Assembly: GCF_003691585.1 (NCBI RefSeq) | Contig: NZ_CP033169.1 | Location: 806,001-870,000 of the forward strand | Length of the DNA: 64,000 nt | Direction of reading: 5' to 3' | From: Biomaibacter acetigenes | GTDB lineage: Bacteria > Bacillota > Thermosediminibacteria > Thermosediminibacterales > Tepidanaerobacteraceae | Shown here: in pieces, positions 1 through 64,000 of the stretch | How positions within the stretch are numbered: position 1 is the first letter of the stretch | How the letters are laid out: every line of letters begins with the position of its first letter | The notes under the pieces: generated by a model | Seen by the model: the letters and a program-made list of their open reading frames with translations, nothing else | Databases searched by the model: none | What the model was told of the DNA's origin: nothing | Position numbers and translations under genes: made by a program

Positions 1-50
1 ATGCCACCTCTACCGACTTTCTACATCAGAATCATTTTTCATTTTGTGTA

Positions 51-110
51 AAAGGAGTGACATCAATGACTAAGGTTACCATCGACCCCGGGATCTGCGG
101 CTTCCCCATC
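51..110 (+). pseudogene. 5' remnant of a small gene (DUF6951-like start)
   Basis: A good ribosome binding site (AAAGGAG, 51-57) precedes an ATG at 66 that encodes MTKVTIDPGICGF. This resembles the N-terminus of short conserved proteins of the DUF6951 type as I remember them. After about 13 residues the resemblance stops. The following frame stays open to 269, but the DNA there reads better on the opposite strand as an aldolase fragment. I infer a truncated gene joined to foreign sequence. The family match is from memory only. Confidence 0.3.
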
Positions 111-267
111 ATCGCGTACCAGATCTCCCAATATCCATGTATTTTCCAGTATGACGGATTTAAAGCCCTTTTCAAATTGGATCGCTATTTTGTCTCCCAG
201 GTCCTTGCTTCCGGGAAGGCCGTATTGTGCGATACCCACAGGGCCGCTGATGAGGTGGGCGTTTTAT
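110..267 (-). pseudogene. Fragment of a class II aldolase/epimerase-like gene
   Basis: Read on the minus strand from about 267 down, the DNA encodes NAHLISGPVGIAQYGLPGSK, then LGDKIA, FEKGFKSVILEN. This fits the C-terminal half of class II aldolase/adducin family proteins, where a PGS/T-x-ELA segment is followed by a hydrophobic strand ending in NHG. Here the His-Gly after Asn is lost (LENTW), and there is neither start nor continuation. It is therefore a decayed internal fragment. The junction with the plus-strand MTKVTIDPG start lies near 104-115. Confidence 0.4.
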
Positions 268-284
268 AAAATTTATAACATCTA

Positions 285-518
285 TTGAGCGCTTTTCGCC
301 GTCTCAACGCACAAGGCACGCGCCGACATCAAGCTTATCCTCTTATCACTTATTATATTGCCTTGTTTAGGAAGAATCAATTGTTTTTTGTACAGTTCAG
401 ACCTTTTGCCTTGCACAATAGTTTTCCTGAGGATATAAAGCTCGCGTCAACACCACCAAAGTTTTTTCATGCAATTAAAGATCATCAAGAGATGATGAAT
501 GGTATGTTATTAAAATAA
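285..518 (+). other. Open frame of uncertain status in a 400-bp gene-poor stretch
   Basis: A 77-codon frame is open here, but its start has no convincing ribosome binding site. The product (for example HNSFPEDIKLASTPPKFF near the C-terminus) matches no family I recognise. It lies among gene fragments upstream of the lacI-type promoter and is probably the tail of a decayed gene. I do not call it a functional gene. Confidence 0.15.
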
Positions 519-532
519 TTTGATGATAAGTA

Positions 533-580
533 TTGAATTATTTTGCAAGTTATGATAAAATGAAATCGTAAACGGTTACG
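533..580 (+). promoter_or_regulatory. Promoter and operator of the LacI-type regulator gene
   Basis: A -35 like TTGAAT (533-538) and a -10 TAAAAT (556-561) are 17 bases apart. The near-palindrome CGTAAACGGTTACG (567-580) follows at once and would cover the transcription start. The same 16 bases (ATCGTAAACGGTTACG) recur before the transporter operon. CG-centred 14-mers of this form are typical LacI/GalR operators, so I infer autorepression. Confidence 0.7.
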
Positions 581-673
581 GAAAGTTTAGATGCATACTC
601 CGAACGAGTGAAGAAACATCGGCACTGTTCAAGATGCTGAATAGATCATGAAAATTGTTAGAAGGGATATGCT

Positions 674-1696
674 TTGCCTGATATAAAAGATGTCGCAAAA
701 TTGGCAAATGTATCAATAGCCACCGTTTCCAGGGCTTTCAACAACAAGCCCGATGTAAGTGAAAAGACTAAAAAAAAGATATTTGATATAGCAAAGCAAA
801 TAGGATATGAACCCAGCATCCCGGCTCGTACCCTGACTAAAAGAAAAACCAATATTCTGGGGCTTATCGTGCCGGATATTTCAAACCCCTATTACGGGGA
901 GGTAGTCAGAGGGATTGAGGATACCTGCCACATATACAGTTATAATGTAATATTGTGCAATGCCGACAACCGTCGAGAAAAGGAATTCCAGTACATCGAC
1001 ATATTAAAAAACCGCTGGGTGGACGGTATAATATTTCATAGCGACTATTTTTTAAAAGAGCATTTTGAGGCGTTTAAATCCAAGAATATCCCCGTTGTCC
1101 TGGCCGGCAGAGCTACGGAGCTGGATACGGCTTATGTGGCCATAGATAATTTTAAAGCCGCTTACGATGCAGTAAATTACCTGATTTCCCTGGGCCATGA
1201 GCGTATAGGTATCATCCACGGGCCTCTGGACGGCATGAAAGAAACCGTAGACAGTGTGGCAAGGCTCATGGGATATAGAAAAGCCCTTGAAGAGGCGGGG
1301 CTGAATGTGTATGACGAGCTTCACATGGAAGCCGATTTTAAGGCAAAAGGAGCTTTTTTGGCTGCAAAAAAAATGCTGGAAGGCAGGATAAAACCCACAG
1401 CCATTTTTGCCATAAGCGATATGATGGCCATGGGTGCCATCAATGCCATATATGACAGCGGCTTAAGATGCCCGGAGGATATATCGGTCATGGGATTTGA
1501 CAATATAGACTTGTGTGAGGTCACGAGACCGGCTCTAACTACAATTGCTCAGCCCATGTATGAAATCGGAGCCATAGCTGCCAGAATGCTCATTAAAATG
1601 ATTGAAAACCGAGAAACAGGCAGCATACAACCTAAAAAAATTATTTTAGATCATAAACTGATGATCAGAGATTCCTGTAGTCGAATAAAAAATTAA
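674..1696 (+). CDS. LacI/GalR-family transcriptional regulator
   Basis: 340 residues, the usual length of the family. The N-terminus DIKDVAKLANVSIATVSRAF is the standard LacI helix-turn-helix plus hinge region. It is followed by a periplasmic-binding-protein-like core with ILGLIVPDISNPYYGEVVRG, GHERIGIIHG and the C-terminal ISVMGFDNIDLCEVTRPALTT. The start is a TTG at 674 behind GAAGGG. The ATG at 669 is in another frame. Identical operators lie before this gene and before the operon that follows, so it very probably controls its own gene and the downstream sugar operon. The inducer is presumably an alpha-glucoside or a product of it, inferred from the neighbours. Confidence 0.93.
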   Translation: MPDIKDVAKLANVSIATVSRAFNNKPDVSEKTKKKIFDIAKQIGYEPSIPARTLTKRKTNILGLIVPDISNPYYGEVVRGIEDTCHIYSYNVILCNADNRREKEFQYIDILKNRWVDGIIFHSDYFLKEHFEAFKSKNIPVVLAGRATELDTAYVAIDNFKAAYDAVNYLISLGHERIGIIHGPLDGMKETVDSVARLMGYRKALEEAGLNVYDELHMEADFKAKGAFLAAKKMLEGRIKPTAIFAISDMMAMGAINAIYDSGLRCPEDISVMGFDNIDLCEVTRPALTTIAQPMYEIGAIAARMLIKMIENRETGSIQPKKIILDHKLMIRDSCSRIKN

Positions 1697-1713
1697 ATAT
1701 TTTTTTAAAATGT

Positions 1714-1729
1714 ATCGTAAACGGTTACG
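1714..1729 (+). promoter_or_regulatory. LacI-type operator before the sugar operon
   Basis: ATCGTAAACGGTTACG at 1714-1729 repeats the 16 bases found at 565-580. It sits 43 bases before the first permease gene. A TAAAAT hexamer (1706-1711) directly upstream could be the -10 of the operon promoter, though no good -35 is visible. Binding by the product of 674-1696 is inferred from the repeated site. Confidence 0.75.
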
Positions 1730-1771
1730 TTTTCAAAAATTATGTTTTGAAACCGGAGGGAGTGAAGTATC

Positions 1772-2629
1772 GTGCAGATTAATACATTTATTAAAAAATA
1801 CAAGCTTGAAATCATCATGATTGCTCCCCTATTACTTTATATTTTAGGGTTTACTCTTTATCCCATCATCAACACAGTTATCATGGGCTTTCAGGATTCC
1901 GTTACGGGAATTTTTACCCTGGAAAATTACAGAGAAATCGTTGGAAAAGTAGAATTCAAAAGCGCTCTTTTTAATACCGTAGCTTTTGCTTTAATGAGCC
2001 TTACTATGGAAATGGTTGCCGCTATGGGCATAGCTCTCGTCTTAAAAAGGAAGTTTAGGGGCAGAGGATTGTTGCGCTCCCTGCTGTTGGTGCCCATGGG
2101 GGTACCTACGCTGGTATCGGGCGTAGCCATGACCTATATATTCAATATACATGGATACCTCAATGAAATGCTGTGGCGCCTGCATATCATTAACATTCCG
2201 GTAGATTGGGCCGGCGGCGGATTTAAAACTCTGATGATGGTTTCTTTCGCAGATATGTGGAAGGTGACGCCCATGGTCATCCTCATCCTGCTGGCAGGCC
2301 TTGAAAGCATTCCGGGAGAAGTTTACGAGGCGGCCGGAATCGATGGTGCCACTGCCTGGCAGACCTTCAGAAACGTGACCCTGCCGCTTTTAAAGCCCTC
2401 CATTACCATGGCTCTGGTGTTGAGAGGTATCGACGCCTTCAGAGTGTTTGAATTGATGCTGGTGCTGGCCGGAAGGACCATGCCGGTTATTTCCACCTTT
2501 GCCTATGATGAATACAACACTTACTCCAACGCATACTCTTCAGCGGCGGCATCCACCATCCTTGTTGTCATCATTGCCGTATTTATCACGGCCTATTTGA
2601 AAATAGTAAGTTCCGGGGAGGAGCGTTGA
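1772..2629 (+). CDS. Sugar ABC transporter permease (MalF/UgpA-like)
   Basis: 285 residues with six hydrophobic segments. The first is IIMIAPLLLYILGFTLYP near residues 14-31. The MalF-type cytoplasmic EAA loop is visible as EVYEAAGIDGATAWQTFRNV then TLPLLKP, around residues 190-215. The start is GTG at 1772 behind CGGAGGGAG. The stop is followed after 1 base by the start of the partner permease, so the two are co-translated. As first gene of the operon it lies directly behind the LacI-type operator. With 2631-3461 it would form the membrane pore of a CUT1-type importer. No ATPase gene is present, so a shared MsmK-like ATPase encoded elsewhere is expected. Confidence 0.92.
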   Translation: MQINTFIKKYKLEIIMIAPLLLYILGFTLYPIINTVIMGFQDSVTGIFTLENYREIVGKVEFKSALFNTVAFALMSLTMEMVAAMGIALVLKRKFRGRGLLRSLLLVPMGVPTLVSGVAMTYIFNIHGYLNEMLWRLHIINIPVDWAGGGFKTLMMVSFADMWKVTPMVILILLAGLESIPGEVYEAAGIDGATAWQTFRNVTLPLLKPSITMALVLRGIDAFRVFELMLVLAGRTMPVISTFAYDEYNTYSNAYSSAAASTILVVIIAVFITAYLKIVSSGEER

Positions 2630-2630
2630 C

Positions 2631-3461
2631 ATGAGGAAGATTGATTTTGGAGAAAAGCTTTCCAATACTTTATACCTACCCTTCGCCTTTTTGGCCATGG
2701 TGGCCATGATCATACCCGTATATATTCTCTTTAAGGTGTCAGTGAGTTCTCCCCAGGAGATTTTGACCGCTCATCCTTCATTTCTTATAAGAAGTTTTAC
2801 TTTTAATCATTGGAGGCAGATTTTAAGATCAGGAGGATTATGGGCTCCTTTAACAAAAAGTTTCCTGGTGGCTACCATTACTACCGCTGCAGCAGTGGTA
2901 ATAGCTGCTCCGGCAGCTTATGTAATAGCCCGGATGCCTTCCAAAATCAAATACGCCATCGTGCTTTCACTGTTTCTCTTGAGAATGTTTCCTGAAGTGG
3001 CCATAGCGCTGTCTATTTCGGTACAGTTTTTAAAGTGGAATCTCATTGATACAAATATAGGACTTGTTATGGCTCACCTCATTTTAAACCTGCCCTTTGC
3101 CGCATGGATCCTGGTGGGAACTTTTGAGACTATTCCAAAAGATTTAGAAGAGGCTGCTCTGGTGGATGGAGCGGGAAAAGTCATGTCACTTTTAAAGATA
3201 ATCATGCCTCTGGCCATGCCGGGCATTGCGGTGGCAGCCATGTTTGTATGGCTTAACTCCTGGAATGAGTTTACCTATGCACTGTATCTTACCATGTCTA
3301 AAAGGACTCTTCCACTTCAAACATATTATTATGTGGTGAGAGGGGGGTGGTTTGACGCAGCTACTTACGCCACCATTCTTATGATACCGGTTTTGCTGGT
3401 AACATTCTTTTTGCAGAGGTACATGAAGGGGGGATATCTATCGGGAGCCGTTAAAGGTTAA
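2631..3461 (+). CDS. Sugar ABC transporter permease (MalG-like)
   Basis: 276 residues with six membrane segments. The MalG-type EAA motif is seen as DLEEAALVDGAGKVMSLLKI followed by MPLAMPGIAV near residues 180-205. The C-terminus (YMKGGYLSGAVKG) is typical of CUT1 inner-membrane subunits. The start lies 1 base after the stop of the MalF-like gene, with GGGGAGGAG as ribosome binding site inside that gene. It pairs with 1772-2629 and uses the binding protein encoded next. Confidence 0.92.
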   Translation: MRKIDFGEKLSNTLYLPFAFLAMVAMIIPVYILFKVSVSSPQEILTAHPSFLIRSFTFNHWRQILRSGGLWAPLTKSFLVATITTAAAVVIAAPAAYVIARMPSKIKYAIVLSLFLLRMFPEVAIALSISVQFLKWNLIDTNIGLVMAHLILNLPFAAWILVGTFETIPKDLEEAALVDGAGKVMSLLKIIMPLAMPGIAVAAMFVWLNSWNEFTYALYLTMSKRTLPLQTYYYVVRGGWFDAATYATILMIPVLLVTFFLQRYMKGGYLSGAVKG

Positions 3462-3503
3462 AACTTATACTATCACAAAAAATTAAAAGTGGGGGTTTTA
3501 AGA

Positions 3504-4748
3504 GTGAATAAAAACATTTTAGGTAAGATTTTGGTTATGGCGATCATCGCCTCTCTGGTAGTTACAATGGTAGTGGGGTGCGGCAGTAAAGGAGTTTCCG
3601 ATGCAAGGAAAAAAGTGCTTAAGGTATCTATGGGCCTGGCTGAAGAGGAATGGAAAGTCATGAGGGAAGATATATTCCCGGATTTTGAAAAAAAATATGG
3701 AGTAAAAATAGAGCCGGTCCAGATGGAAGCCGGAGATGCGGTTAAAAAGCTGGAGTCCATGCATAAAGCCAATGCCATGGATATAGACCTTATAACTCAG
3801 GACAATATGCAGCTGGCGCCGCTGGTTGATAAAGGGCTGATGGAAGACCTTTCTTCCTATAGAGATATGATACCCAAGGAGGTAATCCCGGCGCTGGTCC
3901 CGGTGGGTGAGTTTAGCGGAAAACTTTACTTTATGCCCTACAGGCCCAATGTGGAAATTACTTTTTATAACGAGAAAAAGTTTAATGAATATGGTTTAAA
4001 ACCGCCCACCAACTGGGAAGAACTTTTACAAGTGGCCAGGACTTTTAAGGAAAAGGAAGGCATGGGCAGGGTGGTAATCAAAGAGAATCTTGGCCCTGAC
4101 AGCACCATTCATATGTTTGACCTCATAAGATCAGCCGGAGGAGATCCTGTAGTACTAAACGATGAAGGCTCAGTTAAAGCCTTTACATTCCTGAAAGAGT
4201 TACAACCTTATCTGTCACCCGAGTCCAAGAAAGCCGACTGGAATACTCCCAATCAATATCTAGCAACCGATAGCGCCTATTTGATCCAGAACTGGCCCTT
4301 CACTTCCGTTGTGGTGGTAAAAGACGGGGGCAAGAAGGAGATTAAAGCATATCATGGTTGGAGCGGCCCCGTAAAGGAATCACATGTGCTGGGTGGAGAG
4401 GTCATCGGCATACCCAAAAACGCCCCCAACAAGGAAATGGCCGTTAAATTTATGGAATATCTCATGAGCAAAGAAGTGCAGGAAAAACTGACATCGAAGC
4501 TGGGCTGGCCTTCAATGAGGACCGATGCCTACGGAAAGGTTGAAGATTGGCAGAAACCATACTTTGAGGCTGTGAATGAAGCTTTAAAATATGCTGAACC
4601 CAGGCCCAACCTAACATACTGGGCCGATGTAGATAAAGCTGTAAACAGTGCCTTAAGGGAGATAATCTTTGAGGGCAAGGATATAAAGGCTACCCTCGAT
4701 AAATATCATGATGCCATAGAACAGGCAAAAAAATCTGCCGGCCAATAG
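3504..4748 (+). CDS. Sugar ABC transporter solute-binding lipoprotein
   Basis: 414 residues from the GTG at 3504. That start is chosen over the upstream GTG at 3489 because GGGGG at 3491-3495 gives proper spacing and the protein then begins MNKNILGK, a good signal peptide. The lipobox is VVGC near residues 24-27, so a lipid-anchored extracellular protein is expected. The rest is a family 1 extracellular solute-binding fold (MPYRPNVEITFYNEKKFNEY, PPTNWEELL, EVIGIPKNAPNKEMAVKFM). It delivers an oligosaccharide to the two permeases upstream. The ligand is probably a glucose disaccharide, given the GH65 enzyme that follows. Confidence 0.92.
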   Translation: MNKNILGKILVMAIIASLVVTMVVGCGSKGVSDARKKVLKVSMGLAEEEWKVMREDIFPDFEKKYGVKIEPVQMEAGDAVKKLESMHKANAMDIDLITQDNMQLAPLVDKGLMEDLSSYRDMIPKEVIPALVPVGEFSGKLYFMPYRPNVEITFYNEKKFNEYGLKPPTNWEELLQVARTFKEKEGMGRVVIKENLGPDSTIHMFDLIRSAGGDPVVLNDEGSVKAFTFLKELQPYLSPESKKADWNTPNQYLATDSAYLIQNWPFTSVVVVKDGGKKEIKAYHGWSGPVKESHVLGGEVIGIPKNAPNKEMAVKFMEYLMSKEVQEKLTSKLGWPSMRTDAYGKVEDWQKPYFEAVNEALKYAEPRPNLTYWADVDKAVNSALREIIFEGKDIKATLDKYHDAIEQAKKSAGQ

Positions 4749-4760
4749 TAAGAAAAAGGC

Positions 4761-4799
4761 GGACCATGTATCGGAAAGCTACTTTCCGGTGCATGGTCC
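4761..4799 (+). promoter_or_regulatory. Intercistronic hairpin after the binding-protein gene
   Basis: GGACCATG (4761-4768) pairs with CATGGTCC (4792-4799), and the inner CGGAAAG (4772-4778) pairs with CTTTCCG (4782-4788). No T-run follows, so it is more likely an mRNA-stabilising or partial-attenuation element within the operon than a full terminator. Confidence 0.7.
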
Positions 4800-4823
4800 A
4801 GTAAACTCTGGAGGATATGATGT

Positions 4824-7211
4824 ATGAACACAAGCAATGGACGTAAAATCATTTACCCTTTTGATGAATGGCAAATTAAGGAAACTGAATTTAACATAGG
4901 TACAAACTACAGAAATGAAACCATTTTTACCACGGCCAACGGATATATGGGCATGCGGGGGAACCTTGAGGAGGGGTACAGCGGCCCGGAAAATACCACG
5001 TTTAACGCCGTTTACATCAATGGATTCTATGAAGAGTATGACATCGACTACCCGGAGGGTGGGTACGGACTTGCCCAAAAAGGCCAGGCTATGGTCAAAG
5101 TAGCCGATGCCAGGATGGTCAAGCTTATGATAGATGACGAACCCCTTGATTTACTTAAGGGTAAAATCCGCTCGTACGAAAGAATTTTACACATGAAAAA
5201 AGGTACTGTGGAAAGAAATTTCACATGGGAATCACCCGGGGGTAGGATAGTGGACGTTAGCATCAAAAGGATGGTTTCATTGACCAGGCCTCATCTTGCA
5301 TTCATATTTTTTTCAGTGGTACCTGTTAATTTTGACGGCCAGCTGAAATTTATCTCTTTGATAAACGGTGATATACAAAATAGCCGGTATGACAAAAAAG
5401 ACGTCGAAAAAGACGTCAGGGTTGGAGCCGGTATCGAGGGCAAAGTATTCCGGACCATAAAAACCGTTGCGGATAATACCATGGGATTTATGGTCCAGGA
5501 AACCAACCGGAGCGGTTTTAAACTTGCCTGCGCAGTAGAGCATAAGATATCTTGCGGCTTAGATCATTCTGTTTTAACTGAGGCAAAAGGTGACATGGTC
5601 CGGGTGGATATAACCGTAAAAGCCTCAAAAGGGAAATGTTACAATTTATCTAAATACATTTCATATTATACATCCCGGGATGACGTGGAAAATATCGAGG
5701 AATCGGCAATAAACGAAGTATCCAGGGCAAAACAGGATGGCATAAAGGTAATGGAGGATGAGCAAAAAAACTTTCTGGAAGCTTTTTGGGATGATGCCGA
5801 TATAGTAGTTGAAGGAGATGCCGCTGCTGAGCAGGGGATTCGCTACAGCCTTTTTTCGCTGCTTCAATCGGCGGGCAGGGACAAAAAGACCGGTATAGCG
5901 GCCAAGGGCCTCACGGGTGAAGGCTATGGAGGTCAGTATTTCTGGGATACAGAGATATACATGCTGCCGTTTTTCATATATACAAGGCCCGAAACGGCAA
6001 AGAATCTATTGCTTCAGCGCTACAGAACACTGGATGCCGCCAGAGCCAGGGCATTGGAGCTGGGGCATAAGGGAGCCCTTTTTCCATGGAGGACTATAGA
6101 CGGTCCGGAATGTTCCGCATACTTCCCGGCAGGGACCGCCCAGTACCATATAAATGCAGATATAGTCTATGCTATTAAACAATATGTAAAAGCAACTCAA
6201 GATCAGGAATTTCTATATAATTTTGGAGCCGAAATAATTTTTGAAACGGCCAGATTCTGGCAGGACCTGGGGTCATATATCCTTCTAAAGGGGAATAAGT
6301 TTTGCATCAATTGTGTCACTGGCCCCGATGAATATACCGCACTGGTGGATAACAATGCATACACCAACTATATGGCAAAAATGAATTTGGAGTATGCCGT
6401 TGAAGTTGCGAAAAAAATTAAAATGGAACGCCCCCAACTTTATGCAGCCCTGGCATCAAAAATTGGTCTTAAAGATGAGGAAATTTGCCGTTGGGAAAAG
6501 GCGGCCAGGAATATGTATCTTCCTTTTTCCGAAGAACTCGGTATTATTCCCCAGGACGACAGTTTCCTCTATAAAAAGAAGATCGACATAGATCTGATAC
6601 CGGAAGATCAGTTTCCGCTGCTTTTACACTGGCATTATCTCAATATATACAGGCACCAATTATGTAAGCAGCCCGATGTGCTTCTTTTGATGTTGCTGAT
6701 GAGAGAAAAATTTACCCCGGAAGAAATTAAGAAAAACTATGACTACTATGAACCTATAACTACCCATGATTCATCCCTTTCTCCTGCGGTTTTCAGCATA
6801 CTGGCAAAAGAGATAGGTTATGACAGCAAGGCCTATAAATATTTTATCCAAACGGCCCGTATGGATCTGGATGATTATAACGGCAATACGAAGGATGGTA
6901 TCCATGCAGCCGGTATGGGGGGCACCTGGCTTGCCGCCGTCTTTGGATTTGGCGGGATGAAAGTTGGAGACGGAGAACTTTGCTTTTCGCCGAAACTTCC
7001 GGTTCACTGGGATAGCATGACCTTTAAAGTGAGATATAGGGGCAGGAAACTCCTGGTAAAAGTGCAAAAGAGTGATATAAGTTTTACCCTTATGGAAGGG
7101 GACCCGTTAAAAATACGGTGTTTAGAAGAGGAGATGTTTTTGGAAAAAGGGGCCATGGTAAAAAAGGTATATATTTCCGGGGGGCATAAAAAATGCACTA
7201 CGGCGGAGTGA
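4824..7211 (+). CDS. Glycoside hydrolase family 65 disaccharide phosphorylase
   Basis: 795 residues, the normal length for maltose, trehalose or kojibiose phosphorylases of GH65. The (alpha/alpha)6-barrel motifs are present: QYFWDTEIYMLPFF near residue 371, GPDEYTALVDNNAYTN from residue 500 (Glu503 is the expected general acid), and the phosphate-binding segments HDSSLS (648-653) and GIHAAGMGGTW. GH65 phosphorylases split an alpha-glucosyl disaccharide with inorganic phosphate into beta-glucose-1-phosphate and glucose, by inversion. The next gene overlaps by 19 bases and starts with a beta-phosphoglucomutase domain, which fits this product. Which disaccharide is used cannot be read from the sequence. 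A soluble cytoplasmic enzyme is expected because there is no signal peptide. Confidence 0.93.
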   Translation: MNTSNGRKIIYPFDEWQIKETEFNIGTNYRNETIFTTANGYMGMRGNLEEGYSGPENTTFNAVYINGFYEEYDIDYPEGGYGLAQKGQAMVKVADARMVKLMIDDEPLDLLKGKIRSYERILHMKKGTVERNFTWESPGGRIVDVSIKRMVSLTRPHLAFIFFSVVPVNFDGQLKFISLINGDIQNSRYDKKDVEKDVRVGAGIEGKVFRTIKTVADNTMGFMVQETNRSGFKLACAVEHKISCGLDHSVLTEAKGDMVRVDITVKASKGKCYNLSKYISYYTSRDDVENIEESAINEVSRAKQDGIKVMEDEQKNFLEAFWDDADIVVEGDAAAEQGIRYSLFSLLQSAGRDKKTGIAAKGLTGEGYGGQYFWDTEIYMLPFFIYTRPETAKNLLLQRYRTLDAARARALELGHKGALFPWRTIDGPECSAYFPAGTAQYHINADIVYAIKQYVKATQDQEFLYNFGAEIIFETARFWQDLGSYILLKGNKFCINCVTGPDEYTALVDNNAYTNYMAKMNLEYAVEVAKKIKMERPQLYAALASKIGLKDEEICRWEKAARNMYLPFSEELGIIPQDDSFLYKKKIDIDLIPEDQFPLLLHWHYLNIYRHQLCKQPDVLLLMLLMREKFTPEEIKKNYDYYEPITTHDSSLSPAVFSILAKEIGYDSKAYKYFIQTARMDLDDYNGNTKDGIHAAGMGGTWLAAVFGFGGMKVGDGELCFSPKLPVHWDSMTFKVRYRGRKLLVKVQKSDISFTLMEGDPLKIRCLEEEMFLEKGAMVKKVYISGGHKKCTTAE

Positions 7212-9886
7212 TTTTTGACCTGGACGGTGTCATCGCCGATACCGCCCGATTCCATTATGAAGCGTGGAAAAAACTGGCCTATGAATTGGGTATTTATTTT
7301 GATAAAAAAACAAATGAAAGACTTAAAGGAATCGGCAGGATGGAGTCCCTGGATATAATCCTCGAAAATAGCAACATTTCATATACTTTGGAACAAAAAA
7401 AGTATTATGCGGAAAAAAAGAACGAGTATTATAAACAGTTTATACAGACTCTAACACCTGACGATGTGCTGCCCGGTGTAAAGGAGCTCATGGAAATCCT
7501 GAAAAGAAAAGGTATAAAAACTGCTGTAGCTTCTGCCAGCAAAAACGCTCCTACAGTACTTAATAAGCTGGGAATAGCCTCCGAGTTTGACTATATCGTT
7601 GATGCGTCCAGGATCAGAAAAGGTAAGCCCGATCCAGAATTATTCCTGACCGCCGCAATAAATATCGGTGTAGAGCCTTCCGAATGCATAGGTATAGAAG
7701 ATTCCGCAGCAGGCATCGAAGCCATTAAAAGGGCGGGCATGTTTGCCGTCGGCGTAGGGGACCCCAAGATACTTAAGAAAGCCGATATGGTATTAAAGGA
7801 CTTAAAAGACTATGGTAAAATCGTTGATATAATAAGTGAAAATATTACGATAAATAATGACAGGATATTTATCGTAACCGACGGTAAAGGAAATATAAAG
7901 GAAGACCGTTATGGACTGTTTTACAAAGATACCCGCTTTCTGTCAAAATATGACCTTGAAATTGACGGTAAAAAACCAAAATTGTCCAAGATAACATCCG
8001 AAAAGAATTTTTCAAAGGAAATATCAATTGAATACAAAGAAGACGATAATGATCGTATCTTACAAATGTACAGGAAATCCTTTATATATGAAAACACATT
8101 TTATGAGAGTTTTGTTTTAAAAAATTGCGGATTAAAAACAGAAATCGCAAACGTTACACTGGATCTTGACGCGGATTTTAAAGATATATTCGACGTAAGG
8201 GGCTTTGCCGGGGGTATATACGGATCAAAGCCCGGGGTTCAAAGGGAAGCCCGACAGGTGGTTTTTGAATATACCGGTCTTGATGGGGTTTTAAGAAAGA
8301 CTACGGTTCAGTTTAACCAAGATGCACGTTACGAGAAAAATAAGGTGGTTTTCATGGCAGAGCTTCCCCCAAATAAAGTTTTCACGTTCGAAGTCCATGT
8401 TAACGTAACGGTCGGAAATGAAAAAAAGGCGACAACCCTGGACTTTTATGAAGGACTCAAAACAGTTGAAAAAAGCTTTAACGAATGGAGTATGGAATGT
8501 GCCGAGGTTATTACCGATAATGAACGGTTTAATTCCCTGTACAAACGAAGTATTGAAGATTTAAGATCACTTCTGTTAAATTATGAAGGTTATCGCATCC
8601 CGGCGGCCGGCATCCCATGGTTTGCAGTGCCTTTCGGTAGGGACAGCATAGTTTGCGCGGTACAATCTCTAATGATAAACCCCGGTATTGCAAGGGATGT
8701 GCTGCTGCTTGCGGCAAAATATCAGGGCTTGAAATTAGACGGCAGGAGCGAAGAAGAACCTGGCAAGATATTTCATGAGATCCGAGAAGGTGAGTTCACC
8801 AATACAGGCATGGTGCCTTTCGGCCCCTATTATGGCACCCATGATGCCACACCGCTTTTTTTGGTGCTTCTTCATAAGTATTACAAATGGACCGGTGATA
8901 TAGAGTTTTTAAGAAAGATGCTGCCTGCGGCGGAAAAAGCCCTGGAATGGGTGATATCCTATGGAGACAGGGACAATGACGGCTTTCTTGAATACATGAG
9001 GGCCGATGAAAAAGGTTTTACAAACCAGGGATGGAAGGATTCGGAGGACTCGGTGAGAGCAAGCGACGGCAAAATTGCGTCACCTCCCATAGCCCTTGCG
9101 GAGATTCAGGGATATGCTTATGATGCATATATGGGCATGGCCGAACTTTATAAGATATTGAAAGATACCGATCCCGGGAACATTAAAGATAAAGTTGAGG
9201 CACTCAAGAATAAAGCCGCTGCCTTAAGACGAAATTTCCATAAAGCCTTCTGGATGGAGGATAAAAAATATTTTGCCGAAGCCCTGGACAGGAATAAGAG
9301 GCAGGTGGATTCCATAACATCAAATCCGGGCCACTGTCTGTGGTCGGGGATTATCGATGGAGTCTATGCAAAATATGTGGCGGACAGATTGATCTCACCA
9401 GAGATGTTTTCGGGGTGGGGCATCAGGACCATGAGTTCAAAGGAGGCCGCCTATGATCCGGAAAGTTACCACAACGGCTCGGTATGGCCCCACGACAACT
9501 CCCTTATCGCCCTGGGATTTTCAAGATACGGGTTCTGGGAGCATCTAAAGGTGGTTTTCGATGCTCTGCTGGAAGCTTCGGCAGGATTTCACGGCCGCCT
9601 GCCGGAACTTTTCTGCGGCTATGATAAGAGAGAAAGGCCGCTTACGCAGTACCCTGTGGCCTGCAGCCCCCAGGCTTGGGCCGCCGCCTCACCTTTTGCC
9701 CTATTAGAAGCCATCCTGGGCATAAGAGTTGACGCCCAAAAGGGCATCGTTTCTCTGGACCCGACCCTGCCTGACAGCATAAACCATATTACTGTAAAAA
9801 GAATGCGGGTGGGAGAAAAACTATACGATTTTGAAGTGGAAAGGAAAAACGGGAAGGTAGAGTATAGTTTTAAAAAAGGCGCTTGA
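7193..9886 (+). CDS. Fusion: beta-phosphoglucomutase + amylo-alpha-1,6-glucosidase-type hydrolase
   Basis: One uninterrupted frame of 897 residues. Residues 1 to about 215 are a complete HAD-type beta-phosphoglucomutase: FDLDGVIAD with Asp9 and Asp11, VASASKNA, and GIEDSAAGIEAIKRAGM. From about residue 220 a second protein begins. It has a glycogen-debranching N-terminal domain (IFIVTDGKGNIKEDRYGLFY), then an (alpha/alpha)6-barrel with GIPWFAVPFGRDS from residue 473, GWKDSEDS from about 613, and SVWPHDNSLIALG. Separate proteins of both kinds are common, but the fusion is unusual. The first half would turn beta-glucose-1-phosphate from the GH65 enzyme into glucose-6-phosphate. The second would hydrolyse an alpha-glucosidic bond, substrate unknown. 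The gene overlaps the GH65 gene by 19 bases and ends inside a terminator. Confidence 0.9.
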   Translation: MHYGGVIFDLDGVIADTARFHYEAWKKLAYELGIYFDKKTNERLKGIGRMESLDIILENSNISYTLEQKKYYAEKKNEYYKQFIQTLTPDDVLPGVKELMEILKRKGIKTAVASASKNAPTVLNKLGIASEFDYIVDASRIRKGKPDPELFLTAAINIGVEPSECIGIEDSAAGIEAIKRAGMFAVGVGDPKILKKADMVLKDLKDYGKIVDIISENITINNDRIFIVTDGKGNIKEDRYGLFYKDTRFLSKYDLEIDGKKPKLSKITSEKNFSKEISIEYKEDDNDRILQMYRKSFIYENTFYESFVLKNCGLKTEIANVTLDLDADFKDIFDVRGFAGGIYGSKPGVQREARQVVFEYTGLDGVLRKTTVQFNQDARYEKNKVVFMAELPPNKVFTFEVHVNVTVGNEKKATTLDFYEGLKTVEKSFNEWSMECAEVITDNERFNSLYKRSIEDLRSLLLNYEGYRIPAAGIPWFAVPFGRDSIVCAVQSLMINPGIARDVLLLAAKYQGLKLDGRSEEEPGKIFHEIREGEFTNTGMVPFGPYYGTHDATPLFLVLLHKYYKWTGDIEFLRKMLPAAEKALEWVISYGDRDNDGFLEYMRADEKGFTNQGWKDSEDSVRASDGKIASPPIALAEIQGYAYDAYMGMAELYKILKDTDPGNIKDKVEALKNKAAALRRNFHKAFWMEDKKYFAEALDRNKRQVDSITSNPGHCLWSGIIDGVYAKYVADRLISPEMFSGWGIRTMSSKEAAYDPESYHNGSVWPHDNSLIALGFSRYGFWEHLKVVFDALLEASAGFHGRLPELFCGYDKRERPLTQYPVACSPQAWAAASPFALLEAILGIRVDAQKGIVSLDPTLPDSINHITVKRMRVGEKLYDFEVERKNGKVEYSFKKGA

Positions 9887-9902
9887 AGGTGGCGCCTTTT
9901 TT
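9872..9902 (+). terminator. Rho-independent terminator of the sugar operon
   Basis: AAAAAAGGCGC (9872-9882) pairs with GCGCCTTTTTT (9892-9902). The left arm lies within the last codons of the fusion gene. An A-run at 9967-9981 follows downstream. It could also act weakly for the gene on the other strand. Confidence 0.85.
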
Positions 9903-9998
9903 AAAACATTGTCATTTCTCTAAATCATTACCAACATCTTTGTCAGTCTCTAATCTTAAAATCAGAAAAAAAAAAAAAAGAGAGGCTTGTACCTCTCT

Positions 9999-10838
9999 TC
10001 AAATTATATTTCCTTCAATACTTATTTCTACGGTCTTAAGAGGAACGTTCTTGCCCGAGCGGGCGAGGGCCTCCCGGGCAATCTGTACCATGCCGTAGCA
10101 GCACGGCACTTCCATGTGAGCTACGGTGATGCTTTTTATGTCATTGTTCTTGATGATTTCAGCAAGCTTTTCTATATAGTAATTCCCATCATCAAGCTTG
10201 GGACAGCCCATGACCACCGCTTTTCCCTTCAAAAGTCCCAGATGATAGTTGGGATATGCCACCGCCACACAGTCGGCCGTGATCAAAAGGTCCACCCTGT
10301 CAAAATACGGTGCTTCCACCGGCACCAGCATGAGCTGCACCGGCCACTGACCCAGCTGAGATCTTATATTTATCTGCACATCTCCCGCTTTTGCCTCCAC
10401 CATGTCCGCATCTTGACCTTCGTTTTTCGGAACGATCGCTGCGCTATCATTACTGGAATCTGTGCCTTTTCTCAAGTCCATCGACCGGGACCCAGGGCAA
10501 GAGCTGCCAATAGTTTCTCGTCTTAAATCCATCATCCTGCTGCCGGGGCAGAAAAAGCCATGCATATCATAGTCTGGTGAATGATTTTGACCATCTTTTA
10601 CGCCAAGATGTTGCTTTACCGCCTCTTCATCGAATTCATCGGCTTCTCTTTCTATGATGGTAATTGCTCCCTGAGGGCATTCTCCCAGGCATGCCCCGAG
10701 GCCGTCACAGTACTTATCGGATATCAGCCGTGCCTTTCCGTCGATGATCTTTATAGCTCCTTCGGCACAGGCTGGCACGCACAGCCCACAGCCGTTGCAC
10801 TTTTCCTCATCAAACCTGACGATCTTCCTTATTGCCAC
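9999..10838 (-). CDS. 4Fe-4S dicluster protein of the HcpR-regulon type
   Basis: 279 residues. The N-terminus has two ferredoxin-like cluster motifs: CNGCGLCVPAC, and the variant CDGLGACLGECP. A linker contains CPGSRMMDLRR and a second copy CPGSRSMDLRK about 17 residues on. The C-terminal domain has LLITADCVAVAYPN, VVMGCPKLDD and PCCYGM, three further conserved Cys sites. Similar iron-sulfur proteins are often encoded beside hybrid cluster protein genes and controlled by the Crp/Fnr-type regulator HcpR. A Crp/Fnr-type palindrome lies about 90 bases upstream. Neither hcp nor hcpR is in this window. An electron-transfer or nitrosative-stress role is likely, but the reaction is unknown. Confidence 0.8.
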   Translation of the reverse strand: MAIRKIVRFDEEKCNGCGLCVPACAEGAIKIIDGKARLISDKYCDGLGACLGECPQGAITIIEREADEFDEEAVKQHLGVKDGQNHSPDYDMHGFFCPGSRMMDLRRETIGSSCPGSRSMDLRKGTDSSNDSAAIVPKNEGQDADMVEAKAGDVQINIRSQLGQWPVQLMLVPVEAPYFDRVDLLITADCVAVAYPNYHLGLLKGKAVVMGCPKLDDGNYYIEKLAEIIKNNDIKSITVAHMEVPCCYGMVQIAREALARSGKNVPLKTVEISIEGNII

Positions 10839-10901
10839 ATTTATCAGCTCCTTTTTATAAATATTGATGCATTGGTTTCTCCGTTCGCTCCAACCATATA
10901 C

Positions 10902-10945
10902 AATATATCATAAGTCTTAATTGAAATCTGTGACTTTGCTCACAG
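10902..10945 (-). promoter_or_regulatory. Crp/Fnr-type box and promoter of the 4Fe-4S gene
   Basis: The perfect palindrome CTGTGA-N6-TCACAG occupies 10928-10945. On the minus strand a -10 TATATT can be read at 10907-10902. With that -10 the start point would fall near 10895 and the box would centre close to -41.5, the class II activator position. TGTGA-N6-TCACA is the general Crp/HcpR-type recognition pattern. The identity of the regulator is inferred. Confidence 0.65.
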
Positions 10946-11034
10946 CTTTTTTATTTTCGGCTTACAGTCAAGTTCAGCATACTTTCATCATAAAAATAGT
11001 TAAGAAACACTGGAGATGAAAAGGAGCTGAGGGA

Positions 11035-12363
11035 ATGAGGAAGTATTATTTTTTAATAAGTCTAATGATCATCGTGATATCCTGGATGGTTTTTTCAAAA
11101 ACGAACCGCATCATCATTGAGCAACTGGATGATACCGGGACCGTCAAAATAACAGTCAATTTTCTTATACACATGGCTGCCCGAAATGTTGAAGATAAAA
11201 TCCATTTTACTTCAGAAAGGCCCGGTGTAAAGATAATTAAAAATGCTCGTTGGTTAAACGATTCGACTTTAGAGATATTTGCAGTAGAGGAAGGTCTTCC
11301 TCGGGGGTTTTTGACGAGGCTTTACATAGAGCCGCTGAAAACAAGAATCCCCGGCTTATATAAAAGCGCAAAGGCCCTCTACCGGGCAAATATCTCGCCC
11401 TTTTTGATTGGGCTTTCTCCTGTAGCGCCTACTCGAGGCCCCATAGTATTAAATTTCAGCACCCCTATAAAAAAGGAAGGGCTTACAAAATACCTTGAGA
11501 CAGATTTTAAATTTACCCTAAAGCCCGGCATGAACCTCGGGTTAGAAGGTAGGTTTTTTAAAGATTACAGCAAATGGTACATATTACCCGAAAAGGGACT
11601 TGAACCCGGAAAGAGCTACAGGCTTGATTTTGATGGATATATGGAAAATTTTACGGGAATGTCAAAGAAGGTGGAGTTTTCCAGAGCCTTTAAAGCGGCC
11701 ACGGTGCCTCAAGTAGTTTCAACCAGTCCCTCCGATGGTCAAAAGGATGTGCCGGTCTATGGGCCTGTGATAATAAATTTTGATGTAGATATGGCGGAAG
11801 TTGCAGTAAAGATAGGGGGGATGACGGGGGACACGGTGGTGCAGGGGAGGACCGCCACCTATAAACCTCATGCGGCATTTTTGCCGGGGAGGACTTATGA
11901 AGCTGAGATTTGTGGAAAATCTTTATTCGGTGAGGTGATGAAACCCCTTAGTTTTAATTTTTCAATCATGGATATGGGGGATAAGTTGTGGGTGGAGGTA
12001 AATCTCCGACGGCTGCAAAAGGTAGTAATATATCGGGGCGCTAGGGCCATAAGGACTATGCTGGTCTCGGGAGGTCTTCCGGGACTGGAAAACGAAACAC
12101 CCCTGGGATACTTTACCATAAAGGATAGGGGGGAGAGCTTTTGGTCGGAGAAATATAAAGAGGGGGCCCTGTACTGGGTAAGGATAAAAGGAGACTTTCT
12201 CTTTCATTCGATACCCCGGGACTTAGAAGGAAATATCATCGAGGAGGAGTACAAGAAGCTGGGGATTCCCGCCAGCCACGGTTGCATAAGGATGAGGGAT
12301 GAAGATGCACGGTGGTTTTATGAAAATGTGCCTGAGGGGGCGATGGTAGTGATCCATGACTGA
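11035..12363 (+). CDS. L,D-transpeptidase with Big_5-type domains (YkuD family)
   Basis: 442 residues. An N-terminal membrane anchor or signal (YYFLISLMIIVISWMVF) is followed by extracellular Ig-like segments. One is SPSDGQKDVPVYGPVIINFD around residues 233-252, of the Big_5 kind. The C-terminal YkuD catalytic domain ends in ASHGCIRM, with His415 and the nucleophile Cys417. Such enzymes make 3-3 cross-links in peptidoglycan or attach proteins to it. In spore formers several act on cortex or cell wall, and the spmAB genes directly downstream are consistent with that but do not prove it. The start ATG at 11035 is preceded by AAAAGGAGCTGAGGGA. Confidence 0.88.
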   Translation: MRKYYFLISLMIIVISWMVFSKTNRIIIEQLDDTGTVKITVNFLIHMAARNVEDKIHFTSERPGVKIIKNARWLNDSTLEIFAVEEGLPRGFLTRLYIEPLKTRIPGLYKSAKALYRANISPFLIGLSPVAPTRGPIVLNFSTPIKKEGLTKYLETDFKFTLKPGMNLGLEGRFFKDYSKWYILPEKGLEPGKSYRLDFDGYMENFTGMSKKVEFSRAFKAATVPQVVSTSPSDGQKDVPVYGPVIINFDVDMAEVAVKIGGMTGDTVVQGRTATYKPHAAFLPGRTYEAEICGKSLFGEVMKPLSFNFSIMDMGDKLWVEVNLRRLQKVVIYRGARAIRTMLVSGGLPGLENETPLGYFTIKDRGESFWSEKYKEGALYWVRIKGDFLFHSIPRDLEGNIIEEEYKKLGIPASHGCIRMRDEDARWFYENVPEGAMVVIHD

Positions 12364-12407
12364 AAGGAGTATGAGGTCGGAGCCGGAAGTCTAAAGTCAG
12401 ACTGGGG

Positions 12408-12435
12408 TCAACTTTGGGTTAGGCCCCAAAGTTGA
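12408..12435 (+). repeat. Intergenic inverted repeat
   Basis: TCAACTTTGGG (12408-12418) faces CCCCAAAGTTGA (12424-12435). No T-run follows, so this is probably a repeat-type hairpin and not a terminator. It lies between the transpeptidase gene and spmA. Confidence 0.55.
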
Positions 12436-12491
12436 TTAAATCTGGTTTACCCTCTTTTGACACTACCTTTATTGAAAAGGAGATGCCACAT

Positions 12492-13073
12492 ATGAACTAT
12501 GTATTTTCATTTCTTATCCTGAGCGGTATTTTTGTTGCGGCTATAAACGGTAGAGTAGATGTTATCGTAAATGCGGCGGTAACATCGGCGGAGGGAGCGG
12601 TGGAAAGGGCTATCAGTCTCATCGCCGTCATAAGCCTCTGGCTCGGTATCGCTCGGGTGGCCGAAAAGGCAGGACTTATTGATATCATGAGTAGAGCCAT
12701 AGCTCCCTTTTTCCGGTGGCTTTTTCCATCAATACCCAAAGGTCATCCGGCGTTGGGATGCATATTGATGAACCTTTCCGCCAACATGCTGGGCTTCGGT
12801 AGCGCTGCCACGCCCTTTGGACTTAAGGCTATGCAGGAACTGCAGACATTAAATGAAAAACCCGACACCGCCACCGAGGCCATGTGCACTTTCCTGGCCA
12901 TCAACACCTCCAGCGTTACCATTGTTCCTGCCACATTGGTAGCTCTAAGGGCCTCGGCGGGGTCCAAAAATCCCTCGGAGATAGTGGGGGCCGTGCTGTT
13001 TGCCACCGCATGTTCTACATTAGCCGCCATTGTAGGGGATTATGTTATGAGAGTGATTAACCATAAAAAATGA
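12492..13073 (+). CDS. spmA: Spore maturation protein A
   Basis: 193 residues from ATG 12492. That start is preferred because AAGGAG at 12477-12482 gives 9-base spacing. Earlier in-frame starts lack a ribosome binding site and would add 20 non-conserved residues. It is a nucleoside-recognition (Gate) domain membrane protein with several hydrophobic segments and the family-typical NMLGFGSAATPFGLKAMQEL and INTSSVTIVPATLVALR. SpmA and SpmB are together needed for spore core dehydration and heat resistance in Bacillus and Clostridium. spmB follows 76 bases downstream. Confidence 0.95.
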   Translation: MNYVFSFLILSGIFVAAINGRVDVIVNAAVTSAEGAVERAISLIAVISLWLGIARVAEKAGLIDIMSRAIAPFFRWLFPSIPKGHPALGCILMNLSANMLGFGSAATPFGLKAMQELQTLNEKPDTATEAMCTFLAINTSSVTIVPATLVALRASAGSKNPSEIVGAVLFATACSTLAAIVGDYVMRVINHKK

Positions 13074-13149
13074 TGCATTACGATATTTCCTTCGATAAAG
13101 TATTTTCTACGGCTATGGATTTTCTCGACACTTTTGGGAGGTAATTATT

Positions 13150-13686
13150 ATGATCACCGAAATGCTGGAAACCGCTGCGCCCTTGGTCATTCCCTTCATG
13201 ATATTTGTGGTTTTTATATATGCTCACATAAAAAAAGTAGACATATTTGAGATCTTTGTAGAGGGAGCTAAAGATGGATTTATGATGGCTATAAAGCTTA
13301 TTCCGTATCTCGTCGGCATATATGTGGCGGTGGGGATTTTTCGAGAATCGGGAGCTATTGATATACTTGTGGGCCTTTTTTCGCCCATCCTCTCGATAAT
13401 CAAGGCTCCCACCGAAGTGCTCTTCTTGTCCATTGTGAGAAGTCTCTCGGGGCCAGCAGCTCTTGGCATGTTGCTGGAAATATTCGATAAATATGGCCCC
13501 GATTCCTTTATAGGAAGGCTAGGGTCGACCCTTATAGGAAGTACCGATACCACATTTTACATCATAGCAGTATATTTCGGTTCGGTGGGTATTCGTAATC
13601 CACGATATTCCATACCCGTGGGCCTCTTTGCAGATTTCGCAAGCTTCGTAGCATCGGTCTACATAGTGCGGAAGTTATTCCTGTAG
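13150..13686 (+). CDS. spmB: Spore maturation protein B
   Basis: 178 residues, the normal SpmB length, with a Gate domain and about five membrane segments. Family motifs include IKLIPYLVGIYVAVGIFRESGAI, RSLSGPAALGML and GSTDTTFYIIAVYFGSVGI. The ribosome binding site is GGGAGG before ATG 13150. It forms an operon with spmA. Its last 12 bases overlap the end of the convergent TtcA-like gene, and no terminator is visible between them. Confidence 0.95.
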   Translation: MITEMLETAAPLVIPFMIFVVFIYAHIKKVDIFEIFVEGAKDGFMMAIKLIPYLVGIYVAVGIFRESGAIDILVGLFSPILSIIKAPTEVLFLSIVRSLSGPAALGMLLEIFDKYGPDSFIGRLGSTLIGSTDTTFYIIAVYFGSVGIRNPRYSIPVGLFADFASFVASVYIVRKLFL

Positions 13687-14424
13687 CATAGTACTAAAGA
13701 AATTCTTGCGTTTCATGGCTGCCAGGATATTGGGCCGGGCTTTGGGGAAAATTTTTTCCATGCGGTCCAGTAGAGCTTTCATTTCAACTCTCATAGTGGT
13801 TCCCGATACAGGGCACGGGCTTTCGATGACAGGCAAATTTTTAGCGCTCACTATAGTTTTTATGGTCCTTTCATCAAGATAAATGAGCGGTCGGATTAAT
13901 GTAAGGTTTTTGCGGGAAAGATAGGTCGTCGGTTCGAAAGTTGCAAACCTTCCGGTAAAGATGAGGTTTAAAAAAAGCGTCTCCATTATATCGTCGGCAT
14001 GATGGGCCAGGGCTACCTTGTTGCAGCCGAGATTTATGGCGGCATTGTCCAGCGCTCCCCGGCGCATCTTAGAACAAAGGGAACAGGGGTTAGATTCCTT
14101 CCTCACATCGAACACCAGGGGACCAATATTTGTCTCAATAATCTCAAGAGGAACCCGGAGTTCATTGCAATATTTTTTAAGCGGTGAATAGTCCATGCCC
14201 CAGCCCAGGTCAATAGATACCGCCACCATGTCAAAACGGAAAGGTGAATATATTCTCACCGCATCCAGTATAAACAAAAGGGCGGAAGAATCCTTTCCTC
14301 CCGATAATCCCACCGCAATCCTGTCACCACTATCTATCATTTTATAATCTATAATGGCTTTTTTCACCTTTGTTAAAAACCATTTGCCATAATTTCGGTT
14401 CATACTATTTTCTGTTGGGATCAA
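13675..14424 (-). CDS. TtcA/TilS-type ATP-binding tRNA-modifying enzyme
   Basis: 249 residues. The PP-loop SGGKDS lies near residue 40. NPCSLCSKMRRGAL gives a CxxC pair, ALAHHADD follows, and another CPVSGTTMR stretch lies further on. This is the arrangement of TtcA-like proteins, which thiolate cytidine in tRNA using an iron-sulfur cluster. Related proteins have other sulfur-transfer roles, so the exact tRNA position is uncertain. The start is TTG 14424: AAAGGAG (14440-14434) gives 9-base spacing. That ribosome binding site lies in the last bases of the upstream threonine aldolase gene, so the two are probably co-transcribed. Confidence 0.8.
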   Translation of the reverse strand: MIPTENSMNRNYGKWFLTKVKKAIIDYKMIDSGDRIAVGLSGGKDSSALLFILDAVRIYSPFRFDMVAVSIDLGWGMDYSPLKKYCNELRVPLEIIETNIGPLVFDVRKESNPCSLCSKMRRGALDNAAINLGCNKVALAHHADDIMETLFLNLIFTGRFATFEPTTYLSRKNLTLIRPLIYLDERTIKTIVSAKNLPVIESPCPVSGTTMRVEMKALLDRMEKIFPKARPNILAAMKRKNFFSTMLQE

Positions 14425-14430
14425 AAGGTT

Positions 14431-15465
14431 TTACTCCTTTGCTATTAGTTTTACAGCCTCTATAGCCTTTTCCACATCCTGCTTTTCTATACCGTGATGG
14501 GTGACAAATCTTACACTGGGGCTGTTTCCGCCGTTGACTCTGATGCCCTTTTCAAAAAGCCTGCGGGAAAGCTCGCTGCCTGTCATATTGAGGCCGCCGA
14601 TATCACAGATGACAATATTTGTTTGTACTGTATCCATGTCTATCTTAATTCCCGGTATGGTGTTGAGGCCTTCAGCCAGGAGACGGGCGTTGTCGTGGTC
14701 TTCTTGCAATCTTTTTGTCATTTTTTCCAGCGCTACAATGCCCGCCGCTGCCAGAAACCCGGCCTGGCGAAGGCCTCCACCCATCATTTTGCGGAACTTG
14801 CGAGCCCGGCTTATAAATTCTTTACTACCCACCACGATAGAGCCCACCGGAGCGCAAAGCCCCTTGGATAGGCAGAACATCACCGAATCGGCGTATTTTG
14901 CGATTTCCTTTACGGGCACCTTGAGATATGTGGCAGCATTAAATATCCTGGCACCGTCCATGTGCACCGAAATCCCGTGCTCATGGGCCAGTTCGTATGT
15001 CCTCCGAAGGATGTCCATGGGGATCACCGTGCCGCCGGCCCGGTTATGGGTGTTTTCTACGCAGATAAGACTGGTCCTGGGCTGATGGATATCGTCTTCC
15101 CGGATGGCTGCTTCTATATCTTCAGGGTTCATGGCCCCGTGTTTGCCCTTTATCAGCCTTGCCTGCACGCCGGAGAGATATCCTAAACCTCCCACTTCAT
15201 AGGTTATAATATGGCACTTTTCCTCCAGAATAATCTCTTCTCCCGGCCTGGTATGGGTCATCACACAGACCTGATTCCCCTGGGTGCCGCTGGTGACAAA
15301 CATGGCGTCTTCCTTGCCCAGCATATCGGCTGCCATTTCTTCCAGCTTATTGATGGTGGGATCTTCTCCGTAAACATCATCTCCTACCTCGGCCTTATAC
15401 ATGGCCTCCCGCATCTCCTGGGTGGGTAATGTGACGGTATCGCTCCTCAAATCGATAAATTCCAT
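14431..15465 (-). CDS. ltaE: Low-specificity L-threonine aldolase
   Basis: 344 residues of the fold-type I PLP family. The beginning DLRSDTVTLPTQEMREAM, then DVYGEDPTINKLEE, and the PLP-binding lysine in MFCLSKGLCAPVGS are all diagnostic. The enzyme cleaves L-threonine and L-allo-threonine to glycine and acetaldehyde. In this organism the glycine could feed the glycine reductase encoded at 32502-39021, which is an inference. ATG 15465 follows a GGGAGGCAG site. The TtcA-like gene follows 6 bases downstream. Confidence 0.93.
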   Translation of the reverse strand: MEFIDLRSDTVTLPTQEMREAMYKAEVGDDVYGEDPTINKLEEMAADMLGKEDAMFVTSGTQGNQVCVMTHTRPGEEIILEEKCHIITYEVGGLGYLSGVQARLIKGKHGAMNPEDIEAAIREDDIHQPRTSLICVENTHNRAGGTVIPMDILRRTYELAHEHGISVHMDGARIFNAATYLKVPVKEIAKYADSVMFCLSKGLCAPVGSIVVGSKEFISRARKFRKMMGGGLRQAGFLAAAGIVALEKMTKRLQEDHDNARLLAEGLNTIPGIKIDMDTVQTNIVICDIGGLNMTGSELSRRLFEKGIRVNGGNSPSVRFVTHHGIEKQDVEKAIEAVKLIAKE

Positions 15466-15676
15466 ATTACTGCCTCCCGAAAAATTATGTGTAAAAAGTT
15501 ACTTTTGATGAAAGCGTTGTGCCCTGACACCTGTAAATTGACATTTTAATCTTGCAATGTAATAATTCTATAACGAAAATATAAAATCCTTCTTCTGAGT
15601 CAACGTGACGGTTCTTTGACTCACCGCTGGCACAACAAAGTGAGCCCTTTTAAAATCAGGTCCGGGTCATATTTTA
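15466..15676. other. Intergenic region with nested inverted repeats
   Basis: GTTGTGCC near 15516 is matched by GGCACAAC near 15629, about 100 bases apart. Between them is a TGAGTCA...TGACTCA palindrome listed separately. The sequence looks like a nested repeat or small decayed element between two divergently transcribed genes. No reading frame of interest was seen. Confidence 0.4.
15596..15623. repeat. REP-like palindrome, copy 1
   Basis: TGAGTCA (15596-15602) and TGACTCA (15617-15623) flank a GTGACGGTTCTT core. Related copies are at 24415-24454 and 28475-28501, with the core GGGGACGGTTCTC. Short elements of this pattern are widespread in Bacillota and may be mobilised by REP-associated tyrosine transposases. 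A decayed gene of that kind is at 49921-50040. Confidence 0.65.
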
Positions 15677-15706
15677 TTGATTTATATCGGAAAATATTGT
15701 TATAAT
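15677..15706 (+). promoter_or_regulatory. Promoter of the Uma2-family gene
   Basis: TTGATT (15677-15682) and TATAAT (15701-15706) are 18 bases apart and lie just upstream of the ribosome binding site at 15727-15733. Confidence 0.65.
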
Positions 15707-15742
15707 AGTCTTAAGAAAAATCCAGACAGGAGGCGGCTCAGT

Positions 15743-16324
15743 ATGAAAAATGAGATAAATATTCCGGGCAAAGAGTTTTATACATATGAAGACTATGCAA
15801 AGCTGCCGGAAGGTGCTCCATATCAGTTAATAGGGGGTAAACTCATAATGACTCCTTCACCAACTCCTTTTCACCAATACATTTCGTCAAGGATTGAAAA
15901 AAGACTTATCGACTTTGTAGAAAAAAGTAACTTGGGCCTGGTATTTCACGCTCCTTTAGATGTTTATTTTGAAGAAAAGGAAACCTACCAGCCGGATATA
16001 ATTTATATTTCCAAAGAAAGGCTAAATATCATCGAAGACAGGATAAAAGGTGCACCGGACCTGGTGATGGAGATATTATCCCCTTCCACCGCATATTATG
16101 ATTTGCGAAGAAAAGCCAGGACTTATGCCAAGCATGGGGTGAAAGAATATTGGATTGTAGACCCCATGGAAAAATCCATTGAAGTATATAAAAATAAGGA
16201 TGGTACCTTTGAATTGGTACAAAAGGCAGAGGATGAAGGAAATATTAAATCCCTGATTTTACCGGGCTTTGAGATAGAATTGCAACATATATTTGTAGAT
16301 AGAAACATGTCTAACTTTCTTTAA
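15743..16324 (+). CDS. Uma2-family (DUF820) endonuclease-like protein
   Basis: 193 residues from ATG 15743, chosen because CAGGAGG (15727-15733) gives proper spacing. The family core is a PD-(D/E)XK nuclease fold. Visible signatures are YQLIGGKLIMTPSPTPFHQ, then the catalytic-like ETYQPDIIYIS, PDLVMEILSPSTAYYD and KHGVKEYWIVDP with the family's EYWIVD strand. Uma2 proteins are very common in Cyanobacteria and some Bacillota, often in many copies, and their function is unknown. It stands alone with its own promoter. Confidence 0.85.
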   Translation: MKNEINIPGKEFYTYEDYAKLPEGAPYQLIGGKLIMTPSPTPFHQYISSRIEKRLIDFVEKSNLGLVFHAPLDVYFEEKETYQPDIIYISKERLNIIEDRIKGAPDLVMEILSPSTAYYDLRRKARTYAKHGVKEYWIVDPMEKSIEVYKNKDGTFELVQKAEDEGNIKSLILPGFEIELQHIFVDRNMSNFL

Positions 16325-16377
16325 TAAAATTTTCCGCCTCCAAAATCTCACTCTGACTTATGTAAAGGAGCGATTCC

Positions 16378-16653
16378 ATGAAGAAATTTGCTCATATTCG
16401 AGTGTACGGCATTGTGCAGGGAGTGGGCATGAGATATTCGACATACAGGAAAGCTACAGCTCTTTCCCTTACAGGATATGTTAAAAACCTTTCCGACGGC
16501 AGTGTCGAGATAAAAACCGAGGGAGAGGAAAAAGATATAATGGCCCTTATTGATTACATCAGGACAGGCCTTCGTTGGGCCCAGGTGGATGACATGGATG
16601 TAACCTGGGGCGAATATAAAGGAAAATATAACGATTTTGACATAAAGTACTAA
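16378..16653 (+). CDS. acyP: Acylphosphatase
   Basis: 91 residues, the usual length. The signature [14 protein letters not shown] near residues 14-27 contains the phosphate-binding loop and catalytic Arg. [14 protein letters not shown] holds the catalytic Asn. It hydrolyses acyl phosphates such as acetyl phosphate and 1,3-bisphosphoglycerate. Met replaces the more common Phe before Arg (GVGMR). AAAGGAG precedes ATG 16378. rarA follows 14 bases downstream. Confidence 0.93.
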
Positions 16654-16667
16654 AAGGTGTGGTATTC

Positions 16668-17996
16668 ATGGAGCAAAGCTCGATTTTTGATAGTAGTATC
16701 AAAAAAAATTCCCCCCTGGCTGACAGGATGAGACCCAGGAATCTTGAGGAATTTGTAGGCCAAAACCATATCCTGGGGCCCGGCAAGGTTTTAAGAAGGC
16801 TCATAGAAAGCGACAGTATTACTTCCATGATCCTCTGGGGACCGCCGGGAGTGGGCAAGACCACTCTGGCCAGGATCATAGCAGAAAAGACCCATGCCCA
16901 TTTTGAGACTTTCAGCGCCGTGCTGTCGGGCATAAAGGAGATAAGAGATGTAATGAAACAGGCCGAGGAGCGAAAGCGCTATGGGAGCCGGACACTGCTC
17001 TTTATCGATGAGATCCACCGCTTCAACAAATCCCAGCAGGATGCCTTTTTACCCTATGTGGAAAAGGGGGACATCATCCTCATCGGTGCCACCACCGAAA
17101 ATCCTTCCTTTGAGCTGAACTCAGCCTTACTTTCTCGCTCCAAGGTCTTTGTGATGAATCCCCTTACCCCTGATGATCTGATGGTACTGCTAAAAAGAGC
17201 GGTGGCGGACAAGGACAGAGGCCTGGGCAAGCTCAAAATCAAAACGGAAGATGATGTTTTATATAAAATTGCAAGTTTCGCCAACGGCGATGCACGGGTA
17301 GCCCTGAACACGTTGGAGCTGGCAGCCCTTAGCTGTCCGTCAGCTGAAGATGGAACCCTCTATATAACGGAACAGGTCCTGGAAGAGGCCTTGCAGAAAA
17401 AGACCCTGCTTTATGATAAAAAGGGAGAGGAGCATTATAATCTTATTTCCGCCTTCCATAAATCCATGAGAAATAGCGACAGTGATGCCGCCGTGTACTG
17501 GCTTGCCCGGATGCTGGAGGCAGGGGAAGATCCCCTCTATGTGGCAAGGAGAATGATACGCTTTGCCTCCGAAGACGTCGGCCTCGCAGATCCCGGGGCT
17601 TTAGAGCAGGCAGTGGCAGCCTATCAGGCGGCTCATTTTATAGGCATGCCCGAGTGCGGTGTCAATCTCGCTCAGGCGGCGGTATATTTAGCACTGGCGC
17701 CCAAATCCAATGCCCTCTACGTGGGCTACAATGCCGCCAAAAAAGATGCCCTGGATACTTTAGCGGAGCCAGTCCCCCTCCACATCAGAAACGCCCCCAC
17801 AAGGCTTATGAAGGAACTGGGATATGGCGATGGATATAAATATGCCCATGACTTTGAAAACAAAATAGCAGACATGGAATGCCTGCCGGAAAACCTCAAG
17901 GAAAGGATATATTATGCTCCGACGGGGGAAGGGGAAGAGAAAAAATTCAGGGAGAAAAAGCAATATCTACAGAGGTTAAAAAGCGATAAAAATTGA
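16668..17996 (+). CDS. rarA: Replication-associated recombination protein A (MgsA/RarA AAA+ ATPase)
   Basis: 442 residues from ATG 16668, preceded by AAAAGGTG. The frame also opens at GTG 16659, but that leaves no room for a ribosome binding site. [15 protein letters not shown] is followed by Walker A GPPGVGKT (58-65), Walker [21 protein letters not shown], sensor [18 protein letters not shown], and a C-terminal tetramerisation region ([34 protein letters not shown]). RarA acts at stalled replication forks. The length and motif order are standard. Confidence 0.95.
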
Positions 17997-18012
17997 TTTA
18001 AAGCCTTGAGAG

Positions 18013-18468
18013 CTATTTTTTAACGGCAGTAGCAAAAACTTCCAGGTGTTCGGCCATAATAATAAAGTCAACCTTTACCACGTAGGTGGTATCATTTACA
18101 TTGAAGCTTCGGCTATTCAACATATGGTATACCAGCATAGGGTCGGTCTTATCCAGGTTTTTACCGATGAGGTCTTTCAGGATATCCATACAAAGCTGTT
18201 TTGTTTTCAATAGAGCGTGTTCATCTTTTTCGGTACTGCTCAGGTGCAGTGTAATATCATTTATCACGCTCCATCTTTTTTGGGATAAATTTTTTTTAAG
18301 TCTATCAAGTTCTTCCGATTGTTTCTCGAGTTCTATACTTAGCCTGGTCCTTTCCAAAAATATTTTATCCATTCTGACCGAATAGAGCAGAGCCATAAGG
18401 CTGGCTCCTGCGACAAAACCCAGCATGACCGATGCTGATACCACTTTAAAGCCCCTGCTCAAATTCAT
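18013..18468 (-). CDS. ytrI: Sporulation membrane protein YtrI-like
   Basis: 151 residues. One N-terminal membrane segment (ASVMLGFVAGASLMALLYSV) is followed by a predicted coiled coil (LSIELEKQSEELDRLKKNL). The C-terminal domain contains LHLSSTEKDEHALLKTKQ and ends SFNVNDTTYVVKVDFIIMAEHLEVF. Organisation and position beside ytrH match YtrI of Bacillus subtilis, which has a sporulation role in the forespore membranes. Sequence identity is low, so the call rests mainly on layout and gene order. It overlaps the end of ytrH by 4 bases. Confidence 0.75.
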   Translation of the reverse strand: MNLSRGFKVVSASVMLGFVAGASLMALLYSVRMDKIFLERTRLSIELEKQSEELDRLKKNLSQKRWSVINDITLHLSSTEKDEHALLKTKQLCMDILKDLIGKNLDKTDPMLVYHMLNSRSFNVNDTTYVVKVDFIIMAEHLEVFATAVKK

Positions 18469-18797
18469 AGTTCTTTAGCCTCCATCAGCGTCATGATAAT
18501 CCAATAACCCAGGTAGGAGCCGCAAAAGGCACCGCCAATAACCACCAGCTGCCGGAACAGGGCAATTACCTGACCTCCAAATATTCCGGACTCTATTATC
18601 CTGATGGTGGAAAAGGTGCCGCCGATGGCTACCACCAGTGCCCAGATGCGGATTTCCTTGGCCAGGGTATGCATGGTTTCCAGGGGAGAGCCGAAAGTAA
18701 TTAAAGATGAAATGCTTCCTATTATTGCTCCTCCCAGCACCACTCCCAGGGCTGTGCAAAAGGGTAAAAGAAATTCTCTGAAAACCCTTGTCAACAC
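18465..18797 (-). CDS. ytrH: YtrH-family sporulation membrane protein
   Basis: 110 residues with three or four hydrophobic segments. Family signatures are FCTALGVVLGGAIIGSISSL, KEIRIWALVVAIGGTFSTIRIIESGIF and AFCGSYLGYWI. The GTG at 18797 is preferred because GGAGTG lies just upstream. The open frame goes to 18869 without a ribosome binding site. It is co-transcribed with the YtrI-like gene. Confidence 0.88.
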   Translation of the reverse strand: MLTRVFREFLLPFCTALGVVLGGAIIGSISSLITFGSPLETMHTLAKEIRIWALVVAIGGTFSTIRIIESGIFGGQVIALFRQLVVIGGAFCGSYLGYWIIMTLMEAKEL

Positions 18798-19034
18798 TGA
18801 AATCACTCCTGCACGGTTAATATTATCTGCAATGGGAAAACGAACCCAACAACTGATGTCCCCATGCAAAAAGTTGACATAATTAATTGATGCTATAAAA
18901 TTTTATTTATGAAGTCATATAAATATTATAGAGTTGTGTTTAATGTTGCTACCGTTGAAGAAAGATTGCCGGCCATGATAAAATCAATTAAACACACAAA
19001 ACAATAGTTAAATATAGTAATGGAGGCACTTAAT

Positions 19035-20069
19035 ATGTTTGAAAAAATAAGGGTGCTGGTGGTCGATGATTCGGCCTTCATGAGGAAATTTATTTCAGAC
19101 GTGATAAATAGCGAAAGCGACATGAAAGTAATAGATACTGCAAAAGATGGCAGGGAGGCCGTTGAAAAAGTTCGGGAATCAAGGCCCGATGTAATCACTA
19201 TGGATGTGGAGATGCCGCATAAAAACGGCCTGGAAGCATTGGAAGAGATAATGAGGATAAATGAATGCTTTCAGGTGATAATGCTCAGTGGGCTTACTGC
19301 CCAGGGCTCCTCCATTACCGTGGAAGCCCTGGCAAAAGGGGCTTTTGACTTTGTCCAGAAGCCTTCAGGTTTTAATTACCTGAAGATAGACCACATTAAG
19401 GATGAACTGGTGGAAAAGATAAGATATGCGGTGGTCCGAAAGAAAAAGCTGCAGCAAAATAATAAAGATATAAATGAGTCCTCTAAAATGTTTATCAAAG
19501 ATGTAAAGATTGAAGCCATAGCCCTGGGGGCTTCTACAGGAGGACCCAGGGTTTTGTATGATGTCATCACGCATTTTCCAAAAGATTTGAATGTCCCGGT
19601 GTTCGTGGTGCAGCACATGCCCGCCGGATTTACAAAGGCCTTTGCACAAAGGCTTGATATAAACTCTCCTCTTTCGGTGATGGAGGCAAAGGATGGGGAA
19701 CCAATAAATCCGGGGAAAGTTTACATAGCTCCAGGGGGCTATCATATGCTGGTAGAAGGCGAAAGGATAAAACTGGATACATCGCCGCCCATTCATGGCG
19801 TAAGGCCTGCAGTAGACAAGCTCTTTATTTCCGCTGCAGAAAGATATGAGAAAAACCTGCTATGCTGTGTCTTTACCGGAATGGGAAAAGACGGGGCTGC
19901 CGGGGTAAAAGAGATAAAGGCAAGAGGAGGCATAGTGCTTGCTCAGGATGAAGCCACTTCCATAGTCTATGGTATGCCCAAAGCAGCTTTCGACACCGGG
20001 TGCGTGGACATGGTGCTGCCTGACTACAAGATAGCTGAAGAAATCGTAAGGCTGACACTTCAGCATTAG
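19035..20069 (+). CDS. cheB: CheB protein-glutamate methylesterase/deamidase
   Basis: 344 residues from ATG 19035, behind GGAGG (19022-19026). The receiver domain has VLVVDDSAFMRKFI and the phosphorylated Asp57 in TMDVEMPHKNGLEAL. The methylesterase domain carries the catalytic Ser in ALGASTGGP, His in VQHMPAGFT and Asp in GMGKDGAAGV. CheB removes methyl groups from chemoreceptors and deamidates glutamines. Full length with all catalytic residues. No other chemotaxis gene is near, so it is either a scattered member or an orphan paralogue. Confidence 0.93.
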   Translation: MFEKIRVLVVDDSAFMRKFISDVINSESDMKVIDTAKDGREAVEKVRESRPDVITMDVEMPHKNGLEALEEIMRINECFQVIMLSGLTAQGSSITVEALAKGAFDFVQKPSGFNYLKIDHIKDELVEKIRYAVVRKKKLQQNNKDINESSKMFIKDVKIEAIALGASTGGPRVLYDVITHFPKDLNVPVFVVQHMPAGFTKAFAQRLDINSPLSVMEAKDGEPINPGKVYIAPGGYHMLVEGERIKLDTSPPIHGVRPAVDKLFISAAERYEKNLLCCVFTGMGKDGAAGVKEIKARGGIVLAQDEATSIVYGMPKAAFDTGCVDMVLPDYKIAEEIVRLTLQH

Positions 20070-20180
20070 AAATTATAACTTCTAAAAGGCTTTCGAGAAA
20101 TTCCTGACTCATCGTTCGAACTTCCAACATCGAGAAGGGTCATCGCCGCCGCTTAGTTTAATCGTATTCTTTATCATTAA

Positions 20181-20206
20181 TCGAACCTCGAAATTCGAAC
20201 TTCGAA
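20181..20206. repeat. TTCGAA-type intergenic repeat, copy 1
   Basis: TCGAACCTCGAA followed by ATTCGAACTTCGAA. A related stretch in inverted orientation (AAGTTCGAGGTTCGAAGTTCGAA) is at 34157-34179, and shorter pieces are at 20114-20125 and 36221-36231. They occur only in intergenic DNA and look like a low-complexity dispersed repeat. Confidence 0.5.
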
Positions 20207-20221
20207 AAGGGGGGGAATGTA

Positions 20222-21199
20222 GTGGATAGTATAACAGATGTAAAAGGCATAAAGGTAGGCCATGCTCAGGATCTGGTCGCGGCTACCGGCTGCACTGTAG
20301 TCATCTGTGAGAAAGGCGCAGTGGCCGGCGCAGATGTTCGGGGAGGAGCACCTGGCACCCGGGAAACGGACCTATTGAAGCCCCAAAATCTAGTGGAAAA
20401 GATACACGCCATATATTTGAGCGGTGGCAGCGCTTTTGGTCTGGACGGAGCATCGGGAGTCATGCATTATCTTGAAGAGCGCGGCATCGGTTTTGATACG
20501 GGAGTTGCAAAAGTCCCTATCGTGTCTGGAGCGGTCATCTTTGACCTCAACATAGGGAATCCGAAAAAACGGCCGGACCTTGATATGGGGTATGAAGCAT
20601 GCCTGAATGCTACCGATAAAAACGATGCCATGGGCAATGTGGGGGCCGGTGCAGGGGCTACCGTGGGAAAATTTCTAGGGGATAAATTTTCCATGAAGGG
20701 CGGTTTAGGCACCGCATCTATCAAAGCGGGCGAATTGATAGTGGGTGCCATAGTTGTAGTAAATTGTCTCGGGGATGTGGTGGACCCTGATACCGGACGG
20801 ATTATAGCCGGAGCCCTCAGCAAGGATAAAACCTGTTTTGCCGATACTATGAAGTTGATAAAAAATGGGGCCGCCGGTGGAGGAGGCCTTGGGAGAAATA
20901 CCACCATCGGTGTTGTGGCCACCAATGCCGGGCTTTCCAAAGCCGGGGCCAACAAGGTGGCATCCATGGCCCACAACGGCCTTGCCAGGACCATAAGGCC
21001 GGTGCATACCATGTACGACGGCGACACCATCTTCTGCATGGCTACGGGAGAAGTGGACGGCGATATTTCCATAGTAGGAAGCCTGGCAGCCGAGGTAGCG
21101 GCAATAGCCGTGGTCAGGGCAGTAAAAAGTGCCGAGTCTTTAGCCGGCATACCGGCCTATCGTGACCTTTTCGATAACCCGAATTATTTTCTGCGCTAA
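20222..21199 (+). CDS. P1-family peptidase (DmpA/BapA-like)
   Basis: 325 residues from GTG 20222 behind AAAAGGGGGG. The family core is visible: GCTVVICEKGAVAGADVRGG, APGTRETDLL, YLSGGSAFGLDGASGVMHYLEERGIG, and the autocleavage region GGLGRNTTIGVVATNAGLSK. Members are N-terminal-nucleophile aminopeptidases that mature by self-cleavage just before a Ser/Thr. The NTT in this protein is the likely site. Substrate specificity is unknown. The last 47 bases of the gene are repeated beyond the IS element that follows. Confidence 0.88.
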   Translation: MDSITDVKGIKVGHAQDLVAATGCTVVICEKGAVAGADVRGGAPGTRETDLLKPQNLVEKIHAIYLSGGSAFGLDGASGVMHYLEERGIGFDTGVAKVPIVSGAVIFDLNIGNPKKRPDLDMGYEACLNATDKNDAMGNVGAGAGATVGKFLGDKFSMKGGLGTASIKAGELIVGAIVVVNCLGDVVDPDTGRIIAGALSKDKTCFADTMKLIKNGAAGGGGLGRNTTIGVVATNAGLSKAGANKVASMAHNGLARTIRPVHTMYDGDTIFCMATGEVDGDISIVGSLAAEVAAIAVVRAVKSAESLAGIPAYRDLFDNPNYFLR

Positions 21200-21239
21200 T
21201 TTTCGATACATTGACAACACTTCCCGAGTGCGATAATAT
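21153..21239. repeat. 87-bp direct repeat flanking the IS element, left copy
   Basis: It covers the last 47 bases of the P1 peptidase gene plus 40 intergenic bases. The right copy is 23198-23284 with only two differences. It includes a strong promoter: TTGACA (21211-21216), 17 bases, TAATAT (21234-21239). In this left copy the promoter points into the insertion sequence, against its transposase gene. Confidence 0.9.
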
Positions 21240-21245
21240 CTCACA

Positions 21246-23191
21246 TTTGACAGTTGAAGAAAAGAAGAAGCTTGGGAACCCTTGAAGATAGAGAGACCCA
21301 AGCTTTTGTTTTCTCATTAAAAAGTGAGTAATGTATTTATGATTTCGTACATTTTAAAATTTTTTTCATCTGGCTTTTACTGACAATCTGATAATCCGTA
21401 CGGAAACCAAATGCTTCGTGTATATCATCTGTAAAGTCTGTTCTTGTGTAAGCAGGTATGTAACCCTCACCTTTTACTTCCAAGAAATTCATATCTCTTA
21501 ATCCATTAATGATTTCATAACATGTATATTTTCCGTTCAGCTTCTTTTCAAGGAGTCTATAGATGACTAAGGAAATGAAGCAGGTCGTAAAATGAGCCAT
21601 TATTCTATCATCCCGGCTTAAGTATACCGGTCTAGCTTTAAATTCGCTTTTCATAATCCGGAAGCACTCTTCGATTTCCCATCGCCTTCTATTCACATTG
21701 ATGATTGAAGAAGCATCATCTTCAAGATTTGTACACACAGCATAGAAACCGTCAAATAGCGCTTCTTTAGAAATGAGTTCGGTGTTGATGCGGTATATTT
21801 CATGTTCGGCAACCTCTCCTTCAGCAGTGCAGTGGCTTTTTTCTATGAATCTTTTGTAATCATTGGGGTTGCATCTTTCTATTTTTCCAGGGTTGGAATC
21901 AATTGCTTTTTGTGCCCGTTCTATCTGGGAGTTTCGGATATTTCTCTGATAATCACGATATTTAATAGAGTAGGTAACAATGAGTTTCTGTTCTAACCCG
22001 TTTTCCTTTATCCAGCGTTCTTTATAGAACACCTTGTTCCTATCTTTGTTTTCGTCTAGTTCAGCAATGTTGTAGGTTCTACCGTTATCAGCCAGAGACC
22101 AGCCCTTTGGGTCAAGGGCCCATTCCCTCAGGTGTGCTTTCAGCTTTTTGATGGACTGTGTTGTAATAAATGCCCGTTCGCCTTTATTATTGAATTTCCT
22201 GTTGCTATCGGATGCCAGTCCTGCATCAGTACATACAATAAACCTGGAAAGATTAAAGTCGGATAGAATTTTTTCCTCCAGAGGCTTTAAAGTCAACTGC
22301 TCATTGATATTCCCTTTGTTAATGACAAAAGCAAGGGGGACACCATCTCCGTCCATAAACAACCCCATCTGTACGATAGGATTTGGTCTATGTTCTTTTG
22401 AAACACCATATTGTTTCAATCCCTCTTCCTGCTCGATTTCAAAGAAGTAATTCGTGCAGTCGTAATACAGCACACCTGTATTCCTCTTGGAAATTCTCAG
22501 ACTGTTTTTGTACAGGTAAGACTGTATCAAATCAGCCTCCTTGGCAATGACCTCAAGGGCCCTGTATATATGCTGGAGTTCAAAATCAGGTTGCTCGATA
22601 AATTTTGTGGAAAGTTGAAAGGTTGCAAGTTTTGAAGAGGGATAGATGATTCTTGCATAAAGAAGTCTTGAAAGTACCGAGTCCAGGTTGAACGTGAATT
22701 TGTATTTCAAAGATATTTCTTTGCAAAGCTTATTGAGTTTAAGTTCATGGTATATCTTTTGAAGAAAAAGATAACCGCCGTTGAAAGAGTGCTGCTCACC
22801 CTTTGCAATTACCTTGGATGGGGAGTACTTGACGATGATCTCCCGGTTTTCCTCCTTTTCTTTTTGGTTAAGCTCTTCTATATATTTTTTCGCCCATTCA
22901 ATGGGATCCTGTCCACCAAGTTTCTCTTTAAGTTCAGCATAAGTACCGAGCTTTTCAACCACCTTTGTAGAACGTCTTCCGTTTTCGTATATAGATTTTG
23001 TTATGTACAGGGATGCGGCATTCTTTGATCTTGATACGCATAATCTCATAGTGAAATACCTCCCATCCCTTTTATTGTAACACATTACGCAAAATTACGC
23101 AATATTTCCATGGCTAAATTTGACTTTTTTTAATAAAAAAAGCCCTGTTTTCAAGGCTTTTAACGATTTCGATACTTATTCAACTGTCAAA
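21246..23191 (-). mobile_element. IS1634-type insertion sequence
   Basis: 13-bp perfect terminal inverted repeats, TTTGACAGTTGAA (21246-21258) and TTCAACTGTCAAA (23179-23191), bound a 1946-bp element. One intact transposase gene is on the minus strand. No short target duplication is seen (CTCACA on the left, GACCCG on the right). Instead an 87-bp direct duplication of host DNA flanks the element. Confidence 0.85.
21337..23049 (-). CDS. IS1634-family DDE transposase
   Basis: 570 residues from the ATG whose first base is 23049, preceded by GGGAGG. The longer frame to 23085 lacks a binding site. N-terminal MRLCVSRSKNAASLYI and ENGRRSTKVVEKLGTYAEL are typical of the IS1634 group of the IS4 superfamily. 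The catalytic triad is probably Asp in YYDCTNYFF, Asp in VCTDAGLASDS, and Glu in RRRWEIEECFRIMKSEF. No stop or frameshift interrupts it, so the element may still be active. Confidence 0.92.
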   Translation of the reverse strand: MRLCVSRSKNAASLYITKSIYENGRRSTKVVEKLGTYAELKEKLGGQDPIEWAKKYIEELNQKEKEENREIIVKYSPSKVIAKGEQHSFNGGYLFLQKIYHELKLNKLCKEISLKYKFTFNLDSVLSRLLYARIIYPSSKLATFQLSTKFIEQPDFELQHIYRALEVIAKEADLIQSYLYKNSLRISKRNTGVLYYDCTNYFFEIEQEEGLKQYGVSKEHRPNPIVQMGLFMDGDGVPLAFVINKGNINEQLTLKPLEEKILSDFNLSRFIVCTDAGLASDSNRKFNNKGERAFITTQSIKKLKAHLREWALDPKGWSLADNGRTYNIAELDENKDRNKVFYKERWIKENGLEQKLIVTYSIKYRDYQRNIRNSQIERAQKAIDSNPGKIERCNPNDYKRFIEKSHCTAEGEVAEHEIYRINTELISKEALFDGFYAVCTNLEDDASSIINVNRRRWEIEECFRIMKSEFKARPVYLSRDDRIMAHFTTCFISLVIYRLLEKKLNGKYTCYEIINGLRDMNFLEVKGEGYIPAYTRTDFTDDIHEAFGFRTDYQIVSKSQMKKILKCTKS

Positions 23192-23197
23192 GACCCG

Positions 23198-23284
23198 CGG
23201 CCTATCGTGACCTTTTCGATAACCCGAATTATTTTCTGTGCTAATTTTTGATACATTGACAACACTTCCCGAGTGCGATAATAT
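23198..23284. repeat. 87-bp direct repeat flanking the IS element, right copy, with promoter
   Basis: Same sequence as 21153-21239 except two C/T changes. Here TTGACA (23256-23261), a 17-base spacer and TAATAT (23279-23284) point into the MNT/HEPN genes. This copy therefore supplies their promoter. The 5' half is a stranded piece of the P1 peptidase gene. Confidence 0.9.
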
Positions 23285-23320
23285 TAAGAAAAAAGTAAAA
23301 TAAAATGGGATGAAAATGCC

Positions 23321-23665
23321 ATGGATATATATTTAGAAGAAAAACGATATAAAGTTCTACTTGAAAGTGAGCTTGATAGAATTACCGAAGAATTGAAAAA
23401 AATGGGCGCCGAAAAGATAATTCTATTTGGTTCTTATGCCAGAAATCGGGCAGATCTTTTTACAGATCTGGATATTATTGTTATATTGGAATGCGATTTG
23501 CCTTTTATTGAGCGCACAGGTTACATATATCAAAGGATCGTTCCTAAAGTGGCGGCAGATATATTTGTATATACACCACGGGAATGGGAGACCGTAAAAG
23601 GGAAAGCTTTCTTTAAAAAGGCTGTCTGTGAAGGGAGAGTTATTTTTGAGAAAGTCCGGAATTGA
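23321..23665 (+). CDS. MNT-type nucleotidyltransferase (putative antitoxin)
   Basis: 114 residues. A minimal nucleotidyltransferase domain has GSYARN near residue 43, followed by TDLDIIVI with two Asp of the metal site. A third Asp is in VAADIFVYT. Small MNT proteins next to a HEPN protein form toxin-antitoxin pairs in which the MNT enzyme adds AMP to the HEPN toxin. The HEPN gene starts before this one ends. The gene lies about 35 bases downstream of a consensus promoter in the duplicated repeat. Confidence 0.85.
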   Translation: MDIYLEEKRYKVLLESELDRITEELKKMGAEKIILFGSYARNRADLFTDLDIIVILECDLPFIERTGYIYQRIVPKVAADIFVYTPREWETVKGKAFFKKAVCEGRVIFEKVRN

Positions 23666-24086
23666 AGAAGGCAAAAGATGGCTGGAACAGGCAAAAGAAG
23701 ATTTAAAATGGGCCAAAATGCTGTCAGAAGAGGGTGGATATCACATTGCATGTTTCTTATCCCAGCAAGTGGCGGAAAAGGCCATTAAAGCTTTTTTATA
23801 CTCAAAAGGAGAAACAATAGTCATAGGACATTCGGTAAACTCATTGTCTCAAAAGGCCGGTGAATATGACAAAAGTATGAGTAAGAAAAGCAAAATATGG
23901 TCCATATTAGACGGCTATTATATTCCTACCAGATATCCAAATGGTCTTCCAGACAGCATCCCTGCGAAAATATATAATAAAGAAACTGCGGTAAAAGCTG
24001 TAGAATTAGCGGAAGATGCCGTAAACACCGTATGTGAATTGATTAAAACTGCTGATGATAATGAAGAGGAGAAACCGGAAGAATAA
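23646..24086 (+). CDS. HEPN-domain protein (partner of the MNT protein)
   Basis: 146 residues from TTG 23646 behind GGGAGAG, overlapping the MNT gene by 20 bases. The HEPN features are LEQAKEDLKWAKMLSEEGGYHIACFLSQQVAEKAIKAFL and a later YYIPTRYPNGLPDSIP. The RxxxxH ribonuclease motif of toxic HEPN domains is not obvious in this subclass, so RNase activity is uncertain. The pair could be a toxin-antitoxin module or a nucleotide-binding complex of other use. Confidence 0.82.
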   Translation: MRKSGIEEGKRWLEQAKEDLKWAKMLSEEGGYHIACFLSQQVAEKAIKAFLYSKGETIVIGHSVNSLSQKAGEYDKSMSKKSKIWSILDGYYIPTRYPNGLPDSIPAKIYNKETAVKAVELAEDAVNTVCELIKTADDNEEEKPEE

Positions 24087-24122
24087 ACGTTTGTATTGCA
24101 GCGCAATTGAGTTTTCGGCACA

Positions 24123-24151
24123 TTGACAATGCATACAAAATACGATAATAT
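24123..24151 (+). promoter_or_regulatory. Promoter of the ileS T-box leader
   Basis: TTGACA (24123-24128) and TAATAT (24146-24151) with a 17-base spacer. The expected transcript start is near 24158, giving a leader of about 480 bases before ileS. Confidence 0.8.
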
Positions 24152-24194
24152 AATGATTTAGAATATGTTTATGTGGTATATAGCAATATATGGT

Positions 24195-24522
24195 CAAATC
24201 GATGATGGGGACAGTAGGCGCTGGAAAGCCTCAAAGCGAGCCGGGGAGGGTGAAAGCCCGGCAGGATACCGGAGGCCGAAGATCACCCCGAAGTGCGGCA
24301 TCAAAACGCAAGGAGTAGATGCCGCCGGCAAAGGCCGTTATAGATTTAAGAGGATATAAGGCCGGTAAAAGCGATGGCATGGTTTTAAAAATCTAGCTTA
24401 AGCGGAAAAATATTTGAGTCAAGAGAACCGTCCCCTGACTCATCCCCTGACTCATCGTGCTTTATATCTATCAGGGTGGTAACGCGGGAGTAAATCTCGT
24501 CCCTTCGGGGGCGGGATTTTTT
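24195..24522 (+). ncRNA. T-box leader (isoleucine) with antiterminator/terminator
   Basis: A stem I region begins near GATGGGGACAGTAGGCG. A likely specifier is ATC at 24282-24284, followed by A, which suits isoleucine. The conserved T-box sequence AGGGTGGTAACGCGGG lies at 24473-24488. The terminator ATCTCGTCCC/GGGGCGGGAT (24494-24503/24508-24517) with a T-run follows. Uncharged tRNA-Ile would stabilise the antiterminator and turn on ileS. A 40-base palindromic repeat (24415-24454) sits between the specifier part and the antiterminator. Confidence 0.92.
24415..24454. repeat. REP-like palindrome inside the T-box leader, copy 2
   Basis: TGAGTCA (24415-24421) and TGACTCA (24436-24442) frame AGAGAACCGTCCCC. 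A partial tandem repeat adds another TCCCCTGACTCA up to 24454. It lies between the tRNA-reading part and the T-box bulge of the leader, a region that varies between T-boxes. Confidence 0.8.
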
Positions 24523-24638
24523 ATTTATTTATATATCATAATTAAGAGCCCAAAGACTTTGTAATGTGGATAGGGCACGATGCCGCATCAAGATTTAAGG
24601 TGATTTTATAGTCTTATACTCAAATTAGGAGGTTTTGT

Positions 24639-27600
24639 ATGTTCAAGAAAGTAGAACCCACGATGAACTTTGCTCCCATAGAGGAGAAGATACTGGATTT
24701 CTGGAAGCAGAATGACATTTTCAAAAAGAGCATCGAGAACAGGAAGGATGCTCCGGACTATGTGTTTTACGAAGGGCCTCCCACGGCCAACGGCATGCCC
24801 CATGCGGGCCATGTGCTGACCCGGGTGGTCAAGGACCTCATCCCCCGCTACAGGACCATGCTGGGCTATAGGGTCGATAGGAAGGCAGGATGGGATACAC
24901 ACGGCCTTCCCGTAGAACTCGAGGTAGAAAAACAGCTGGGCATCAGCGGGAAGCCGGAAATTGAGAAATATGGTGTTGAAGATTTTATCAAGAAGTGCAA
25001 GGCCAGCGTTTTCACCTATGAGCAGGAATGGCGCAAAATGACGGAAAGGGTTGGTTTCTGGATAGATATGGACCATCCCTATGTCACATACCACAATACC
25101 TATATAGAATCTGTATGGTGGGCGTTAAAGAAGATATGGGAAAAAGGGCTTTTGTATAGGGGCCACAAGGTGGTCCCCTACTGCCCCCGCTGCGGCACAT
25201 CCCTTTCCAGCCACGAAGTGGCTCAGGGGTACGAGGAGGTGGAAGATCCTTCCGTATTTGTGAAATTTCCGGTGGCGGGAGAGCATGACACCTATTTCCT
25301 GGTATGGACCACCACTCCGTGGACCCTTCCGTCCAACGTGGCACTGGCAGTCAAAGATGACTATACCTATGTAAAGGTGGAACACAACGGAGAAAAGCTG
25401 ATTCTTGCCGAGAGAAGGCTTCAGGTGCTGGATGGGGAATATACAGTGCTGGAAAAATTCCCCGGGGAGAAACTGGCATCCATGAAATATAATCCCGTAT
25501 TTCCCTTCTTCGAGAAGGAAAAGGAAAGGGCCTACTATGTGGTGACCGCCGATTTTGTAACCCTGGAGGATGGCTCCGGAATAGTTCATATCGCTCCCGC
25601 CTTCGGTGAGGACGACTCCAGGGTAGGCCAGAAATACGGCCTGCCGGTGCTGCAACCCGTGGATGCCCAGGGAAAATTTACCGGTGAGGTAACTCCGTGG
25701 GCGGGCATGTTTGTAAAGGATGCAGACAAGGGCATAATTAAAGACTTAAAGCAGAGAAATCTTCTGTATAAATCCCAGAAGTACCTGCATAGCTACCCCT
25801 TCTGCTGGCGCTGCGACACTCCGCTTCTTTACTACGGGCGCAGCAGCTGGTTCATAAAGACTACGGCTGTCAGGGATAGGCTGCTGGAGGTAAACAAAAA
25901 GATAGGATGGCATCCCGAACACATCAGGGATGGACGCTTTGGCAATTTCCTGGAAAATGTCATAGACTGGTGCTTGAGCCGTGAACGCTACTGGGGGACA
26001 CCCCTTAACATATGGATATGCAAAGAATGCGGTCATCAGCATGCGGTGGGCAGCATAAAGGAATTAAAAGAAATGAGCAAAAACTCCATAGGGGATATCG
26101 AACTGCACAAACCCTATGTGGATGAAGTGGTGCTGAAATGCCCCGATTGCGGTGGAGATATGAAGAGGGTGCAGGAGGTCATCGACTGCTGGTTTGATTC
26201 CGGTTCCATGCCTTTTGCACAAAATCATTACCCCTTTGAAAATGAGGATTACTTCAAAAGCCACTTCCCGGCGGACTTCATCGCCGAGGCCATCGACCAG
26301 ACCAGGGGATGGTTCTACAGCCTTCTGGTGATTTCCACGCTGCTCTTTGATGAATCCCCGTACAAAAATGTACTGGTCATGGGCCACGTGCTGGATGAAT
26401 TCGGCCAGAAGATGAGCAAACACAAAGGTAATGTGCTGGACCCCTGGAAGGTCTTGAACGAGCAGGGGGCCGACGCCATGCGGTGGTATCTGTATGTGGC
26501 CAGCCCGCCGTGGAGCCCCAGCAGGTTCTACCAAGATGCGGTGAGTGAAGCCCAGAGGAAATTCCTGGGGACTCTGTGGAATGTGTACTCCTTCTTCGTG
26601 CTGTATGCCAATATCGACGGTTTCGACCCGAAAAAATACACTCTCGCCCCTGAACAAAGAAGTGAAATGGACCGCTGGCTATTGTCCAGAGTAAACAGTG
26701 TGAATAAAAAAGTCCGCGAAGAAATGAATGACCTGAATATTACCGGTGCCGCCAGGACCCTGGAAGACTTTGTGGATGACCTTAGCAACTGGTACGTGCG
26801 CCGCTGCAGGGAGCGCTACTGGAAATCCGAGATGGACAATGACAAGATAGCGGCATATCTCACGCTGTATGAAGCGCTGGTGGATTTTATAAAGTTATCG
26901 GCGCCCTTTGTGCCCTTTATCACCGAGGAGCTTTATCAAAATCTGGTAAAGGTGCCGTATCCTGACGCCCCGGAAAGCGTGCACCTCTGCGACTATCCGG
27001 TGGTCAGGGAGAAGCTCATCGATAAAACTCTGGAACACAAGATGGAACTGGCCAGAAAGATAGTGGAACTGGGCCGGGCCGCCAGAAACAAGGGCAAGAT
27101 AAAGAACAGACAGCCCCTTCAAAAGATGATGGTCCAGCTTCGAAATCCCGAGGATGAGGCACTACTTTCGGACCTTTCGGACGTCATAAAGGAAGAGTTA
27201 AATATAAAGGAAATCGAATACATCCACGTGGCGGAAGAATATTTTACCTATACGGTGAAGCCCAGGTTTGACCTCCTGGGGCCCAAATACGGCAAGCTCA
27301 TGTCAGCCATTGCTAAAGAGATAGCAAAGGCTAATGCTATTGACCTTATCAATAGGGCCCGGGAAGAAGGCCAGGTAGTAATTGATGTAAACGGCGAGAA
27401 AATCACTATAGCCCAGAATGAACTTGATGTCCGAGCCCAGGATAAGGAAGGTTTCTGCGCCGAAGGTGAAGGCGGATACTATGTGGTGCTGGATACTACC
27501 ATTACCCATGATCTTATGCTGGAGGGCATAGCCCGGGAGATGACCAGCAAAATACAGAACATGAGGAAGGAAGCCGGCTTTGAGGTAGAAGATAAGATTC

Positions 27601-27776
27601 ATCTTTACTATACCGGTGATGAGATTATTGATGAGGTCATGGGAAAATTCGGCAGAGAGATTCAAACCGATACACTGGCTCTGTCGGCTCAAAAAACCAT
27701 GCCGCCGGAGGACAGCTTCTCTCAGGAATGGAACCTAAACGACCATAGGGTAATCATCGGAGTGAAAAAAATATAA
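24639..27776 (+). CDS. ileS: Isoleucyl-tRNA synthetase, type 2
   Basis: 1045 residues. The class I signatures are HAGH (55-58) inside GPPTANGMPHAGH, and KMSKH (591-595). The editing domain contains TTTPWTLPSNVALAV. The PPTANG-x-PHxGH form of the HIGH region, the KMSKHKGN loop and the length above 1000 point to the IleRS2 class, also seen in eukaryotes and in mupirocin-resistance enzymes. The usual bacterial form is nearer 930 residues. It charges tRNA-Ile with isoleucine. Expression is controlled by the upstream T-box. AGGAGG lies before ATG 24639. Confidence 0.95.
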   Translation: MFKKVEPTMNFAPIEEKILDFWKQNDIFKKSIENRKDAPDYVFYEGPPTANGMPHAGHVLTRVVKDLIPRYRTMLGYRVDRKAGWDTHGLPVELEVEKQLGISGKPEIEKYGVEDFIKKCKASVFTYEQEWRKMTERVGFWIDMDHPYVTYHNTYIESVWWALKKIWEKGLLYRGHKVVPYCPRCGTSLSSHEVAQGYEEVEDPSVFVKFPVAGEHDTYFLVWTTTPWTLPSNVALAVKDDYTYVKVEHNGEKLILAERRLQVLDGEYTVLEKFPGEKLASMKYNPVFPFFEKEKERAYYVVTADFVTLEDGSGIVHIAPAFGEDDSRVGQKYGLPVLQPVDAQGKFTGEVTPWAGMFVKDADKGIIKDLKQRNLLYKSQKYLHSYPFCWRCDTPLLYYGRSSWFIKTTAVRDRLLEVNKKIGWHPEHIRDGRFGNFLENVIDWCLSRERYWGTPLNIWICKECGHQHAVGSIKELKEMSKNSIGDIELHKPYVDEVVLKCPDCGGDMKRVQEVIDCWFDSGSMPFAQNHYPFENEDYFKSHFPADFIAEAIDQTRGWFYSLLVISTLLFDESPYKNVLVMGHVLDEFGQKMSKHKGNVLDPWKVLNEQGADAMRWYLYVASPPWSPSRFYQDAVSEAQRKFLGTLWNVYSFFVLYANIDGFDPKKYTLAPEQRSEMDRWLLSRVNSVNKKVREEMNDLNITGAARTLEDFVDDLSNWYVRRCRERYWKSEMDNDKIAAYLTLYEALVDFIKLSAPFVPFITEELYQNLVKVPYPDAPESVHLCDYPVVREKLIDKTLEHKMELARKIVELGRAARNKGKIKNRQPLQKMMVQLRNPEDEALLSDLSDVIKEELNIKEIEYIHVAEEYFTYTVKPRFDLLGPKYGKLMSAIAKEIAKANAIDLINRAREEGQVVIDVNGEKITIAQNELDVRAQDKEGFCAEGEGGYYVVLDTTITHDLMLEGIAREMTSKIQNMRKEAGFEVEDKIHLYYTGDEIIDEVMGKFGREIQTDTLALSAQKTMPPEDSFSQEWNLNDHRVIIGVKKI

Positions 27777-27789
27777 TAGGGGTGATACC

Positions 27790-28287
27790 ATGAACGAGGT
27801 TGTAAAGGTTTTAAAGGAGCGCCGGAGCATCCGGGATTACCTTTCAAAGCCAATACCCAGGGAAATCCTGGAGGATATCATCGACTGCGGGAGACTGGCC
27901 CCCAGCGCCAACAACGTCCAGCCGTGGCTGTTTGTGGTGGTGACCGAAGAGGGAAGAAAAAGGGAACTGGCCGGCCTGGCGACCTACGGTAAATTTATAG
28001 CGAGCGCCGCCGCCTGCGTGGCGGTGTTCTGCGAAAAGGACAATCCTCATCTGGTGGAAGATGGCTCCGCCGCCACCGAGAACATCATCATCGCCGCCAA
28101 ATCTTACGGCATCGATTCCTGCTGGGTGGCGGGATACAGGAGACAGTACAGTGACGCTGTAAGAAAAGCGCTAAATGTTCCGGAAAAATATGAGCTTGTT
28201 TCTCTTGTGGCACTGGGATACTCTGACAAGAACGCCGAAAGACCGAAAAAGCAGTTGAACCAGGTTCTCCACTGGGAGAAATATTAA
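27790..28287 (+). CDS. Nitroreductase-family FMN oxidoreductase
   Basis: 165 residues. The N-terminal RRSIRDYLSKPIPREILEDIIDCGRLAPSANNVQPW is the classic FMN-binding start of the family. AAKSYGIDSCWVAGY and LVALGYSDKNAE complete it. It is shorter than NfsA/NfsB-type enzymes and belongs to the compact clostridial group. An FMN-dependent NAD(P)H oxidoreductase is expected, natural substrate unknown. The gene starts 13 bases after ileS, so it may share the T-box-controlled transcript, and a terminator follows at once. Confidence 0.9.
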   Translation: MNEVVKVLKERRSIRDYLSKPIPREILEDIIDCGRLAPSANNVQPWLFVVVTEEGRKRELAGLATYGKFIASAAACVAVFCEKDNPHLVEDGSAATENIIIAAKSYGIDSCWVAGYRRQYSDAVRKALNVPEKYELVSLVALGYSDKNAERPKKQLNQVLHWEKY

Positions 28288-28296
28288 ATCAAAATG

Positions 28297-28325
28297 AAAG
28301 ACGAGCCCATAAAGCTCGTCTTTTT
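28297..28325 (+). terminator. Rho-independent terminator after ileS-nitroreductase
   Basis: AAAGACGAGC (28297-28306) pairs with GCTCGTCTTT (28314-28323), followed by a T-run to 28325. Confidence 0.88.
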
Positions 28326-28332
28326 CAAAAAA

Positions 28333-28474
28333 GTGGAGGAGGAAAGCCTGAACTCACGACGTATCTATGGAAAGCACTATAAATGACATATACCCTTTTA
28401 ATCTGGAGATAATGCTCGATGGCGGCCAGTCTTTTTTGTAGAACAGGCAAGAAGACGGTTCATATATAGGTATA
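28333..28474 (+). pseudogene. Decayed duplicate of the glycosylase gene 5' end
   Basis: Starting at ATG 28367 the sequence encodes IYPFNLEIMLDGGQSF, a stop (TAG, 28439-28441), then NRQEDGSYIG. The intact gene at 28558 encodes IHPFNLEIVADGGQAF, RWDRQQDDSYIG in the same places. The similarity extends upstream over the ribosome binding site (GGAGGAGGAAAGCCT against GGAGAGGAGAAAAGCCT). It stops at 28474, exactly where the TGAGTCA palindrome begins. This is a tandem partial duplication broken by the repeat. Confidence 0.85.
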
Positions 28475-28501
28475 TGAGTCAGGGGACGGTTCTCGGACTC
28501 A
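28475..28501. repeat. REP-like palindrome, copy 3
   Basis: TGAGTCA, then GGGGACGGTTCTC, then GGACTCA. It ends the decayed glycosylase copy and lies 57 bases before the intact gene. Confidence 0.8.
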
Positions 28502-28557
28502 GGAGAAATAGTAAAAAATTATGGAGAGGAGAAAAGCCTTAGTTTGCGGCGGTAGTT

Positions 28558-29436
28558 ATGGCATTCATTATAGATAACATACATCCTTTTAATTTGGAGA
28601 TTGTGGCTGATGGAGGTCAGGCTTTCCGGTGGGACCGGCAGCAGGATGACTCATATATTGGAGTGGTGGGCCGCCACGTTATGAGGGTGTATCAACAAGA
28701 TGATTTTATCAAAGTCATTGCCGGTTCCTCTCTCAATGACAAAAATATCAGTACCCTTATATGGGATTATTTCGACCTGGAGAGGGATTATGCTTCAATA
28801 GAAAACCGCTTATGCCGGTTTGAGGAACTAAAACCGGCGGTCAAATATTGCAGCGGCAACCGCATCCTTCATCAGGACCCCTGGGAGACCACCGTGTCTT
28901 TTATTATTTCAGCCAACAACAGCATACACAATATTAAAAAGACCATCGCAAGAATCTGCGAGTTTTACGGCGAGCCCCTGGAATATCAAGGGAAGACCTA
29001 TTACACTTTCCCATCTCCCGAGGTTCTGGCCAGGGTGCCGGAAGAGGAATTAAGGAAGACTCGGTGCGGTTTCAGGGCAAAATACATCGCAAAAACCGCC
29101 AGAATGGTAGCGGGGGGAGAAATAGATTTGTACGGCCTGCATAAACTTCCTACACAGGAAGCCCGGGAGCAGCTCATGAGGTTTCCGGGAGTGGGCAGGA
29201 AGGTAGCTGACTGCATCCTGCTCTTTTCCATGAGGAAATTCGATGCCTTTCCCGTAGATGTGTGGATAAAAAGAGTGCTGGAGCACCTTTATTTCGATGG
29301 GCGGGAAATGCCCGTCAACAAACTCCGAGAATTGGCAGAAAAAAGGTTCGGCGACCTGGCGGGATTTGCCCAGCAGTATCTCTTTCACTACACCAGGACC
29401 TTCTGGGGAAATAAAAAAATTTTTAATATAGTATAG
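28558..29436 (+). CDS. ogg: 8-oxoguanine DNA glycosylase/AP lyase (OGG1-like)
   Basis: 292 residues. The OGG N-terminal domain (FNLEIVADGGQAFRW) is followed by a helix-hairpin-helix glycosylase domain. The catalytic Lys lies in GFRAKYI, the hairpin is MRFPGVGRKVADCILLFS, and the catalytic Asp is in FPVDVWIKRVLEHLY. Enzymes of this type remove 8-oxoguanine paired with cytosine. The length fits the clostridial OGG form, which starts with the OGG_N fold. A decayed copy of its 5' end lies directly upstream. Confidence 0.92.
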   Translation: MAFIIDNIHPFNLEIVADGGQAFRWDRQQDDSYIGVVGRHVMRVYQQDDFIKVIAGSSLNDKNISTLIWDYFDLERDYASIENRLCRFEELKPAVKYCSGNRILHQDPWETTVSFIISANNSIHNIKKTIARICEFYGEPLEYQGKTYYTFPSPEVLARVPEEELRKTRCGFRAKYIAKTARMVAGGEIDLYGLHKLPTQEAREQLMRFPGVGRKVADCILLFSMRKFDAFPVDVWIKRVLEHLYFDGREMPVNKLRELAEKRFGDLAGFAQQYLFHYTRTFWGNKKIFNIV

Positions 29437-29495
29437 CATAAATGAAATTAATGTGCTATAATAATAGTGTCAAAAAAATATCGGAGGGGATAAGT

Positions 29496-29669
29496 GTGAG
29501 TCCGGAACAAACTATTATTATAGCAAAAAGCTGTGAAGATTATGAAAAAAGCGGCAGCATTAAATATCCCGCTAGATACCTGGTGCAATTTGAATCCTGC
29601 AAGAATTGTGCCCACTGGAACCTCGGAGGATGCCAGAAAGCCCAGGACATCTTAAAGACTATCGATTAG
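29496..29669 (+). CDS. Small cysteine-containing protein
   Basis: 57 residues from GTG 29496, set by GGAGGGG (29483-29489). The frame opens earlier without a binding site. The core SPEQTIIIAKSCEDYEK, then ESCKNCAHWNLGGCQKAQDIL, has a CxxC followed 7 residues later by another Cys. This could bind zinc or an iron-sulfur cluster. I do not recognise a characterised family. Its own ribosome binding site and clean start support a real gene. Confidence 0.7.
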   Translation: MSPEQTIIIAKSCEDYEKSGSIKYPARYLVQFESCKNCAHWNLGGCQKAQDILKTID

Positions 29670-29771
29670 ATATATGGGGTCAGGCTTGAATTATTCACTT
29701 ATTGTCCCAATATTGATATTGTATAGCAATATAGTATGTATAGATATAGCACATTAATTTTGATGTTTAGG
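29670..29771. other. Intergenic stretch with a GGGGTCAGGCTTGAATTATTCA motif region
   Basis: Around 29677-29700 the sequence GGGGTCAGGCTTGAATTATT recalls dispersed elements often found beside REP-associated transposases in other genomes. No partner copy with the same sequence was found in this window. No gene is seen here. Confidence 0.3.
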
Positions 29772-29799
29772 CACGCCGTATATTTTGCGGCGTGTTTTT
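29772..29799 (+). terminator. Rho-independent terminator
   Basis: CACGCCG (29772-29778) pairs with CGGCGTG (29788-29794), followed by TTTTT. Confidence 0.82.
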
Positions 29800-29814
29800 A
29801 TAAAGGAAACAATA

Positions 29815-29870
29815 TTGATTTTTTTGTATTATAGATTATAATATAGTTAGATATTTTTCTAAATATCTAA
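29815..29870 (+). promoter_or_regulatory. Promoter and SdpR-type operator of sdpI-sdpR
   Basis: TTGATT (29815-29820), a 16-base spacer and TATAAT (29837-29842). The perfect palindrome TTAGATATTT-TTCT-AAATATCTAA (29847-29870) overlaps the expected start point. ArsR-family repressors bind such AT-rich inverted repeats, and the second gene of this operon encodes one. Confidence 0.75.
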
Positions 29871-29889
29871 ATTAGGAGGGTAGCTATAA

Positions 29890-30546
29890 ATGAACGAAAA
29901 AGTAAGATTCCGCTTACCAATAAAATGGTGGATGATTATTTTAATTTTTACGCTGTATGTAGTCGGTTTTATACTTTATCATAAGCTGCCGGATATGGTG
30001 CCAAATCACTGGAACATGGCGGGAGAAGTGGATGGGTATATGGCAAAGGAAAGCTTCATCATATTTTTCCCGTCACTTATCCTGGGACTTTATCTTTTGA
30101 TGTCCTTAGCACCTATGATAGACCCAAGGTCGGACAATTACAAAAAATTCAAGGGAGTATTTGAAGGATTTAGGGTTTTAATAGTATTGGTTATGATAGT
30201 GTTATATTTGACATCAATTTTATTTGCCTTGGGGATACCGGTGCCTATAGGGAAAGTTGTCATGTTATCTGTGGGAATTTTATGGGTATTTATAGGCAAT
30301 TATTTCGGCAAAGTGAGGTTTAATTATACTTTCGGTATAAGGACACCCTGGACTCTGGCGAGTGAAGAAGTCTGGAATAAGACACATCGGGTTTCGGGGC
30401 CGCTGTGGGTAGCGGCAGGCATCATTATGATGCTTAGCATATTTATACCGGATAAGCCGGCATTTATTATAGATATGACAGCCATAGCTATCACCGGAAT
30501 ATATGGATTTATTTATTCCTATTGGCTTTATAATAAGCTTAAATGA
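29890..30546 (+). CDS. sdpI: SdpI-family membrane protein (DUF1648)
   Basis: 218 residues with about six hydrophobic segments. The DUF1648 signature LPDMVPNHWNMAGEVDGYMAKE follows the first membrane helix. The SdpI part has GNYFGKVRFNYTFGIRTPWTLASEEVWNKTHRVSGPLW. In B. subtilis SdpI gives immunity to the SdpC cannibalism toxin and signals to the repressor SdpR. No sdpC-like toxin is seen here, so in this genome it may be an immunity or signalling relic. TTAGGAGGG precedes ATG 29890. Confidence 0.9.
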   Translation: MNEKVRFRLPIKWWMIILIFTLYVVGFILYHKLPDMVPNHWNMAGEVDGYMAKESFIIFFPSLILGLYLLMSLAPMIDPRSDNYKKFKGVFEGFRVLIVLVMIVLYLTSILFALGIPVPIGKVVMLSVGILWVFIGNYFGKVRFNYTFGIRTPWTLASEEVWNKTHRVSGPLWVAAGIIMMLSIFIPDKPAFIIDMTAIAITGIYGFIYSYWLYNKLK

Positions 30547-30660
30547 AATAAAATAAAAATTGTTGATACTGCACTAGTCGCTCACAAGAGAAACCGTGCA
30601 CCAAACAATATAGATACAGACCGGATACAAAAATTATTAGATTTGAGAAGGTGCTAGAGT

Positions 30661-30936
30661 ATGAGCTTGAATGTTATATTTAAAGCCCTTTCGGATCCCA
30701 TCCGCAGAAAAATCCTGATGATGCTGAAGGAGCATGATATGACTGCCGGGGAGATAGCCGAGAAGTTTGACATAACAAAGCCCAGCATATCCCACCACTT
30801 GAACATATTAAAACAGGCGGGGATGGTGCTGGACGAACGAAAGGGACAGAATATATATTATTCCATAAACACTTCGGTCTTTGAGGATGTGGTGAGCTTC
30901 GGGCTGGAATTACTGGGGAAACAAAAGAAACTTTGA
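30661..30936 (+). CDS. sdpR: ArsR/SdpR-family winged-helix repressor
   Basis: 91 residues, the length of SdpR. FKALSDPIRRKILMML, the recognition helix region ITKPSISHHLNILKQAGMV, and the wing ERKGQNIYYSINTSVFEDVV are typical. No metal-binding Cys motif is present, which agrees with SdpR and not with ArsR proper. It follows sdpI by 114 bases. The perfect inverted repeat before sdpI is its likely operator. The order sdpI-sdpR is the reverse of that in B. subtilis. Confidence 0.9.
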   Translation: MSLNVIFKALSDPIRRKILMMLKEHDMTAGEIAEKFDITKPSISHHLNILKQAGMVLDERKGQNIYYSINTSVFEDVVSFGLELLGKQKKL

Positions 30937-31019
30937 TTTCGATCTGCCTTCCGGCTTCTGGCCTCGAACCTATGAAATGACAGGTGCAGGCGCACAACAC
31001 TTTTAAATGCAATGTGCTA

Positions 31020-31970
31020 TTAAATCGCTATGCAGTTTTCCGGCGAAAAGGGATGAAAGAGGCCTTCGAGCAAATCCCCTTCTTCGGAAACTATGACAGT
31101 GGCACTGTGAAGGAATCTGTCCTTTAAAAGATACCGTAGATCATAGAATTGAACGTAAAAATATTCCCCCTTTCGTATGAGGTCGATATAGTAGAAGGGC
31201 GTAAAACTCTTAAAGATCTCCCCCGGCTTTGAGTTTAAAGCCAGCTGGACCATGGGGTGATCCTTGCATTTCAATAGTTCTTTGAGCACGGGCTTAAACA
31301 ATTTTTTCGGAAATGAATTGATACTTCCCACCAGAAGGGATTTTTTCGTCTCCACGATAAATATCCAGGAAAAAATACCGAACATGGACGGCATGACCAG
31401 AACCCTGTGCAGGGCTTTTTTTCTATATTTTAGTTTTAGGTACCTTGCAATCCTACAGCGGATATAAAACCTGAATATAAGGTATAACATGGCCAACAAA
31501 AATAATGAATGTTTTGAAAAGGCGTCACCGGGTAAAAAGGTTATTAAGAAAAAAGGAAAAATAAAAAAAGGGTCAAAGATATTCAAAAGAGGTATGCTGA
31601 AAGACCTGCATGAAAAAGGCCAAAGGAGTTTTATCCCGTGAGAATTAAGGATATCCAAAATTGAATGGGAGAGGGCTCCGAGGAGTGTCCAGAAAAAAAT
31701 CTGAAAAAATCCTTCCGATGGGAGCCCCGGTATAAGGGTCAAGAGGGACGCTGTAAAGGCTGATATGGCCGTTATTCCCAATACCGAATGGGATTGAGCC
31801 CTGTGATTCTTTAAATAGGTCAGAGGACCCCACATTCTGAGGACGATATCGAAGTCCGGGGCCAGTGAACCGACGATGTTGCCTATTAAACTGGGGCTGA
31901 AGGGTGCCGGCGCTGAATTTGCCAGGCTAAAAATACCAAAACTTACGGCAGCATGGGTTACTGGGTCCAC
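31020..31970 (-). CDS. Membrane-bound metal-dependent hydrolase (YdjM/DUF457-like)
   Basis: 316 residues from GTG 31970 behind GGGAGAGG. The frame continues to 32024 without a binding site. The N-terminus MDPVTHAAVSFG, followed by GNIVGSLAPDFDIVLR, HRAQSHSVLG and LGALSHSILDILNSHG, shows the His/Asp pattern of the YdjM (LexA-regulated) membrane hydrolase family, with several hydrophobic helices. The C-terminal 120 residues are soluble. Substrate unknown. It stands alone on the minus strand. Confidence 0.82.
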   Translation of the reverse strand: MDPVTHAAVSFGIFSLANSAPAPFSPSLIGNIVGSLAPDFDIVLRMWGPLTYLKNHRAQSHSVLGITAISAFTASLLTLIPGLPSEGFFQIFFWTLLGALSHSILDILNSHGIKLLWPFSCRSFSIPLLNIFDPFFIFPFFLITFLPGDAFSKHSLFLLAMLYLIFRFYIRCRIARYLKLKYRKKALHRVLVMPSMFGIFSWIFIVETKKSLLVGSINSFPKKLFKPVLKELLKCKDHPMVQLALNSKPGEIFKSFTPFYYIDLIRKGEYFYVQFYDLRYLLKDRFLHSATVIVSEEGDLLEGLFHPFSPENCIAI

Positions 31971-32138
31971 GGAAATCCTCTCCCTCTTTTTGGGATAAAA
32001 AACATCCCGTTTATAGTATATCATTAAACATCAATAATTTCACCGAATAATAATAGGTATTGCAGGTAGAAATTTCTTGCCTAAAACAAAAATACGTAAT
32101 ATAATATTAGTGAAAAGAATAACTTGTGAATGAAGGAT

Positions 32139-32335
32139 ATGGAAGAGACCCTTAAAAAGGGCGCCGAAGGGGTAAGTGGCAAAGCCATGAAACTCTCAGG
32201 CAAAAGGACCGTATCCAGACATATCTCTGGAGAGCCGAAAGGCACCGAAGGAGCAAATTTCCGGCCCTGGCCGGGAAGGAATCTCTCAGGTGAGAAACAG
32301 AGAAATAAAGGCTTAAAACCTTTATTTCTCTTTTT
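32139..32335 (+). ncRNA. Tandem glycine riboswitch with terminator
   Basis: The first aptamer has GGAAGAGACC (32141-32150), GCGCCGAAGGGGTAAG and AAACTCTCAGGCAAAAGGAC. The second has CTCTGGAGAG, GCACCGAAGGAGCAAAT and AATCTCTCAGGTGAGAAACAG. Both pairs are the known glycine-riboswitch cores. A terminator hairpin, GAGAAATAAAGGC (from 32300) with AACCTTTATTTCTC, and a T-run end at 32335. Glycine binding is expected to open expression of the glycine reductase operon that starts at 32502. Confidence 0.95.
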
Positions 32336-32501
32336 GTTTGTCCAAATTTTAGCCGACGGATATTTGTATTTATTATAAGCAGAATATACGGTAGGGGTAA
32401 CGTTAGAAAACAAACCATACAAAATGTAACAACTGATTTTTCCGGTACTACATAAATCCATTTTTGTAAAAATGCAATTTAAATTTAAGGAGGTCATTGT
32501 C

Positions 32502-32816
32502 ATGATTGAACTCACTGCCGAAAATTTTGAGGAGGAGGTGATGAAATCCAAAATGCCTGTTTTGGTGGACTTCTGGGGTCCCCGGTGTGAGCCATGCAAG
32601 GCTTTGATGCCTCATGTGGAAAAGTTGGAAGAAAAATATGGGGACAGGGTCAAGTTCTGCAAACTGGATACTTCCAAAAACATGAGGCTGGCCATTTCCC
32701 AGAAGGTCATGGGTTTGCCCACCCTCATTGTTTACAAAAACGGGCAGAAAGCCGATGAAGTCACCAAAAATGTAACTATTGAAATGGTCGAGGAGATGAT
32801 CAAAAAAAATATATGA
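32502..32816 (+). CDS. trxA: Thioredoxin of the glycine reductase system
   Basis: 104 residues from ATG 32502 behind AAGGAGG. The thioredoxin fold shows VLVDFWGPRCEPCKALMP with the active site Cys29-Glu-Pro-Cys32 in place of the common CGPC, then MGLPTLIVYKNG with the cis-proline. In glycine-fermenting clostridia a dedicated thioredoxin reduces selenoprotein A. Position between the glycine riboswitch and grdE supports this role. The usual thioredoxin reductase gene (trxB) is not adjacent. Confidence 0.93.
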   Translation: MIELTAENFEEEVMKSKMPVLVDFWGPRCEPCKALMPHVEKLEEKYGDRVKFCKLDTSKNMRLAISQKVMGLPTLIVYKNGQKADEVTKNVTIEMVEEMIKKNI

Positions 32817-32871
32817 TTGTTTTCATACCGGGGGAGAAAAAGTATAATTTCATTTCAAGGAGGGAAAGAAT

Positions 32872-34155
32872 TTGAAGCTGGAACTCGGGAATTTTCATGT
32901 AAAAGACCTGGTCTTTGGGGAAAAGACCGGATTTAAAGACGGCATTGTGACCGTTAATAAAATAGAGCTTTCCAGTATGCTGCTGGAAGACGGCAGGCTT
33001 AAAGCCGTGGACCTGGATATTGCAAAACCCGGGGAAGAAGTAAGGATTATACCGGTAAAAGATGTCATAGAACCAAGAGTTAAAGTGTCAGGCGGCACTG
33101 TATTTCCGGGGTTTCTGGGCAAACCCATCACCGTAGGTTCCGGTAGGACTCATGTCTTAAAAGGTATGGCAGTGGTGACCTGCGGCCGTATAGTGGGCTT
33201 CCAGGAAGGCATTATCGACATGGCAGGCCCCGGAGCCGAGTATACCCCCTTCTCAAAATTGTTCAACCTGGTGGTGATAGCCCATCCCAGGGACGGTCTG
33301 GATTCCCATGAGCACGAAGAGGCCGTAAGGATTGCCGGATTAAAGGCTGCTGCCTATGTGGCGGAGGCTGTAAAAAGCCTTGAGCCAGAGGAGACCAGGG
33401 CCTATGAGACTAAATCCATCGCCGGTGCCCTTTCCGAATACCCGGGGCTGCCCAAAGTGGCCTATGTTTATCAGCTACAGAGCCAGGGCCTCCTGCATGA
33501 TACTTATGTCTACGGTGTCGACGCCAAGAGAATCATCCCTACGCTTATATCTCCCACAGAAGTCATGGACGGGGCCATCGTCAGCGGCAACTGCGTTTCG
33601 GCCTGCGATAAAAACACCACCTATGTGCACCAGAACAACCCGGTCATAGAGGAACTCTATGCAAGGCACGGCAAGGATATCAATTTTGTAGGCGTCATCA
33701 TCACCAATGAAAATGTAACCCTGGCCGACAAGGAGCGGTCCTCGGATTATACGGCAAAACTGGCTGAATACCTGGGCCTTGATGGGGTAATCATAACTGA
33801 AGAGGGATTTGGCAACCCGGATACGGACCTCATCATGAACTGCAAAAAAATAGAGGGAAAAGGAATCAAGACAGTGCTCATTACGGATGAATATGCCGGA
33901 AGGGACGGCGCTTCCCAGTCCCTGGCCGATGCCGATGTAAAAGCCGATGCGGTGGTGACCGCCGGTAATGCCAATGAGGAAATAGTGCTGCCCCCTATGA
34001 AAAAAATCATAGGCCTCTCAGATACCGCCACCATCATCGCCGGAGGCTCCCAGAAATCCCTGCGGGATGACGGCAGCATTGAAATTGAACTTCAGGCCAT
34101 AACAGGGGCCACATCGGAAGTAGGCTTTACCCGCATGAGCGCGACGACATATTAG
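32872..34155 (+). CDS. grdE: Glycine reductase protein B proprotein GrdE
   Basis: 427 residues from TTG 32872 behind GGAGGG. The family proprotein is cut before a conserved cysteine to give two subunits, the larger carrying a pyruvoyl group. Here VSGNCVSACDKNTTYVHQNN places Cys241 at the expected spot. The glycine-binding Schiff base would form on this pyruvoyl. Other family segments are VVTCGRIVGFQEGIIDMAGPG and the C-terminal AITGATSEVGFTRMS. GrdE works with selenoprotein GrdB, encoded two genes on. Confidence 0.94.
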   Translation: MKLELGNFHVKDLVFGEKTGFKDGIVTVNKIELSSMLLEDGRLKAVDLDIAKPGEEVRIIPVKDVIEPRVKVSGGTVFPGFLGKPITVGSGRTHVLKGMAVVTCGRIVGFQEGIIDMAGPGAEYTPFSKLFNLVVIAHPRDGLDSHEHEEAVRIAGLKAAAYVAEAVKSLEPEETRAYETKSIAGALSEYPGLPKVAYVYQLQSQGLLHDTYVYGVDAKRIIPTLISPTEVMDGAIVSGNCVSACDKNTTYVHQNNPVIEELYARHGKDINFVGVIITNENVTLADKERSSDYTAKLAEYLGLDGVIITEEGFGNPDTDLIMNCKKIEGKGIKTVLITDEYAGRDGASQSLADADVKADAVVTAGNANEEIVLPPMKKIIGLSDTATIIAGGSQKSLRDDGSIEIELQAITGATSEVGFTRMSATTY

Positions 34156-34180
34156 AAGTTCGAGGTTCGAAGTTCGAATC
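34155..34180. repeat. TTCGAA-type intergenic repeat, copy 2
   Basis: GAAGTTCGAGGTTCGAAGTTCG and neighbours start directly after the grdE stop. It shares TTCGAGGTTCGA with the reverse complement of 20181-20206. It lies in the 190-base gap before grdA. Confidence 0.5.
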
Positions 34181-34345
34181 TAAGATATCGAACATCTTAA
34201 AGACTTTTCATGATATTCAAGGTACGAGAAAGGATATCCGTTTTGAAAAATCACAGTGAAATTGAAAACGGAAGATAATAGCATATGGTGAACAAAATAT
34301 GAGATCATAAAAGATACTAAAAATAAATATAAGGGAGGAATTTTG

Positions 34346-34816
34346 ATGTTTGAAGAAAAGAAAATCATCATCGTTGGAGACAGGGACGGTGTCCCGGGAC
34401 CGGCCATAGAAGCCTGTATGAAGACCACTAAAGGAGAAGTGGTGTTTTCCACCACCGAGTGCTTCGTCTGAACGGCCGCCGGTGCGATGGATCTGGAGAT
34501 CCAACAGAGAATTAAGGATATGGCGGAAAAATATGGAGCCGAAAACGTTGTAGTTATACTGGGTGGAGCAGAACCTGAAGCAGCAGGAATTGCTGCCGAG
34601 ACGGTGACTAATGGTGACCCCACCTTTGCGGGCCCGCTGGCGGGCGTTTCCCTGGGCCTGGCGGTGTACCACATCGTAGAGCCCGAGGTAAAAGCCGCTG
34701 TGGATGCCGGGGTTTATGACGAACAGGTGGGTATGATGGAAATGGTGCTGGATGTGGACGCCATTTCTAAAGAAGTGAGCAAGTACAGGGAGCAGTATTC
34801 GAAATATAAAGCATAA
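34346..34816 (+). CDS. grdA: Glycine reductase selenoprotein A (Sec at residue 42)
   Basis: 156 residues when the TGA at 34469-34471 is read as selenocysteine. The start ATG 34346 follows GGGAGG. The first part is [20 protein letters not shown], then TTECFVU, so the redox motif is Cys-x-x-Sec. After the UGA come [20 protein letters not shown] and a normal C-terminus. The length agrees with known GrdA (about 158). Selenoprotein A accepts the carboxymethyl group from protein B and is re-reduced by thioredoxin. A small stem-loop GGATC/GATCC (34489-34502, loop TGGA) 17 bases after the UGA is a candidate SECIS apex. A default gene caller would start it falsely at ATG 34487. Confidence 0.95.
34489..34502 (+). 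promoter_or_regulatory. Candidate bacterial SECIS apical hairpin in grdA
   Basis: GGATC (34489-34493) and GATCC (34498-34502) close a 4-base loop TGGA whose first base is 23 bases beyond the UGA codon. This lies within the usual window for bacterial SECIS loops. The lower stem was not verified by folding. Confidence 0.4.
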
Positions 34817-34841
34817 TGAAATCATGAAAGGAGGATTCGTT

Positions 34842-36185
34842 ATGGGGAAATATAGAGTTGTCCATTATATAAACCAGTTTTTTGGACAGATAGGCGGAGA
34901 GGAAAAAGCCGATACTCCCCCCCAGGATAAAGAAGGAATAGTAGGGCCCGGCATGGCCTTCAAGATGGCATTTGGTGAAGAGGCAGAAATTGTGGGTACC
35001 GTCATCTGCGGCGATTCATACTATAATGAGCATCAGGATGAGGCCAGGGCTGATGTGCTTTCCAGGATTAAAAAATATAATCCGGAGCTGGTCATAGCAG
35101 GGCCTGCCTTCAATGCGGGCCGTTATGGCATGGCCTGCGGCAGTGTTTGCAAGACCGTAATAGATGAACTTTCCATACCCGCCGTAACCGGAATGTTTCC
35201 CGAAAACCCCGGGGTGGAGGTTTTCAAGAAAGATGTCTATATCGTGGAAACCGCCAATTCTGCGGCGGGCATGAGGGATGCAGTCTCGAAGATGGCTGGG
35301 CTGGCATTGAAACTGGCCCGAGGGGAAAAAATAGGTCTGCCGGCCGCGGAAGGCTATATTCCCCGGGGAGTCCGCAAGAACATCTTTGTGGGAGAAAACG
35401 GCGCCCGTCGTGCGGTGGATATGCTTGTAAAGAAATTGAAAGGTGAACCCTTTACTACCGAATACCCAATGCCGAATTTTGACAGGGTAACAGCCGCACC
35501 CGCGGTAAAAGACCTTTCCAGAGCCACCATTGCTCTGGTGACGTCGGGAGGGATAGTCCCCAAGGGCAATCCGGACCGCATCGAGGCCTCAAGCGCTTCC
35601 AGGTTTGGTAAATATGACCTGGAAGGAGTGGAATTCCTCACTTCAAAAGATTTCCAGACGGCCCATGGCGGCTACGACCCGACTTACGCCAACGAGAATC
35701 CCAACCGCGTGCTGCCGGTGGATGTTATGCGCGACCTGGAAAAGGAAGGAGTCGTAGGAAAGCTGCACAGGTACTATTACGCCACAGTGGGCAACGGCAC
35801 CTCGGTAGCCAGTGCCAGAAGGTTTGCCCAGACTATAGCAAGAGAACTAATAGCCGACGGAGTCCAGGCGGTTATACTCACATCTACCTGAGGCACCTGC
35901 ACTCGTTGCGGCGCAACGATGGTAAAGGAACTGGAAAGGGCAGGGCTTCCTACAGTGCATGTGTGCACCATAGTCCCTATATCCCTCACGGTAGGTGCCA
36001 ACCGCATTGTGCCGGCGGTGGCAATACCACATCCTCTGGGGAATCCGGCCCTGAACCACGAACAGGAAAAAGAACTCCGCCGGAGCCTCATAATGAAAGC
36101 ACTCCATGCACTTAAGACCGATGTGGATAAACAGACGGTGTTTGAAGAAGCTGTTCCAGAAAAGGAAGCTGTTACTCTAAAGTGA
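34842..36185 (+). CDS. grdB: Glycine reductase selenoprotein B subunit GrdB (Sec at residue 350)
   Basis: 447 residues with the in-frame TGA at 35889-35891 read as selenocysteine 350, the position described for this subunit in other species. The motif is U-GTCTRCGATMVKELERAG, that is Sec-x-x-Cys-x-x-Cys. ATG 34842 is chosen over 34824 because GAAAGGAGG lies between them. Early sequence VVHYINQFFGQIGGEEKADT and EAEIVGTVICGDSYYNEHQDEA is typical of the GrdB/GrdF/PrdB selenoprotein group. The glycine-specific assignment rests on the operon. Together with the GrdE subunits it forms substrate-specific protein B. Confidence 0.94.
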
Positions 36186-36193
36186 AATAAAGG

Positions 36194-36214
36194 TAACCGG
36201 CTAAAAGCCGGTTA
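36194..36214 (+). promoter_or_regulatory. Intercistronic hairpin between grdB and grdC
   Basis: TAACCGGCT (36194-36202) and AGCCGGTTA (36206-36214) form a 9-bp stem with a 4-base-or-shorter loop and no T-run. It may adjust mRNA stability or the ratio between protein B and protein C. Confidence 0.6.
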
Positions 36215-36254
36215 TCTATATTCGAACTTCAAACATTGAAAGGAGGTTTTTTGC

Positions 36255-37838
36255 TTGACCTTTCCCGTCATATCCGGTTCAAGTTACATCATGGTGCATA
36301 CCCCAAACATCATGATGGCTGCCGGCACCACACAGCTCCTTGAAAAACAAAACGAGAAATCCGAATACTATCGCCGGGCTCCGGCACACATCAGAAGCTA
36401 CGAAGACGCCGTAGCCTATGCCCCAAATCAGGCATACATAGGAAGACTGAAGCCCGATGATTTGAAAAATATAAAAAGACCCTGGTATGAAAATCCCCTG
36501 CCCGGTGCCGAGCGCTTCGGACCTTATGGGGAGATAATGCCCGAAGATGAATTTTACGGCCTTATGGCTATGGCGGACGCCTTTGACCTGGTGATGCTGG
36601 AAAAGGGCTTTGCCCTGGAAATAAAGCAGAAATTATCGGCACACCCTCTGATGACCGATCAGGATCTTGCCCGTATAAAAACCGGCACCGATATGGAAAC
36701 CATAAGGCAACTTTTGGGACAGGGTGCCATAGAGCTTACATACCACGGCCATACGGTAGGCTGTATAAAAAAAGCTCATGATGTGGATGAAAACCTGTCT
36801 GCCCATACAATGCTCGAAAACATTGCCACAAAGGCTTCGGCTGTCCTAGCATTAAGGCACCTGATCAAAAATGCAGGCATATCTCCCTGGGGTATAGACT
36901 ACATCATAGAATGTTCCGAAGAAGCCTGCGGAGACATGAATCAGAGGGGCGGAGGCAATTTTGCAAAGGCTGTTGGCGAAGTGGCCGGATGCGTAAATGC
37001 CACGGGGGCCGATATCAGGGGATTTTGCGCCGGGCCGTCCCACGCCCTGGTGAATGCCGCAGCTCTTGTATCTGCGGGCATCTTCAAAAATGTGGCGGTG
37101 GTGGCGGGGGGTGCAGTGGCCAAGCTTGGTATGAATGGCCGCGATCATGTAAACAAGGGCATGCCCCTGCTGGAAGACATGCTGGGAAGTTTTGGTATAC
37201 TGGTAACGGCCAATGACGGTAAAAATCCCGTGATCAGAACGAATTCCATAGGGAGACATACCATCGGCTCCGGTGCTTCACCCCAGGCGGTCATCCAATC
37301 CATCGTCTACGACCCACTGGAAAGACTCGGCCTCAAGGCTACGGATGTGGATAAATTTGCCCCCGAGCTCCAGAACCCGGAAATTACAGAACCTGCCGGA
37401 GCCGGAGATGTGCCCAAAGCAAACTTCAAGATGATTGCGGCATTGGCGGTAAGAAGGGGCGAGATAGAAAAGGCAGCCATGGAAACATTTATAGAAGAAC
37501 ATGGTATGCCGGGCTTTGCACCCACTCAGGGCCATATCCCTTCCGGAGTACCTTTCATCGGTCACGCCAAAGAACTTATACTTTCCGGTAAAATGACAAG
37601 GACCATGATCATTGGCAAGGGCAGCCTCTTTTTGGGCCGTATGACCAACCTCTTTGACGGCATATCCTTTATAATTGAGAAAAACCCCGGAATTATTCCG
37701 GAAGAAAAACCCGCAGCAGAGAACGTAAAAGAACCGGCAAAGGCCACTGAATCAAAAGATATTTCCATATACCTGGCAGAAGCCTTCAGGGAATTTGCCG
37801 ATTACCTCAGGGCAAGGGGGAAGGGCGATGGCACTTGA
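36255..37838 (+). CDS. grdC: Glycine reductase protein C large subunit GrdC
   Basis: 527 residues from TTG 36255 behind AGGAGG. It belongs to the ketoacyl-synthase-III-like GrdC family. Visible are FPVISGSSYIMVHTPNIMM, ECSEEACGDMNQRGGGNFAKA, ADIRGFCAGPSHALVNAAAL and FIEEHGMPGFAPTQGHIPSG. Protein C takes the Se-carboxymethyl group from selenoprotein A as an acetyl thioester and, with GrdD, releases acetyl phosphate. The 3' end overlaps grdD by 11 bases. The last 60 residues are charged and Pro/Ala-rich (PEEKPAAENVKEPAKATES), a linker-like tail. Confidence 0.94.
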   Translation: MTFPVISGSSYIMVHTPNIMMAAGTTQLLEKQNEKSEYYRRAPAHIRSYEDAVAYAPNQAYIGRLKPDDLKNIKRPWYENPLPGAERFGPYGEIMPEDEFYGLMAMADAFDLVMLEKGFALEIKQKLSAHPLMTDQDLARIKTGTDMETIRQLLGQGAIELTYHGHTVGCIKKAHDVDENLSAHTMLENIATKASAVLALRHLIKNAGISPWGIDYIIECSEEACGDMNQRGGGNFAKAVGEVAGCVNATGADIRGFCAGPSHALVNAAALVSAGIFKNVAVVAGGAVAKLGMNGRDHVNKGMPLLEDMLGSFGILVTANDGKNPVIRTNSIGRHTIGSGASPQAVIQSIVYDPLERLGLKATDVDKFAPELQNPEITEPAGAGDVPKANFKMIAALAVRRGEIEKAAMETFIEEHGMPGFAPTQGHIPSGVPFIGHAKELILSGKMTRTMIIGKGSLFLGRMTNLFDGISFIIEKNPGIIPEEKPAAENVKEPAKATESKDISIYLAEAFREFADYLRARGKGDGT

Positions 37839-39021
37839 TAGAGCGGAACTTTTCTACCACCTGGCTGACGCCCTGGAAGGCAAACGTAAGAAAATAAAGA
37901 TTGGAATTACCGTTTCAGGTGGGGAACACCCTCCCGAAATGCTTCTTTTCGCGGCCCGGAAAGCACAGGACTTGCTGGACGGTGTGGAGGTTATCGCCCT
38001 GGGTCCCGCCGAAACCCTTGCAAAAGAAAGCCTGAAAGGCGTTCCGGCAGATTGCCTGGCGGATGCACATAGATTAATGGAAAAAATGCTGGATGATGGC
38101 GAGCTCGACGCCGCTGTGACCATGCACTATAACTTCCCCCTCGGAATTTCCACGGTGGGAAGGGTTGTCACCCCCGGAAAGGGCCGGCCTATGTATATAG
38201 CCACCACCACCGGCAGCGCCGCCGCCGGAAGGGTGGAGGCCATGGTAAAAAACGCCATATACGGTATAATTGCCGCCAGAGCCGCCGGCGATGAAAATCC
38301 CTCTCTGGGAATCCTGAACCTGGACGGCGCCCGGCAGGCGGAGCGCCTGTTGAAAGCCATAAAAGACAGAGGTTATGATATAAATTTTGCCGAGTCTCTA
38401 AGGGCCGACGGCGGCTGTATCATGAGGGGGAACGACCTTCTGGCCGGCTCCTGCGACATCATGGTCACCGACACCCTCACGGGCAACCTTCTCATGAAAA
38501 TATTTTCCGCCTACACCACCGGCGGAGACTATGAGGCTTCGGGCTGGGGCTACGGTCCCGGCATTGGAGAAAATGCAAGCAGGATAATCCTGATTTTGTC
38601 CCGGGCTTCAGGAGCACCGGTCATGGAGGGGGCCATAAGATATGCAGTGGAAATGGTCCGGGGAAATCTCCTGGAAAAGACCAGAGAGGAATTTGTGAAG
38701 CTTAAGGCCCTGGGGTTTGACGAGATTTTAAAAGGTACCGCCGAAGGCGCCCCGGCCGGCCAGGATTCTTTGCCCGGAGCGGGGAAAACCAGTGCAATGC
38801 CGTGGAAAAGCGGATTGTCTGTTTCCCCTCCGCCAAAAAAAGCCGTCACCGAAGAGATAAGCGGCATAGATGTGCTTCAAATGGAAGAAGCGGCAAATAC
38901 CCTATGGAAAAGCAACATATACGCCGAAACCGGCATGGGCTGCACAGGGCCGGTTATCCTGGTGGCCGGCGAGGATTTAAAACAGGCTGTGCATATACTA
39001 AAAGCAGAGGGGTATCTATAA
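37828..39021 (+). CDS. grdD: Glycine reductase protein C small subunit GrdD
   Basis: 397 residues from ATG 37828, behind GGGGGAAGGG inside the end of grdC. The PlsX-like fold has KKIKIGITVSGGEHPPEMLLFAARKAQDLL, GRPMYIATTTGSAAAGRVEAM and the C-terminal ETGMGCTGPVILVAGED with a conserved cysteine. GrdD provides the phosphate-acyltransferase step that yields acetyl phosphate, which is then used for ATP formation by acetate kinase. It is the last gene of the operon, and a terminator follows. Confidence 0.94.
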   Translation: MALDRAELFYHLADALEGKRKKIKIGITVSGGEHPPEMLLFAARKAQDLLDGVEVIALGPAETLAKESLKGVPADCLADAHRLMEKMLDDGELDAAVTMHYNFPLGISTVGRVVTPGKGRPMYIATTTGSAAAGRVEAMVKNAIYGIIAARAAGDENPSLGILNLDGARQAERLLKAIKDRGYDINFAESLRADGGCIMRGNDLLAGSCDIMVTDTLTGNLLMKIFSAYTTGGDYEASGWGYGPGIGENASRIILILSRASGAPVMEGAIRYAVEMVRGNLLEKTREEFVKLKALGFDEILKGTAEGAPAGQDSLPGAGKTSAMPWKSGLSVSPPPKKAVTEEISGIDVLQMEEAANTLWKSNIYAETGMGCTGPVILVAGEDLKQAVHILKAEGYL

Positions 39022-39046
39022 AATTAAAGTTCCTGAAAGTTTTATG

Positions 39047-39077
39047 GCTGTTGACAAAGCTGGTCAACAGCTTTTTT
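39047..39077 (+). terminator. Rho-independent terminator of the glycine reductase operon
   Basis: GCTGTTGAC (39047-39055) pairs with GTCAACAGC (39063-39071), followed by TTTTTT. Confidence 0.9.
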
Positions 39078-39300
39078 GTTAAAACTTACAAAAAAGAAAG
39101 TATGTAAAAATCCGTCGGGAAAGCCAATCAGCAAAGCATGATGTAAAGTACTCCAGAATTTTATTTTAAAAAAACCCCAAAAATATAAAATTTATATCGA
39201 ATATTATAATATAAAGTTATTGGAAAAATAAATTTCCTTTTTATTCCAATAATAATAAAAACGACATTGAAAAATCAAATTTTCGTAGGGGGTTTCAATA

Positions 39301-39549
39301 TTGACTAAAGAACAGACATACCAGTATTTCCTTGAGTTAATTAATAAAATTCCCAACAGAGAAAAGTATAGTGATGATGATTTAATACAAAATAACCTGG
39401 CTTATTTTATTGACAGGTATTATAATTCGCCGAACTGGGCTTATATGCAGGAGGAAGTGGAAAATCTATTAAAAAAAGGGGATTTAGTGGGACTGAGTTT
39501 TTATATCTTTAAAGCAATACAAAAATATAGGCAGACCCTTTTAAAATAA
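39301..39549 (+). CDS. Small protein of unknown function
   Basis: 82 residues from TTG 39301 behind GGGGG (39287-39291). The product is rich in Tyr, Asn and Lys (NNLAYFIDRYYNSPNWAYM) and is probably helical. It has no membrane segment and no family I recognise. It lies in an AT-rich pocket between the glycine reductase operon and an ABC operon, with a terminator behind it. The coding frame is supported by the binding site and by clean ends only. Confidence 0.55.
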   Translation: MTKEQTYQYFLELINKIPNREKYSDDDLIQNNLAYFIDRYYNSPNWAYMQEEVENLLKKGDLVGLSFYIFKAIQKYRQTLLK

Positions 39550-39594
39550 ATTTTATTAAAGAATAATTTTTCTTCCTCCCTGAAATAGATCATC

Positions 39595-39635
39595 CGGGTG
39601 ATGACACTTTTTTAGTGTTTTCACCCGTTTTTTTT
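39595..39635 (+). terminator. Rho-independent terminator
   Basis: CGGGTGATGACACT pairs with AGTGTTTTCACCCG across a T loop. A run of T follows to 39635. Confidence 0.85.
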
Positions 39636-39760
39636 AATCCTTAAATGTTCAAGGCTGATGGCTGCAATGAATATAATTTTTCGGTAACCTCTTCATGTCC
39701 TCTGGAATAATATAAAGAAGGTTAAGTTTTAAAATCTTTATAAATGTTAAAGGAGTGATG

Positions 39761-40885
39761 GTGTTGAAGCGGTTGGCGTGGGTATTGGTGTTTGTGATGC
39801 TGTTTTCCATCCTGGCGGCGGGATGCGGTCAGCAGGCTGTTAAGCAAGAACCCAAACAGTCGGAAAAACAGCAGACTGTACAGGAGGCTTCAAAGCAAGA
39901 AGCCGCTGAACCACAACAAAAAACAGAACTTGCACCTCTGTCGCCGACGGTAAAAGTGACGGTGGGCATGAAGCAGGTGGTTTCAGATGCCGGGGTCCTC
40001 ATCGGCATGGCCAGGGGGTATTACAAAGACATGGGCATAGAGATTGAACCGGTGCAATTCAATACCGGTCAGGACATGATAAACGCTCTGGGGGCCGGGC
40101 AGCTGGATGTGGGCTGCACCGTAACCGCAGCGGGGCTTTTCAATGCCATGCTGAGGGGTATCCCCATCAAGATTGTAGCTGATAAGGGCATAAATGTAGC
40201 AGGTAAGGGATATTACAGGCTGATGATCAGAAAGGATTTAGTAGATGAAATCAAGGACTTCAAAGATCTCAATGGAAGGAAACTGGCTGTGGTGGGCACC
40301 GCATCACTGGATGAGATCGCTCTGGACCGGGTACTCAACCAGGGAGGCTTGACTACAAAAGATGTGGATCTTCAGGTCATAAGGGCATTTCCGGATATAG
40401 TGGCGGCCATGAGCAACAAGAGCATCGACGGCGGCATGGTAATAGAACCCTTTGTGACGGCAGCTATTTCAAAAAATATTGCAGACCCCTGGAAAGACCC
40501 TGCGGAATATGACCCCGATGCGCAAACTGCTCTGCTGGTCTATGGGAAGAGCATGCTGGAGAGGCCCGAAGTGGCGAAACGATTCATGGTGGCATACGTA
40601 AAATCCCTCAGGGATTACAATGACGCCTTTTTCAAGAATAAAAACCGGGATGAGGTCATATCTATTCTTGCCCAATATTCGGTGGTAAAAGACAAGGAAC
40701 TTTACAAGAAGATGTATCCTGTGGGACTGAATCCTGATGGATATGTGAGGATGAAGGGTATCCAGATGGACCTGGACTGGTATAAACAGAGGGACCTATT
40801 AAAGGGCGACCTGAAGGCCGAAGATGTGGTGGACAACAGCTTCTGTGATTTTGCGGTACAGGTCCTGGGCAAGTATGAAAAGTGA
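39761..40885 (+). CDS. ABC transporter substrate-binding lipoprotein (SsuA/TauA/NMT1-like)
   Basis: About 374 residues. The start is among ATG 39758, GTG 39761 and TTG 39764. AAAGGAG (39749-39755) fits the latter two best. A signal peptide with lipobox LAAGC near residue 25 is followed by a Gln/Lys/Glu-rich linker. The domain then shows VTVGMKQVVSDAGVLIGMARGYYKDMGIEIE, the beginning common to sulfonate, nitrate and thiamine-precursor binding proteins. The ligand is not readable from sequence. It forms an operon with 40950-42601. Confidence 0.9.
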   Translation: MLKRLAWVLVFVMLFSILAAGCGQQAVKQEPKQSEKQQTVQEASKQEAAEPQQKTELAPLSPTVKVTVGMKQVVSDAGVLIGMARGYYKDMGIEIEPVQFNTGQDMINALGAGQLDVGCTVTAAGLFNAMLRGIPIKIVADKGINVAGKGYYRLMIRKDLVDEIKDFKDLNGRKLAVVGTASLDEIALDRVLNQGGLTTKDVDLQVIRAFPDIVAAMSNKSIDGGMVIEPFVTAAISKNIADPWKDPAEYDPDAQTALLVYGKSMLERPEVAKRFMVAYVKSLRDYNDAFFKNKNRDEVISILAQYSVVKDKELYKKMYPVGLNPDGYVRMKGIQMDLDWYKQRDLLKGDLKAEDVVDNSFCDFAVQVLGKYEK

Positions 40886-40890
40886 GCAAA

Positions 40891-40928
40891 TTAATGGCCG
40901 AAAACCGTATATGGTTTTCGGCCATTAA
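40891..40928 (+). promoter_or_regulatory. Intercistronic hairpin after the binding-protein gene
   Basis: TTAATGGCCGAAAACC (40891-40906) is fully complementary to GGTTTTCGGCCATTAA (40913-40928), a 16-bp perfect stem. No T-run follows and the permease gene starts 21 bases later, so it probably slows 3' decay of the upstream message or lowers downstream expression. Confidence 0.8.
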
Positions 40929-40949
40929 CTAGAGGGGAGTGACATCACG

Positions 40950-41801
40950 ATGAGCATGATGGAAGAAAGAATCCGCAAGACCTTCGGGCGTATAATAATA
41001 AAAGAAGAAAAGGGAGAAATTAAAAGCAAAGCATGGGCAAGTAGAGGGTTTCTGTTAAAAGTCCTGGCCTTTTTGTCTCCTTCCCTGCTTCTCATTTTAT
41101 GGGAGATTCTGGCGAGATTTAACATGATTGATGTCAGGCTGTTTTCCAGTCCTTCCAGGATATTTGCCACGCTGGTCCCCATGTTATACTCGGGAGAACT
41201 GCTCTACCACACTCTGGTCAGCACCCAGAGAATCGTTTTAGGATTTCTGGCAGGAGCGTTTCCCGGCGTGATACTGGGGCTTTCCATGGGGCTATTTCCC
41301 CCGGTGAGAGCAAGCCTGATGCCCATGGTGGCGGCAACCTTTCCCATCCCCAAACTGGCCATTATGCCACTTATTCTCATCATCTTTGGCCTGGGCGAGG
41401 CATCCAAAGTCTTCACCATTGCCATAGGCGTGTTTTACCTGGTATTGATAAATACCATGGCAGGGGTTTTGAATATAGATGATATATATCTGGATGTGGC
41501 TAAAAATTTTGGAGCCAGCCGCTTCCAGTTTTACACCACCGTGGCGCTGCCCGGAGCACTGCCCATGATATTTGCAGGTTTCAAGCTGGGGATGGGCACT
41601 GCGCTTCTGCTCATAGTTGCTGCGGAACTTTCGGCGGCAAAGGCCGGCGTGGGATGGATGGTGTGGAGGGCTTATGACATGTTCGACATTGAAAAGATGT
41701 TTGTGGCCCTGATAACCATGGCCTTTCTGGGATATGTGTTTTCTTACCTGCTTGACCTCATAGAAAGGATTGTGATACCGTGGAAGAGCGAAAAGAGTTG
41801 A
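40950..41801 (+). CDS. ABC transporter permease (SsuC/TauC-like)
   Basis: 283 residues with six membrane segments and a basic N-terminal tail of about 30 residues. FLSPSLLLILWEILARFNMID starts the membrane part. The EAA-type loop is DVAKNFGASRFQFYTTVALPGALPMIFAG near residues 185-212. The family serves sulfonate, taurine, nitrate and pyrimidine-precursor uptake. GGGGAG precedes ATG 40950. It overlaps the ATPase gene by 22 bases if the latter starts at 41780. Confidence 0.92.
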   Translation: MSMMEERIRKTFGRIIIKEEKGEIKSKAWASRGFLLKVLAFLSPSLLLILWEILARFNMIDVRLFSSPSRIFATLVPMLYSGELLYHTLVSTQRIVLGFLAGAFPGVILGLSMGLFPPVRASLMPMVAATFPIPKLAIMPLILIIFGLGEASKVFTIAIGVFYLVLINTMAGVLNIDDIYLDVAKNFGASRFQFYTTVALPGALPMIFAGFKLGMGTALLLIVAAELSAAKAGVGWMVWRAYDMFDIEKMFVALITMAFLGYVFSYLLDLIERIVIPWKSEKS

Positions 41802-42601
41802 AAGATATGTATCCCACCGAGGCCATACTAACTGAAAACCTGACAAAAATATTCAATTCTCGCAACGGCAGCGTTACTGCCCTGGCGGATATAAACCTAT
41901 CCGTTAAAGATGGAGAATTTCTGTGCATTGTGGGACCCAGCGGTTGTGGGAAAACTACATTCCTAAGGATACTGGCGGGCCTTGAAAAACAGACTTCCGG
42001 CAGGGTTTACATGCGGTCCAAAAATCCCGAAAAGCCCCTCACATCCATGGTTTTTCAGGGGGATTCTGTATTTCCCTGGATGACCGTCACGGAAAACGTG
42101 GCTTACGGTCTCAGAATAAAAGGCGTGCCCGTTAAGGAACGAAGAGAAACAGCGGCCCGGTATCTGAAGATGATGGGGCTTTCCAAATTTGCCCATGCTT
42201 TTCCCTATCAGCTTTCGGGAGGCATGAAACAGAGGATAAATGTGGCCAGGGCTTTTGTGAGCGACCCCGAAATACTCCTCATGGATGAGCCCTTCGGGGC
42301 TCTGGATGAGCAAAACCGCTTGATACTGCAGCAGGAACTTTTAAAGATATGGGAAGGCAGCGGCAAAACTTCCCTTTTCATAACTCACAGCATAGACGAA
42401 GCCCTTATCCTGGGCGACCGGGTGATGGTAATGACGGCCCACCCAGGAAAAATAAAAGCCATAGTGGATGTGAATATTGAAAGGCCCCGGGATATTCTTT
42501 CATTGCGGTCATCACCTAGATTTGCGGCACTATACCGGGATATATGGCATCTTCTTCAGGAAGAGGTCATGAAGGCTAGCGCCCGAGAATTAGCGATATG
42601 A
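41780..42601 (+). CDS. ABC transporter ATP-binding protein (SsuB/TauB-like)
   Basis: 273 residues from GTG 41780. ATG 41807 is another possible start. Walker A GPSGCGKTT, Q-loop VFQGDSVFPWMTVTENV, signature LSGGMKQRINVARAF, Walker B ILLMDEPFGALDEQNR and the H-loop FITHSIDEA are all present. It is a typical importer ATPase for the binding protein and permease encoded upstream. The last 4 bases overlap an in-frame ATG for the ytaF gene, but a later start there is more likely. Confidence 0.93.
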   Translation: MEERKELKDMYPTEAILTENLTKIFNSRNGSVTALADINLSVKDGEFLCIVGPSGCGKTTFLRILAGLEKQTSGRVYMRSKNPEKPLTSMVFQGDSVFPWMTVTENVAYGLRIKGVPVKERRETAARYLKMMGLSKFAHAFPYQLSGGMKQRINVARAFVSDPEILLMDEPFGALDEQNRLILQQELLKIWEGSGKTSLFITHSIDEALILGDRVMVMTAHPGKIKAIVDVNIERPRDILSLRSSPRFAALYRDIWHLLQEEVMKASARELAI

Positions 42602-42633
42602 TGGATATAGAATTAACAAAAGGAGAGATGATT

Positions 42634-43272
42634 TTGGAGATATTATCCAACATAGTGCTCGCTATAGCCGTAAGTGTTGATGGTTTTTCCATAGGTATAA
42701 TCTATGGTATGAAAGGTATAAGGATACCCTGGTTTTCCCAGTTCATCATTGCTCTTGCCACATCGGTAGCCCTTTCAGTGGCCATGGTTTTCGGGAAAGC
42801 TATGGAAGCCTTCTTGAATCCCAGCGTTGCACGGTTTATAGGCGTTGCTATTTTGCTTGCCATCGGCATATGGTCCATGATGGAGGCGGTAAAAAGGAGC
42901 GGTTCATCCGGTCAAGACCGGATGAAGACCATTGCTGCTTTGAAAATCAAGCCTCTGGGACTGGTTGTTATGATCTTGAGAGAACCCGCCATAGCTGATA
43001 GAGACATATCCGGTGTGATAGACCCAAGAGAGGCATTTCTGCTGGGGACCGCTCTGGCCATGGATGCCTTTGGTGCCGGAATTGGAGCTGCCGCAGCAGG
43101 ATTTAATGTGGTACTCACAATTACTCTTGTAACAATAATGAGTGTCTTGTTTTTGTCTGCCGGGCTTTACACCGGAGCAAAGAGGATACCCGGTATGGAA
43201 AACGGTTGGGCAAAGTTTTTGCCAGGGGGGCTGCTTTTTGCCCTGGCGGTAACAAAAGCATTACACAGATAG
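42634..43272 (+). CDS. ytaF: YtaF-family sporulation membrane protein (MntP-like)
   Basis: 212 residues from TTG 42634, set by AAGGAG just upstream. The frame opens earlier at 42598. Six membrane segments are arranged as two repeats with the acidic motifs VSVDGFSIGIIYGMKGI and LAMDAFGAGIGAAAAG, as in MntP/YtaF proteins. YtaF is annotated in sporulation and may transport a metal ion. Asp residues in both repeats are kept. It is the last gene of the run, and a terminator follows at 43277. Confidence 0.88.
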   Translation: MEILSNIVLAIAVSVDGFSIGIIYGMKGIRIPWFSQFIIALATSVALSVAMVFGKAMEAFLNPSVARFIGVAILLAIGIWSMMEAVKRSGSSGQDRMKTIAALKIKPLGLVVMILREPAIADRDISGVIDPREAFLLGTALAMDAFGAGIGAAAAGFNVVLTITLVTIMSVLFLSAGLYTGAKRIPGMENGWAKFLPGGLLFALAVTKALHR

Positions 43273-43276
43273 TGGT

Positions 43277-43303
43277 AGTCGGATGAGAAATCCGACTTTT
43301 TTT
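43277..43303 (+). terminator. Rho-independent terminator after ytaF
   Basis: AGTCGGA (43277-43283) pairs with TCCGACT (43291-43297), followed by TTTTTT. Confidence 0.85.
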
Positions 43304-43361
43304 GATTTTAAAATTTGATATAATATATTGTGTCGACGATTAATGACATGGAGGTAGCAAC

Positions 43362-44642
43362 TTGCATTTGAAAAGTTATTATAGGGATATACTCATTACA
43401 GCAGGCCTTACCTCCTTGATTGGAGAAGTGTATTTTTATCCCTTCGGCACGGAATTCCGCTTTACTGCCGGAGTTATTGCCATCTCATTTTTGATGCTCT
43501 ATTTTTCACATATTCCCGAGCTTATGTTAATACCCATTTCTGGGGTAGCCGTATCTGCCTTTAGGATTTTTTTAAGTATTGTTGTACGCCATACGTCATT
43601 TGTTACGGCTTTGAATTTACATTATCCCGCTTTCTTTTTCTACCTGGCCTACGCCGTGTTTCTTAAGACGGGTAAAATAAAAAACCTATTGAATGCTCCG
43701 GTCAATTTCATTTCAGTAATGGCTCTGGCTGATGTGGGAGCCAACTTTGTAGAGCTCTTCATAAGGCATGAGATGAGCCTTGATTATTTTCAGGATATAT
43801 TTACAATGGTCATTGGGGTGGGCTTGCTCAGGAGCATCATCACCTTTAGCCTGTACTGGCTAATTGAGCGGTACAGACTTTTGATAGTTAAAGAAGAACA
43901 TCAAAAAAGATATGCTGAACTTCTCCAGCTTGTGGCGGAATTGAAGGCAGAACTATTTTACATCAAAAAATCTACCTGGGACCTGGAAGACGCCATGAAA
44001 GAAGGATATGAAATTTACCGTATTTTGAGCACCGGCAGCGAAAGCCGGAATTCGGAGAAAATAGGCAAAAGGGCGTTAAATCTTGCCAAAGATATTCATG
44101 AGATAAAAAAAGATTACCTGAGGATTATTTCGGGGTTGGGGGAGCTTTTGCCCGAGGAGAATCTGGAAGGCATGAGGCTTTCTGCCATTATCTCCATCAT
44201 TAAAGCCAATACCGAGCGCTTATTGAAAATGTCGGGCAAAAATGTTAGAATCCATGTATTTATTGAAAGCGATCCGGTAGTCAAAAAGTATTTTTCTATA
44301 TTTTCCATAATAAATAATCTTGTATCAAATGCTCTTGATGCTATTGAAAACAAAAATGGCTTTATACAGATAAAAACATGTATTGACAGCGACTGGGTAC
44401 AAATCACCGTTGAGGACAATGGCAAGGGCATAAATCCCAAAGACCTGCCATATATTTTTGAACCGGGATTTTCCACGAAATTTTATGAAGATGGCTCCAT
44501 TTCCACGGGGTTGGGCCTCACTCATGTAAAAAACCTGGTGGAAGATGCAGGGGGAAAAATATCGGTGGACTCCATCGAAGGAAAGGGTACCATATTTAAA
44601 GTCATGCTGCCGGCAACCGTAGTTTTTGACATAGGAGGTTAG
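43362..44642 (+). CDS. GlnK-like sensor histidine kinase
   Basis: 426 residues from TTG 43362 behind GGAGG. The N-terminal 180 residues hold about five membrane helices with short loops, so an intramembrane or small-ligand sensor is likely. A coiled coil follows. The phosphorylated His is probably His246 in DIHEIKKDYLRIISGL, the H-box form of the GlnK (YcbA) group. The ATPase domain has INNLVSNALDAIENK (N-box), VEDNGKGI, and STGLGLTHVKNLVEDAGG. The partner regulator, encoded 8 bases downstream, is of the GlnL/YcbB type. In B. subtilis this pair responds to glutamine. Confidence 0.85.
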   Translation: MHLKSYYRDILITAGLTSLIGEVYFYPFGTEFRFTAGVIAISFLMLYFSHIPELMLIPISGVAVSAFRIFLSIVVRHTSFVTALNLHYPAFFFYLAYAVFLKTGKIKNLLNAPVNFISVMALADVGANFVELFIRHEMSLDYFQDIFTMVIGVGLLRSIITFSLYWLIERYRLLIVKEEHQKRYAELLQLVAELKAELFYIKKSTWDLEDAMKEGYEIYRILSTGSESRNSEKIGKRALNLAKDIHEIKKDYLRIISGLGELLPEENLEGMRLSAIISIIKANTERLLKMSGKNVRIHVFIESDPVVKKYFSIFSIINNLVSNALDAIENKNGFIQIKTCIDSDWVQITVEDNGKGINPKDLPYIFEPGFSTKFYEDGSISTGLGLTHVKNLVEDAGGKISVDSIEGKGTIFKVMLPATVVFDIGG

Positions 44643-44650
44643 AATACTGC

Positions 44651-45532
44651 ATGTCTTTTAGACTGGTGATAGTTGATGATGACAGGGCTGTCAGGCGTAT
44701 TCTTTCGGGGATTATAGAAAATAATGGGCTTGGAGAAGTGGTGGGAGAAGCGGAAGATGGGGAGGAAGCTGAGAAAAAAATAATTTCATTAAAACCCGAC
44801 ATTGTTCTCATGGACCTTCTTCTTCCCGGTAAAGATGGCATAGAGGTTATCCGCACTCTTCGGCAAAGGCAGGCAAAAATCCACTTTATAATGATTTCGC
44901 AGGTGGAAAACCAGGAAATGATTTCCCGTGCATACAAAAATGGTATAGAATTTTTTATTCACAAACCTATCAATGCCATAGAAACCGTGAATGTTATCTC
45001 GAAGGTAGAGGAAATAATCAATCTCAGGGCTACCTTTGATATGATCAAAACTACGGTAATCAACATGTCTGGTGAGGACAGACCAGAAAAACAGGCGTAC
45101 AAAGGCATGTCCAAAATCAGCTATTTTCTGGCCGATATGGGCATACTGGGTGAAGCGGGAAGTGAAGATATTAGGGTCATTATTGAAAATTACGATAAAG
45201 TCAGGCAAAAAATGAACAACCTGCAGGATGTTTACCAGTTCTTAAAAGAATACTATGAGAACGAAGATAAAAGGAAGTCTACCGACATTAAAGCCATAGA
45301 GATGAGGATACGGAGGGCTATAGGCAAAGCCCTGCGGAATGTGGCTTCCCTGGGTATCGAAGATTATGACAATGACCAGTTTTTAAGGTTTTCGACTACC
45401 CTTTTTGAGTTCTCCGAGGTAAAAAAAGAAATGGATTTTTTAAGAGGCAAGGTTGCCTCGGGAGGAAAAATTAATATAAAGAAATTTTTAGAAGGCAGCG
45501 CCCTTTTATGTGAAATGAACAGCGGCAGATAG
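44651..45532 (+). CDS. GlnL/YcbB-type response regulator
   Basis: 293 residues. The receiver domain has VIVDDDRAVRRIL, the phosphorylated Asp55 in IVLMDLLLPGKDGIEV, and Lys in FIHKPINAIE. The C-terminal half (KISYFLADMGILGEAGSEDIRVIIENYDKVRQ) fits the YcbB DNA-binding domain. A glutamine- or glutamate-related sensing role is inferred from the family. Target genes are not known, but the TAXI-TRAP operon on the other strand ends immediately after it. AGGAGG precedes ATG 44651. Confidence 0.85.
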   Translation: MSFRLVIVDDDRAVRRILSGIIENNGLGEVVGEAEDGEEAEKKIISLKPDIVLMDLLLPGKDGIEVIRTLRQRQAKIHFIMISQVENQEMISRAYKNGIEFFIHKPINAIETVNVISKVEEIINLRATFDMIKTTVINMSGEDRPEKQAYKGMSKISYFLADMGILGEAGSEDIRVIIENYDKVRQKMNNLQDVYQFLKEYYENEDKRKSTDIKAIEMRIRRAIGKALRNVASLGIEDYDNDQFLRFSTTLFEFSEVKKEMDFLRGKVASGGKINIKKFLEGSALLCEMNSGR

Positions 45533-45560
45533 TGGATGGTCCACTACCTGCCGCTTTAAT
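45521..45560. terminator. Hairpin between convergent operons (possible bidirectional terminator)
   Basis: AGCGGCAG (45521-45528) pairs with CTGCCGCT (45548-45555), with an inner GTGGA/TCCAC stem. Only short T-runs follow, so efficiency is uncertain. Confidence 0.6.
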
Positions 45561-45580
45561 CAAATGCAAGAAAGTGGGAG

Positions 45581-47539
45581 CTATTTAGTTTTATTAACGG
45601 CGGGCTTTAAAGCTTTAACTTTTGATAATTTTTGCCTCTGGATTAAAAATCCTACAACCAGCAGCACCGCACCGATAAGGTCCGTCTTTATGCCGGGCGT
45701 TACCAGCAGTATACCGCCGATAAAAAATATAACCCGCTCTATCCATGATTCATCTGTAATCAGGAATCCAGCCACTGCCGAGCCAACGCCAATAATACCT
45801 ATGACCGAAGTGATGGCGATCTCGACTATATCCAGCGCATGGACATTTATGAGCAGCAACGCAGGATTGTATACGAAAATATATGGCACAAGAAAGGCTG
45901 CCACGGCCAGCTTGGAAGCATTGATTCCCGTCCTGAGAGGGTTTGCCTTGGCAATACCCGCTCCAGCAAAAGCCGCCAGAGCTACCGGAGGCGTCACATC
46001 GGCGATGATGCCGAAATAAAAGGCGAACATATGGGCCGCCAGCACCGGAACTTTCATCATCAAGAGGGCAGGGGCTGCTATGGTGGAGGTGATAACATAG
46101 TTAGCCGTAGTTGGCACGCCCATCCCCAGGATGAGGGATGTAATCATGGTGAAAAATAGAGTCAGGAATAGGTTTCCATTTGCCATGCTCACCAGAGTGC
46201 TTCCCATTTTGAGTCCCAGACCGGTCTGGGTCACAACACCTATTATGATGCCCGCACAGGCGGTGGCCGCTATAACTCCCAATGCACCCCTTGCTCCCTG
46301 CTCAAGACCCTTCACTATATCTGTAAAACTTATTCTTGTGTTTTTTCTGAGCATGGAGCAGCCGATGGAAAGAACTATGGCATAAAGGGCTGCTTTCATG
46401 GGGGTATATCCGGTGACCAGCAGATACACTATGGCTATCAGAGGTATAAAAAGGTGACCCCTTTCCATAAGGATTTTCTTTATTTTTGGCAGTTCTTCCC
46501 GATTTAAGCCCCGAAGCCCCAGCCGCTTGGCTTCCAGATGCACTCCTGTCCAGACTCCGAAATAGTATAGAAGGGCTGGAATAACAGCTGCGCCTATGAT
46601 TCTGACATAGGGTATCTGGGTAAATTCAGCCATCAGGAATGCTGCTGCACCCATGATAGGCGGCATAAGCTGCCCACCGGTGGAAGCGGTGGCTTCCACG
46701 GCTCCTGCAAATTCGGGTTTATATCCAAGGCTTTTCATCATGGGAATGGTGAAACTGCCGGTTCCCACAACATTGGCGACGGAACTTCCGGAAACGGTGC
46801 CCATAAGGCCGCTGGAAAGCACTGCCACCTTGGCGGGGCCGCCGGAAGCCCAGCCTGCCACAGCATTGGCCAGGTCAATGAAGAACTGCCCCATACCTGT
46901 TTTTTCAAGATATGCTCCAAAAAGTATAAAGAGAAATATAAATGTTGAGGATACACCTATGGGTATTCCAAAAATACCCTCTGTGGTATAAAACAGATGC
47001 TGCACAAGGCTGGAAAGATCAACTCCCCTGTGGGCGAGCTGTCCCGGGATATAGGGTCCGAGCAGTGCATAAACCAGGAACAGGCAGGCGATGGTTACCA
47101 TAGGCCAGCCCACGACGCGCCTGGCAGCTTCCAGCACCAGCAACACCGCAATCAATCCTATAATATAATCCACTGTATTAACCGTGCCGGCCCTCAAGAC
47201 CAGCTGTTTATAAAACACCACTATATACAGGGGAGCCGCTGCACCCATAATAGCAAATATCACATCCACAGGGTGGATTTTATCCCTCGACCAGCTGGAC
47301 CTTGCCGGGTACAGAAGAAAAATCAAACTTAAACCGAAGGCAATGTGTATGGAACGCTGAATCATGGCGTCCAGCACTCCAAAAGCCGCAGTATAAAGCT
47401 GAAACAGGGAAAAGGTAATGGCAATGGCTGCGACTATCCTGGCGGAAAATCCTGTCAGCCTGCGGTAATCGGATTCCTTGTCAAATTTTCTGAGAATCTC
47501 TTCATTTTCAGCCACGGCTTTCTGATAATTTTCGGCCAT
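45581..47539 (-). CDS. TRAP transporter fused 4TM/12TM permease (TAXI type)
   Basis: 652 residues with about 16 or more hydrophobic segments. The small DctQ-like part and the large DctM-like part are fused, as in TAXI-associated TRAP permeases. Signatures include TTEGIFGIPIGVSSTFIFLFILFG, LMGTVSGSSVANVVGTGSFTIPMMKSLGY, STGGQLMPPIMGAAAFLMAEF, and MGVPTTANYVI. These proteins import organic acids or amino acids such as glutamate with sodium. The gene overlaps the DUF1850 gene upstream by 32 bases and follows a TAXI binding protein, forming a complete system. Confidence 0.95.
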   Translation of the reverse strand: MAENYQKAVAENEEILRKFDKESDYRRLTGFSARIVAAIAITFSLFQLYTAAFGVLDAMIQRSIHIAFGLSLIFLLYPARSSWSRDKIHPVDVIFAIMGAAAPLYIVVFYKQLVLRAGTVNTVDYIIGLIAVLLVLEAARRVVGWPMVTIACLFLVYALLGPYIPGQLAHRGVDLSSLVQHLFYTTEGIFGIPIGVSSTFIFLFILFGAYLEKTGMGQFFIDLANAVAGWASGGPAKVAVLSSGLMGTVSGSSVANVVGTGSFTIPMMKSLGYKPEFAGAVEATASTGGQLMPPIMGAAAFLMAEFTQIPYVRIIGAAVIPALLYYFGVWTGVHLEAKRLGLRGLNREELPKIKKILMERGHLFIPLIAIVYLLVTGYTPMKAALYAIVLSIGCSMLRKNTRISFTDIVKGLEQGARGALGVIAATACAGIIIGVVTQTGLGLKMGSTLVSMANGNLFLTLFFTMITSLILGMGVPTTANYVITSTIAAPALLMMKVPVLAAHMFAFYFGIIADVTPPVALAAFAGAGIAKANPLRTGINASKLAVAAFLVPYIFVYNPALLLINVHALDIVEIAITSVIGIIGVGSAVAGFLITDESWIERVIFFIGGILLVTPGIKTDLIGAVLLVVGFLIQRQKLSKVKALKPAVNKTK

Positions 47540-48041
47540 CTTTCTGCTCCTTTCTCCATAGATTTTTTATTGACCATCTATCGGTAGCGCTTATAATCAT
47601 CAGATCTTCGGGTTTTACAAAGACGGTAAGAGGATAAACTTTGCCGCCGATATTTATCTCATGTTTAGGGATTGGTGAAACCCTTATGGGTATTGAATCA
47701 AAATCCCTGGTAAACTTAAGGTCAAACTCACCCTCATCATTGCTAAATTTGCTGTTCACTTCATTAAAAGGAAGACCCACACCGAGAGAATAGTATTTGG
47801 TTTCCCTCAACGTCAATTTATTATTGTCTTCAATATAAAAAATCTCATATACCGGTGTTTTTTGTACCGAGTGAATAAAACTCAACACAAATTTTCTTTC
47901 CGGAACCGGTATTACCTTCTGCGTGTTTTGCTCCACATCCCTGATCACCAGGGCTTTTTCTCTGACAACACGGTAGCTGGAAAAAAATAATCCCAGCAGC
48001 ATTATAAAGACCAGTATGAATATTTCAATTTTCGGTTTCAT
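47508..48041 (-). CDS. DUF1850 protein of the TRAP operon
   Basis: 177 residues from the ATG whose first base is 48041. The frame opens earlier, but the hairpin at 48048-48074 lies before this ATG. One N-terminal membrane segment (IEIFILVFIMLLGLFFSSYRVV) is followed by an extracellular domain with FVLSFIHSVQKTPVYEIFYI and GLPFNEVNSKF, the DUF1850 pattern. DUF1850 genes commonly lie between TAXI binding-protein and fused permease genes, as here. Its role in transport is unknown. No good ribosome binding site is seen. Confidence 0.85.
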   Translation of the reverse strand: MKPKIEIFILVFIMLLGLFFSSYRVVREKALVIRDVEQNTQKVIPVPERKFVLSFIHSVQKTPVYEIFYIEDNNKLTLRETKYYSLGVGLPFNEVNSKFSNDEGEFDLKFTRDFDSIPIRVSPIPKHEINIGGKVYPLTVFVKPEDLMIISATDRWSIKNLWRKEQKDGRKLSESRG

Positions 48042-48047
48042 AAAATC

Positions 48048-48074
48048 TGAGCATTGGATTAACTCCAATGCTCA
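48048..48074 (-). promoter_or_regulatory. Intercistronic hairpin after the TAXI binding-protein gene
   Basis: TGAGCATTGGA (48048-48058) and TCCAATGCTCA (48064-48074) form a perfect 11-bp stem with a 5-base loop, directly between the binding-protein stop and the DUF1850 start. It has no long T-run on the transcript side. Confidence 0.75.
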
Positions 48075-48095
48075 GCAACCCCCTTCAGGTTGTGA

Positions 48096-49070
48096 TTATT
48101 TCTTTTCCTTGAAGTATTTTTCCGCTCCCGGATGAAGCGTTATTGACATACCCTGCTGGCCGTTCTCGGGCTTAATCATTTTGCCCGCGGCATGAGCGGC
48201 TGCTATTCTATCAAGGTGCTCATACATTGTCTTTACAAGGTTGTATGCGGTGTCTTCATCCATCTTTGAGCTTACTGCCAGCATAGACATAACTGACACG
48301 GCCTTCACGTCATCTGTCTGACCGTTGTAAGTGTTGGCAGGTATAACGGTCTTTGTGTAGAAAGGATACTGTTTTATAATTTTATCGGCTAGTGTGTCAT
48401 CGACAGGGATGAGTTTTATTTTATGCTGGGCTGAGATGTCCTGCACGGCTGCGGTGGGGAATCCTGCCGTCAGGAAAGCGGCGTCGATGTTGCCGTCTTT
48501 TAAGTTATTGGCAGCTTCAGAGAAGGAAAGATACTGAACATTGATATCGTTATAAGTTATACCGGCGGCTGCCAGTATCTGGCGAGCATTGGCTTCAGTC
48601 CCGCTTCCTGCAGCGCCCACGGCCACTTTTTTACCCTTTAGGTCTTCCACAGTATTAATACCTTTGCTTTCCAGTGCAACGATTTGAATTGTTTCGGGAT
48701 ATAGAGTAGCAAGACCCCGTATGTCTTCATATTTTTTTTCTTTAAACATTTCGGTGCCGTTAGCGGCATAATAAGCTATATCGTTCTGTACAAAGATGAC
48801 ATCCACCTTGCCATCCTTTAAAAGGTTGATGTTGGCCACAGATGCACCCGTGCTCTGAGCGGTGGCATTGGCTCCCTTAATATTGCTGTTCCAGATTTCT
48901 GCCAGAGCTGCTCCCAAAGGATAATAGGTTCCGGCTGTTCCGCCTGTGGCGATATTGATGAATTTCTGCCCTCCGGAACTCTGGGCTCCGCTGTTGCTGC
49001 TGCCGCAACCGGTAACTAAAACTGCCAGTAACATGACGGCAAGAAAGAGAGCTGTTAACTTTTTACCCAT
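48096..49070 (-). CDS. TAXI-family TRAP solute-binding protein
   Basis: 324 residues from ATG 49070, behind GAGGAGG. The longer frame to 49088 begins within that site. A lipoprotein signal with lipobox VTGC near residue 21 is followed by FINIATGGTAGTYYPLGAALAEIWN, the TAXI signature. VDVIFVQNDIAYYAANGTEMF and ALESKGINTVEDLKGKKVAVGAAGSGTEANARQIL also fit the family. It binds the substrate, probably an amino acid or carboxylic acid, for the fused permease encoded downstream. Confidence 0.94.
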   Translation of the reverse strand: MGKKLTALFLAVMLLAVLVTGCGSSNSGAQSSGGQKFINIATGGTAGTYYPLGAALAEIWNSNIKGANATAQSTGASVANINLLKDGKVDVIFVQNDIAYYAANGTEMFKEKKYEDIRGLATLYPETIQIVALESKGINTVEDLKGKKVAVGAAGSGTEANARQILAAAGITYNDINVQYLSFSEAANNLKDGNIDAAFLTAGFPTAAVQDISAQHKIKLIPVDDTLADKIIKQYPFYTKTVIPANTYNGQTDDVKAVSVMSMLAVSSKMDEDTAYNLVKTMYEHLDRIAAAHAAGKMIKPENGQQGMSITLHPGAEKYFKEKK

Positions 49071-49227
49071 TACTTTCTTCCTCCTCATAAAATATAAATT
49101 TGTATGAAATTATTTTATTATGCGAGTAACTGAATTCCACAAATAACTACTGAATACAACAGTAAAAAAAACCATGTATACAGTATAATTATTCAAATAA
49201 ATATCAAAAAATATTAAAAAACTACCT

Positions 49228-49257
49228 GTGACAGAATGGATAGTTTTACGATATAAT
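49228..49257 (+). promoter_or_regulatory. Promoter before lemA
   Basis: GTGACA (49228-49233), 18 bases, TATAAT (49252-49257), about 50 bases before the lemA start. Confidence 0.6.
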
Positions 49258-49310
49258 TAATAAAGGGTCTTTCCCCGTAAATTATATAAATAATGTAGGA
49301 GGGGTCTTCA

Positions 49311-49898
49311 TTGAAAAATGGAATTCTTACGGCTGTTATTGCCATAGTGGTGATACTGGCCGTGGTTGCTTTGTTTATCTTCGGCAGTTACAATGGGCTT
49401 GTGAGCTCTGAAGAAAATGTCAACAGCAAATGGAGCCAAATCGACAACCAGCTTCAGAGGAGGGCTGATCTTATCCCCAATCTGGTGAACACCGTAAAGG
49501 GTTATGCTGCTCATGAGCAGACAATATTCACCGAGGTGACCAGAGCTCGGGAGAAATTGATAGGGGCGGGGAGTGTGGAAGAAAAAGCCCGGGCTGATGC
49601 AGAGCTAAGTGGAGCACTTTCAAGACTTCTTGCAATAGCTGAGAATTATCCCAACCTCAAAGCCGATGCCAATTTCCGGCAGCTGGCCGATGAACTGGCT
49701 GGCACCGAAAATCGTATAGCAGTGGCAAGGATGGATTATAACAATGCGGTCCAGGCTTACAACAGCAAGATAAGGAGGTTTCCTACGGTTATCATAGCCG
49801 GTATGTTCGGATTTGAGAAAAAGGACTACTTCAAGGCAGAAGAAGGCGCAAGAGAGGTGCCTAAAGTAGACTTCGGCAGCCAGAACAGTGGTAATTAG
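49311..49898 (+). CDS. lemA: LemA family protein
   Basis: 195 residues from TTG 49311 behind AGGAGGGG. An N-terminal membrane anchor (LTAVIAIVVILAVVALFIFG) is followed by YNGLVSSEENVNSKWSQIDNQLQRRADLIPNLVNTVKGYAAHE, the family hallmark, and long helices. LemA proteins are exported helical proteins of uncertain role, often encoded with TPM-domain proteins as here (50098-51003). The start codon has no signal-peptidase motif and the protein probably stays anchored. Confidence 0.93.
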   Translation: MKNGILTAVIAIVVILAVVALFIFGSYNGLVSSEENVNSKWSQIDNQLQRRADLIPNLVNTVKGYAAHEQTIFTEVTRAREKLIGAGSVEEKARADAELSGALSRLLAIAENYPNLKADANFRQLADELAGTENRIAVARMDYNNAVQAYNSKIRRFPTVIIAGMFGFEKKDYFKAEEGAREVPKVDFGSQNSGN

Positions 49899-49920
49899 AC
49901 GGGTAAAACAGGTGATATAA

Positions 49921-50043
49921 TGGATACAAATTTACCACGGAGGAAAATATTTCGACTTAAAGGATCATGATTATTCACAGGCAGGGTATTATTTTGTGAC
50001 GATATGTGTAAAGGATAAGCAGAATATTTTATGTAATATTGTA
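49921..50043 (+). pseudogene. Remnant of a REP-associated tyrosine transposase (RAYT) gene
   Basis: From ATG 49921 the DNA encodes MDTNLPRRKIFRLKG. After a one-base frame change near 49965 it reads KDHDYSQAGYYFVTICVKDK and QNILCNIVGD. R-K-x-x-RL-x-x-YDYSQPGYYFVTIC is the standard N-terminus of Y1-type REP-associated transposases. Only about 40 codons remain, and the frame is then cut by a hairpin. It is a dead fragment between lemA and the TPM gene. Confidence 0.8.
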
Positions 50044-50044
50044 G

Positions 50045-50066
50045 GGGACGCCGCCCATGGCGTCCC
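50045..50066. repeat. REP-type hairpin at the end of the RAYT remnant
   Basis: GGGACGCC (50045-50052) pairs with GGCGTCCC (50059-50066), with a GCCCAT loop. GTAGGGGACG at its start is the form commonly seen with RAYT genes. Confidence 0.65.
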
Positions 50067-50097
50067 GTTAAAAAATTATTCGAAAGGAGGACAAAAG

Positions 50098-51003
50098 GTG
50101 AAGAAAATTAGCATAAAAGGAATCAACAAAAGATATAAGATATTGAGAAGCAAAGCCGAGAAAAAAGCTTTTAAAGATAATATGTGCTGTAACAAGATAA
50201 AAACAATAACACTGATGTCGGCAATATTTTTGTTTTTTTACGGCTTTATAGCTTTTCACGGCGGGGCAAAAGCTGAGCCCATACCATCCCAACCTAACAC
50301 CATAACCTACGTGTATGATTATGCCAACCTCATAGACAGTTCCGATGAGGACAGCATAAGGCAGATTGCCCTGGCCATAGATAGGAAGACCAAAGCCCAG
50401 TTAGTGGTAGTTACCGTAAATGATTTAAACGGCATGGCTCTGGAAGATTACTCACTGAAACTGTTGAGGGACTGGGGTATAGGCGACAGGCAAAAAAACA
50501 ACGGTGTTCTACTCCTTGTAAATAAGGAAAACCTTCTGGCGGGCAAGAGCGGCAGGATAAGGATAGAGGTAGGCTACGGCCTGGAAGGAGCCATAAATGA
50601 CGCCAAAGCCGGAAGGATTCTGGACAATTTCGCCATACCGGCCTTTGAAGAAAAGCAGTATTCAAGAGGTATCACCGATACCTTCATGGCCTTAGCCAGT
50701 GAAGTGGCAAAGGAATACAACCTGGACTTGAGCAGCGGAGAATTATCGGAACTTGAAAGTTATAGCCGGCAAGGTGATGGGGAAATACCCATAGGAGTAA
50801 TTGCCGCTATAATTATATTCATAATTATATTATTCATCTTTATTCCTCGGACGGGAAGAGGAAAACACTTTAAAGGTCCCTTTGACGGTCCGTTCTTCGG
50901 GCCCTTCGGCGGAGGCTTCGGCGGTGGAGGCTTCGGAGGCGGCGGCTTCGGTGGAGGAGGTTTCGGTGGTGGTTCCGGCGGAGGAGGCGGCGCCAGCAGG
51001 TGA
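50098..51003 (+). CDS. TPM-domain (DUF/YgcG-like) membrane protein with Gly-rich tail
   Basis: 301 residues from GTG 50098 behind AAAGGAGG. Reading the frame from 49996 would include part of the transposase remnant. After a basic stretch comes a signal or anchor helix, then the TPM (Psb32/YgcG) domain: VYDYANLIDSSDEDSIRQIALAIDRKTKAQLVVVTV, DWGIGDRQKNNGVLLLV and IEVGYGLEGAINDAKAGRIL. A second membrane helix and a Gly/Phe-rich tail with GGGFGGGGFGG repeats follow. The topology matches YgcG proteins, which accompany LemA. Confidence 0.92.
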   Translation: MKKISIKGINKRYKILRSKAEKKAFKDNMCCNKIKTITLMSAIFLFFYGFIAFHGGAKAEPIPSQPNTITYVYDYANLIDSSDEDSIRQIALAIDRKTKAQLVVVTVNDLNGMALEDYSLKLLRDWGIGDRQKNNGVLLLVNKENLLAGKSGRIRIEVGYGLEGAINDAKAGRILDNFAIPAFEEKQYSRGITDTFMALASEVAKEYNLDLSSGELSELESYSRQGDGEIPIGVIAAIIIFIIILFIFIPRTGRGKHFKGPFDGPFFGPFGGGFGGGGFGGGGFGGGGFGGGSGGGGGASR

Positions 51004-51022
51004 AAAACGTTATGTACCAAAG

Positions 51023-51057
51023 AAAAACCCCGCATTTTTAAAGAATGCGGGGTTTTT
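51023..51057 (+). terminator. Rho-independent terminator
   Basis: AAAAACCCCGCATT (51023-51036) pairs with AATGCGGGGTTTTT (51044-51057). Confidence 0.9.
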
Positions 51058-51202
51058 CACATTTGTCCGTAGTTTGAATATACCATAAAAACGTAATATT
51101 ATAATATACAGAAAGGAAGATAAAAGTATAAAACTGCTATTGAAAGCGAAAGTTATCACAAAATCATAGCCTATTCAAAATCAAAACGGGGAGTGGAATT
51201 TT

Positions 51203-52861
51203 ATGAAACAAAAGCTTGTTGTAATCGGCGGTGTGGCTTCCGGTACCAAGACCGCCGCCAAAGCCATCCGGGAAAACCCGGATCTGGATGTCACGGTACT
51301 TACCGAGGAAGACTATATCTCCTATGCCGGCTGTGGTCTTCCATACTACATCGGAAACGTTATCAAGGAAAAGAAACACCTGACCATAATGAATCCGGAG
51401 AAATTCAAAGACAAAGACATCACCGTACTCTTACGCACTCGCGCCGAGAAAATAATCCCGGGACAAAAAAAGGTCATCGCAAAAGACCTGGTAACCGGCG
51501 AAGAAAAAGAATTTCCCTATGATAAACTGGTGCTGGCCACCGGTGCAAAGCCCATAGTGCCGCCTATTCCCGGCATAGAACTCAAAAATGTGTATACCCT
51601 CCGCAGCGTCACCGATGCCTTCAAGATAAGGGATGCAGTGGAAAAAGAAGGCATCAAGAAGGCCGTGGTGGTAGGCGGAGGATTCATAGGTCTGGAAGTG
51701 GCGGAAAACCTGAGCCTCCAGGGAGTAAAGGTAACACTGGTGGAACTATTAGACCAGATTCTTCCCAATTTCGATAAAGAGATAGCTTTACTTGCAGAAA
51801 AACATTTGAAGGAAAAAGGAATAGACATATTCACCTGTGAGAAAGCCGTGTCCATAGAGGGTGAAGATGGCAGGGTAAAGGCCCTTTTAACCGACAAGAG
51901 AAAGATAGACGCAGACATTGTGCTACTTTCCATCGGTGTAAAGCCCAACACCCAGCTTGCAGCCGATGCAGGCATCGAACTGGGATTTAAGGGTGCCATT
52001 AAAGTAAATGAAAACATGGAGACCAATATACACGACATATATGCCGTGGGCGACTGCGCCGAAAACATAAACCTTGTCACCGGCAAGCCCGCCTGGTTCC
52101 CCATGGGCTCCACCGCCAACAAAATGGGCAGAGTGGCAGCGTTAAACCTCTATCCAAAAGGTGAAAAAGAAAGTCTCAAAGGCGTGCTGGGAACCACTGT
52201 GGTAAAACTCTTTGATATCAATGTGGCCAAGACTGGCCTCTCTGAAAGGGATGCGAAAAACGCAGGATATAATATCATAACCGTCATTGTTCCTGCCCAT
52301 GACAGGGCCCACTACTACCCCGGAGCCAAAAATATCATCACAAAGCTTATAGTGGATAAAGCCACCCACAGGTTGCTGGGTGCCCAAATCATAGGTGAAG
52401 GAGTGGTGGATAAACCCATAGACATAGCCGCCACCGTTATAACCCTGGGGGGAACGGTGGAAGACATGGCCAAACTGGACCTGGCCTATGCTCCGCCTTT
52501 TTCTTCAGCCATGAGTTCCACCATAGTGGCAGCCAATGTGGCAAGAAACAAACTTCTAGGAAAGCTGGAGGGCATTTCACCGTTAGAGCTAAAAGATAAG
52601 CTCTCCGATCCGGGCCTGCAGATTATAGATGTGAGGGAAGAGGCGGAATACCAGGTAGGAGCCATTCCCGGGTCTTTGAATATCCCGTTGAAAGAGATAA
52701 AGAAAAGAGTCGGAGAAATCGATAAACAACGGGAAACGGTAGTTGTCTGCAAACTTGGCTTAAGGGCATATCTTGCCTATATAACCCTGAAGCATCTTGG
52801 TGTGAAAAATCTGAGGATACTGGACGGCGGTGTCACCGCATGGCCCTTTGAATTGGAATAG
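51203..52861 (+). CDS. CoA-disulfide reductase with C-terminal rhodanese domain (Cdr-Rhd)
   Basis: 552 residues. The FAD-dependent pyridine-nucleotide-disulfide reductase part has VVIGGVASGTKTAAKAI, the single active Cys44 in YAGCGLPYYIG, VVVGGGFIGLEVAENL (NAD site) and IYAVGDCAE. From about residue 455 a rhodanese domain follows, with IIDVREEAEYQVGAIPGSLNIPLKEI and the active-site Cys516 in VVCKLGLRAYLA. The fused type reduces CoA disulfide or polysulfide and handles persulfide sulfur. It is the first gene of a three-gene run with TusA- and DsrE-type proteins, a persulfide-relay set. A reading as CoA-persulfide reductase (Npsr-like) is possible. Confidence 0.93.
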   Translation: MKQKLVVIGGVASGTKTAAKAIRENPDLDVTVLTEEDYISYAGCGLPYYIGNVIKEKKHLTIMNPEKFKDKDITVLLRTRAEKIIPGQKKVIAKDLVTGEEKEFPYDKLVLATGAKPIVPPIPGIELKNVYTLRSVTDAFKIRDAVEKEGIKKAVVVGGGFIGLEVAENLSLQGVKVTLVELLDQILPNFDKEIALLAEKHLKEKGIDIFTCEKAVSIEGEDGRVKALLTDKRKIDADIVLLSIGVKPNTQLAADAGIELGFKGAIKVNENMETNIHDIYAVGDCAENINLVTGKPAWFPMGSTANKMGRVAALNLYPKGEKESLKGVLGTTVVKLFDINVAKTGLSERDAKNAGYNIITVIVPAHDRAHYYPGAKNIITKLIVDKATHRLLGAQIIGEGVVDKPIDIAATVITLGGTVEDMAKLDLAYAPPFSSAMSSTIVAANVARNKLLGKLEGISPLELKDKLSDPGLQIIDVREEAEYQVGAIPGSLNIPLKEIKKRVGEIDKQRETVVVCKLGLRAYLAYITLKHLGVKNLRILDGGVTAWPFELE

Positions 52862-52874
52862 GGAGGTGCATACC

Positions 52875-53096
52875 ATGGCAGAGATTAAAGTTGATGCAAA
52901 ATGCCTGCAGTGCCCAGGCCCCATCGTACAGCTCTTCAATGCCGTAAAATCAGCGCAAAGCGGCGATGTGATAGTGGTAGAAGCCACTGACCATGGGTTT
53001 TACAAGGATGTGCAGGCCTGGTGCAAGAAGACTGGAAATGAACTCTTGAGCCTGGAAGACGGCGATGTGATAGTGGCAAAAGTCAAGAAGGCTTAG
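52875..53096 (+). CDS. TusA-like sulfur-carrier protein
   Basis: 73 residues from ATG 52875 behind GGGAGG. VDAKCLQCPGPIVQL carries the conserved Cys10-x-x-Cys13-Pro-Gly-Pro. The persulfide is formed on the first Cys in the family. DVIVVEATDHGFYKDVQAWCKKTGNELLS follows the standard fold. It would receive sulfur from the upstream rhodanese domain and pass it to the DsrE2 protein encoded next. Confidence 0.92.
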   Translation: MAEIKVDAKCLQCPGPIVQLFNAVKSAQSGDVIVVEATDHGFYKDVQAWCKKTGNELLSLEDGDVIVAKVKKA

Positions 53097-53108
53097 GAGG
53101 TGGGCATC

Positions 53109-53582
53109 ATGGGAAATAAAAAGACAATCATAGTTTTTTCCGGGGACCTGGACAAAGCCATGGCAGCCTTCATCATAGCCACCGGGGCGGCGGCCATGGG
53201 TGACGATGTGACCATGTTCTTCACCTTCTGGGGCCTCAACATCCTCAGGAAGGCAAAGAAAGTGCAGGTTCGGAAGGACTTTTTGGAGAGAATGTTCGGT
53301 TTCATGATGCCCCGGGGCCCCGAGAAACTGGGGCTTTCCAAAATGAACTTCGGTGGCCTTGGAGCAAAGATGATGCGTTATATAATGAAGCGGAAAAATG
53401 TAAACACCCTTACGGAACTTATGGAAAATGCTCAGGCTCTTGGGGTCAAGATTATAGCCTGCACCATGTCCATGGATGTAATGGGGATAAAGAAGGAGGA
53501 ACTTATCGACGGCATCGATTATGCCGGAGTGGCCACATACCTGGGTGAAGCTGATGAGGCCAATGTGAATTTATTTATTTGA
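53109..53582 (+). CDS. DsrE2-like sulfurtransferase (DsrE/F/H superfamily)
   Basis: 157 residues from ATG 53109. The binding site GGAGG overlaps the stop of the TusA gene (TAGGAGG). KKTIIVFSGDLDKAMAAFIIATGAAAMGDDVTMFFTFWGLNIL and VKIIACTMSMDVMGIKKEEL with one conserved Cys are typical of DsrE2. KMMRYIMKRKN between them is a hydrophobic and basic insert. In sulfur-oxidising bacteria DsrE2 exchanges persulfide with TusA and rhodanese, the same three proteins as here. Confidence 0.9.
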   Translation: MGNKKTIIVFSGDLDKAMAAFIIATGAAAMGDDVTMFFTFWGLNILRKAKKVQVRKDFLERMFGFMMPRGPEKLGLSKMNFGGLGAKMMRYIMKRKNVNTLTELMENAQALGVKIIACTMSMDVMGIKKEELIDGIDYAGVATYLGEADEANVNLFI

Positions 53583-53601
53583 TTACTATCTTGTTTAATG
53601 A

Positions 53602-53630
53602 GCAGCTGATTGCAATCAGTTGCTTTTTTA
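53602..53630 (+). terminator. Rho-independent terminator of the sulfur-trafficking operon
   Basis: GCAGCTGATT (53602-53611) pairs with AATCAGTTGC (53614-53623, one G-T pair), followed by a T-run. Confidence 0.82.
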
Positions 53631-53797
53631 TGCCTGTAGGAAAATTACGGGAGGGTATCGAAAAGGTTAAGAAAATAAATGAAAAATAACTTCTTATTAT
53701 GATATAATAAATTAACGGAGAACACTGTGAAGAATATATATTTAAAACAACTATATTATAAAATAGTTAATGCAATAAAAAGCAAGGAGCGTGGATC

Positions 53798-55453
53798 ATG
53801 AAGATCACCATAAAGGGATTTGGAGAAAAAATCCTGGAAGAGCCAGTAAAATTACTGAACCTTGCCCGCGAAGTTGAAAAAAACTTTCCTTTTCCCATAA
53901 TGGCGGCCATAGTAAACAACAACCTGAAGGAACTCACATCAATGGTGAAGGAAGACGCCGTGGTGGAATTTCTCGATATGTCTACAGAAGTGGGCATGAA
54001 AATATATATAAGGACCCTTACCTTTTTATTCATAAAAGCTAGCCATGATATTTTCCCCGACTGCAAAGTCCATATAGAACATTCCCTGGGAAACGGGCTT
54101 TACTGTGAAATTTATAGGAGCGATCCCCTGGGTGAGGAAGATGTGGAGGAAATCGAGAACAGGATGAAACAATTGGTGGAAAGGGATATTCCGATCAAAA
54201 AGCAAGAGATTCCCACCGAAGAAGCGGCTATAATGTTCAAAAAAATGGGTCTGGAAGATAAAGTAAGGGTATTGAGATATAGAAAAGACCCTTACGTCAA
54301 TTTATATGAATTAGATGGCATGAAGGACTATTTTTACGGATACATGCTGCCCTCCACCGGATACTTAAAATGGTTCAAACTAAAATTCTACCTCCCGGGT
54401 GTTATATTGCAGTTTCCTTCCAGGTCAAATCCCACAGAAGTGGCGCCATACCGGGAGCAGGCAAAGCTTTCCAGGGTATTCCGGGAAGCCGAGCAGTGGG
54501 CCCACATCCTGAATGTGGCCGATGTGGGAGCTTTAAACGATTGCATCACATCGGGCAAATCCGGTGAAATCATAAGAATTGCCGAAGCCCTCCATGAAAA
54601 AAAGATTGCACAGATTGCCGACACCATATTTGAAAACCGGGATAAAATGAGGATAATCCTCATAGCCGGTCCATCCTCGTCGGGTAAGACTACCTTTGCC
54701 CACCGTCTCATGGTGCAGTTAAAGGTCAACGGCTTGAGGCCCATATCAATTTCTCTGGACGATTATTTTTTGGAGAGGGAAAAAACTCCTCTGGATGAAG
54801 AAGGCAAACCCGATTTTGAAGCCCTGGAAGCCATTGATCTTAGACTCTTTAACCAACAACTGACAAAACTTATACAGGGGAAAGAGGTGCTGCTGCCCAG
54901 GTTTAATTTTCATACCGGAAAAAGGGAGTATCAAAATATGCCCATAAAAATAGAAAAAGATCAGCCCATTATAATCGAAGGAATCCACGGCCTGAATGAG
55001 CGGCTGACATCTTCCATACCGAAGGAAAACAAATTCAAGATATATGTCAGTGCCCTGACCCAGCTCAGTATAGACAACCATAACAGGATTTCCACCACGG
55101 ATACCCGACTCCTCCGTCGGATGGTGAGGGACAGCTGGGCAAGGTCCGCCGATGCGAAAAAGACCATATCCATGTGGCCGTCGGTGCTCAAAGGCGCTGA
55201 AAAAAATATTTTTCCCTATCAGGAAGAAGCCGATGCCATGTTCAATTCCGCACTGGTCTACGAGCTGGCGGTGCTGAAAAAATACGCCGAACCCCTCTTG
55301 AAACAGGTCAAGTTTGGAGAACCGGAGTATATCACGGCAAAGCATCTTTTGAAATTTCTGGATTATTTCGTGCCCATCGAAGATGAAAAGGATATTCCGC
55401 TCACGTCCATCATCCGGGAATTCATAGGCGGAAGCTGCTTCTACGGCGAATAA
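53798..55453 (+). CDS. Uridine-kinase-like nucleoside kinase with TGS domain
   Basis: 551 residues from ATG 53798 behind AAGGAG. An N-terminal TGS-type domain (ITIKGFGEKILEEPVKLLNLAREVEKNFPFPIMAAIVNN) is followed by a threonyl-tRNA-synthetase-like second domain. The kinase part begins with Walker A GPSSSGKT (291-298), then SISLDDYFLEREKTPLDEEGKPDFEALEAID and IIEGIHGLNERL. Proteins with this TGS/ThrRS-second-domain/PRK-UDK order are widespread in Bacillota and Thermotogota. They are annotated as uridine kinases, but their true substrate is uncertain. Confidence 0.9.
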   Translation: MKITIKGFGEKILEEPVKLLNLAREVEKNFPFPIMAAIVNNNLKELTSMVKEDAVVEFLDMSTEVGMKIYIRTLTFLFIKASHDIFPDCKVHIEHSLGNGLYCEIYRSDPLGEEDVEEIENRMKQLVERDIPIKKQEIPTEEAAIMFKKMGLEDKVRVLRYRKDPYVNLYELDGMKDYFYGYMLPSTGYLKWFKLKFYLPGVILQFPSRSNPTEVAPYREQAKLSRVFREAEQWAHILNVADVGALNDCITSGKSGEIIRIAEALHEKKIAQIADTIFENRDKMRIILIAGPSSSGKTTFAHRLMVQLKVNGLRPISISLDDYFLEREKTPLDEEGKPDFEALEAIDLRLFNQQLTKLIQGKEVLLPRFNFHTGKREYQNMPIKIEKDQPIIIEGIHGLNERLTSSIPKENKFKIYVSALTQLSIDNHNRISTTDTRLLRRMVRDSWARSADAKKTISMWPSVLKGAEKNIFPYQEEADAMFNSALVYELAVLKKYAEPLLKQVKFGEPEYITAKHLLKFLDYFVPIEDEKDIPLTSIIREFIGGSCFYGE

Positions 55454-55476
55454 GTTGATTCTGCTGCATGACTCAC

Positions 55477-55830
55477 TTAATCTGACCTCTGACCTCCTGC
55501 ATCTGACCTCTTATTTGTGCGGGGCGGTATTTCCGGCGGCGAAGACGGCGGTCCGGCCAGCGGGTGTCTGGGGGCATGGACCACGGTGACGCTGCTGTAT
55601 ATCAATTCATATTCAAATTTGCTGCAGTCCTCGTTCAAACATTTTTTACGTATTTCCGCCCTGGGCACCACCACGGTGACCTCATGGGGCGTGTCGATAT
55701 CCAGCTTTCTCTTGAGTTTTATAACAAGCCCGGGCAGAATGACCTCCACATCGTCATCCTGCCGGTATATGTTTTTTAAGCGGCATATCCATTTTTTTAT
55801 GCGGTGGAAGGGGCATTTGATGTTCAAGTT
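55477..55830 (-). CDS. Uncharacterised small protein
   Basis: Frame of about 117 residues from TTG 55830, with a G-rich site (GGGTGGGG) just before it. ATG 55845 is the alternative. The centre (DDDVEVILPGLVIKLKRKLDIDTPHEVTVVVPRAEIRKKCLNEDCSKFEYELIYS, quoted only in part) looks like a real beta-strand domain with two Cys. The last 25 residues, rich in Pro and Arg, run into repeated ATCTGACCTCT sequence near 55476-55510 and may not be native. No family recognised. Confidence 0.45.
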   Translation of the reverse strand, partial: NLNIKCPFHRIKKWICRLKNIYRQDDDVEVILPGLVIKLKRKLDIDTPHEVTVVVPRAEIRKKCLNEDCSKFEYELIYSSVTVVHAPRHPLAGPPSSPPEIPPRTNKRSDAGGQRSD

Positions 55831-55845
55831 ATCCCCACCCTTCAT

Positions 55846-56051
55846 TTTGTTTTACAATCAGAAATGAAAATATTTAATTGCTTCGGGATTCTCAAATAAC
55901 CGTATTATTCCCTAGTAAAGAATATTCGGTCCCGGCCGGTAAGGTGATTATCCTGATGATCTTTCAAAGGAGCGGTCCGAGCGGCACAGGTGCCGTCGAG
56001 GATTATGGGCCGACCACAATGATATCAGAGTATTATCCAAAAAATGTCGAT
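55846..56051. other. Gene-poor stretch upstream of the cold-shock gene
   Basis: About 200 bases between the start of the small minus-strand gene and the csp promoter. A plus-strand frame is open through it, but no ribosome binding site or recognisable domain supports it. I see nothing else definite here. Confidence 0.3.
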
Positions 56052-56105
56052 TTGACTTTAAACATCCGGTGTGCTATATTTGAAGAAGTGGAAAGAACCA
56101 CTTCT
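56052..56105 (+). promoter_or_regulatory. Promoter and leader hairpin of the cold-shock gene
   Basis: TTGACT (56052-56057), a 17-base spacer and TATATT (56075-56080). The leader starts with the hairpin AGAAGTGG/CCACTTCT (56084-56091/56098-56105), close to the expected RNA 5' end. Such structures may alter mRNA stability at low temperature. Confidence 0.75.
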
Positions 56106-56131
56106 ATTCATTTTTTAGGAGGAATGTATAA

Positions 56132-56332
56132 GTGCAAGGCAAAGTCAAATGGTTTAATCAGGAAAAGGGTTACGGATTTATCGAAGTTGAAGGTGAAAAG
56201 GACATCTTCGTCCATTATACAGCCATTCAACAGGAAGGATTCAAAACTCTGAAAGAAGGCGAGAAAGTAGAGTTTGACGTGGTTGAAGGTCAGAAAGGCC
56301 CGCAAGCCGCCAATGTTGTAAAAGTCGGATAA
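56132..56332 (+). CDS. csp: Cold-shock protein (CspA family)
   Basis: 66 residues from GTG 56132 behind [39 protein letters not shown] contains RNP1 (KGYGFI) and RNP2 (DIFVHY). The length and the ending PQAANVVKV are standard. It binds single-stranded RNA and DNA as a chaperone. A terminator follows within 15 bases. Confidence 0.96.
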
Positions 56333-56342
56333 AAGGAAAACC

Positions 56343-56368
56343 AAGCCCGGAAAGATCCCGGGCTTTTA
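56343..56368 (+). terminator. Rho-independent terminator after csp
   Basis: AAGCCCGG near 56343 pairs with CCGGGCTT near 56359, followed by a T-rich tail. Confidence 0.8.
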
Positions 56369-56471
56369 TTATGATAAAAGAAGGATTTTTGCAATGAATG
56401 AGGAATAATAATATATATATTAACAAAAACTTAATAAAAACTTAAATATTCCCAGAAGGGAGATGGGATTT

Positions 56472-57011
56472 ATGAAGGTAATAGTCAGCGGCAAGAACGT
56501 CACTGTCACAAACCCCCTGAAAGAATACGCAGAAAAGAAAGTGGGCAAGATCGGAAGGTTTTTTGAGGGCGATGTAGAAGCCCAGGTAACTCTAAATGTG
56601 GAAAAAGACAGGCATATAGTGGAAGTCACCATACCTGTCAATGGAATGATTCTAAGGGGCGAAACCGAGACCCATGACATGTATTCATCCATAGACATGG
56701 TAGTAGATAAACTCGAAAAGCAGATTGAAAAATACAAGACAAAGATTGCCCGGAGCCTCAGAAAAACCCCGCTCAAGTTCGATGGCGGAAACGGAGAATC
56801 TATAAATATAGTAAAGACCGAAAATGAGCCTAAAGTGGTGAGGGTCAAAAGATTCGCCATAAAACCCATGGATTTAGAAGAAGCGGTAATGCAGATGGAC
56901 CTTTTGGGCCATGATTTCTTCGTATTTTCGAATTCCGATACCAATGAGGTAAATGTAGTGTATAAACGCAAAGACGGCAACTATGGTCTGATTGAACCCG
57001 AATTGTCATAA
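56472..57011 (+). CDS. hpf: Ribosome hibernation-promoting factor, long form
   Basis: 179 residues from ATG 56472, because AAGGGAG (56456-56462) is 9 bases upstream. The frame opens 9 bases earlier. MKVIVSGKNVTVTNPLKEYAEKKVGKI begins the HPF/RaiA domain. A basic linker leads to the C-terminal dimerisation domain VVRVKRFAIKPMDLEEAVMQMDLLGHDFFVFSNSDT. Long HPF dimerises 70S ribosomes to 100S in stationary phase. Confidence 0.95.
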   Translation: MKVIVSGKNVTVTNPLKEYAEKKVGKIGRFFEGDVEAQVTLNVEKDRHIVEVTIPVNGMILRGETETHDMYSSIDMVVDKLEKQIEKYKTKIARSLRKTPLKFDGGNGESINIVKTENEPKVVRVKRFAIKPMDLEEAVMQMDLLGHDFFVFSNSDTNEVNVVYKRKDGNYGLIEPELS

Positions 57012-57020
57012 ATTCAATAT

Positions 57021-58773
57021 AAAAAAGGGGCTGTCCCAAATCTTAAGATTTGGGCTTAGCCCCATATATTTTTAAGATATTATCATACAATAAAAGGACG
57101 TGATTAAACCAAATAGCCCTATGCCAGGGCTATTTTTGCTAAATTATGAGCTATACTTAGTAATCCCCACTCAATTTTTACCTTTTCAAGACCGCGAAGC
57201 ATAAATCGCCGAAATGACCAGTTATGTTTAATCCGGCCGAAGACAGACTCCACCTCTATTGCTCGCTGAGAACGTAATTTTAACCCCTCTTCAGAAGTTA
57301 AATTGTGTTTTGCTTCATCTTTGAATTCCTTAAGGCGAAAGCTAACTTGGATTTTTCTGTTTTCTTTGAGATTTTGTACAGTCTGATTTATATGGACACC
57401 CTTCGCAATCTTCACATTCATATACTCGTCGTTCAGTAGAATATCCATTTTCGGTTACTGTCTTTTTAGTATAAGCATACTTTAGCCTTTTTCCCCAAGG
57501 ACAAATAAACTCGTCCTTGATCTCGTTATAAGGCAAGTTTTCCATTCTAAATTTGTTATTCTTGAAAAAATTCTTCTGCTCTGCATGGAAATAATTATAT
57601 TTTACATAATTTCCAATACCATGTTCTTTAAGGTAGTCATAATTTTCTTCACTACCATAACCTGAGTCTGCAACTATATTTTCAGGTAGTTTTCCCAGCA
57701 CTTTTTCTACATGTTTTAAATGCGGGATCATACAACCTGTATCAGCCGGCCGCTGGTGGATACTGTATCCTACAATAAACTGGTTTTCTGTTCCTATCTG
57801 TACATTGTAGCCAGGTTTTAACTGACCATTTTTCATGTGGTCTTCTTTCATTCTCATAAATGTAGCGTCTACATCAGTTTTTGAGTAACTATTTCTACCG
57901 TTAAGTTTCTTTTCTTGTTCTTCATATTTTTGTGTGCGTGGCAGGTAATCTTCTTTAATCTTTTTTGCTGCCTTTTTAAGTTGTTTATTTTTAGGCTCCT
58001 TGGCTAAGCGTTCATCTATTTTCTTTACAGCTTGTTCCAATTGTTCTGCAGTTATTGTTGCATCTTCCCCTAGTTCTTCTAGGTCCTTATTGCCATAGAG
58101 CTTGTTTTCTTCATCATTTGTTTTATCTATTGCAAATAATAACTCTTTTATTTTTTGCTGTAACTTTTCTTTATTTTTCTTTGTTGATTTCCCCCATATC
58201 CAAGTATATTTATTAGCATTAGCTTCAATTTTCGTTCCATCTAAAAAATAGTTCTCAAGTTTTACAAACCCTTATTGAATCAATAGCTCTATTACCGCAG
58301 CAAAAACCTCATCAATTACATCTTTCATAATTGATGAGCGAAAACGATTTATTGTCCTAAAATCTGGTTTGTTTCCTCCGCTAAGCCACATAAAATATAT
58401 GTTTTCACGTAATGCTTTTGCAATGTTTCTAGATGAGTAGATCCTTTGTGTATAAGCATAAACGATTATTTTCAGCATCATCTTTGGGTGGTAGTTACTT
58501 GCACCGCCGCCTACATACTTTTCTAGCAACGGGTCGATATTCATCCTTTCAATGTATGTATTTACCACTCGTACAAGATGTTTTTCTGGTATTAGATCAT
58601 CTAGACTCATTGGGAGGCTTAATTGATTCATATTATATTCTTTGAAAGTTACTTTTTTATTTCTATTTTCTCTTTTCATACTTAAATTTTACCATAATAC
58701 CTAATGTTTTTGTACTACAAAAAATGGAAAAAGGGGCATGTTCCTTTTTACTTATGGGACAGCCCCTTTTTTT
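57021..58773 (-). mobile_element. Decayed IS1182-type insertion sequence
   Basis: Terminal inverted repeats AAAAAAGGGGCTGTCCCA (57021-57038) and TGGGACAGCCCCTTTTTT (58755-58772). The transposase gene on the minus strand is broken by a stop and a frameshift, so the copy cannot move by itself. It sits between hpf and 58851. Confidence 0.88.
57119..58679 (-). pseudogene. IS1182-family transposase, broken
   Basis: From 58679 the frame encodes the N-terminal DUF772-like domain (MNQLSLPMSLDDLIPEKHLVRVV, KMMLKIIVYAYTQRIYSSR). A TAA at about 58265 interrupts it (ELLIQ, stop, GFVKLENYFLDGTKIEANANK in the same frame). The reading then continues through GRNSYSKTDVDATFMRMKEDHMKNGQLKPGYNVQ and VADSGYGSEENYDYL to a zinc-like C-rich stretch. 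Near 57375 the frame shifts: CTKSQRKQ, where CTKSKENRKIQVSF would be expected. The last part is SVFGRIKHNWSFRRFMLRG. With all parts joined it has normal length. Confidence 0.88.
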
Positions 58774-58850
58774 GAAAAATTTTCTTTACCTAGCAGGAAA
58801 TAACAAAATAAGGTCGAATTCATTATAGTAAGAAACTGTGAGGTGATCGG

Positions 58851-59513
58851 ATGTCGGAAAATAATGACAAGCAGCAATATATCAAACACTGCGAGGAAAT
58901 CATCAGAAGCATAAAAGATATTGTTTCGGCCAAGATTATTACATCATCGGAAGGTAAGATATCCGAGATTCATGTTATAGCCAGTTCCAAAAGAAACCCC
59001 AAGCAGATAGTGAGGGATATTGAATCAGCCCTTATTGCCACTCTGGGTTCAGAAATAGATCATAAAAAGATAAGTGTCGCCCAGATAAACCATGAAAATG
59101 AATACATGTTCGATGTACGCTTAAAAATCGACGGCATTGGTGTGAGAAACTATAGATTCAATTATGAAGCATCAGTTACGCTCAGTGACCATGATGGAAA
59201 TACATATGAAGGAAAAGCTGAAGGTCCGGGGTCTATCCATGGGCGGCTGCGCACCGTCGCTGTAGCCACATTGAATGCAATCCAACAATTCCTGGGGGGG
59301 TCTTTTATTTTATCCCTGGAGGATGTGGTTGGTTTTAAAATAGGAGGAAAAGAAGCTCTGGGAGTTCTGGTGTCCATGGTCATTGAAGGGAGTGAAGAGC
59401 ATTTTTTGGGCAGTGCCCTCATAAAACAGGATAAAACAGAAGCCACGGTCGCAGCAGTGTTAAATGCAGTTAACAGAAAAATAAGTTTTATTGTAAAAGA
59501 GAATACAGTTTAA
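58851..59513 (+). CDS. Conserved-looking protein of unknown function
   Basis: 220 residues from ATG 58851, with GTGAGGTGATCGG before it. The N-terminal 90 residues (ISEIHVIASSKRNPKQIVRDIESALIATLGSEIDHKKISVAQI) look like an ACT/BON-like alpha-beta domain. The C-terminal part has two similar strand-rich stretches (YRFNYEASVTLSDHDGNTYEGKAEG, then ALGVLVSMVIEGSEEHFLGSALIKQDKTEATVAAVLNAVN). No membrane segment or cofactor motif is seen. It precedes a tiny membrane peptide gene and an HD-GYP gene. Function unknown. Confidence 0.75.
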   Translation: MSENNDKQQYIKHCEEIIRSIKDIVSAKIITSSEGKISEIHVIASSKRNPKQIVRDIESALIATLGSEIDHKKISVAQINHENEYMFDVRLKIDGIGVRNYRFNYEASVTLSDHDGNTYEGKAEGPGSIHGRLRTVAVATLNAIQQFLGGSFILSLEDVVGFKIGGKEALGVLVSMVIEGSEEHFLGSALIKQDKTEATVAAVLNAVNRKISFIVKENTV

Positions 59514-59597
59514 GGGCCGACAAATAAGAGCGAAGCGGTTTTATAGCCTGCTTGAATAGCGGTAGAGCAGAGCACCGAAAGAAAAGGGGGCTATAAA

Positions 59598-59687
59598 ATG
59601 AAGCTGAATGATACTCTGGTAAAGATCCTTCTGGCACTTTTTGCTTTAGTGCTGGCTGGTGGGGCAAATTTCAAGCTGGGTGGCTAA
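59598..59687 (+). CDS. 29-residue single-span membrane peptide
   Basis: ATG 59598 follows AAAAGGGGG with 7-base spacing. The peptide MKLNDTLVKILLALFALVLA, then GGANFKLGG, has one hydrophobic helix of about 15 residues with a charged start, and it ends at TAA 59685-59687. It is too short for standard gene calling. The ribosome binding site and composition argue that it is expressed. It could be a small membrane regulator of a neighbour. Confidence 0.5.
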   Translation: MKLNDTLVKILLALFALVLAGGANFKLGG

Positions 59688-59796
59688 TCTATAAAATAAA
59701 ATCATCATGTCGGCCCTAATTTTATGCAGATGATTTTTACTATCATACCCATGCTGATCAAATGAAATAATTTTATATGCTTGACAAGGTGAAAAA

Positions 59797-61062
59797 ATGA
59801 AAAAGAATATATACTTTAGTTTTCAAATTATATACTTTATTGTTGTAATAACAGCAGCTATTATAATTTTATATTTATCTTTGAATAATGATATCTTACG
59901 AAATAAGACATCTTTTTTTCTATTTTTATTTTTGGCTTCCCTGGCTGAAATATTACCGATAAATCTTCCCAAGGATGCTGAAGTGACTGTAGGTTTTGCC
60001 GTTTTTATGGGAGCCATACTTGTTTTGGGAACCAAGGCAAGTGTTTGGCTTGCCTTTATTGCGGCTGTTATACCAGAAATAAAAACGAAGCGTTTTATAA
60101 GAATACCTTACAATTCATTTGTTAATATAAGTATTTATATAATAATGGTTGGTGTTTCTGGTTATTTGTTTGAAATAACTGGAGGGACCCCTGGGAAAAT
60201 CAATATATTAAATGACATAATCCCAATGCTAGTATTAGTTTTTAGTTATCTTATTATGAATATAAGCCTTATTGCTTTAGCTCTTTCTATTTTACAAAAA
60301 GAGAATCTTTTCCATATATTTACCAGCAATTTTAAATGGGCATTGCCCAATTATCTTGCATTGGCACCTTTGGGAATTCTTCTGGCAATTATTTATATAA
60401 ATGTCGGTAGTGGGGGAATCCTTCTTTTTTTAGTCCCCCTTTTGATAGCACGCCATTCCTTCCAGCTTTATATGAACATGCGAAAAATTTATCTTGAGAC
60501 CATTCAGGCGCTGGCTACGGCCATAGAGGCCAAGGATCCTTATACACGAGGTCATTCCGAAAGAGTGGCCATGTATTCATCGATTATAGCCGAAGAGATG
60601 AATCTTCCGGAGGATTTTTTAAACACATTGAATTTTGCCGCATTGCTTCATGATATCGGAAAAATAGGCATACCCGATGAAATACTGAATAAGCCAGGCA
60701 AACTTTCCGAGGAAGAATTTGACAGGATAAGAATCCATCCGATCCTCGGTGCCAATATAGTGGAAAAAATTGACTTTCTGGCCCAGGCATCTTCATATAT
60801 AAGGTTTCATCATGAAAGGCAGAACGGGCGGGGTTATCCCGAGGGATTAAAGGGTGAAAATATTCCACTGGGGGCTGCTATACTGGCAGTGGCTGATGCT
60901 TTTGATGCGATGACTTCCGACAGGCCTTACCGGCGGGCGTGGAATTTAGATGATACATTACATGAAATCGAAAGCAATTCCGGTATCCAGTTCAGACCCG
61001 AAGTGGTAGAGGCTTTAAAAAATGCTGTAAAAAAAGGGAGAATCAGAATAGATGCTGGTTGA
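59797..61062 (+). CDS. Membrane-anchored HD-GYP domain phosphodiesterase
   Basis: 421 residues. The N-terminal 230 residues contain about seven hydrophobic helices, a MASE-like sensory region. From about residue 236 the HD-GYP domain starts: ALATAIEAKDPYTRGHSERVAMYS, His285-Asp286 in ALLHDIGKIGIPDEILNKPG, IRIHPILGANIV, HHERQNGRGYPEGLKG and DAFDAMTSDRPYRRA. HD-GYP enzymes hydrolyse cyclic di-GMP or related dinucleotides. All metal ligands and the GYP motif are present. The last 11 bases overlap the DUF5317 gene. Confidence 0.93.
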   Translation: MKKNIYFSFQIIYFIVVITAAIIILYLSLNNDILRNKTSFFLFLFLASLAEILPINLPKDAEVTVGFAVFMGAILVLGTKASVWLAFIAAVIPEIKTKRFIRIPYNSFVNISIYIIMVGVSGYLFEITGGTPGKINILNDIIPMLVLVFSYLIMNISLIALALSILQKENLFHIFTSNFKWALPNYLALAPLGILLAIIYINVGSGGILLFLVPLLIARHSFQLYMNMRKIYLETIQALATAIEAKDPYTRGHSERVAMYSSIIAEEMNLPEDFLNTLNFAALLHDIGKIGIPDEILNKPGKLSEEEFDRIRIHPILGANIVEKIDFLAQASSYIRFHHERQNGRGYPEGLKGENIPLGAAILAVADAFDAMTSDRPYRRAWNLDDTLHEIESNSGIQFRPEVVEALKNAVKKGRIRIDAG

Positions 61063-61621
61063 TTTTTTGGTAATATCTATTGTTATAGGTTTACTGAGAA
61101 AAGGGAATCTAAAAAGCCTTTCAAAAATACCCTTAAAAAAACTGGAACTTATTTTTATTTCTTTTATAATCCGTTATTTACCGCTGGTTTTAAAAGGCAA
61201 TCTTTTTGAAACAGCCGCAAGATTTAATCTCATTATAGTATCAGCGTCTTATCTACTATTGCTTTATGCTCTCGCTTCTAACTGGCATATTAAAACGATG
61301 CGGCTGGTAACCCTGGGTATTTTTTTAAATTTTGTCGTGATAGCGATTAATGGGGGGAAAATGCCGGTATCAATTCCAGCTTTAGATATAGTCGGTTTAG
61401 CAGAATTAAAGCCATTACTTTTTGACCCGTCCTATCTATACCATACTGCTATTAATTCAGCTACAAGGTTGAATTTCCTGGGGGATATTTTTCCTCTTCC
61501 GCCTCCATATCCCAGACCGAGAGTTTTTAGCATAGGGGACCTTTTAATGGGAATAGGTATATTTTTAACCATTCAGGATGCCATGTTGAAAAAAAGCAAA
61601 GCCAGTGGTAAAATATTATAG
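61052..61621 (+). CDS. DUF5317 membrane protein
   Basis: 189 residues with about five hydrophobic helices. VDFLVISIVIGLLRKGNLKSL at the start and NGGKMPVSIPAL in the centre fit DUF5317 proteins. The function of the family is unknown. Its start overlaps the HD-GYP gene by 11 bases (translational coupling), so a link to cyclic-dinucleotide signalling at the membrane is plausible but unproved. Confidence 0.82.
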   Translation: MLVDFLVISIVIGLLRKGNLKSLSKIPLKKLELIFISFIIRYLPLVLKGNLFETAARFNLIIVSASYLLLLYALASNWHIKTMRLVTLGIFLNFVVIAINGGKMPVSIPALDIVGLAELKPLLFDPSYLYHTAINSATRLNFLGDIFPLPPPYPRPRVFSIGDLLMGIGIFLTIQDAMLKKSKASGKIL

Positions 61622-61739
61622 ATAATTACAGAAAGGAACCTTACAGGTTCCTTATAAATTTTGAATGGCCTAAATTTTTGGAGAGCAGCTGATGTAAGGA
61701 TTTTTTATATATTACACTGGAGGAAGATGAGGTGACATT

Positions 61740-64000
61740 ATGCTCGGTATTTTAAACAAGATACTGGGGAATTCCAATGACAGGGAAGTTAAAAAACTGA
61801 ATATAATTGTGGAAGATGTAAACCGGTGGGAACCTGAAATAGAGAAACTTTCCGATAAAGAATTGCGGAAAAAGACCGATGAGTTTAAAGAGCGCCTTTC
61901 GGAAGGCGAGACACTGGAAGATCTACTCCCCGAGGCTTTTGCTGTGGTGAGGGAGGTTTCCAAAAGGACCCTTGGTATGCGCCCCTTTGATGTGCAGGTG
62001 CTGGGCGGTATCGTGCTTCATCAGGGACGCATAGCCGAGATGAAGACAGGTGAAGGAAAAACCCTGGTGGCCACCATGCCCGCCTATTTAAACGCATTAA
62101 CCGGAAAAGGTGTGCATGTAGTAACGGTCAACGATTACCTGGCTAGAAGAGACAGCGAGTGGATGGGGAAGATTTATAATTTCCTGGGCCTTGAAGTTGG
62201 CCTCATAGTCCACGACCTGGATTATGAAGCCAGAAAGAAGGCCTATAATGCCGATATAACCTACGGCACCAACAATGAATTCGGCTTTGATTACCTGAGG
62301 GACAACATGGTGCTGTATAAAGAGCAGATGGTTCAAAGACCCCTGAACTATGCCATCGTTGACGAGGTTGACAGCATACTCATAGATGAAGCCAGGACCC
62401 CCGCTGATCATTTCCGGTCAGGCGGAGGAATCTACGGATATTTACTACAGGTTTGCAAGATTCGTTCCCAGGTTGAAAGAGGGCGAAGACTACAACGTGG
62501 ATGAGAAGGCTCACAGCGTTATGCCCACGGAAAAAGGCATCAAGAAAGCCGAAAGTTTCCTCGGTGTTGAGAACCTGTATGATGAGGAAAACATGGAACT
62601 ATTGCACCATTTCCAGCAGGCACTGAAAGCCCATGCCCTCATGAAGATCGATAGAGACTATGTGGTAAAAGACGGCCAGGTTATTATCGTAGATGAATTT
62701 ACCGGAAGGCTCATGTTCGGAAGAAGGTACAGCGACGGCCTGCACCAGGCTATAGAGGCCAAGGAAGGCGTTAAAGTAGAGCATGAGAGCAAGACTCTTG
62801 CTACAATAACCTTCCAGAACTATTTCAGGATGTATAAGAAGCTTTCCGGCATGACAGGTACCGCTGCCACCGAGGAAGAGGAGTTCAGGAAGATATACGG
62901 GCTGGATGTGGTGGTCATACCCACAAACAAGCCCATGATAAGGGTTGATTACCCCGATGTGGTCTACAAGACCGAAAAGGGCAAATTTGAAGCCGTGGTC
63001 AATGAAATTGTGGAGTGTCACAAAAGAGGTCAGCCGGTGCTGGTAGGTACAGTTTCCATAGAAAAATCCGAGCTTTTGAGCAGTATGCTCAAAAGGAGGG
63101 GAATACCTCACCAGGTTCTGAATGCCAAGTACCACGAAAAGGAAGCCGAGATCGTGGCAAAGGCCGGCCAGAGAGGGGCAGTTACCATAGCCACGAACAT
63201 GGCCGGTAGGGGAACCGACATTGTGCTGGGTGAAGGGGTGGCAGAACTGGGAGGCCTTCATATTATAGGTACAGAGCGCCATGAGGCTCGCCGCATAGAC
63301 AACCAGCTCCGAGGCCGTTCCGGACGCCAGGGAGATCCGGGTTCTTCAAGATTTTATGTGTCTCTGGAAGATGATCTCATGAGGCTTTTCGGCTCCGATA
63401 ACATAAAGAGCATCATGGACCGCCTGGGTCTGGAGGAAGACCAGCCCATCGAGCACTCCCTGATTACAAAGGCCATAGAAAATGCGCAGAAAAAGGTGGA
63501 AGCCAGGAACTTTGACATAAGAAAACATGTGCTGGAATATGACGATGTCATGAATACCCAGAGGGAAGTCATATATTCCCAGCGCCGCAAGGTTCTGGAA
63601 AAGGAAGACCTCAAAGAAAGCATAAAACAGATGATAGTGGATGTGGTCGACAGGCTTCTGGAAATATATGCCGGAAAGGAGATCCATCCTGAAGAGTGGG
63701 ATATCAAAGGCCTTTCCGAATATATGGCGGATATATTCCAGATAAGGGATGTCATCGATTCCGCTTCTCTGGAGAACATGTCCAGGGATGATGTGCGGGA
63801 TACCCTCATCGAAAAAGCCCAGGCAGCCTATGAAAAGAAGGAAGAGGAACTGGGCAGCGAAACTATGCGGGAATTGGAAAGGTTCATCATGCTCAAGGTA
63901 GTGGACCAAAAATGGATGGACCACATCGACGCCATGGACCAGCTTCGGGAGGGCATAGGTCTTCGGGCTTACGGCCAGAGGGACCCGGTTATTGAATATA
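61740..64000 (+). CDS. secA: Preprotein translocase ATPase SecA, with apparent +1 frameshift; 3' end beyond the window
   Basis: Start ATG 61740. The frame is normal through Walker [21 protein letters not shown] and the DEAD region [15 protein letters not shown] (Pro221). A run of five C (62398-62402) then throws the reading into a wrong frame that stops at 62504. Removing one C gives the expected [20 protein letters not shown] and a frame open to the window end, with [45 protein letters not shown] and [26 protein letters not shown]. SecA is essential, so a sequencing or assembly error in the C-run is the simplest explanation. A second secA gene elsewhere, or slippage, are alternatives. About 80 or more residues of the C-terminus are missing here. 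Confidence 0.93.

Follow-up and report, generated by a model that had tools for sequence, protein, structure and literature searches.

A probable, lineage-specific fusion of a β-phosphoglucomutase with a GDE-type α-glucosidase at the end of a putative trehalose operon in Biomaibacter acetigenes

In the window (the whole stretch of 64,000 nucleotides of Biomaibacter acetigenes DNA that was analysed, contig NZ_CP033169.1, positions 806,001 to 870,000), a single open reading frame encodes both a β-phosphoglucomutase (bPGM) and a GDE-like protein. This raises the question of whether the two enzymes are indeed one polypeptide in the organism, how such a protein could have arisen and which sugar it helps to degrade.

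The operon and its terminal gene

The frame is the last gene of an operon with the order LacI, permease, permease, sugar-binding protein (SBP), GH65 and bPGM::GDE. The features are, in window coordinates:

567–580, no strand: LacI-family operator CGTAAACGGTTACG, 5′ of the regulator gene; exact palindrome-like site
674–1696, + strand: LacI-family regulator with TTG start (PF00356 and Peripla_BP; 70–75% identical in syntenic operons)
1716–1729, no strand: second operator CGTAAACGGTTACG, exact site in the gap between regulator and permease
1772–2629, + strand: ABC sugar permease 1 (PF00528; 74–82% identical in the Thermoanaerobacter-type G270 and in G024)
2631–3461, + strand: ABC sugar permease 2 (PF00528; 71–87% identical in syntenic operons)
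3504–4748, + strand: ABC sugar-binding protein (PF13416/PF01547; 79–85% identical in syntenic operons)
4824–7211, + strand: GH65 phosphorylase, most likely a trehalose phosphorylase (EC 2.4.1.64) (PF03632, 412 bits; loop 3 WRTIDGPECSAYFPAG)
7193–9886, + strand: bPGM::GDE fusion gene, 897 aa, a single uninterrupted frame with ATG start
7193–7834, + strand: bPGM half, residues 1–214 (TIGR01990; in-frame homology to residue about 213)
7832–7849, + strand: junction, residues 214–219, with no canonical start codon in frame; a GTG at 7836 lies out of frame, A-run at 7840–7843
7850–9883, + strand: GDE_N_bis β-sandwich and (α/α)6 barrel, residues 220–897 (Pfam and model)
9038–9040, + strand: candidate acid D616, unchanged in all 19 sequences when the GDE part is aligned (as D400), putatively catalytic
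9605–9607, + strand: candidate base E805, invariant in the same alignment (as E589), putatively catalytic
9867–9907, + strand: intrinsic terminator, overlapped by the stop codon of bPGM::GDE (17-bp stem, then a T-rich tail)

Exact copies of CGTAAACGGTTACG occur in the 3.40 Mb genome only at the two listed sites, which flank the regulator, and sites of this type are kept at equivalent positions in three relatives (G024, G019 and G020). Among the possible starts of the sugar-binding protein, 3504 comes with the best ribosome-binding site (SD energy −9.6), the longest ORF beginning at 3489. Beyond the operon, at about 9965–9980, a run of approximately 14 A adjoins the hairpin that terminates the converging gene and is likely a site of assembly length errors.

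A sequence-only reading had described this frame as a complete bPGM with Asp9/Asp11 joined to a GDE-like protein, in a gene overlapping the GH65 gene, and this description was confirmed; the overlap amounts to 19 nt. The bPGM half scored 272.1 bits against TIGR01990 (cut-off 189.4), with residues 5–189 matching model positions 3–187 of 187; being above the equivalog cut-off across the full model, the domain is complete. The catalytic motifs DLDGV (9–13, Asp9/Asp11), KGKPDPE (143–149, K145) and GIEDSAAG (167–174, E169 and D170) are present, and the fold matches 4gib (TMt 0.87). With almost no linker in between, the GDE domains follow, likewise complete: PF14742 (GDE_N_bis) at residues 220–401 with 122.4 bits (gathering cut-off 22.1) and PF06202 (GDE_C) at 471–832 with 51.6 bits (gathering cut-off 21). 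As matches between sequence and profile, the domain scores of the fusion protein are far beyond chance.

From end to end, an AlphaFold model of the GDE half alone (pLDDT 86) resembles 7vma, its nearest solved relative by sequence as well as in structure (TM 0.82/0.90). 7vma is the amylo-α-1,6-glucosidase of Thermococcus gammatolerans STB12 (PMC9142091) and has the candidate catalytic Asp and Glu motifs in common with the GDE half. It is, however, an archaeal stand-alone enzyme acting on branched maltodextrin and only about 31% identical. In the model of the whole fusion both domains are confident, while residues 217–248 have a low confidence, which may be due to the poor mixed alignment. The genome is closed, and the GDE of the window is its only GDE and the bPGM its only close bPGM, all remaining bPGM matches being HAD proteins with 26–28% identity.

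Real fusion or assembly artefact

A frameshift near 7840–7860, already considered in the sequence-only reading, was found to be conceivable in one specific form: a single extra A at 7840–7843 restores two genes, but leaves the GDE gene without a ribosome-binding site. With this A, which would then be missing from the assembled run, the bPGM would end with ...DIISEKYYDK and the GDE, starting from the GTG at 7836 and overlapping by 23 nt, would begin with MKNITINNDRIF, so that two well-formed proteins with plausible ends on both sides result. Two separate, overlapping genes are also what the syntenic relative G024 has.

Furthermore, the assembly contains homopolymer indels in other places, affecting no fewer than three conserved genes. 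They were found by comparing genes of relatives with 464 kb of this genome, in stretches and with about 74 kb of coding sequence covered, in which three conserved genes turned out to be broken by single-base homopolymer indels (roughly one per 18 kb compared). The pattern suggests that these are assembly errors rather than pseudogenes. Affected are an RmlD-like reductase with two indel sites (L168:12926-13798; about 962,900-963,800 of the genome), an ABC sugar permease broken at a T5 run (L155:3306-4149) and an aldehyde ferredoxin oxidoreductase broken at an A6 run (L166:15359-17150). Two more apparent frameshifts (L163 and L154) were dismissed as apparent antisense noise, a reading that is clearer for L163 than for L154.

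Against an artefact speaks the GTG at 7836 itself, which with −0.7 kcal/mol lacks a ribosome-binding site, whereas such a site is present in nearly all coupled genes of this genome and in each of the seven GDE relatives that were checked. The SD energies of 71 coupled genes have a median of −11.2 kcal/mol, with 1.4% being weaker than −4, and in the full set of 346 genes the share weaker than −2 kcal/mol is 2.3%, a comparison that leans somewhat to strong sites since the best start per gene was taken. About a third of random stretches show a site as weak as that of the GTG. In addition, most of the error sites found are longer than this run of 4–5 A. Since about 7% of random in-frame junctions are equally repairable, repairability alone is weak evidence. 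Overall, the likelihoods of the missing ribosome-binding site and of the repairable junction more or less offset each other. It is the prior that tips the balance towards a real fusion: at this error rate, roughly estimated, one would expect well under one artefactual fusion per genome, as opposed to a few real lineage-specific ones. Taken together, we regard the fusion as probably real in the organism and a missing A as a considerably less probable, yet not negligible, explanation. A splitting indel 5′ of position 7831 was ruled out, as the bPGM homology stays in the fused frame up to residue 213 or so. Should the fusion prove to be an artefact, it would illustrate the need for read-level checks when a fusion is seen in a single genome and the assembly has homopolymer errors.

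Relatives and the possible origin of the fusion

GDEs of this family are present in 57 of 398 genomes of the phylum (the genome of the window counted), and apart from the frame in the window (898 codons) none of them lies in a stop-to-stop frame of more than 812 codons. The two-domain order was thus not found in any other of these genomes. Two more searches at class level (in 22 and 37 genomes, partly overlapping) did not yield the fusion either, nor did the plasmids of PLSDB, in which no record covers 80% of the fusion protein. Outside the phylum the GDE scan of genome contigs took in 11 loci. Judged by these searches the fusion appears to be rare, with one genome only so far, and the order bPGM–GDE does not seem to be an established architecture. 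Nor is the GDE restricted to GH65 operons; in the relatives surveyed it is usually found with no GH65 in the vicinity.

The most informative relative is G024, a member of the same class, whose operon (L090) contains all seven components in identical order (57–87% identical). There, in contrast to the window, bPGM and GDE are separate genes which overlap by ATGA, and the GDE has a ribosome-binding site. In an alignment of the junction DNA the window is shorter by about 43 nt, among them the stop codon as well as ribosome-binding site and start codon, and in a tree of GDEs the two sequences form a pair (support 100/98). Probably a deletion in a G024-like arrangement removed the bPGM stop together with the ribosome-binding site and start of the GDE and thereby joined both genes.

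Other relatives are arranged differently. In G018, G019 and G020 a separate bPGM lies directly after the GH65 as the last gene of the operon, and the GDE belongs to another operon (LacI, GDE, binding protein and permeases; in G020 without transporter genes) with the operator CCAAAACGTTTTGG. In G018 these two operons are 2.5 kb apart. This arrangement is a less likely direct precursor than that of G024, because it would require the loss of a second LacI and of the intervening genes and because its GDE is more distant. To the GDE-specific binding protein of G019 there is no close relative in the genome of the window, in G024 or in G020. Stand-alone GDE operons (L014:6892, L025:9473, L027:9777) carry their own LacI and CCAAAACGTTTTGG, which is distinct from the CGTAAACGGTTACG of the trehalose operon. 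G197 contains GH65, an SDR gene, GDE and bPGM, all separate and in a different order, and in the genus relative G001 the operon is absent.

The sequence-only reading had named many genomes with separate genes at the same junction as a refutation, and this was borne out in part, by the separate genes of G024. In G018–G020 the bPGM ends the operon and the GDE lies elsewhere. Since the genes are separate in G024 and the GDE is located elsewhere in G018–G020, what the fusion represents is a local innovation, not a coupled pathway that relatives conserve, and for the most part it reshuffles known components locally. We consider it somewhat more probable than not that a recent and lineage-specific fusion of a bPGM with a GDE-type α-glucosidase terminates a LacI-controlled trehalose operon. 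If real, this gene fusion would have been caught close to its origin, with relatives of the class showing not only the unfused neighbours but also an alternative fusion of bPGM with GH65 and the hydrolase in a regulon of its own with a different operator.

This alternative fusion is found, for instance, in G025 and G029 as frames of 999 aa. Like the fusion of the window, it covalently joins the bPGM to an enzyme of the same operon. The bPGM is, however, located C-terminal to the phosphorylase making its substrate, while in the window it stands N-terminal of a hydrolase, an enzyme not producing this substrate. In G025 (L109:4344-8400) the GH65-bPGM fusion is followed 3′ by a GDE of which only the N-terminal part and the C-terminal tail are left, the catalytic middle being gone. 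Read from its frames, this locus is a different fusion along with a decaying hydrolase in the same operon.

The sugar handled by the operon and the roles of the two halves

The sequence-only reading had proposed a dedicated pathway for a branched α-glucoside, with kojibiose and nigerose among the sugars named; trehalose is most likely instead (PMC8537180; PMC9834392). Loop 3 of the GH65 reads WRTIDGPECSAYFPAGTAQYHINAD, with SAY at the HNE position (ECSAYFPAG), and SAY in this loop is the motif of the trehalose phosphorylase of T. brockii (PMC8537180). Trehalose-type GH65 enzymes are further characterized by six correlated positions, TRIGPP at CsKP 64, 392, 394, 402, 416 and 585 (PMC8537180). 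R392 and I394 of the operon's enzyme fit, whereas position 64 was aligned by eye to an Ala in place of the Thr of trehalose phosphorylases, and positions 402, 416 and 585 fall into a gapped or unsure alignment. Kojibiose or nigerose were rejected as first-choice substrates, the kojibiose-type loop (WES...TPK) being present in a neighbouring paralogue of L106 and not here.

In G270 (L107) regulator, transporter and GH65 are found in the same order with 63–79% identity (transporter: 71–79%), adjoining a kojibiose-phosphorylase cluster with a bPGM. Its array of KojP, bPGM, LacI, ABC transporter and TreP matches, and on this basis it appears to be the Thermoanaerobacter trehalose locus, whose ABC genes enabled growth of T. 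kivui on trehalose (PMC9834392). That locus shares with the window the order of regulator, two permeases, binding protein and GH65, but differs in having its bPGM upstream in the KojP cluster and in containing neither a GDE nor a fusion. Owing to the SAY of loop 3, the synteny and the transporter identity with the Thermoanaerobacter locus, trehalose appears most likely as substrate of the GH65.

The pathway would then start with the import of trehalose by a CUT1 ABC transporter whose ATPase subunit would be encoded elsewhere. The GH65 would convert trehalose and Pi to glucose and β-Glc1P, and the N-terminal bPGM half is predicted to turn β-Glc1P into glucose 6-phosphate. The C-terminal half, which we take from its fold and clan to be an inverting exo-α-glucosidase, would most likely release free glucose from α-1,6 or similar linkages of short imported oligosaccharides, a putative bond specificity derived from the identity to 7vma. 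Consequences of the fusion would be co-production at equal dose and a fixed ratio of the halves.

The sequence-only reading had instead suggested a channelling of products, by which the fused protein would pass intermediates of one branched α-glucoside between a phosphorolytic and a hydrolytic site. The covalent linkage and the shared operon would fit with this. Yet the product of neither half (Glc6P and free glucose, respectively) is a substrate of the other, the GH65 as the source of β-Glc1P lies outside of the fusion, and relatives manage with separate genes or with a bPGM fused to the GH65. Channelling is hence not supported and appears very improbable. As the halves share no intermediate, a fixed ratio of the two can be expected from the fusion, but no channelling.

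A GDE accompanies trehalose-type GH65 operons in the genome of the window, in G024 and in G197, as well as in the form of an internally deleted remnant in G025, and the genome of the window, G024 and G020 lack the GDE-specific binding protein. If real, the fusion would also point to an unassigned GDE subfamily recruited into trehalose operons. One might imagine that the GDE half trims imported trehalose-containing oligosaccharides and so exposes trehalose for the phosphorylase, the fusion being a bifunctional enzyme of an extended trehalose-oligosaccharide pathway, but we regard this as rather unlikely.

It is similarly doubtful that the operon serves another α-glucoside, such as nigerose or a glucosylated osmolyte, with GH65 and GDE attacking different members of a family of imported sugars. 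In Thermosediminibacter-type and other relatives the GDE comes with a separate transporter and a separate operator, CCAAAACGTTTTGG, and hence may natively act on a sugar other than trehalose, and part of the six specificity positions of the GH65 could not be placed in the alignment. On the other hand, the GH65 carries the SAY motif and the WRTI/PAG loop, and transporter and GH65 are syntenic with a locus shown to confer growth on trehalose. Trehalose accordingly remains the most likely substrate of the operon.

The neighbourhoods of GDEs in G019, G020, G069, G285 and on alphaproteobacterial plasmids offered no clue naming a sugar; the neighbours are a LacI with an ABC transporter or a GT4 glycosyltransferase, some near heat-shock genes. 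The plasmid-borne relatives (L110-L113; Bosea, Pelagibacterium and Rhizobium) lie directly behind the GT4 glycosyltransferase, two of the four near Hsp20 or chaperonin genes. This plasmid context hints at an α-glucoside that is made and degraded under stress.
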